Shown here piece after piece: positions 1-22,441 of a DNA stretch of 22,441 nt. A program made the position numbers and the translations under genes. This stretch comes from a virus. The stretch's first letter is position 1. The number at the start of each line of letters is the position of its first letter. The notes beneath the pieces are model-generated. The model had not been told where the DNA came from. It saw only the letters and a list, made by a program, of their open reading frames with translations, and did not search any database. Location: positions 1-22,441 of the IMG/VR virus record IMGVR_UViG_3300025141_000848; one strand, 5' to 3'.

Positions 1-61
1 CGTCCCGAGTTTCCTCAAGGAGTGTAATCAGTTGTTCTAGACGATTAGTTTCAGTAGTCAT
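1..61 (-). CDS. 5' end of an unidentified gene, cut by the window edge
   Basis: An ATG at 61-59 opens a frame that stays open to the window edge, giving 20 full codons that begin MTTETNRLEQLITLLEETRD. It is preceded by a purine-rich ribosome binding site (AGGAAGAG). The visible part is hydrophilic and looks helical, with leucines spaced as in an amphipathic helix. It follows the gp32-like gene on the same strand after a gap of about 60 bases. That is too little to assign a function; replication or recombination genes are common next to gp32 homologues, but nothing here proves it. Confidence 0.6.
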   Translation of the reverse strand, partial: MTTETNRLEQLITLLEETRD

Positions 62-80
62 AACTCTTCCTTTCTTTTTT

Positions 81-105
81 GAGGCACCTGATAACCCTGT
101 GCCTC
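81..105 (-). other. Stem-loop between the gp32-like gene and the next gene
   Basis: A perfect 7-bp inverted repeat (GAGGCAC at 81-87, GTGCCTC at 99-105) encloses an 11-base loop. It lies about 17 bases after the gp32-like stop codon. On the transcribed strand it is followed by A-rich rather than U-rich sequence, so it does not look like an intrinsic terminator. It could protect the 3' end of the upstream message, be an RNA processing site, or have no role. Confidence 0.4.
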
Positions 106-121
106 CCTGTGGGGGGGATAT

Positions 122-898
122 TTAGAGCGACCCTAGCTCTGCGAAAGCTGCGTCGACTGCGCTGGCTTCACCTTCTTTAGTGGTGTTACCGTATCGCGTA
201 GTCTCAGAACTAACACTCTCGGGGTCGTCAACCTGTGAGTTGACGAAGTTGTCGAGAATAGTCTGTACATCAGCAGCCGACTTTCGCTCAAACAAACCAG
301 AGAAATCTGGAATGCTATCAAGTAGTTCAGCGCACTTGTCGGGCGTCATATCGGCGCAGAGCGCAGAGGAACGACGTCGCGGAACAAGCTTAGTCTGGGG
401 GAAGGAAGCGCCCGGAGGCTTTCCATAAGTCATCGAGAGGTCAGTGCCTGCCTCAGTGTCAGTGATGTCACCATACTCCGGGTTGAGCACAAGAGTCAGG
501 AGGTTCTCATAGGCAGTCTTGCCATACCCCCAGACGCGGATTCCCAACTCTTCCTCGCCACGCACCATGACGGGGCTGAAGAATCGCTGTCGCACGAAGA
601 GGTTCTTAGCCATCTTCTTGCTATGCTCGTCGTTGTTGTCGACACCCTCACGCCAAAGCTGTGAGGCAAATTCGCAAACCGGACAACCATCATCGAAGTT
701 GCGCTTGGGGCAGAGAAATCCGCCCTTCTCCACATTATAGTGGAACCACATCTCCTTGAAGGGGTCTCCGTCTGCAGTAGGAACAATACGAATGTCTTGT
801 TCGCCATCAATAGGCCGCCAAAACACCGAATCTGAGGAAGTTCCCGTTCCTCTAAGTGATGCGAGCTTCTCTCGCATCTTGTCTAAGTTAATACCCAT
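122..898 (-). CDS. gp32: gp32-like single-stranded-DNA-binding protein
   Basis: A 258-aa protein resembling the T4 gp32 family, which coats single-stranded DNA during replication, recombination and repair and organises the phage replisome. The zinc site is visible: H53, C63, C72 and C75 reproduce the His-Cys-Cys-Cys pattern of T4 gp32 (H64, C77, C87, C90) with similar spacing. Just before it are the conserved segments FWRP (26-29) and IRIVP (36-40). The N-terminal ~20 residues are basic, as in the cooperativity domain of the family. The C-terminal ~40 residues are polar and moderately acidic, in the place of the gp32 protein-interaction tail. The ATG has a strong site (AAAGGAG, 6-7 bases upstream). 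The gene starts 29 bases after the tubulin-like gene. Assignment is by recognised motif pattern; I am confident of the family. Confidence 0.9.
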   Translation of the reverse strand: MGINLDKMREKLASLRGTGTSSDSVFWRPIDGEQDIRIVPTADGDPFKEMWFHYNVEKGGFLCPKRNFDDGCPVCEFASQLWREGVDNNDEHSKKMAKNLFVRQRFFSPVMVRGEEELGIRVWGYGKTAYENLLTLVLNPEYGDITDTEAGTDLSMTYGKPPGASFPQTKLVPRRRSSALCADMTPDKCAELLDSIPDFSGLFERKSAADVQTILDNFVNSQVDDPESVSSETTRYGNTTKEGEASAVDAAFAELGSL

Positions 899-927
899 TT
901 TAATCTCCTTTTAGGGTTATAGTACGA

Positions 928-1794
928 TCAGCTAATATCCTGATCGTCTAGCATTTCTTTATATGATTGTACCATAGATGAATATTTTATGCAATAACAA
1001 TATTTTTGTTCATAAGCTGTCTTAAAGACTCCGTATGAGACGTTAATATCTTCTTCCACTCGCGACTTTACAAAGTTGTTAATCTTTCTAAACAATGTAC
1101 CGTCGTTCTTCAAATCTTCCTCACTGATACCATAGTAGTATACCACATCCCTGACACTTGTCAAGGGGTAAAACCACTTTTCTTTATGTTCTCTCTCATC
1201 ATCTGACTCTATGTCTACAACGCCGACCGTTGCGATCCTGCTGATCTGGGCCGGGCTGATAAAGTTTCCGATGACGGGCTCTGTGTTCTTAAATACGTTA
1301 ATCATGTGAATGGTGTTGACGATAGCGTGGTTAAGAGTATCGTAATAGCCGATGATTGACATGTCTCCGATACTCCTCTCTAGCGCGCTGTTGCTTATCA
1401 TGATCACTAACTCTATAATACCAGATCGAGCGTACTCTTGCAAGACATTACTTACGATTTTTTCTTGTTTCTTTTGAGTCTCCGACATTATGGATGTATC
1501 GCCCTCAATGTAAATGACCGTGAGGTTGTTCTTATTTAGTTGCTCAAGCAGGCGCAAGGTGCCCCCTGATATCTGTCCTGCGCCGGCGATGACAACAAAA
1601 ACGTCTTCGCCTGCAAACTTTAGCTTCTTCTTGAGGTTCGGGAAGTTCTCGTCGTAGTCTTCGTGGCTCTTCTTCTTGCGAATGGTGATATCGGCATCCT
1701 CTTGGGCGTCAATACCAAAGGTTTCATATTGCGAAAACTTTGAAAAAGACTTCGCGATATTGCAACCTGCTTTGCCGAGACCTACTACTTTCAT
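928..1794 (-). CDS. Divergent tubulin/FtsZ-superfamily protein
   Basis: A 288-aa protein whose first two thirds read like the nucleotide-binding domain of FtsZ/tubulin. A first strand and loop at 2-12 (GLGKAGCN at 5-12) matches the FtsZ T1 loop. The signature-loop position holds GAGQISGG (71-78) where FtsZ has GGGTGTG. It is followed by a helix, a strand (LTVIYIEGDT, 91-100), a Gln/Lys-rich helix, and a strand ending ISNSALER (133-140) that parallels FtsZ IPNDRLLE. The helix at about 150-167 would be central helix H7. The T7 catalytic loop (NxDxxD/E in FtsZ) is not conserved: the segment is NFISPAQ (177-183). The C-terminal domain is short compared with FtsZ or phage PhuZ. It overlaps the MazG gene by ATGA and precedes the gp32-like gene. 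Family membership is inferred from motif order; function (filament, DNA positioning or a non-polymerising role) is unknown. Confidence 0.7.
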   Translation of the reverse strand: MKVVGLGKAGCNIAKSFSKFSQYETFGIDAQEDADITIRKKKSHEDYDENFPNLKKKLKFAGEDVFVVIAGAGQISGGTLRLLEQLNKNNLTVIYIEGDTSIMSETQKKQEKIVSNVLQEYARSGIIELVIMISNSALERSIGDMSIIGYYDTLNHAIVNTIHMINVFKNTEPVIGNFISPAQISRIATVGVVDIESDDEREHKEKWFYPLTSVRDVVYYYGISEEDLKNDGTLFRKINNFVKSRVEEDINVSYGVFKTAYEQKYCYCIKYSSMVQSYKEMLDDQDIS

Positions 1795-2108
1795 TCCTCT
1801 TCAACCCACTCCAAAATGAGACCCTTGTCGAAGCCGCCCCGCGAAACACGCTTTGCGGTCTTTTCTGCCATAATCGTAAGATCGTTGATCTCTAGTTTGT
1901 CGCAGATAAAATGAAAGATTTCCATAATGTCCGCAGCCTCTTCTGCACAAGGGTCTTCAACAAATTCCTGCACTTCCTCTTGGAGCTTCTTCAGCGCGTA
2001 GTCCAGCAGCTCTGTTTTTGATGCTTTACGTGTGGCGAAGGACTTGCCTGCGTCTGCAATCACTCCAGGGATACGGTCCCTGATTAACTTTTGATAGATC
2101 TTCTTCAT
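1791..2108 (-). CDS. mazG: MazG-type nucleoside triphosphate pyrophosphohydrolase
   Basis: A 105-aa all-helical protein of the MazG-like house-cleaning NTP pyrophosphatase type, which hydrolyses (often non-canonical) NTPs to NMP and pyrophosphate with magnesium. The N-terminal YQKLIRDRIP (5-14) is typical of the short, single-domain MazG relatives. The metal-binding motifs are present: EEVQE (44-48, EExxE) followed by EEAAD (56-60, ExxD). Length fits a single-domain enzyme. The start ATG overlaps the polymerase stop codon (ATGA), and its own stop overlaps the start of the tubulin-like gene in the same way, so the three genes should be translationally coupled. A ribosome binding site (GAAGGAA) lies inside the end of the polymerase gene. 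The likely role is nucleotide-pool control during infection; an effect on host (p)ppGpp, proposed for some phage MazG proteins, is only a possibility. Confidence 0.85.
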   Translation of the reverse strand: MKKIYQKLIRDRIPGVIADAGKSFATRKASKTELLDYALKKLQEEVQEFVEDPCAEEAADIMEIFHFICDKLEINDLTIMAEKTAKRVSRGGFDKGLILEWVEEE

Positions 2109-3292
2109 AGCCTTAGTTCCTTCATTTCTCCCAGGTTCTTGCCAGCTGAGACATTGACCTTGAATACATCATACCTTGTTTTTTGGAACGTGTCAAGCAA
2201 ATTCAGCAATTCGGGGCGATCTTCGTCAGCCAGATCGATATAGACCGCATCATGTATAAGAAATGAAATGTGGCTCTTCCTCCCCTTCAGAAGCTCGTAG
2301 ACTTTGTAAGCCTGTTCGTGCACCATATCGATTGTAGTACTTTGAATGATGTAGTTGAGCGCATGATGCTCGTCTACGTTCTCTATTATTCTACCATAAT
2401 CTGTCGTAATTTTTAAGCCATCCCAGTACTTATTCCGCACCAAATCCTTGTTATAAAGGCGCTCTAACTGCTTGTTTTCCTTACTAGAATACAACCACGC
2501 GAAGGTTTTCACCTTGGCTTCTTCTCGGGTCAACTTACCATCGAAAATGTTCTTAACATTCCAGTTGTGAATATCATTCTTGGGCTGTTCGACACCTGCG
2601 AGAGCCAGCAGCGTCCGCAGTTCGGCTGCATTGAAGTCTAGCTCCACGAGCCAGTCGTTCTTTGGCTTAATACACGCGCGGAACTCCTTGTTCATCGTGA
2701 GAATCGGCAGACTGTTTGGATTAGTCGATAGGCGCCCGGTGATCGTGCCCCATGGGTTATAGTCGCACACGTGATTGACGGTTTGCAGCGTGCGGTGAAA
2801 GTTCATTCCGCGGACGGAGCTGAGAAGATGCTTGATCGGTCCGAGATCGATTCTCAGGGGGCGCAAGCGAATGTCCATAAGCATCTTATTAAGATTCAAC
2901 ATGGCATCGTAGTTCGCAGGACGAGGGTAGGTGTCCAGCACGTGTTGGGTTATCTTATTTTTGGCGTTTAAGTACTCAAAAAGGAAATACTCGGGGATCA
3001 CATCATAAAGACAGTTTTCTTCTAAAGAAAGCCGAGAAGTTCGGAAGGCTCTCAGACACGATTTAAGCGTCTTCTTTATCTTTTCCCACTCCTCCTTCAT
3101 ATCTTCCGGGCAAACGTCTGTAAGAGCCGCTCCTTGGCTGTAGAGACGCGCTAGCTCGTACGTCTCCCCCCGCATATGCTCGGACAGCTCCCAGCTCTCG
3201 CCTTCAGGGGGTATAATGTTTGTTGAATGTATTTGGTTGTCGGCAAAATATCCGACACAATCTTTCTTGTGATCCAGAACTTGAAAAAGCAA
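2105..3292 (-). CDS. polA: Family A DNA polymerase, polymerase domain only
   Basis: A 395-aa protein containing the palm and fingers of family A DNA polymerases. Visible elements: TGRLS (185-189); motif A LDFNAAELR (218-226) with catalytic D219 and E224; the O helix with exact spacing R256, K260, F264, Y268; NYIIQS (313-318); and motif C HDAV (347-350) with the second catalytic Asp D348. The usual Glu after that Asp (HDE) is Ala. F264 occupies the position of E. coli F762. The ~140 residues before the TGR region could hold a reduced thumb, but there is no room for a 3'-5' exonuclease domain and none of its motifs. The start is TTG at 3292-3290, with AGGAGG overlapping the stop codon of the upstream virion gene. 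A proofreading exonuclease may be encoded elsewhere; as I recall, Rhodothermus phage RM378 separates the two activities. Confidence 0.9.
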   Translation of the reverse strand: MLFQVLDHKKDCVGYFADNQIHSTNIIPPEGESWELSEHMRGETYELARLYSQGAALTDVCPEDMKEEWEKIKKTLKSCLRAFRTSRLSLEENCLYDVIPEYFLFEYLNAKNKITQHVLDTYPRPANYDAMLNLNKMLMDIRLRPLRIDLGPIKHLLSSVRGMNFHRTLQTVNHVCDYNPWGTITGRLSTNPNSLPILTMNKEFRACIKPKNDWLVELDFNAAELRTLLALAGVEQPKNDIHNWNVKNIFDGKLTREEAKVKTFAWLYSSKENKQLERLYNKDLVRNKYWDGLKITTDYGRIIENVDEHHALNYIIQSTTIDMVHEQAYKVYELLKGRKSHISFLIHDAVYIDLADEDRPELLNLLDTFQKTRYDVFKVNVSAGKNLGEMKELRL

Positions 3293-3300
3293 GTTTCCTC

Positions 3301-4605
3301 CTAGTATAGCTGTTGTGTGACTGCTCCAGCTGTACTAATATTACCAGTTCTGGCCTGATTGTCAACCCCTTCTTTGCGAATTGTGTCATTTAATAAGATA
3401 TATCCTATATCGTAGATGTAGTCGCGGAATATCATATTGATATAATTGGCAGCGTTTTGCGCTTTCGTGATGGAGGTATCTGGCTGTGTCTGATAGACAC
3501 TGGCGACATTAAGTTTCATCGTTTTAAGCGATGAGAGGGGATTATTAACCTCATTGGATCTCAGTGTTAAATAAAGCATTACCATAAACTTGTCTGTTAT
3601 CATTATGGTTGGATCAGCCGGTAGGGGGGCGCGGGGGCGACTTTCGAAGCGGAAGGGCACGGACTTTCCGCACTGCGCGGCGCTGATTGTGGTCGTCGTC
3701 TCATATAGGGGACTATTATTAATAAAATCTCTGTATCCACCGGTTATAAGCCTTTGAATATAGTTCATATCGTTCAAATAGGTTCGTTTATAATATAGAT
3801 CAAAAAAGTTAACTTTGGTTACAAATGTATAATCTGATGTTCTGTAGTTTCCTAGATATTTCATAATCGCGTCACTAAACAAATCTGCTGTGAGTATCCA
3901 TGGCATGTTTTTATTGACCGTAAATCCAAACTTCTTGGCTGCTCTAATATAAAACTGAAAATTTGGATCGTTGATGAAGTTGTTGTATTTATAGGTATCG
4001 TTTTGTGCCTGTCCTACGTCGATGGCTATCGAGAGTCCCGAACTTAGGGTGTTGGTGATTCCTGATAGTTGATAACTTGTCTGAGTTACAGGAAGCGAGA
4101 GTGAGAGTCTTCGTAGATAGGCAGTGAACTTATCTGCGAACGTCTGGAGGTTAGTTATCTCATTATAATCTTTTAATGGCAGGTTCTCAACAAATGCAGT
4201 ATACACCTGATCTAGATATCGGTTGTAGATATCTGTGGCGCTGCGGTATCCCACATGCGCACGCATGTCTGTCAGTTTGATGTTTCCATTGCGCCTGAGG
4301 GCGCCGGATATGACGCCTTTTTGCATATGATTAACCAACGCTTCGAATGCGTCGACCACAAAATTGAAGGCGAGGAGTCCGGAGTCTATAGATGGTCCGA
4401 TAGCGCGCATCTGTGCGGGGCGTGGAATAATAGTATTTTGGGTTTTGTCGATGAGCCCGTATAGTTGTTTATCATACCATGTATCTAGGGGCTTTACAAC
4501 GCTGGATGGGTAAATCTCATTTTTGTAATATAATCTCTGAAAATATAAAGCATAGGAGCTAAGGGAGTTATTTCCAAGAGGTGTTGAGAAGGTGTTAGGT
4601 GGCAT
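3301..4605 (-). CDS. Unknown protein, probably a virion or baseplate component
   Basis: A 434-aa protein I cannot assign to a named family. It is rich in Asn, Tyr and Thr, with no signal peptide, membrane segment or enzyme motif. The middle contains a compact, conserved-looking block, NKNMPWILTADLF, about residues 233-245, rich in aromatic residues nearby. Its position suggests a structural role: it follows the large baseplate protein after 15 bases, with a good ribosome binding site (GAGGAAG) before the ATG, and it is the last gene before the replication cassette. Its DNA is visibly more AT-rich than the 3' end of the preceding gene. It could be a baseplate wedge subunit or a fibre-attachment protein; both are guesses from location. 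Confidence 0.6.
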   Translation of the reverse strand: MPPNTFSTPLGNNSLSSYALYFQRLYYKNEIYPSSVVKPLDTWYDKQLYGLIDKTQNTIIPRPAQMRAIGPSIDSGLLAFNFVVDAFEALVNHMQKGVISGALRRNGNIKLTDMRAHVGYRSATDIYNRYLDQVYTAFVENLPLKDYNEITNLQTFADKFTAYLRRLSLSLPVTQTSYQLSGITNTLSSGLSIAIDVGQAQNDTYKYNNFINDPNFQFYIRAAKKFGFTVNKNMPWILTADLFSDAIMKYLGNYRTSDYTFVTKVNFFDLYYKRTYLNDMNYIQRLITGGYRDFINNSPLYETTTTISAAQCGKSVPFRFESRPRAPLPADPTIMITDKFMVMLYLTLRSNEVNNPLSSLKTMKLNVASVYQTQPDTSITKAQNAANYINMIFRDYIYDIGYILLNDTIRKEGVDNQARTGNISTAGAVTQQLY

Positions 4606-4620
4606 ACGTTGTTACTTCCT

Positions 4621-7600
4621 CTAGTCGTTCTCGTTCGCGATGTCGGTGCGGTCTGCCACGTAGCCGTGCTCATCGGGCTCCACGCCATACGCCCAGCCCA
4701 TGATTTGTCCTAGGGGCCCATCTCCGTATATTCGAGCGCGCTCTAGGCGGCGCTCGGCTTCGTAGCGTGAAGCTGCGGACGTCGGGTCGTCGGCTTCCCG
4801 GTCGACATCGAGCTGGCGGACGCGCGACCGGGCGGCTGCAGAAGTAGAGTCGATATCGGGGGGGAGAGATTCGGGCGGAACATTCCACCACTCCGGATCG
4901 ATATCTGGTGCATTGAATTCGATTCCTTCGTGGAGAGCTGTCAGGTTCGTTGTGAATCCTTGGGGTGTCACACTTGACTGGACGCCTGTGACCAAATAAT
5001 AGCCGTGAAGTCCTAAATAATCAAGTTCCACTTCAGATGCATCCATCAGGGTGGGGTTAATATAAATGTACATACCGTTCTTATATAGATTGTTACCCAC
5101 TAATTCAAGGGTTGAAGAATATAATTCCCGAAGCTGTTCAGCGCCGAGAGCGCCTTGACGTTGTATCTTGGCTTCTCTTAAGTACTCTTGATCTTCACGG
5201 TTAAACTTTAAAGTTTTGAGGAGCCCACAAGATGCTCCGATATAATGATGATAGATTCCTTTCCCGGTGTCCGTGGCGTAGTCACCCGTAAGATTGCGAG
5301 GGTGCGAGTCAGTGGGCAGTACTATAAGTGCCTGTCGTGTGTGACCAATAGGGGTTGAGGGCAAAATATCAGATTGCTTGGCGAGTTGTCCAACGGTGAG
5401 GTCCGAGGCCCAAGCGCCATAGCGATGACCGTCTTCGAACACTGCACCGGGGGGAGCCCAAGTATGGGGGCGCACATCAAACCTTTGCTGGAACGATATG
5501 TCCGGTCCGAAACACGTTTTATTGAGAGCCTTTGTAATAAGTTCTGCGCAAAGTTCCTTAATGAAATATAAAAAGTGGTAAGTTTCCCTATCCTTTTTTA
5601 CGACCCGATTCTTAAAGAAGAGCTGGAATGCATCGGTTGATATAGGAATGTCCCCTATATTCATAATATTAACTACGCCGTCGGCGCGTCCGAATGTTTT
5701 AAGGTCTGATCTTCTTAGTGAGTCCAAAAATTCAACGGTGCGTATGTCACCACAGGTAAGTATGTCGTCAAGATTCTTCAGCTTGAATGCTTGGAGGGGG
5801 TCTATTATCTCAACGTCCGATAAAAATACATCGAAATCCAACTCCTTGCCAGTATTTTTTATCATCTGTCCTATTACATTGTCGATAATATCGCCCAAGA
5901 AAAAGAATGGTAGAGTTTTGATTTTGCTGTCTTTGCGGTAATCTTCGTAGCGCGATTCTTCGCATTTCTCATATTGTGCCGCGGCGTCGACTTCAGAGTC
6001 GGCTGCACCAGCGGTGACTGAGTTAAGTAATTCTGTGTATAGCTCGAATGTGTCTGCAAATTCTAGTGGCGTTCCTAATCTCCTCTCGGCTCGGCGTGCG
6101 CGCGCTTCGTCGTCGAGGTCCCGATAGTGGGGCATATGCATTTCTGCTCCCGAAATATTAATAGCATGAATTTTGGGGTACTTCTGGGGTTTGAACAGTC
6201 CCTCCAATAATTTCTTGTATTTATGCATTTTGCCGCGGCGGTTCAGTGCTAGCTTTCTTTCTAGGAGTTCTTTCCTCCTTTGCTTGTCGTATTCTCCGAT
6301 GGTGTCGCCGAGGTCGTCTAAATCTTCAATGCCTGCGTCGAGCGCTTGGACTTGAGTTCGAATATCTATAGGGTCGTCGGCAAATATGTCTGCCTGGGGC
6401 GACGTAAGGAGTCCCGCAAGGCTAGCTTGATAGTCAATTGACATCTCCAAGGCTCCGTCATCCTTAAAATCCAAGGAATGGCGAACCTGTTGAAGAAATA
6501 GAGAAACCCTTGTGCTGGCGATGGCCTCCTGAAGTCGTTCAATGTCTTCTGGGTCGGATTTGGGCATCAAATCTATAAGGTTGCTGGGGGTGGACCAACC
6601 AGCAACAACCTTAATCCTATAGTTTCTCCCCTCATACCTTCGATGCAAATTCTTCTTTAGATCACCGCATACACCGGCATCTTCTTCATCGGGAGGTGGG
6701 CGATGGCCCTCTTGCAACGCCTTAGCTGCTGGGGAGTTAATCAAAAGATCAAGAAAATTCGGTTCCTCCTTGCCTGCTTGGGAGGCGCCGCGGAAAAAGT
6801 CATTAATACTCTGAAAATATATCACTAATTTAGCTGTAATATTGTTATCTACCTCTGCCGGCTGAACGCCGACGAGGCTCCAAGAAAATGATTTAATGCC
6901 GGCGCCCGGAACGCGGCCGCGGCTTGAGTCCAAGATGCTACTTAAATCAGTTGGATCTATAAAATTTGGAATTACCAACTCTTTCTCTGCCGCTTTTTGG
7001 GTTTCCGGATCGATGGTGACTGAGCCATCCTCATCATAATCAACTCGATATATCTTTATATATGGAACCAAGGAGGCATAAACTTCTGGGCACAAATTAA
7101 GTATTTGTTTAATCCTTTTTGATTTATTGCCGTCCGGGGATCCGTGTTGTAAAAGATTGGTGATCATTGATGGACTGCCTACAGATGTGAGTCGGTTAAT
7201 GTAGTTGTACTCTGTCCCCTCACCTACGTAGTCGTATACTCCTGGTCGATCCGACCGTGGGGCGCGCTTGGCCGCAACAATCTCTGTTATGTTTTCCATT
7301 AAATAGCATTGCATGTCAAACGGTGTCAAATTGCGAGTTGCTCGCTCTAGCGCTTCTTGCAGGGCTCTCGCTGCCTCAGGGTCCTGGACGGCTTCTTCGA
7401 GCGTCGCAAGCTCAGGCGCGTCGGGAAGGGGGTCGGGGTCGGTGCCGATTCCAAAGAAGGCGAGGATGGAGGCTAGCTCAACCTGCTTTCCTGCTTCAAA
7501 CTCCTCCTCCGACGGTGTTCGACCTTCAAGTTCTATGATTCTGTTGAAGAGAGTGTGATATTCTGATAGGTGCTCGCCAGAGAGTGCCTGAAGCGTGTCT

Positions 7601-8628
7601 CGGACCGCGGCTTTCTGTGGATCATTGTGTGTGTTGGCATATAAAATCTGATGGTGTCCATTTAGAATGCGTCCGGTATCGGGCTGTTGTCCGCCGACAC
7701 CGGTGAGTGGATGCCAGAAAGCAAGATCTGTGTAATCTTGCAATGGTAACTCTGGTCCCCCGAGGGGGTGCGCGGTGGTGTGTGATGAGCCGGGGTTGAT
7801 TGCATCTATGGCACTTATGATTTTAGCCATCTTGTCGGACGCGAATCCCCATGAAACTTCGGCATCGACTTCATGCCTGACGAAACCGAGGCTGGCTTCC
7901 ACGTGAAGATATTCGCCGGGCTTCCTGAGCATGGTGCCGGCTGCTCGGGCGCGCTCCGCATCAATCATTGATTTGGTATCTGTTGCCAACTTGAGCGCAA
8001 GATCTTTATAGGGGTTATCTGCGCCGGGTGGATGCGCGTAGGCTTTGTTAGCTAAATACTGTAGTATGGTTGTGCTAGCAAAGAATTGGAATTTACTCGA
8101 CTCCATGGTAGTCGCCTCAGTCGGATTTGAGTCAAGCGAAAAAGAATAGTGTAATTTGGTGTTCGCTTGGGACGTCGTACCCACCCCAGTATTATAGAAT
8201 ATATCGTCACGAGCCCATTGGGCTTCCACATCTTCTCCCTGAGCCCATTCAACGAAGCCGGCCTCGCGTATATTGAGGGAGAAGGGGGGTCCGAGGTTTT
8301 CTACATCGATGCCGGTTAGGAGCCCGATTACACGAAAATCTGTTCTGTTATTGAGGTAGTTTGTGTGTGGACCCAGTGCAACTTTTGCCTGTGCAAGGGT
8401 GGTTATGCCGGCGCTGTCCAGAATCAAGGGGTCCTGCATTGTGGCTTCGTAGATATCCTGTTTTACCGTATTATAGTAGGGGTCGCTGAGGCTGTCCCCC
8501 TCGCCAGTAAACTTGTTATAGGCTGCTTGGGCATACCATGTTTTTAGGTATGCTGTGATAAGACCGTGAAAACTTGTCTCAACGGCAGGCGTTATATATT
8601 CTTGAAGTGCGGGATCGGCATCTGGCAT
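4621..8628 (-). CDS. Very large baseplate protein, hub candidate
   Basis: A 1335-aa protein, the largest in the window. The first ~1000 residues contain no motif I can name; they alternate structured blocks with charged, low-complexity linkers (for example an acidic and proline-rich stretch near 640-660). A region near 930-1050 includes NIGDIPIS and a hydrophobic helical segment. Near residues 1195-1240 comes GLHGYYLVTGVQSSVTPQGF, which resembles the end of phage baseplate hub proteins (T4 gp27 / P2 gpD type), where a strand-rich domain carries a GxYxVxxVxH-like motif. The last ~100 residues are Arg/Asp-rich and probably flexible. It lies right after the LysM-type gene, where hub genes sit in many contractile-tailed phages. 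The ribosome binding site (AAGGGAGG) overlaps the end of that gene. Structural role is likely; hub identity is tentative. Confidence 0.6.
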   Translation of the reverse strand: MPDADPALQEYITPAVETSFHGLITAYLKTWYAQAAYNKFTGEGDSLSDPYYNTVKQDIYEATMQDPLILDSAGITTLAQAKVALGPHTNYLNNRTDFRVIGLLTGIDVENLGPPFSLNIREAGFVEWAQGEDVEAQWARDDIFYNTGVGTTSQANTKLHYSFSLDSNPTEATTMESSKFQFFASTTILQYLANKAYAHPPGADNPYKDLALKLATDTKSMIDAERARAAGTMLRKPGEYLHVEASLGFVRHEVDAEVSWGFASDKMAKIISAIDAINPGSSHTTAHPLGGPELPLQDYTDLAFWHPLTGVGGQQPDTGRILNGHHQILYANTHNDPQKAAVRDTLQALSGEHLSEYHTLFNRIIELEGRTPSEEEFEAGKQVELASILAFFGIGTDPDPLPDAPELATLEEAVQDPEAARALQEALERATRNLTPFDMQCYLMENITEIVAAKRAPRSDRPGVYDYVGEGTEYNYINRLTSVGSPSMITNLLQHGSPDGNKSKRIKQILNLCPEVYASLVPYIKIYRVDYDEDGSVTIDPETQKAAEKELVIPNFIDPTDLSSILDSSRGRVPGAGIKSFSWSLVGVQPAEVDNNITAKLVIYFQSINDFFRGASQAGKEEPNFLDLLINSPAAKALQEGHRPPPDEEDAGVCGDLKKNLHRRYEGRNYRIKVVAGWSTPSNLIDLMPKSDPEDIERLQEAIASTRVSLFLQQVRHSLDFKDDGALEMSIDYQASLAGLLTSPQADIFADDPIDIRTQVQALDAGIEDLDDLGDTIGEYDKQRRKELLERKLALNRRGKMHKYKKLLEGLFKPQKYPKIHAINISGAEMHMPHYRDLDDEARARRAERRLGTPLEFADTFELYTELLNSVTAGAADSEVDAAAQYEKCEESRYEDYRKDSKIKTLPFFFLGDIIDNVIGQMIKNTGKELDFDVFLSDVEIIDPLQAFKLKNLDDILTCGDIRTVEFLDSLRRSDLKTFGRADGVVNIMNIGDIPISTDAFQLFFKNRVVKKDRETYHFLYFIKELCAELITKALNKTCFGPDISFQQRFDVRPHTWAPPGAVFEDGHRYGAWASDLTVGQLAKQSDILPSTPIGHTRQALIVLPTDSHPRNLTGDYATDTGKGIYHHYIGASCGLLKTLKFNREDQEYLREAKIQRQGALGAEQLRELYSSTLELVGNNLYKNGMYIYINPTLMDASEVELDYLGLHGYYLVTGVQSSVTPQGFTTNLTALHEGIEFNAPDIDPEWWNVPPESLPPDIDSTSAAARSRVRQLDVDREADDPTSAASRYEAERRLERARIYGDGPLGQIMGWAYGVEPDEHGYVADRTDIANEND

Positions 8629-8634
8629 CTCGAG

Positions 8635-8976
8635 TTAGCCTCCCTTATATGCGCGCAAGACAGCCTCTAGCGGGGTCGGAATAAAAATGACCTCTCCGAC
8701 TGTCACATCAGCTTCGGTTGGCTTCTGGTTGAACTGGGCTATCACCCACCAGTATTGTGTAGATCTATAATATTGATGGGCTAGTTTATAATAGCGGTCT
8801 CCGGTGGTCCAGACATGCCTTATCTTCGTAATCTCCATCATCTCATCTTGAGACGGATAAGACATGCGCGCAGTATTATAGTGAACAATAGAATTTACAC
8901 CTCTATCGTCCAGTACTTTTTCATACCTCTCGGTGTCGTTGGTAAAAAGCTTGCGGTTATCATAGCGTCTGCCCAT
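8635..8976 (-). CDS. LysM-like baseplate protein (gp53 / tail protein X type)
   Basis: A 113-aa protein whose second half is a LysM-like domain: GDRYYKLAHQYYRS (about 59-72), then YWWVIAQFN (about 75-83), then VGEVIFIPTP (about 92-101), the classic start, middle and end of the fold. In contractile tails such domains occur in T4 gp53 and P2 gpX, where they fasten the hub or wedges at the tube tip rather than binding peptidoglycan. The N-terminal half is polar and unassigned. The ATG shares one base with the TAA stop of the preceding gene (TAATG), so translation is probably coupled. Family assignment is good; whether it is the direct equivalent of gp53 is less certain. Confidence 0.8.
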   Translation of the reverse strand: MGRRYDNRKLFTNDTERYEKVLDDRGVNSIVHYNTARMSYPSQDEMMEITKIRHVWTTGDRYYKLAHQYYRSTQYWWVIAQFNQKPTEADVTVGEVIFIPTPLEAVLRAYKGG

Positions 8977-9893
8977 TATTTATTACTCTGCAAGATCTGG
9001 GTGCCAAGGGACGTGGCGATGTAAGTTGTTTCTGTCTCTGTTTCCACGCCGTCTTCGTTGGTCGTCGTTATAGTGACGATTCGTTGGTGGGCTAGCTTCG
9101 GCTTTGGTGGCGTATTTGGGAATCCGCTACTTACCTGTCGATTGGCAAATATATACTCATTGTCCGTCGTTCCACGGACCCATCCAGGTAGATGCTTGTG
9201 AAGAACTGTAAAGCTTAAGCTTATGGAGAGTGTCTTGGGTATATATATGTTGCTTCCTACTGTTCCCGTAGCCGGGCGCGCGTAACTGATATCATACTCG
9301 GTGCCGTGTTGTCGGGACATCACGTCGGCTACGAAGGCTGCCTGTGTTAGGGGGAGCATCTCTTCTTGGTGGCGCTTCATGTCTAGTCCGCTGACGTAGT
9401 CCGCGGGAGCGGGGATAAAATTGCCGCCAGCTATACCAAATCCGCCGTCTGCGATCTTCGGAGCGTAGTTAACTCCATCCAAGTATCCGATTAGTCCGGA
9501 GTTGTCGACATAGTCTGCAATGAGGTTTGTCCACTTAAGTTCTATAAGGGGAGCAGCCTTAAGGGTGTGCCCAACCCTCTGACCACCTGTTCCGTCTTGT
9601 TTATCATAAAGTGGATATAGGAACGTTATTAGCTTATTGACCCTCTCAAGGTTCTTTTGTGCTACCTCTGCGTTGTCGCTGGGCACATCAAACGCAAGTT
9701 GTATCTTGCGGCTTGTGCGCGTAAAGGTGGACAAAGGGTCCATTCGACCGTATACTGGTACTTCGTTCCATTGGGAACTAAAGTTATCTGCGAAGGTGGT
9801 CACCCATCCCTCGAATGTCGTACTTTCTTTCGTGGGAATGTGTTTAAATTTAATTGTAAAGAAGTCATCATTTCTTATTGTTGGCGCGTACAT
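8976..9893 (-). CDS. Probable baseplate/tail-tube junction protein (gp48/gp54-like role)
   Basis: A 305-aa protein located between the tape measure and the LysM-type gene. The N-terminal half has an organisation I associate with tube-initiator or tube-cap proteins: a strand-rich opening, a GWVTTFADNFSSQW segment (about 29-42), then VPVYGRMDP (about 45-53), a Thr/Arg-rich strand, IQLAFDV, and a helix ending in LITFLYPLYD (about 87-96). This pattern (V.GR.DP followed by an R.I.L.F.V strand and a helix ending in LYP) recurs in proteins that connect the first tube ring to the baseplate. The C-terminal end is Thr/Glu-rich. Ribosome binding site AGGAG overlaps the tape-measure stop codon. The role is inferred from pattern and position; a direct T4 orthologue cannot be chosen between gp48 and gp54. 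Confidence 0.6.
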   Translation of the reverse strand: MYAPTIRNDDFFTIKFKHIPTKESTTFEGWVTTFADNFSSQWNEVPVYGRMDPLSTFTRTSRKIQLAFDVPSDNAEVAQKNLERVNKLITFLYPLYDKQDGTGGQRVGHTLKAAPLIELKWTNLIADYVDNSGLIGYLDGVNYAPKIADGGFGIAGGNFIPAPADYVSGLDMKRHQEEMLPLTQAAFVADVMSRQHGTEYDISYARPATGTVGSNIYIPKTLSISLSFTVLHKHLPGWVRGTTDNEYIFANRQVSSGFPNTPPKPKLAHQRIVTITTTNEDGVETETETTYIATSLGTQILQSNK

Positions 9894-9903
9894 TATCTAT
9901 CTC

Positions 9904-11823
9904 CTAGGTAAGAGCCGACGACACGTTCGTGAAAGGTCCGAAAGCGGCTGCTGCTGCAGGCGAGTTCATTCCTTTAATAACTAGCTCATCAATCTTTTCT
10001 TGGCCAACATACAATGATATCTCCTGAGTGGGTGGAGGGGTGGACGCCGGCATGGCGGAGATTGCGGCTGTTACGGCGCTGGAGATCATATCTGCAATCC
10101 CTTCTTTGTTAAGTACTTCTGCGGATCCGCCTGTTAGTACCATTTCATCCTTCTTGAGTATTGATTTTTCGTGATGCATGCCTCCTTCATGAAGGCGCGG
10201 TGTGATTGTGCCGCTCTCGTCGGAGCCCGGTGCCATGGAAGCCAATCCACCCATAGTTAAACCACTGATGGCCGCGAATGCTAGTAGCGAAGCACCACTC
10301 GTAAATGGGGCTGCGATGACAGCGGCGAGACCAGCTGCAAACATTCCGACTTTTACAAACTGTCCAAGAGCGTTTGTTCCTTCACCAATCCATTTAGCTA
10401 TAGAAGACATATGTCCGATCAGAGGCTTTAGAACATTATCAACAAGCGGACGCAAATCCACTGCTAGAGCCATAAACATTGATTTAAGCTCCTGTCCCAT
10501 CGTCTGAGTTTCTCGGACAAGCTCTTGCATCTCTTCTTGCTTTATTGCGTCCAGTCGATATTGCTCGTCGGACATATTGAAGAGGCGCTGAGCTTCTTCG
10601 ACGCTCGTTCCCATGGCTGAGGCAATTGCCTGCTGTTCAAAGCGACCGAGCGCATCAAACTGGCGCCCTGACGCCTCAATAGATCGCGAAAGAATTTCAA
10701 TACGATCTTCTTCGGACGCATTGAGCATATCAATCGAGTTTAGATATGGTCCGCCCAAGATGGCGTTAAGGCGGCCGACTGATTGTGCGGCTGAGTCAAA
10801 CTTATCAAACTGACTTGCGATCTTTATCAGAGTGGACACTTCAAGTCCTGAGTTCTTTGCTTGGACCGCAAGACCCTTGAAGACCTCCATGGCATTGTCA
10901 CCATATTTCGCCAGCTCTCCAAAGTTTGATGCAAAGTCGCTTGTCATTTGCTGCATGCTCACGCCGAGTGCCTGTGCTGAGCCTGCGAGGTCGAGCATTA
11001 GATCATTTGTCTCGCTGACAGACTTGCCGCTAGCTCTCATAGCTTGGTCCATCAGCTTGGCTGATGTGGATGCGTCAACACCAAGCTTTTGCAAAAGAGC
11101 TGTCGTATCAATAAGTCCTGCTTTTTGTCCTTCTGTTAGATTGGTGAAGTTTGAGAAGCTAGTGAACAGAGTTTGTGTTGCTGCTCCAGCATCGCTGGCG
11201 CTAACCCCGTATAGGAAGTTACGGCGCTCTGCTTGCGTTATTTGAATGTTATATTCTGCTGTGGCACCTGTGGCGCGCCTGAATGCTGATATTGCTTTGT
11301 CTTGTTCCTTGGCGAGGGCAATAGTATTGTTGACAAATGTGCCTATGACCTTCATGAAGGCGCCGGTGATGGTGTCTGCCTTAAACATTTCTCCTGCGAA
11401 TGCACCAAAATCGCCGCCGGCAGCCTTGGCGACCGCACCAATTTTACCAGCGGGTCCGCTAAGTCCAAGGAGACTATTTTTGAGGGATTTGGCTTGGCCT
11501 ACTGCGGCTTGGGTCTTCTCAGCAAGCTCTGCTTCGGCTTTGGCTAAATCGGCAAGTTCTTTTGTGAGTTTTTTTGCCTTTTCCGTAAGTTTTTCGAATT
11601 TTTCTACCTGGTTCTGGGTGACCGGTCCCTGCTTCATGGCATGGTCGAGGTGGGCGCGCTGCGCTTCTATCAACTGTAGTTTTACTTCTGCTGCGCGCTG
11701 GTCGGTGCCGACCTGCTCTCCAGCTGCAAGCGATAGACGGTCATAGGCTTCCTTGAGGTCTTTCGCTAGATCCAGCTCCTGTTGTAAGCGAATGAGTTTT
11801 TCGGCTGCTGTTTCGGGGGGCAT
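9904..11823 (-). CDS. Tail tape-measure protein
   Basis: A 639-aa protein with tape-measure architecture. The first ~120 residues are a charged, heptad-like coiled coil rich in Ala, Glu, Lys and Gln. A long Ala/Ser/Gln-rich helical region follows. A hydrophobic Ala/Gly-rich segment at about 493-528 could insert into the host inner membrane during DNA entry. Near 541-575 is a Gly/His/Glu-rich block (LHEGGMHHEKSILKKDEMVL) of the kind found near the C-terminus of many tape measures. It lies after the tube and chaperone-type genes, the usual order. Its length is close to the 590 residues of T4 gp29, so a tail of roughly T4 length, near 100 nm, is inferred. The ATG has only a modest site (AGGA) that overlaps the upstream stop. 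Confidence 0.85.
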   Translation of the reverse strand: MPPETAAEKLIRLQQELDLAKDLKEAYDRLSLAAGEQVGTDQRAAEVKLQLIEAQRAHLDHAMKQGPVTQNQVEKFEKLTEKAKKLTKELADLAKAEAELAEKTQAAVGQAKSLKNSLLGLSGPAGKIGAVAKAAGGDFGAFAGEMFKADTITGAFMKVIGTFVNNTIALAKEQDKAISAFRRATGATAEYNIQITQAERRNFLYGVSASDAGAATQTLFTSFSNFTNLTEGQKAGLIDTTALLQKLGVDASTSAKLMDQAMRASGKSVSETNDLMLDLAGSAQALGVSMQQMTSDFASNFGELAKYGDNAMEVFKGLAVQAKNSGLEVSTLIKIASQFDKFDSAAQSVGRLNAILGGPYLNSIDMLNASEEDRIEILSRSIEASGRQFDALGRFEQQAIASAMGTSVEEAQRLFNMSDEQYRLDAIKQEEMQELVRETQTMGQELKSMFMALAVDLRPLVDNVLKPLIGHMSSIAKWIGEGTNALGQFVKVGMFAAGLAAVIAAPFTSGASLLAFAAISGLTMGGLASMAPGSDESGTITPRLHEGGMHHEKSILKKDEMVLTGGSAEVLNKEGIADMISSAVTAAISAMPASTPPPTQEISLYVGQEKIDELVIKGMNSPAAAAAFGPFTNVSSALT

Positions 11824-11833
11824 CTAACTAATC

Positions 11834-12154
11834 CTAGTTTTTAAACGGCCACTTGAGACCTGTTTCATACTCGAATTGACTAACTGCAGTATCAAGCTGG
11901 GACTTTGAAACCATGGTAGGTCCCTTGTCCAGTCCATGACGCATGTATGAGTCCATATAGCGCTTCTCTTTAGACAACGCGGTCATAAAACTCTCAACTT
12001 GTTTTGAAGTTCCTATCAGGCTCACCGGCACATTCATACCGCCGGCATAGAGATCCAACAGCATTTGTTGTACTTTGCCGGCGAACTGGGAGAAATAAAC
12101 CTCATTAAGTGTTTTACCTTTTTGGTTTAGATTGATTGTCTCTTTCTTTATCAT
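11834..12154 (-). CDS. Small conserved-looking protein between chaperone and tape measure
   Basis: A 106-aa protein with no family I can name. It opens with a Lys/Asn-rich strand-like segment and a helix (VQQMLLDLYA). A stretch, VPVSLIGTSKQVESFMTALS (about 42-61), looks like a strand-turn-helix module. It ends GLKWPFKN. I chose the ATG at 12154-12152 rather than the TTG two codons upstream, because AGAGG sits about 9 bases before the ATG but only 3 bases before the TTG. It lies between the frameshifted chaperone-type gene and the tape measure, which suggests a role in tape-measure loading or tail initiation; this is inference from position only. It has its own upstream candidate promoter motif. 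Confidence 0.7.
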   Translation of the reverse strand: MIKKETINLNQKGKTLNEVYFSQFAGKVQQMLLDLYAGGMNVPVSLIGTSKQVESFMTALSKEKRYMDSYMRHGLDKGPTMVSKSQLDTAVSQFEYETGLKWPFKN

Positions 12155-12177
12155 TGCCAAATCCTCTAGAGATATAG

Positions 12178-12185
12178 TAAATAGT
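12178..12185 (-). promoter_or_regulatory. Candidate late-promoter motif, 106-aa gene and tape measure
   Basis: On the minus strand this reads ACTATTTA, 24 bases before the chosen ATG of the 106-aa gene. The same or a one-base variant sequence occurs in the gaps upstream of the scaffold, neck, sheath and tube genes. The AT-rich octamer and its distance fit the -10 element of a T4-type late promoter, although it differs from the T4 sequence TATAAATA. No transcription data support it. Confidence 0.45.
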
Positions 12186-12206
12186 CACACACAACAAAAG
12201 CTGCAG

Positions 12207-12392
12207 CTAAGAGCTGTGTCTTGCTGATTCAATTTCTTCATTTTGCTTCTTATACTCTTCTACGAGCCGGTTGACGAACCAGCGTCGGAGAGCGATCGGT
12301 AAATTATATGCTTCAACGAAGGACCATCCTCCGTAGTGTTTCAGAGCGAAAAACTCCTCATACACTGCTTCTTGGTACTTACTGTTTAGGCC
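12207..12392 (-). CDS. +1-frame extension of the zinc-ribbon tail-assembly protein
   Basis: An open frame of 61 codons that overlaps the end of the 280-aa gene and has no ATG. Entered by a +1 shift (equivalent to -2) at the run of seven T residues, it would extend that protein from F276 through GLNSKYQEA into VYEEFFALKHYGGWSFVEAY and on to a basic helical end, giving about 337 aa. The block HYGGWSF...YNLPIALRRWF is dense in aromatic and Arg residues and looks strongly constrained. Independent initiation would need a GTG at 12365-12363 with no convincing ribosome binding site, which would give 52 aa. Its position between the tube and tape-measure genes is where tail-assembly chaperones with programmed frameshifts are found in many tailed phages. 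A sequencing error in the homopolymer is the main alternative. Confidence 0.7.
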   Translation of the reverse strand, partial: GLNSKYQEAVYEEFFALKHYGGWSFVEAYNLPIALRRWFVNRLVEEYKKQNEEIESARHSS

Positions 12393-13221
12393 AAAAAAAC
12401 GCTGCCGTTAAAGGCATTACCACCTTTTCTCCATGCGCGCAATTATTGCACTGAAATTCAATATTCATGTCAAGGTCGGGCATAATTTTATCATAAACCT
12501 TACGAAGATATTTAGAATCCTTGATCGGCAACAGTCCTGTCAGCTTGTTAATCTGGTCGCGAGAAGTTACACCGTTAGCTGACACAATTAATGAACCTAG
12601 CATAAGGGTGGCTGCGTTTTCTGGCTGCTTCATAGACTTTCTGGACTCCAACTGTCTTGCAATAGATTTCTCATCTTGAGATGTCAACAATTTAAGTTCT
12701 ATATTAATACCAGTTGCCGGCAACGTTATCATAAACGTGCCACTCTCGGTAAGCTCGGCGTCGGAAGTGTCAGTTTCCTTTAGTTCCAGCAATGACAAAT
12801 CAATTTCATGATCTATTGCTTCATTGCAGGCGGAGCACGGGAATGTTACTTCATAGAATGGACCGAAGCCGGTGATTCTCGATGCAACCAATATGGCATT
12901 CTTATCCCCTACCAAGAAGGACTCCGGGGGGATTGTTTTATCCACTAGGATCGATTGGACGAGTCTATCAATTGCAATTCCCTTTTTTAGAAGGGTCTCG
13001 GATGTTAGAATGTCTTCCTCTTTCGCTGTCATATGACGGATTTCAATTGTATCGACGTCGCATAGGGGATGATCGGGGGGATAATACTTGCCGCCACTGG
13101 GGAGGTCCACAAACTCCGTGGGGCTCACGAACGAAAAGAGGTCGTTCTCGTTGTTTAAAGGGGGTGTGGGCGCGTCAGGGTGCGGTGCGCCGAGCCGCTC
13201 ATTATTATTTCTTCTTGACAA
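12379..13221 (-). CDS. Zinc-ribbon baseplate/tail-assembly protein (T4 gp26-like family, tentative)
   Basis: A 280-aa protein. After a disordered N-terminus rich in Asn and Pro, a conserved-looking core begins FVDLPSGGKYYPP (37-49) and includes IEIRHMTAKEEDIL (59-72) and VGDKNAILVASRI (104-116). Two CxxC pairs, C129/C132 and C258/C261, would form one zinc ribbon. The order of elements fits the T4-type baseplate-hub assembly proteins of the gp26 group, which I recall as having a CxxC in the middle; exact orthology is uncertain. The start is a TTG at 13221-13219: an in-frame TGA lies just upstream, the first internal Met is at residue 64, and AGAAGG lies 6 bases before the TTG. The frame ends at a TAA shortly after a T7 run, and the +1 frame continues. 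Confidence 0.75.
   Translation of the reverse strand: MSRRNNNERLGAPHPDAPTPPLNNENDLFSFVSPTEFVDLPSGGKYYPPDHPLCDVDTIEIRHMTAKEEDILTSETLLKKGIAIDRLVQSILVDKTIPPESFLVGDKNAILVASRITGFGPFYEVTFPCSACNEAIDHEIDLSLLELKETDTSDAELTESGTFMITLPATGINIELKLLTSQDEKSIARQLESRKSMKQPENAATLMLGSLIVSANGVTSRDQINKLTGLLPIKDSKYLRKVYDKIMPDLDMNIEFQCNNCAHGEKVVMPLTAAFFWPKQ
12393..12399 (-). other. Seven-T slippery run, candidate programmed frameshift site
   Basis: On the minus strand the 3' end of the 280-aa gene reads GCG TTT TTT TGG CCT. A peptidyl-tRNA for Phe could re-pair with UUU after moving one base forward, placing GGC in the A site and entering the downstream frame. The zero-frame stop comes four codons after the second TTT. 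The +1 frame has a TAA just upstream of the run, so the shift must occur between that point and the zero-frame stop. Confidence 0.5.
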
Positions 13222-13240
13222 AAGTCACCTTCTTTCGATC

Positions 13241-13816
13241 TTAGAGGTCTACAGCTGCTGTCACAGCCTCTCCAGATTTGTACTCAGCCCAATCATACCT
13301 GAAAGTGATGTCAATATTAAGTATTGTATCAACATCATAGTCAAGATCGCCGAATTTGGCATCGAGAATGAAGGAATTCTTCAACTCCCAGGTGCCAATG
13401 AGACCACCTTGACCGCTCAGTTCTTCTATAACAACATCTCCGATGGTTCTGAGTGCATCAGACTTGTTAACCGTAGACGCTGAGGTGCCGGTGCCACCAA
13501 ACGCCTCAAGCTGCGCGGGGGGAGGCATATACCCAGATCCTATAAGAGCATCCATAAGAATTTGGTTGCCGTCTGGATTAATAGCATTGACAATCGAAAC
13601 AGCAACTGGCTGCCACGTTACGACGCCTGGGTAGTAGTATGTGTTGCCAAGGAATTTGTGCTCTGCGGCTGTCACCTGATATGAGGGCTTTGCTGCCTTC
13701 TTAGCAAGGTACTGCTGGAATGAATGAGAACCGTCGGCTGAGCTGAGGTTAGGTAGGGTGAGCAAAAAGCGATGTGCTCGTCTCGGCTCGGATTGTGCGC
13801 TGTTCCAAAATGGCAT
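13241..13816 (-). CDS. gp19: Tail tube protein (gp19-like)
   Basis: A 191-aa protein matching the T4 gp19 tube subunit in length (163 aa in T4) and layout. The N-terminus has RFLLTLPNL (about 17-25), followed by AKKAAKPSYQV, the typical lead-in to the first sheet, then a strand with FLGNTYYYPG and VTWQPVAVSIVNA. The C-terminal half contains GTWELKNSFILDAKFGDLDY and a closing strand, TILNIDITFRYDWAEY (about 165-180), which is the hallmark ending of tube proteins. It would stack as hexameric rings around the tape measure to make the DNA channel. It lies directly after the sheath, as in T4. The ATG follows GGAGA at a normal distance. Confidence 0.9.
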   Translation of the reverse strand: MPFWNSAQSEPRRAHRFLLTLPNLSSADGSHSFQQYLAKKAAKPSYQVTAAEHKFLGNTYYYPGVVTWQPVAVSIVNAINPDGNQILMDALIGSGYMPPPAQLEAFGGTGTSASTVNKSDALRTIGDVVIEELSGQGGLIGTWELKNSFILDAKFGDLDYDVDTILNIDITFRYDWAEYKSGEAVTAAVDL

Positions 13817-13843
13817 TTAAATAGTCTCCTGTAATTCTTATAT

Positions 13844-13851
13844 TATATAGT
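13844..13851 (-). promoter_or_regulatory. Candidate late-promoter motif, tube gene
   Basis: On the minus strand this reads ACTATATA, 28 bases before the tube ATG, a one-base variant of the octamer seen before other late genes. It starts immediately after the foot of the sheath/tube stem-loop. A second copy of the core, GACTATTTA at 13818-13825, lies between the ribosome binding site and the start codon, too close to act as a promoter for this gene. Confidence 0.4.
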
Positions 13852-13880
13852 GTGGGGAGAATAAACCTCCCACATTTTTT
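13852..13880. terminator. Stem-loop between sheath and tube genes
   Basis: An imperfect inverted repeat (GTGGGGAG at 13852-13859, CTCCCAC at 13867-13873, with one bulged base) with a short AT-rich loop. On the plus strand it is followed by ATTTTTT, the form of an intrinsic terminator, but no plus-strand gene exists here. On the transcribed minus strand the A-run comes before the stem, and the tube promoter motif follows. It may stop antisense transcripts or act as an RNA stability or processing element between the two messages. Confidence 0.4.
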
Positions 13881-16800
13881 AATCCTCGAACGATGCTCCG
13901 GTTCTTGAGATATTGAAATCAATAGCGATGAATTCAATAGCTCTGGTTGGCTTCAAGAAGATCTGAGCATATAGAATATTTCTATCGATCAAATCTGGTG
14001 TTGTTGTAGACTCGTTGAGCACCACCTTGAAGGCGGACAAACCGAAGCTTGTTCTTACGTCTGCCAAGAAGGGATTAACCTGCGCCAAGAACCGCAACCA
14101 TGTCTGCTTGACATTCGGGTCAAAGAGCAGACCAGCTGCAATCTGCGAGATGCGCTTCTTAACGAAGATCATCAAGCGGCGAACGTTAATGCGATCCAGT
14201 GCGGACGGCGTAACCTGCAGGGTCTTCTGACCGAAGATTACAATGCCCTCTGCGGGGAACTTGGCGATTGGGTTGATGTTCGCGGTGTAGAGGTCGTCCC
14301 GGTCTTTGCGGCGCAGCTGGTGGGCAACGTCGACCACTGGGATGCCAGCGGAACCCTCTGTCAAGCCGCCGCGGTTGAAGCCGGCGGGAGCAAACCAGAC
14401 CTGCGTCTTGCGCTGGGAGCTTGAGAGCGTGCCCAATGCGGGGATAGACGGGGGCAACCAGAGGAAGGCACCGTTGATGGTGTCCCTGGCGCGAACCCAT
14501 GGGTAATAGGTGCAACCGTAAGAGGAGTTAAGCCCTCTAGAGCGTAATCCATTGACCAGAGTTGTGATGTTAGCAGCCGTGTTATTACGATTGACTGCAG
14601 TCGATTCCTCTCTTGGGACGAATGCGTCGGGTAGGTCGATGATAGCTAGTGCATCTGCTCGATCCTCACATGTGTTAACCAAATGTGTGGTAAGTCCTTC
14701 GTGGGTTAGTCCCGGGATGGTGGCGAGGCTCATCTCTACAGTTTCCGGGTCGGCAATCGTATCGATCGAGCGACGGAAAGTGTTTAGAACATAACAATCT
14801 TCGGGGTCGGCATCGTCAACAAAGCGGTTGTTTGCAAATGCATCCATATCCATGATATCGACACCATCAAAGCCGCCATACATCGGAACGCTGAAGCGGT
14901 CATAGCCAGCGTCGAGGACGCCCTCTATTGCTCCGTTGACATAGGTCAATGAAGAAGCTGAGTGCGAACCGCTGACCCAGATTCCTGTAGATCCGGAAAT
15001 ATCATCAAGTGTGAACATAGCAGAGCGTTCAGTGGTACCAGCAACTGCGGCGGCGAACATGTCATCCGCGATACCGCCGCGAGGGCGAAGGAGGTCAATG
15101 GTCGATCGATCGAATACTGTTCCGCCGGGAGTCTTGGTGGTCTGGAAGCCGAAGTATGCATCTGTTCTGTTGCTTAGTCCCCCGTCGGAGGCGCTAAGGC
15201 GCAATTCGGGATCCGGGTAGTATACGGATGCTGTCAGTGCTGAGCCAGATGCCCAGAACGGACCTGCTTGATCGGTGTCAGCAGGGATGGTGGTGGATCC
15301 GGAGATCCAGTTACCGGCTGAGCTAGAAGTGAAACTCTCGTTGTCATACGTGAGTATACCGTCACAGCCGAATGGCAGAAGGGAGGCGTTGGGGGTTACG
15401 TCGCTCATTACAATCCGAATGTGACTGGAGTTGTTTGGCCAGTCGCCTTCGAGCTTGAGTCGGCGGCTGTCGCCGTCCCACGTGCGGGTCTGCGTGCCAA
15501 TCTTTCTGGCAACATAATTAAGTGAGTTCGGGTTAAGGTCGCAGTTGCTGAATTGTTCAATGACCCGGACGACGTTGTCGGAGTCGCTCAGGTGTCGAAC
15601 CACAACAGAGAAGGTACCATAATCCGTACTGTCGTTCGTGGTGCGCTTAATATCCTGAATGGAAATCTTAATGTTTCGGTTCGACCAATCGCCGGGCTGC
15701 TCTAGGGCTTCAATGTGGAAAAGGTTTACCGGCTCCTGATCAGGGGCAAGGCGGCAGCTAATAATGTTCGGTGTGCGGGCTGACTGCAGTTCTGTCTTAA
15801 AGCTCGACCCATCGTTATCTCCGGATTTAATCTTTACTATGGAAGCATAGGTGGTGGTTGCTGTGTTACTCTGAATATTGGCACTCAAGTGGCGATCGAA
15901 TGTCTCGCCCAAGAAGTAGTTAACAACGGAGGTATCCTCGGTTGTATCAGAGTTAGTTAACTGCGGATTCGTATTGAGTACCTTGCGGATGTAACGACTG
16001 TCCGTGGTGGTAAAGTTAAATGTCGTTGTCAGGTCAGTGCCGGTCTTGTACTCGTTTACAACAAGCTTGAACTCTTTGTTCGATCCGACTGCGCGGACGA
16101 TGGCGTCCGCTGAGGAGGTGGCAGTACCATCCGCGGGGGTCGCTGTAGTAAAGTCTGCTACGGCACCACTAAGGGCGAATGTTGTGTCTTCATGGGTGCT
16201 GTAGAGTATTGCTGCGAGGGCGCCGTCGAGTGACTGGACTGGACCAGTGTCTTCGCCCCCGGCGAGGGACGCGGGGGATGCGCCGTTGCTGCCGTCGGCG
16301 ACCATTGATCCGGCGCCGCCGTCTGTAAACACAATGCTATTTCCCGCGGACGCGGCAGTAGTCGCGGTTACAGTTATGTCCGTGGCCGAAGATCCTTCTT
16401 CTGAGCCAATTCCTGCGATGCCATTAGTTGTGTCTCCGGCTCCAGCTCCATATAACATCATAGTTGAATCAACACCATTGATGGCAGCGATTACCCTACC
16501 AACCGTGTTCGCGCTGATACCCACCAGCACTTCGTTAGCCCCGGGTCCACTGGGGGTACCCGCAACGAGCTTAACAGTTATCGTCTCGCCCGTTCCGCCG
16601 GCGCTAACTGGAATATTGACTGTAAAACTATCATCTGCGACGTAAGTGTCCAGCGACAATATATCAGCGAGTGTGGCGGCGACGGATGGGGCGGTGGCTA
16701 CCTCAAACACAACCAAGCCATATGCGTCGCCGGCTGCCTTCCAGCCAGCATTGCCGGCGGCCGAGGGGGTTGCATCGTCATGGTTGGCGCCCAAGAGGCG

Positions 16801-17103
16801 AATGTAAGTCAGTGGAGAGCTGTTGCGCAAGTATGCTTGTGCTGCATACATGCCGTAGGTGGTAGAAGATTTGTTGGTTCCCTCTCGCCAAACATCACCG
16901 CCGGCGCCGCCGGGGGCGGGGGTTCCGAAGACATTTACGAACTCTTCAAAAGAGCGAATCGTTACGGGTCTTAGTGCTGGTCCTGATGCAGCGCGGCCGA
17001 TGACGACCGGACCGATGCCGGCGGGGGAGGCAGGAACTTGGGAGTTGTCGATTTCGTTGACAAACACGCCGGGGGATACAAATCGGTAATTTTTAACTGA
17101 CAT
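13879..17103 (-). CDS. gp18: Contractile tail sheath protein (gp18-like)
   Basis: A 1074-aa sheath subunit. The N-terminus YRFVSPGVFVNEIDNSQVP (6-24) is the sheath signature, followed by VIGRAASGP and the EFVNVFG segment. The C-terminus holds the polymerisation core: NVRRLMIFVKKRI, LLFDPNVKQTWLRF, then FKVVLNESTTTPDLIDRN and IFLKPTRAIEFIAIDF near the end. T4 gp18 has 659 aa; much of the excess is a Gly/Ala/Thr/Ser-rich strand-forming block at about 150-285, plus further Ser/Thr/Gly-rich material at about 560-760. These extra domains should face outward on the extended tail. The ATG follows AGGAGA and there is a candidate promoter upstream. It precedes the tube gene, as in T4. Confidence 0.95.
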   Translation of the reverse strand: MSVKNYRFVSPGVFVNEIDNSQVPASPAGIGPVVIGRAASGPALRPVTIRSFEEFVNVFGTPAPGGAGGDVWREGTNKSSTTYGMYAAQAYLRNSSPLTYIRLLGANHDDATPSAAGNAGWKAAGDAYGLVVFEVATAPSVAATLADILSLDTYVADDSFTVNIPVSAGGTGETITVKLVAGTPSGPGANEVLVGISANTVGRVIAAINGVDSTMMLYGAGAGDTTNGIAGIGSEEGSSATDITVTATTAASAGNSIVFTDGGAGSMVADGSNGASPASLAGGEDTGPVQSLDGALAAILYSTHEDTTFALSGAVADFTTATPADGTATSSADAIVRAVGSNKEFKLVVNEYKTGTDLTTTFNFTTTDSRYIRKVLNTNPQLTNSDTTEDTSVVNYFLGETFDRHLSANIQSNTATTTYASIVKIKSGDNDGSSFKTELQSARTPNIISCRLAPDQEPVNLFHIEALEQPGDWSNRNIKISIQDIKRTTNDSTDYGTFSVVVRHLSDSDNVVRVIEQFSNCDLNPNSLNYVARKIGTQTRTWDGDSRRLKLEGDWPNNSSHIRIVMSDVTPNASLLPFGCDGILTYDNESFTSSSAGNWISGSTTIPADTDQAGPFWASGSALTASVYYPDPELRLSASDGGLSNRTDAYFGFQTTKTPGGTVFDRSTIDLLRPRGGIADDMFAAAVAGTTERSAMFTLDDISGSTGIWVSGSHSASSLTYVNGAIEGVLDAGYDRFSVPMYGGFDGVDIMDMDAFANNRFVDDADPEDCYVLNTFRRSIDTIADPETVEMSLATIPGLTHEGLTTHLVNTCEDRADALAIIDLPDAFVPREESTAVNRNNTAANITTLVNGLRSRGLNSSYGCTYYPWVRARDTINGAFLWLPPSIPALGTLSSSQRKTQVWFAPAGFNRGGLTEGSAGIPVVDVAHQLRRKDRDDLYTANINPIAKFPAEGIVIFGQKTLQVTPSALDRINVRRLMIFVKKRISQIAAGLLFDPNVKQTWLRFLAQVNPFLADVRTSFGLSAFKVVLNESTTTPDLIDRNILYAQIFLKPTRAIEFIAIDFNISRTGASFED

Positions 17104-17134
17104 TCGTTAGGTTCTCCTACATTATGAAAATGTT

Positions 17135-17160
17135 CAAAGTAAATAGTGTTAAATACTTTG
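17135..17160 (-). promoter_or_regulatory. Candidate late-promoter motif within an inverted repeat, sheath gene
   Basis: The octamer ACTATTTA (minus strand, 17147-17140) lies 37 bases before the sheath ATG. It overlaps one arm of a perfect 7-bp inverted repeat, CAAAGTA at 17135-17141 and TACTTTG at 17154-17160, with a 12-base spacer. The repeat could be an operator-like site or form a weak RNA stem. Both functions are inference. Confidence 0.4.
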
Positions 17161-17167
17161 AATGGTA

Positions 17168-18112
17168 CTATTCTCTGTAAAATCCATCCTTAATCGTGTC
17201 AGGTATATCGCCAAAGATCGTTCTTTCTCTCGCAAACTTAAATTCAACTGCGTTTTCGCGCTTGACAATCCTGGGTTTTTCTTGGTTGTCGCCGTCTCCA
17301 ATAAGATACCCCAAGGTCTCGATATTAATCGTTGTTTCATAGTTGCGCTGTTCCATTCCAAGTGCTGCTTTGTTGGATGTATCCGATAGACTGCCGTCAA
17401 TGAATATCTCGTAGTAATGACCTTCGTTTTCTATTCTTTTGGGGGTGCGGGAGTTGCCGGGGACGGTCAAAAAAGGCGTAACCAGTTGGTTAAGCTGCTG
17501 TTGATACTCAGATCTCACTGTTATCTCGTACATTACCTTCACCCAGACCGGGATTGGGATTGTGATTGTCTCATATACTGTTTTGGCTGTTGACATGTTG
17601 CGCTTATTGGTATTCTTCATTTTGCTCGATACATTTTTGTCGACACCGTACTTGCGGTTCGCTTGAGCATTCTGGAATTCAGCTGTTTTCTTTTGATTGA
17701 TCTGGCGGGCGATGGTGATCACACCGCCCTTGGCATCGTTCTCGGGATATAGGTTAGCATATACAGAACCCTTAAAATTTGGCTCTTTTGTTACAGATGA
17801 ACGATTAACTGTGATCAACGGAAGGATCAGCGTCTCCTCTTTATCTCTCAGATCTTTGTTGTGTTTGATTTGATAGGCGCGTTCTGCTGTCACCCACAAA
17901 ACTGGAACTTTTTCGAAGCCACTGTTGGTCTCTACTGATAGATTTAAGGTTTCATCAACGAATCTGAGCATTGCTGTGTCGATTGTTTCAAGTGTAGACG
18001 CCGAGAACTCAATTTCATGAAGTTTGTCTGCTACTTCTTTGTCTCCAATATAATCGTATTTGTCTGCTTCTTTGTTCTGTATTTGTTTTTGTGTTCTTTT
18101 GCTTCTCGACAT
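17168..18112 (-). CDS. gp15: Tail terminator / sheath stabiliser (gp15-like)
   Basis: A 314-aa protein aligned by eye with T4 gp15 (272 aa), which caps the tube and sheath as a hexamer and docks the tail to the neck. Matching elements in order: KVPVLWVTAERAYQIKHNKD parallels gp15 VPITYASKEHFMMKLNKW; LPLITVNRSS parallels LPRINLHLVDFSY; IPIPVWVKVMYEITVRSEYQ parallels the gp15 block around KMIYELSIFTRYED; and the helix after it (QQLNQLVTPFL) parallels QIVEQILPYF. A conserved-looking strand, NYETTINIETLGYLIG, lies near the C-terminus. The N-terminal ~30 residues are Lys/Gln-rich. It starts 5 bases after the neck gene stop, with a weak ribosome binding site, so it probably depends on coupling. Confidence 0.85.
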   Translation of the reverse strand: MSRSKRTQKQIQNKEADKYDYIGDKEVADKLHEIEFSASTLETIDTAMLRFVDETLNLSVETNSGFEKVPVLWVTAERAYQIKHNKDLRDKEETLILPLITVNRSSVTKEPNFKGSVYANLYPENDAKGGVITIARQINQKKTAEFQNAQANRKYGVDKNVSSKMKNTNKRNMSTAKTVYETITIPIPVWVKVMYEITVRSEYQQQLNQLVTPFLTVPGNSRTPKRIENEGHYYEIFIDGSLSDTSNKAALGMEQRNYETTINIETLGYLIGDGDNQEKPRIVKRENAVEFKFARERTIFGDIPDTIKDGFYRE

Positions 18113-18117
18113 CTATC

Positions 18118-19386
18118 TTACCCCACAAAAATGCCACCAGGGACATTCTCAGTAATCTTCTTAGCAGAATCTTGTAGTCCGGCGTCAATCGTTGACAGAT
18201 TTGCGTACGTGGTCTCGTCAAGGATCGTCTTAAGCTCATCGCGAAGATTGTCCTGTTCGGTTCTGGCTTGTCCCAGGAGTTCACTAGCGTTAAGAGTTAC
18301 GCTTTCACCGGGGATTGGTACTGTGGAGAACTTGCCTCTGATCTGTCCGAGTACTTCTTTGGTTAATGCCAGCGCGAAGCGGCGGATCCACTGCTTGCCA
18401 ATAGAGTTGATACTTTCAAATGGAATATTTTCAAATGGAAGTGTGTTGAGGTTGTTAATGCCCTTGGCACCTTGATCACCTCGTCCGGTTTCATCCCATG
18501 GTTCATACTGATTTTCGATTGTAAACTGAATCCAAAATTTCTTGGGACTTGTAGCTTGGGGTTTAGGGAATAAGCGTAACATATTGTCCTTGATCTCATA
18601 GGAGTAATGAGAAATGCGTGTATAGAGGGCGTCTTTATATGCCATAGCCTGTAATTTATTCTGCCATGCAGGAACAATCTCAAAGGTCGAGTCGTCTGCA
18701 TACTGTCCGTATGTTCTCATGTTTCCTACAACAGAGAATCCGCCATAATATCCATAAAATCGCCACATGGCGCGAGGAGTTTTAAAAAAGACTTTTCGTA
18801 CAATAATACGCTTCCCGGCAACCTGCTCAAAATAGGGTACCGACGAAGAATTCGCTGAGGACGCCGATACAATACTCTGAAGATCATAGTCCTGCTGATT
18901 CGGTACGGTGACGACCGAGGCCGAGTAGATCGGGACAGTTCCTCCTAGTCCAGCTTCTGTGGACATTATCTGGGTCACTCTGCGAACATACCCATAGTCG
19001 AAGCGTGGGTAACGCAGCTCGATGTTCGATCCAGACAGGGGATCGCCGGCGGCAATCTGACCATCTTGATCGAAGGATCCGGTGCTGGACCCCAGATAAG
19101 ATGATAACGAATTCTTCGTCTGATGGAGGTTGAGGAGGTAGGAGTATTCGAGGACCGCTTCTTCATAGGCAGCGTAAACATTGCCTTCAGTTAATTCAAT
19201 ATCGAGGACATCGCCGCCAAGCTTCTTATAAGTATATGCTACCTGATCTGCTGCTCCTGAGAGGAAGGCAGTTGAGGCAGCGTACATCCCGAATGGGAGG
19301 GCTGCAGCCACGTATCCTGTTGTGCCGCTAACGGGTAATATATTAGTATTTGCTGTTGAAGCAGGATTAAGATTTGGGATGGCCAT
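18118..19386 (-). CDS. gp13: Neck protein (gp13-like head completion protein)
   Basis: A 422-aa protein with two recognisable ends of the T4 gp13 family (309 aa in T4), which joins the portal to the tail. Near residues 52-78 is YKKLGGDVLDIELTEGNVYA followed by a helix (EEAVLEYSYLLNLH), the connector motif in which a helix, a LG-x-V-I-x-V-E-L turn and a second helix pack on the portal. Near the C-terminus is LTKEVLGQIRGKFSTVPIPG, then a Glu-rich coiled helix, the pattern that closes gp13 homologues. The middle is longer than in T4 and rich in Tyr and aromatic residues. It follows the capsid gene after a terminator, has its own promoter-like motif, and GAGGAA before the ATG. Direct adjacency to gp15-like supports the call. 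Confidence 0.8.
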   Translation of the reverse strand: MAIPNLNPASTANTNILPVSGTTGYVAAALPFGMYAASTAFLSGAADQVAYTYKKLGGDVLDIELTEGNVYAAYEEAVLEYSYLLNLHQTKNSLSSYLGSSTGSFDQDGQIAAGDPLSGSNIELRYPRFDYGYVRRVTQIMSTEAGLGGTVPIYSASVVTVPNQQDYDLQSIVSASSANSSSVPYFEQVAGKRIIVRKVFFKTPRAMWRFYGYYGGFSVVGNMRTYGQYADDSTFEIVPAWQNKLQAMAYKDALYTRISHYSYEIKDNMLRLFPKPQATSPKKFWIQFTIENQYEPWDETGRGDQGAKGINNLNTLPFENIPFESINSIGKQWIRRFALALTKEVLGQIRGKFSTVPIPGESVTLNASELLGQARTEQDNLRDELKTILDETTYANLSTIDAGLQDSAKKITENVPGGIFVG

Positions 19387-19412
19387 TCAAAGTTCCTCGA
19401 TTTGTCTATTAC

Positions 19413-19420
19413 TAAATAGA
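19413..19420 (-). promoter_or_regulatory. Candidate late-promoter motif, neck gene
   Basis: On the minus strand this reads TCTATTTA, 27 bases before the neck ATG. It directly abuts the foot of the terminator stem that closes the capsid gene, so part of it could equally be that terminator's U-rich tail. The match to the octamer before other late genes favours a promoter role. Confidence 0.4.
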
Positions 19421-19449
19421 AAGCCCCGCCTCAAAAGAGACGGGGCTTT
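19420..19449 (-). terminator. Intrinsic terminator after the major capsid gene
   Basis: A 13-bp stem with one G-U pair and a TTTT loop: arms at 19437-19449 (AAAGCCCCGTCTC on the minus strand) and 19420-19432 (GAGGCGGGGCTTT). It is followed by CTATTT on the transcribed strand. It lies about 28 bases after the capsid stop. The A-run/U-run symmetry suggests it could work in both directions. A strong stop here would keep capsid messages abundant and separate from the tail genes. Confidence 0.85.
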
Positions 19450-19476
19450 AACTATTTTGACCTTACGTCAGACGTA

Positions 19477-21213
19477 TTAGCCTTCTACGACACCCTTGCA
19501 GATGACGAGACCGTACATGTCCGGACGAACCATCTTCTTGGCATATCGAGTCATCACGCCCTTGCGAGGCACGAAGTCTTCAACACCGAAGATCGTCGGG
19601 GTGGTCTGCAGCGGCACATAAGGTGCATACACATAACCACTCTCAAGGAAGCTACTTCCGCGGCGACCAACGAGGATCACGTTGCGCACGAAGTAAGGAT
19701 CGACCAGAATGTCGAACTTCTTGGAGAGGGAACCAACCTTGACAGCACCCGCATCGCCGCGGTCTGCGTCAGCAGTCACGTTGGCACGGAAGCCAGCGGT
19801 GAACTCAAGGATGTTGGCAACTTCAGGTCCGCAGACGACGAAGTTGGCAGCACCACGGAGAGTCTTGCGGTGGATCTGAGCGGAGACATCATTGATTGTC
19901 TCAATGAGGGTCTCATACCACTCGGAGACGTTACCCGTGAACTCTGGGGCAGCGTTAGCGGCACCAGTCTCGCGGTTAAGGAAATCGCCCGGGGCGCGGG
20001 ACCAGTAACGAACACCGGCACGTGCACCTGCGACGAGGTCCTCAAGGATCTCGCGATCAATTTCGAGTGCGATCTGCTCAGACAGAATCTGAGTAAGCTC
20101 GACCTCGGCATCAAGGTTGTGGTAGGCGTTAAGGTCTTGCCCTAACTCCGGGCTCCACTTAGCCTTGAGCTTCTTGGTGACAGCCGTGACAGCCACGGAA
20201 TCAACCTTGATGTTGATCTCGGGAATGTTCGGGCTTTCTTCAAGTCCCCAACCCTGATTAGTATCAGAACCAACGACAGCACCCAAAGAGGTTGCCTCGA
20301 TGAAGTTATCCACGATTGGGAGTGTCGTTGCGTTTGCGGCGGCAACGCGTACGCCGACCTCAGCTGCACTGCCAGTACCGACATAGATCAATCGAACGAT
20401 GTCACCATTAACGTCGTCGGGTTCCGCGAACGAGCGACTAAGTGCACTCAAACGCGGTACCAAAACAGTACCTTCGGGGAGAGTGGACTCGGCTGCAATT
20501 GCAGACAAATCATCACGGTTGAACCCGATATCTGCGGCGTCGCTGATATCCAACTCGGCCAGAAGCCATGCAGAACCAGAAGCTAGATCCGGATCAAAAC
20601 GTAGCACGGTGTTAACGTTAGCAGCAGTCATACCGTCTTCGAGTCCGTCGAGCGAGGCGTTCTCGTCAACGGCGCCGGCACCATTAAGGGTACCAGAAGC
20701 GATGATTGAAACATCACCACCGGAACCTGTCGGGGAAGCATAGCCATTATCTAGGTTATACGGACCCTGCGCGACCGTTCCATTGGCTCCATCCAAATCA
20801 AGACCACCTGTGATCTGAGAACCAACCTTGTTACCACCGTAAATCGACTTATCTTCTTCCTGATTCAAGCGAGTTGAGTCGAAAGTGAAGTCAAGGAAGA
20901 AGATGAGACCCGAGGGTAAGCTCATCGGCTGAACGGAAACGAGTTCGTTTGCGATCAGGTTGCCGAATACTCGGCGGACTAGTGGGAATGCAACAGCTGC
21001 AAAACCCTGGACATCTCCGCCCGCCATGGACGAAGACTCACGGAGTAGCTCTTTTGCCTGGTTCTCAAGCAAACGGGCCATTCCGTTTCGAAGTGTATCA
21101 CTAGCGATTCCCTCAAGAAGCCCTGTGCTCTCCCACTTGGAGATGAGCGCAGCGCCTTCTGTGGAAAGGTCGCGATTGACAATACCTTCGGTTAATTTCT
21201 GTACAATAGACAT
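19477..21213 (-). CDS. gp23: Major capsid protein (gp23-like)
   Basis: A 578-aa protein with the T4 gp23 plan (521 aa). Recognisable blocks: RRVFGNLIANELVSVQPMSL (80-99); KLKAKWSPELGQDLNAYHNL (348-367), equivalent to KAEYSIELAQDLRA in T4; ILSEQIALEIDREIL (376-390); a strand, NFVVCGPEVANILE; and near the C-terminus FDILVDPYF, GYVYAPYVPL and GVMTRYAKKMV. Residues about 130-335 are a Gly/Ala/Asp-rich insertion, larger than the T4 insertion domain. LRE59|S60 fits the prohead protease consensus (hydrophobic-x-Glu before a small residue) at about the T4 cleavage position (after E65), so N-terminal processing is inferred. AGGAGG sits 6 bases before the ATG, the strongest ribosome binding site in the window. 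Confidence 0.95.
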   Translation of the reverse strand: MSIVQKLTEGIVNRDLSTEGAALISKWESTGLLEGIASDTLRNGMARLLENQAKELLRESSSMAGGDVQGFAAVAFPLVRRVFGNLIANELVSVQPMSLPSGLIFFLDFTFDSTRLNQEEDKSIYGGNKVGSQITGGLDLDGANGTVAQGPYNLDNGYASPTGSGGDVSIIASGTLNGAGAVDENASLDGLEDGMTAANVNTVLRFDPDLASGSAWLLAELDISDAADIGFNRDDLSAIAAESTLPEGTVLVPRLSALSRSFAEPDDVNGDIVRLIYVGTGSAAEVGVRVAAANATTLPIVDNFIEATSLGAVVGSDTNQGWGLEESPNIPEINIKVDSVAVTAVTKKLKAKWSPELGQDLNAYHNLDAEVELTQILSEQIALEIDREILEDLVAGARAGVRYWSRAPGDFLNRETGAANAAPEFTGNVSEWYETLIETINDVSAQIHRKTLRGAANFVVCGPEVANILEFTAGFRANVTADADRGDAGAVKVGSLSKKFDILVDPYFVRNVILVGRRGSSFLESGYVYAPYVPLQTTPTIFGVEDFVPRKGVMTRYAKKMVRPDMYGLVICKGVVEG

Positions 21214-21243
21214 ATTATAAACCTCCTATAGTTATTTTGAATG

Positions 21244-22386
21244 TCATTTATTCAAACCTGCTAAACGCAGCATTCGACCCATATTTGGGTCTTTAGTTGC
21301 CGTGTTGTTTTTCTTAGAGTTGAGTAAAAGCGAGGTTGGTCTCTGAACTGCTTCACGGAGTGTTTGTGGTCGTGTGCGCTGTACTGGCGTGGACCCCACT
21401 GCGTTTTGAATTGTTTCATAAATCATACCCGCCTCTTCAACAGAAGTGGCAGTCTGAACAGCTTCGGCAATTTGTATTTTTTGCCGCTCATTCAAGGAGG
21501 CGCTATTCAAAGCCTTGTTTTGATAAACAAGCTTAGCATTATCCAAGTTCAACTTAGTAAGCTGACTCTTGGCTTCCATAATAAGAGCACGTAGCTCTGT
21601 ATTAGAATCTGTAAGTTCTGAGATCTTTGTCTCAAATAGTTTCGCATCGACAACGTCGGATGAGGTGGATGCATCTTCCTCGATTTCTTCATCTTCTTCG
21701 AGGTGGGTGGCACTCGCGGCCGCCATGGCATCATTGTTGGCTTGCTCGACGAAGTTGTCGGCGGAGTTCATAGACGACCAGCCTTGGGGGACGGGGTCGC
21801 CCTCGTAAGTGACCTTCTCGGACACCAACTCTTCGATAAGATCGGCTAGCATCGCTTCGGTGAGGTCGATATCTTCATCGACCGCTTCGTTGGTCGCGCC
21901 ACCTGTGACAGCAGAGCCGGTGCCGGAAAGAGAAGCTACATCAACCTTGGCTGAGTCCTCCTCTTCTTGGCAGTCCGGGTCGCCGGGTTCGCAATCATTC
22001 TCTTGTAGGACCGCCTCGTCCGCAATATCCTCAGCCAGATCCAGAGCGTCGGTCAGGTCAGCCTCTTCGATAGGCGCGTCTTCTTGGGCGAGTCGTTCTT
22101 TGAGAGCGTCAAAATCGATCTCCACAATCTCTTCGGTTCGCGGTTCACCAATCTCTTCGTTTGCAAAAGCAAAAGGAAGCGCTTCGGTGAACTCCATTAG
22201 GTCTTCACCGGCGGTTGTGTCCTCTTCTAGCTCTTCTAATCCCATTTCGTCCTGCTCCAAGAGAGTATCGAGGGCTTTTTTAACGTCTCCCGAATACTTC
22301 TCCAATACGGCAGTTTCCGCATTCTTGAGGGCGGCTTCCTTGAGGGCTTTAGCGTCGACAATCGCTTCTTCTAATAATGAAGACAT
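21244..22386 (-). CDS. gp22: Prohead core scaffolding protein (gp22-like)
   Basis: A 380-aa very acidic protein located directly before the capsid gene, where T4 has gene 22. Residues about 45-250 are dominated by Glu, Asp, Ala and Leu, with a Cys pair in ENDCEPGDPDCQEEED. The C-terminal 130 residues are a likely coiled coil (about 250-310) followed by a basic tail ending GRMLRLAGLNK, which would bind the capsid lattice or portal. I chose the ATG at 22386-22384 because GGAG lies 7 bases upstream; an upstream in-frame TTG at 22416 would add 10 residues without a good site. In T4 this scaffold is cut up by gp21; a protease gene would be expected upstream of the window edge. The identity rests on composition and position, since scaffolds diverge quickly. 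Confidence 0.75.
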   Translation of the reverse strand: MSSLLEEAIVDAKALKEAALKNAETAVLEKYSGDVKKALDTLLEQDEMGLEELEEDTTAGEDLMEFTEALPFAFANEEIGEPRTEEIVEIDFDALKERLAQEDAPIEEADLTDALDLAEDIADEAVLQENDCEPGDPDCQEEEDSAKVDVASLSGTGSAVTGGATNEAVDEDIDLTEAMLADLIEELVSEKVTYEGDPVPQGWSSMNSADNFVEQANNDAMAAASATHLEEDEEIEEDASTSSDVVDAKLFETKISELTDSNTELRALIMEAKSQLTKLNLDNAKLVYQNKALNSASLNERQKIQIAEAVQTATSVEEAGMIYETIQNAVGSTPVQRTRPQTLREAVQRPTSLLLNSKKNNTATKDPNMGRMLRLAGLNK

Positions 22387-22419
22387 AGATTTACTCCAGT
22401 TCTGATGACTTATCAAAAA

Positions 22420-22427
22420 TAAATAGT
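22420..22427 (-). promoter_or_regulatory. Candidate late-promoter motif, scaffold and capsid genes
   Basis: On the minus strand this reads ACTATTTA, 34 bases before the chosen scaffold ATG. The surrounding bases 22387-22441 hold no coding region I can support. A minus-strand TAA at 22440-22438 could be the stop of the upstream gene. The placement matches the same octamer before four other late genes. Confidence 0.45.
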
Positions 22428-22441
22428 ATCCGAAAGCTTAA

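Follow-up and report, generated by a model that had tools for sequence, protein, structure and literature searches.

FtsZ uses its T7 element to hydrolyse the GTP held by the neighbouring subunit, and T7 and H8 are also part of the longitudinal contact between subunits. The guanine is contacted by an asparagine of loop T6 and an asparagine or aspartate of helix H7, while a glutamate contacts the ribose. Viral members of the superfamily are known mainly from the nucleus-forming jumbo phages and from the TubZ partition systems. Phage tubulins of the PhuZ/TubZ type centre the phage DNA (PMC13282480), and the PhuZ protein has the T7 catalytic aspartate (PMC3678025). In the highly diverged FtsZl-1, described by Makarova and Koonin in 2010, the GGGTG(S/T)G loop is kept, and the T6-H7 region and the C-terminal domain escaped recognition (PMC2875224).

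The gene considered here lies in a virus fragment of 22,441 bases, the whole of which was analysed and is referred to below as the window (Table 1). An earlier note on this DNA had described the reading frame as a divergent relative of tubulin and FtsZ. The frame was recovered at the same position, on the minus strand, and the motifs quoted for it, including ISNSALER at residues 133-140 and the long central helix, stand at the residues given. Two scans of IMG/VR returned 129 and 145 relatives of the protein, and at least 136 distinct further members are present in this collection, the lowest identity being 35%. The residue counts below refer to an alignment of 137 distinct sequences, with the window's own included and identity down to the same level. 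Given the many IMG/VR relatives and the dN/dS of 0.04-0.07 between diverged close pairs of genes, the open reading frame is far from a product of chance and is, on this evidence, a real gene under strong purifying selection. No relative was recovered by tblastn of the sequenced phages of INPHARED, or by a scan of the GTDB genome contigs, in which none of the 83 pattern matches was a relative, and the family appears to be restricted to viruses as far as the IMG/VR, GTDB, and INPHARED collections show.

Table 1. Features of the tubulin-like gene and its surroundings; positions are those of the window unless a locus is named.
Feature	Position	Strand	Remarks
Gene with predicted divergent tubulin/FtsZ fold	928..1794	-	CDS 931-1794, stop 930-928, ATG start, 288 aa
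T1 phosphate loop	1759..1782	-	Residues 5-12, GLGKAGCN; aligned by hhalign with FtsZ T1
T4 "signature" loop	1561..1584	-	Residues 71-78, GAGQISGG replacing GGGTGTG
T6 loop to helix H7	1288..1398	-	Residues 133-169; hhalign alignment; helix 150-169 modelled
T7-equivalent loop	1234..1287	-	Residues 170-187; shortened, no conserved acid, no H8 in either model
Reduced C-terminal activation domain (predicted)	946..1236	-	Residues 187-283; S7, S8, H10, S9, S10, no H9; DSSP
Putative RNA hairpin at tubulin-like stop / gp32 leader	924..947	-	Arms 947-940 and 931-924; loop 939-932 (GATATTAG)
Extended -10-like element TGGTACAAT	966..974	-	Inside tubulin-like gene, encodes "MVQ"; conserved in leader set
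gp32 ribosome-binding site AAGGAG	905..910	-	Within A-rich leader
gp32 single-stranded DNA-binding protein	122..898	-	Directly downstream; PF08804 E 9e-13, phrog_1192 E 5e-20
MazG-like small protein	1791..2108	-	Upstream; position and motif only, no library match
DNA polymerase A domain fragment, 395 aa	2105..3292	-	PF00476 E 1e-14; same operon
Inserted methyltransferase-type gene	L069 7333-8250; L071 6780-7748; L261 3950-4903; L264 3957-4922		PF01555 shown for L071

The fold was predicted with AlphaFold2 for two proteins that are 39% identical, the window protein, modelled on the family alignment (pLDDT 88.4, pTM 0.89), and a divergent member from a contig of 203,859 bases (L241; pLDDT 93.4, with each of the five models exceeding 91, and pTM 0.91). 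Both models contain the GTPase domain, the central helix H7, and the C-terminal activation domain of the tubulin/FtsZ fold. The 50 best matches of each model in a Foldseek search of the PDB are FtsZ, TubZ, and CetZ only, with a best E of 1.5e-11 for the window protein and 3.4e-13 for L241, and a query TM of 0.60-0.74, while the identity with FtsZ in the structural alignments is 11-17%. At the level of the sequence, the match is weak. In hhalign, the family profile follows that of ten FtsZ and FtsZ-like proteins in collinear order across residues 2-257 and scores 30.2 (P 0.003), above the maximum of 19.5 obtained with 30 column-shuffled profiles and the 18.2 of the reversed profile, and also above the 23.3 that PhuZ reaches against the same FtsZ profile. 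The PF00091 model gave an E of 0.1, below the cut-off, no relevant match was found in PHROGs or NCBIfam, and the PDB sequences yielded no match, whether the query was the single protein or the profile. The positive control, the PhuZ of phiKZ (gp39), was recognised by PF22334 and phrog_4733, with an E of 5e-7 for PF00091, whereas neither phrog_4733 nor PF22334 matched any member of the tubulin-like family.

The earlier note had allowed for a different Rossmann family, devoid of the tubulin fold and of the C-terminal domain. What emerged from the comparisons with FtsZ, by structure prediction and by profile, is the tubulin fold with its C-terminal domain. The predicted fold is well supported, and the protein almost certainly belongs to the tubulin/FtsZ superfamily.

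The residues of the nucleotide pocket were assigned through the hhalign alignment with FtsZ, rather than by superposition. The glycines G5, G7, and G10 of T1 are found in all 134 members with letters at these positions. The GxGxxGxN form attributed to this first loop is present in the window protein, but its asparagine is retained by only 82 of the 137 members. The superfamily signature [SAG]GGTG[SAT]G is absent, as had been proposed, and the loop takes the family form GAGxISGG, with serine or threonine at residue 76 in 133/137. The asparagine N135, at the position of FtsZ N166 in T6, is present in 134/137, and N155, at the position of FtsZ D187 in H7 (an asparagine in E. coli FtsZ), is found in every member (137/137). 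Residue 151, at the position of FtsZ F183, is tyrosine or phenylalanine in 123/137 (tyrosine in the window protein), H163 is likewise invariant (137/137), and D29 occurs in 134/137, while E105, at the ribose-contact position of FtsZ, is less constant, being glutamate in 110/137. As N135, N155, the serine or threonine at 76, and the T1 glycines are conserved, the guanine-reading pocket is kept in the family, and the protein is likely to bind GTP or GDP.

The catalytic end of the molecule has a different character. The T7 acid had been described as missing, and indeed none is conserved at residues 173-186, where 25 of the 137 members have no aspartate or glutamate at all. The commonest acidic site of the T7 region is position 183 (D/E in 100/137), and residue 186 is arginine or lysine in 137/137 (R186 in the window protein). 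In both AlphaFold2 models, the segment from H7 to S7 lacks any helix as long as four residues, and S7 is joined to S8 without an H9. No FtsZ-type C-terminal conserved peptide on a linker was found, the linker itself being absent. The lack of a conserved T7 acid, together with the missing H8 and H9, makes canonical hydrolysis doubtful, and a T7-driven reaction of the canonical type is considered improbable. The shortening of T7 and the absence of H8 and H9 also deprive the subunit of a large part of its canonical lower interface, for which reason the assembly of filaments is not assured, and the prospects for the formation of filaments or oligomers are judged to be evenly balanced.

The protein thus shares with FtsZ the fold, the order of the loops, the T1 glycines, the serine or threonine of the T4 loop, the asparagine of T6, and the asparagine or aspartate of H7. 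It differs from FtsZ in the GAGxISGG that replaces GGGTGTG, in the T7 acids, which are not conserved, in the absence of H8 and H9, and of a linker or C-terminal conserved peptide, and in being encoded by a virus, within a replication operon. Like PhuZ and the phage TubZ of the phiKZ-type jumbo phages, it is phage-encoded and has a tubulin fold; PhuZ, however, is matched by PF00091, PF22334, and phrog_4733, whereas the family is matched by none of these, and has no conserved T7 acid. Its large contigs (148-204 kb) also differ from the PhuZ phages, being T4-like in their replication and structural genes, with no chimallin found. The FtsZl-1 protein is similarly a highly diverged member of the superfamily in which canonical filaments are doubtful, but the pattern is the opposite here, with an altered signature loop and a recognisable T6-H7 region and C-terminal domain. 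The best viral structural match is A0A6J5RW92, the "FtsZ Cell division GTPase" of an uncultured Caudovirales phage (E 2e-11, TM 0.74 on the query), which is a protein of 452 aa with 16% identity to the tubulin-like protein.

The earlier suggestion that the family is undescribed agrees with its absence from the profile libraries and from the literature searched on phage FtsZ and tubulin in T4-like and marine viruses, a search that lay mostly outside the subscription journals. Within the literature covered, papers on the Far-T4 phages mention neither FtsZ nor tubulin. The new element is a viral cytoskeleton-type protein, unrecognised by the standard family databases, in a large group of uncultured marine T4-like viruses.

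The evidence on the genomic context is strong. The gene occupies the place in a T4-type replication operon that had been noted for it, with the MazG-like gene upstream and gp32 downstream. The name "MazG" is a reading of an EExxE...ExxD pattern, and this gene is present in the loci of most, not all, of the members. Other genes of the window are also T4-like, including the major head protein (phrog_138, E 6e-70), the tail sheath, the tail tube, the baseplate hub and wedge, and the head-tail adaptor. Three large contigs (193,778, 165,065, and 170,861 bases) show synteny with the window. In the one that was scanned in detail, genes for DNA polymerase III alpha, a DnaB-type helicase, a 5'-3' exonuclease, RecA, and ribonucleotide reductase follow a short way downstream, and both of the others have counterparts of them.

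Among the closest gp32 relatives, 231 loci (redundant by contig) have enough upstream sequence to be testable. The tubulin-like gene directly precedes gp32 in 225 of these; in the remaining 6 it also lies before gp32, from which it is separated by an inserted gene, and no gp32 locus of the clade lacks it. In 188 of the 189 loci that allowed the test, the polymerase A fragment is found no more than 2 kb upstream of the tubulin-like gene. In a Mantel comparison of 87 distinct loci, the genetic distances of the tubulin-like gene correlate with those of gp32 (rho 0.87) and of the polymerase (rho 0.88), values reached in 0/500 permutations. The gene is strictly linked to gp32 and the polymerase A fragment, and is inherited vertically with them. 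The nearest isolates, by gp32 and the neck protein, are Flavobacterium phage immuto and Microcystis phage Mel-JY01, in which the surroundings of gp32 and RecA form a comparable operon, with other small genes in the place of the tubulin-like gene, and all 59 of the Mel-JY01-like loci with enough upstream sequence are without it. This is thus a clade-specific core gene of marine T4-like phages, and its presence is most simply explained by acquisition in the ancestor of the clade. The PF00091 model found no match in seven large contigs, and no chimallin (phmmer with phiKZ gp54), PhuZ, or other FtsZ was detected by sequence in three contigs of 165-194 kb, which are possibly incomplete. The tubulin-like protein is not a component of a Z-ring, and there is no sign of a phage-nucleus system.

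Some further features of these genomes were recorded. They are T4-like genomes in which a DNA polymerase III alpha with PHP, alpha, finger, and HHH domains (L169 1316-4756 in contig G003, with equivalents) is accompanied by a stand-alone polymerase A fragment, which adjoins the tubulin-like gene. Between RecA and gp32 in contig G003 are a Smr-like gene of 74 aa (L169 15474-15698), with a match below the cut-off, and a gene of 188 aa (L169 15695-16261), which is 41% identical in two other contigs. A phage-encoded tmRNA with the tag ANDADYDLALAA is also found in this contig (L175 10121-10432), and a search of the GTDB genome contigs with the degenerate coding pattern of this tag returned no match, and hence no host.

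The end of the tubulin-like gene coincides with an inverted repeat that would fold into a hairpin in the gp32 leader RNA. In 44 distinct sequences, 99.7% of the cells are paired and 6 of the 8 pairs have changed on both sides, a level of pairing reached by 0/500 shuffles. The members that stop earlier, with a TAG inside the stem, carry a compensating change in the opposite arm and keep the inverted repeat. The peptide DDQDI(S/G), which ends most members, was considered as an FtsZ-like C-terminal interaction peptide, and this reading was rejected, given that the changes in the DNA of the inverted repeat are compensatory, that the early-stopping members still hold the repeat, and that the tail varies or is lost. 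The conserved tail, whose coding DNA overlaps the promoter-like site of gp32 and the strongly covarying hairpin, probably reflects the leader hairpin of gp32, and not a function of the protein.

The extended -10-like element TGGTACAAT is a candidate for the gp32 promoter. In L069, L071, L261, and L264, a DNA methyltransferase-type gene is found between the tubulin-like gene and gp32, and in these four loci, and also in L221, a hairpin of this kind is immediately preceded by a TTGACA-type promoter-like sequence. No Rfam family matches the leader hairpin at the gathering score, and inspection by eye gave no pseudoknot between the hairpin loop and the leader downstream of it. A second pairing of 4 bp, of ACCC with GGGT of gp32, is compatible, and is almost invariant and thus uninformative. 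In T4, the gene 32 operator is composed of a folded 5' element and an unstructured leader, and overlaps the upstream open reading frame (PMC535899). The present leader resembles it in that a folded 5' element precedes an unstructured, A/U-rich stretch containing the ribosome site, and in the overlap with the upstream frame, and differs from it in being a simple hairpin with no demonstrated pseudoknot. It is a natural hypothesis, and a candidate, that this hairpin may be an autoregulatory operator of gp32 outside the T4 group.

Taken as a whole, the explanation preferred here, with moderate confidence, is that the protein belongs to a new and very divergent subfamily of the tubulin/FtsZ superfamily, confined to viruses, and acts as a GTP-binding filament or switch protein, with slow or no hydrolysis, in the service of phage DNA replication. 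The GTP or GDP would be bound in the T1-T6/H7 pocket, and the binding of GTP would lead to head-to-tail assembly or to a conformational switch. As the canonical T7 acid is absent, hydrolysis would be slow or would not occur, and the result would be either stable, non-dynamic filaments or a switch governed by the nucleotide state. The protein may then act with the replication machinery of the phage, for example by organising or positioning the replicating DNA, a role suggested by the position of its gene in the operon. A more specific version, in which the clade builds GTP-bound, essentially non-hydrolysing tubulin filaments devoid of T7/H8, which are core to DNA replication and need no phage nucleus, is tentative, and somewhat unlikely.

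Other explanations fit parts of these data. Membership of a Rossmann family of the NAD(P)- or TrkA-type, in place of the tubulins, might be read from two profile matches below the cut-off, TrkA_N (E 6e-4) and a phosphogluconate dehydrogenase model (E 0.002). This identity was dropped because of the fold, since neither model has a dehydrogenase among its 50 best structural matches; the T6 and H7 asparagines and the C-terminal domain also agree with tubulin/FtsZ, and the reversed and shuffled profile controls fail, which leaves the Rossmann identity extremely improbable. A dynamic, GTP-hydrolysing tubulin similar to PhuZ or TubZ, which treadmills to centre or segregate the phage DNA, would be in keeping with the shared superfamily and with the centring of DNA by phage tubulins of such a type (PMC13282480), and E183 or R186, with the frequencies given above, may serve as the alternative catalytic residue. 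Against this are the T7 without an invariant acid, entirely devoid of acids in 25 members, the absence of H8, H9, and a long C-terminal tail, and the three large contigs with no chimallin, PhuZ, or FtsZ homologue found by sequence, and a dynamic tubulin is considered distinctly unlikely.

A non-polymerising switch that senses nucleotides and regulates phage replication or the supply of dNTPs, while still unlikely, is a somewhat better candidate. It would account for the loss of the elements of the canonical lower interface, and for the presence of polymerase A, the MazG-like protein, gp32, RecA, DnaB, and ribonucleotide reductase in the operon; a simple switch, on the other hand, could do with less than the high conservation seen in both domains and the C-terminal domain that is retained, although neither feature is proof of polymerisation. 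The FtsZ protein is known to be targeted by phages, and the similarity of the fold might also indicate an inhibitor or decoy of the host FtsZ, halting cell division during infection. At 11-17% identity, however, co-assembly with FtsZ is unlikely, and the slow evolution of the gene and its strict coupling to gp32 and the polymerase point to a task internal to the phage. Given this low identity and the inheritance of the gene within the core replication operon, interference with the host FtsZ is the weakest of the ideas put forward in the earlier note, and is very improbable.

If the GTP-bound, essentially non-hydrolysing filaments do exist, they would add a functional class to the viral tubulins, alongside the spindles of PhuZ and the partition filaments of TubZ. 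The covarying hairpin in the gp32 leader provides a concrete, testable candidate for gp32 autoregulation beyond the T4 group. The family also lends itself, as a natural test, to asking what share of the T7/H8 catalytic interface is dispensable for a working tubulin, and a core, replication-linked tubulin in a widespread lineage of marine T4-like viruses would widen the view of where and how viruses use cytoskeletal proteins.
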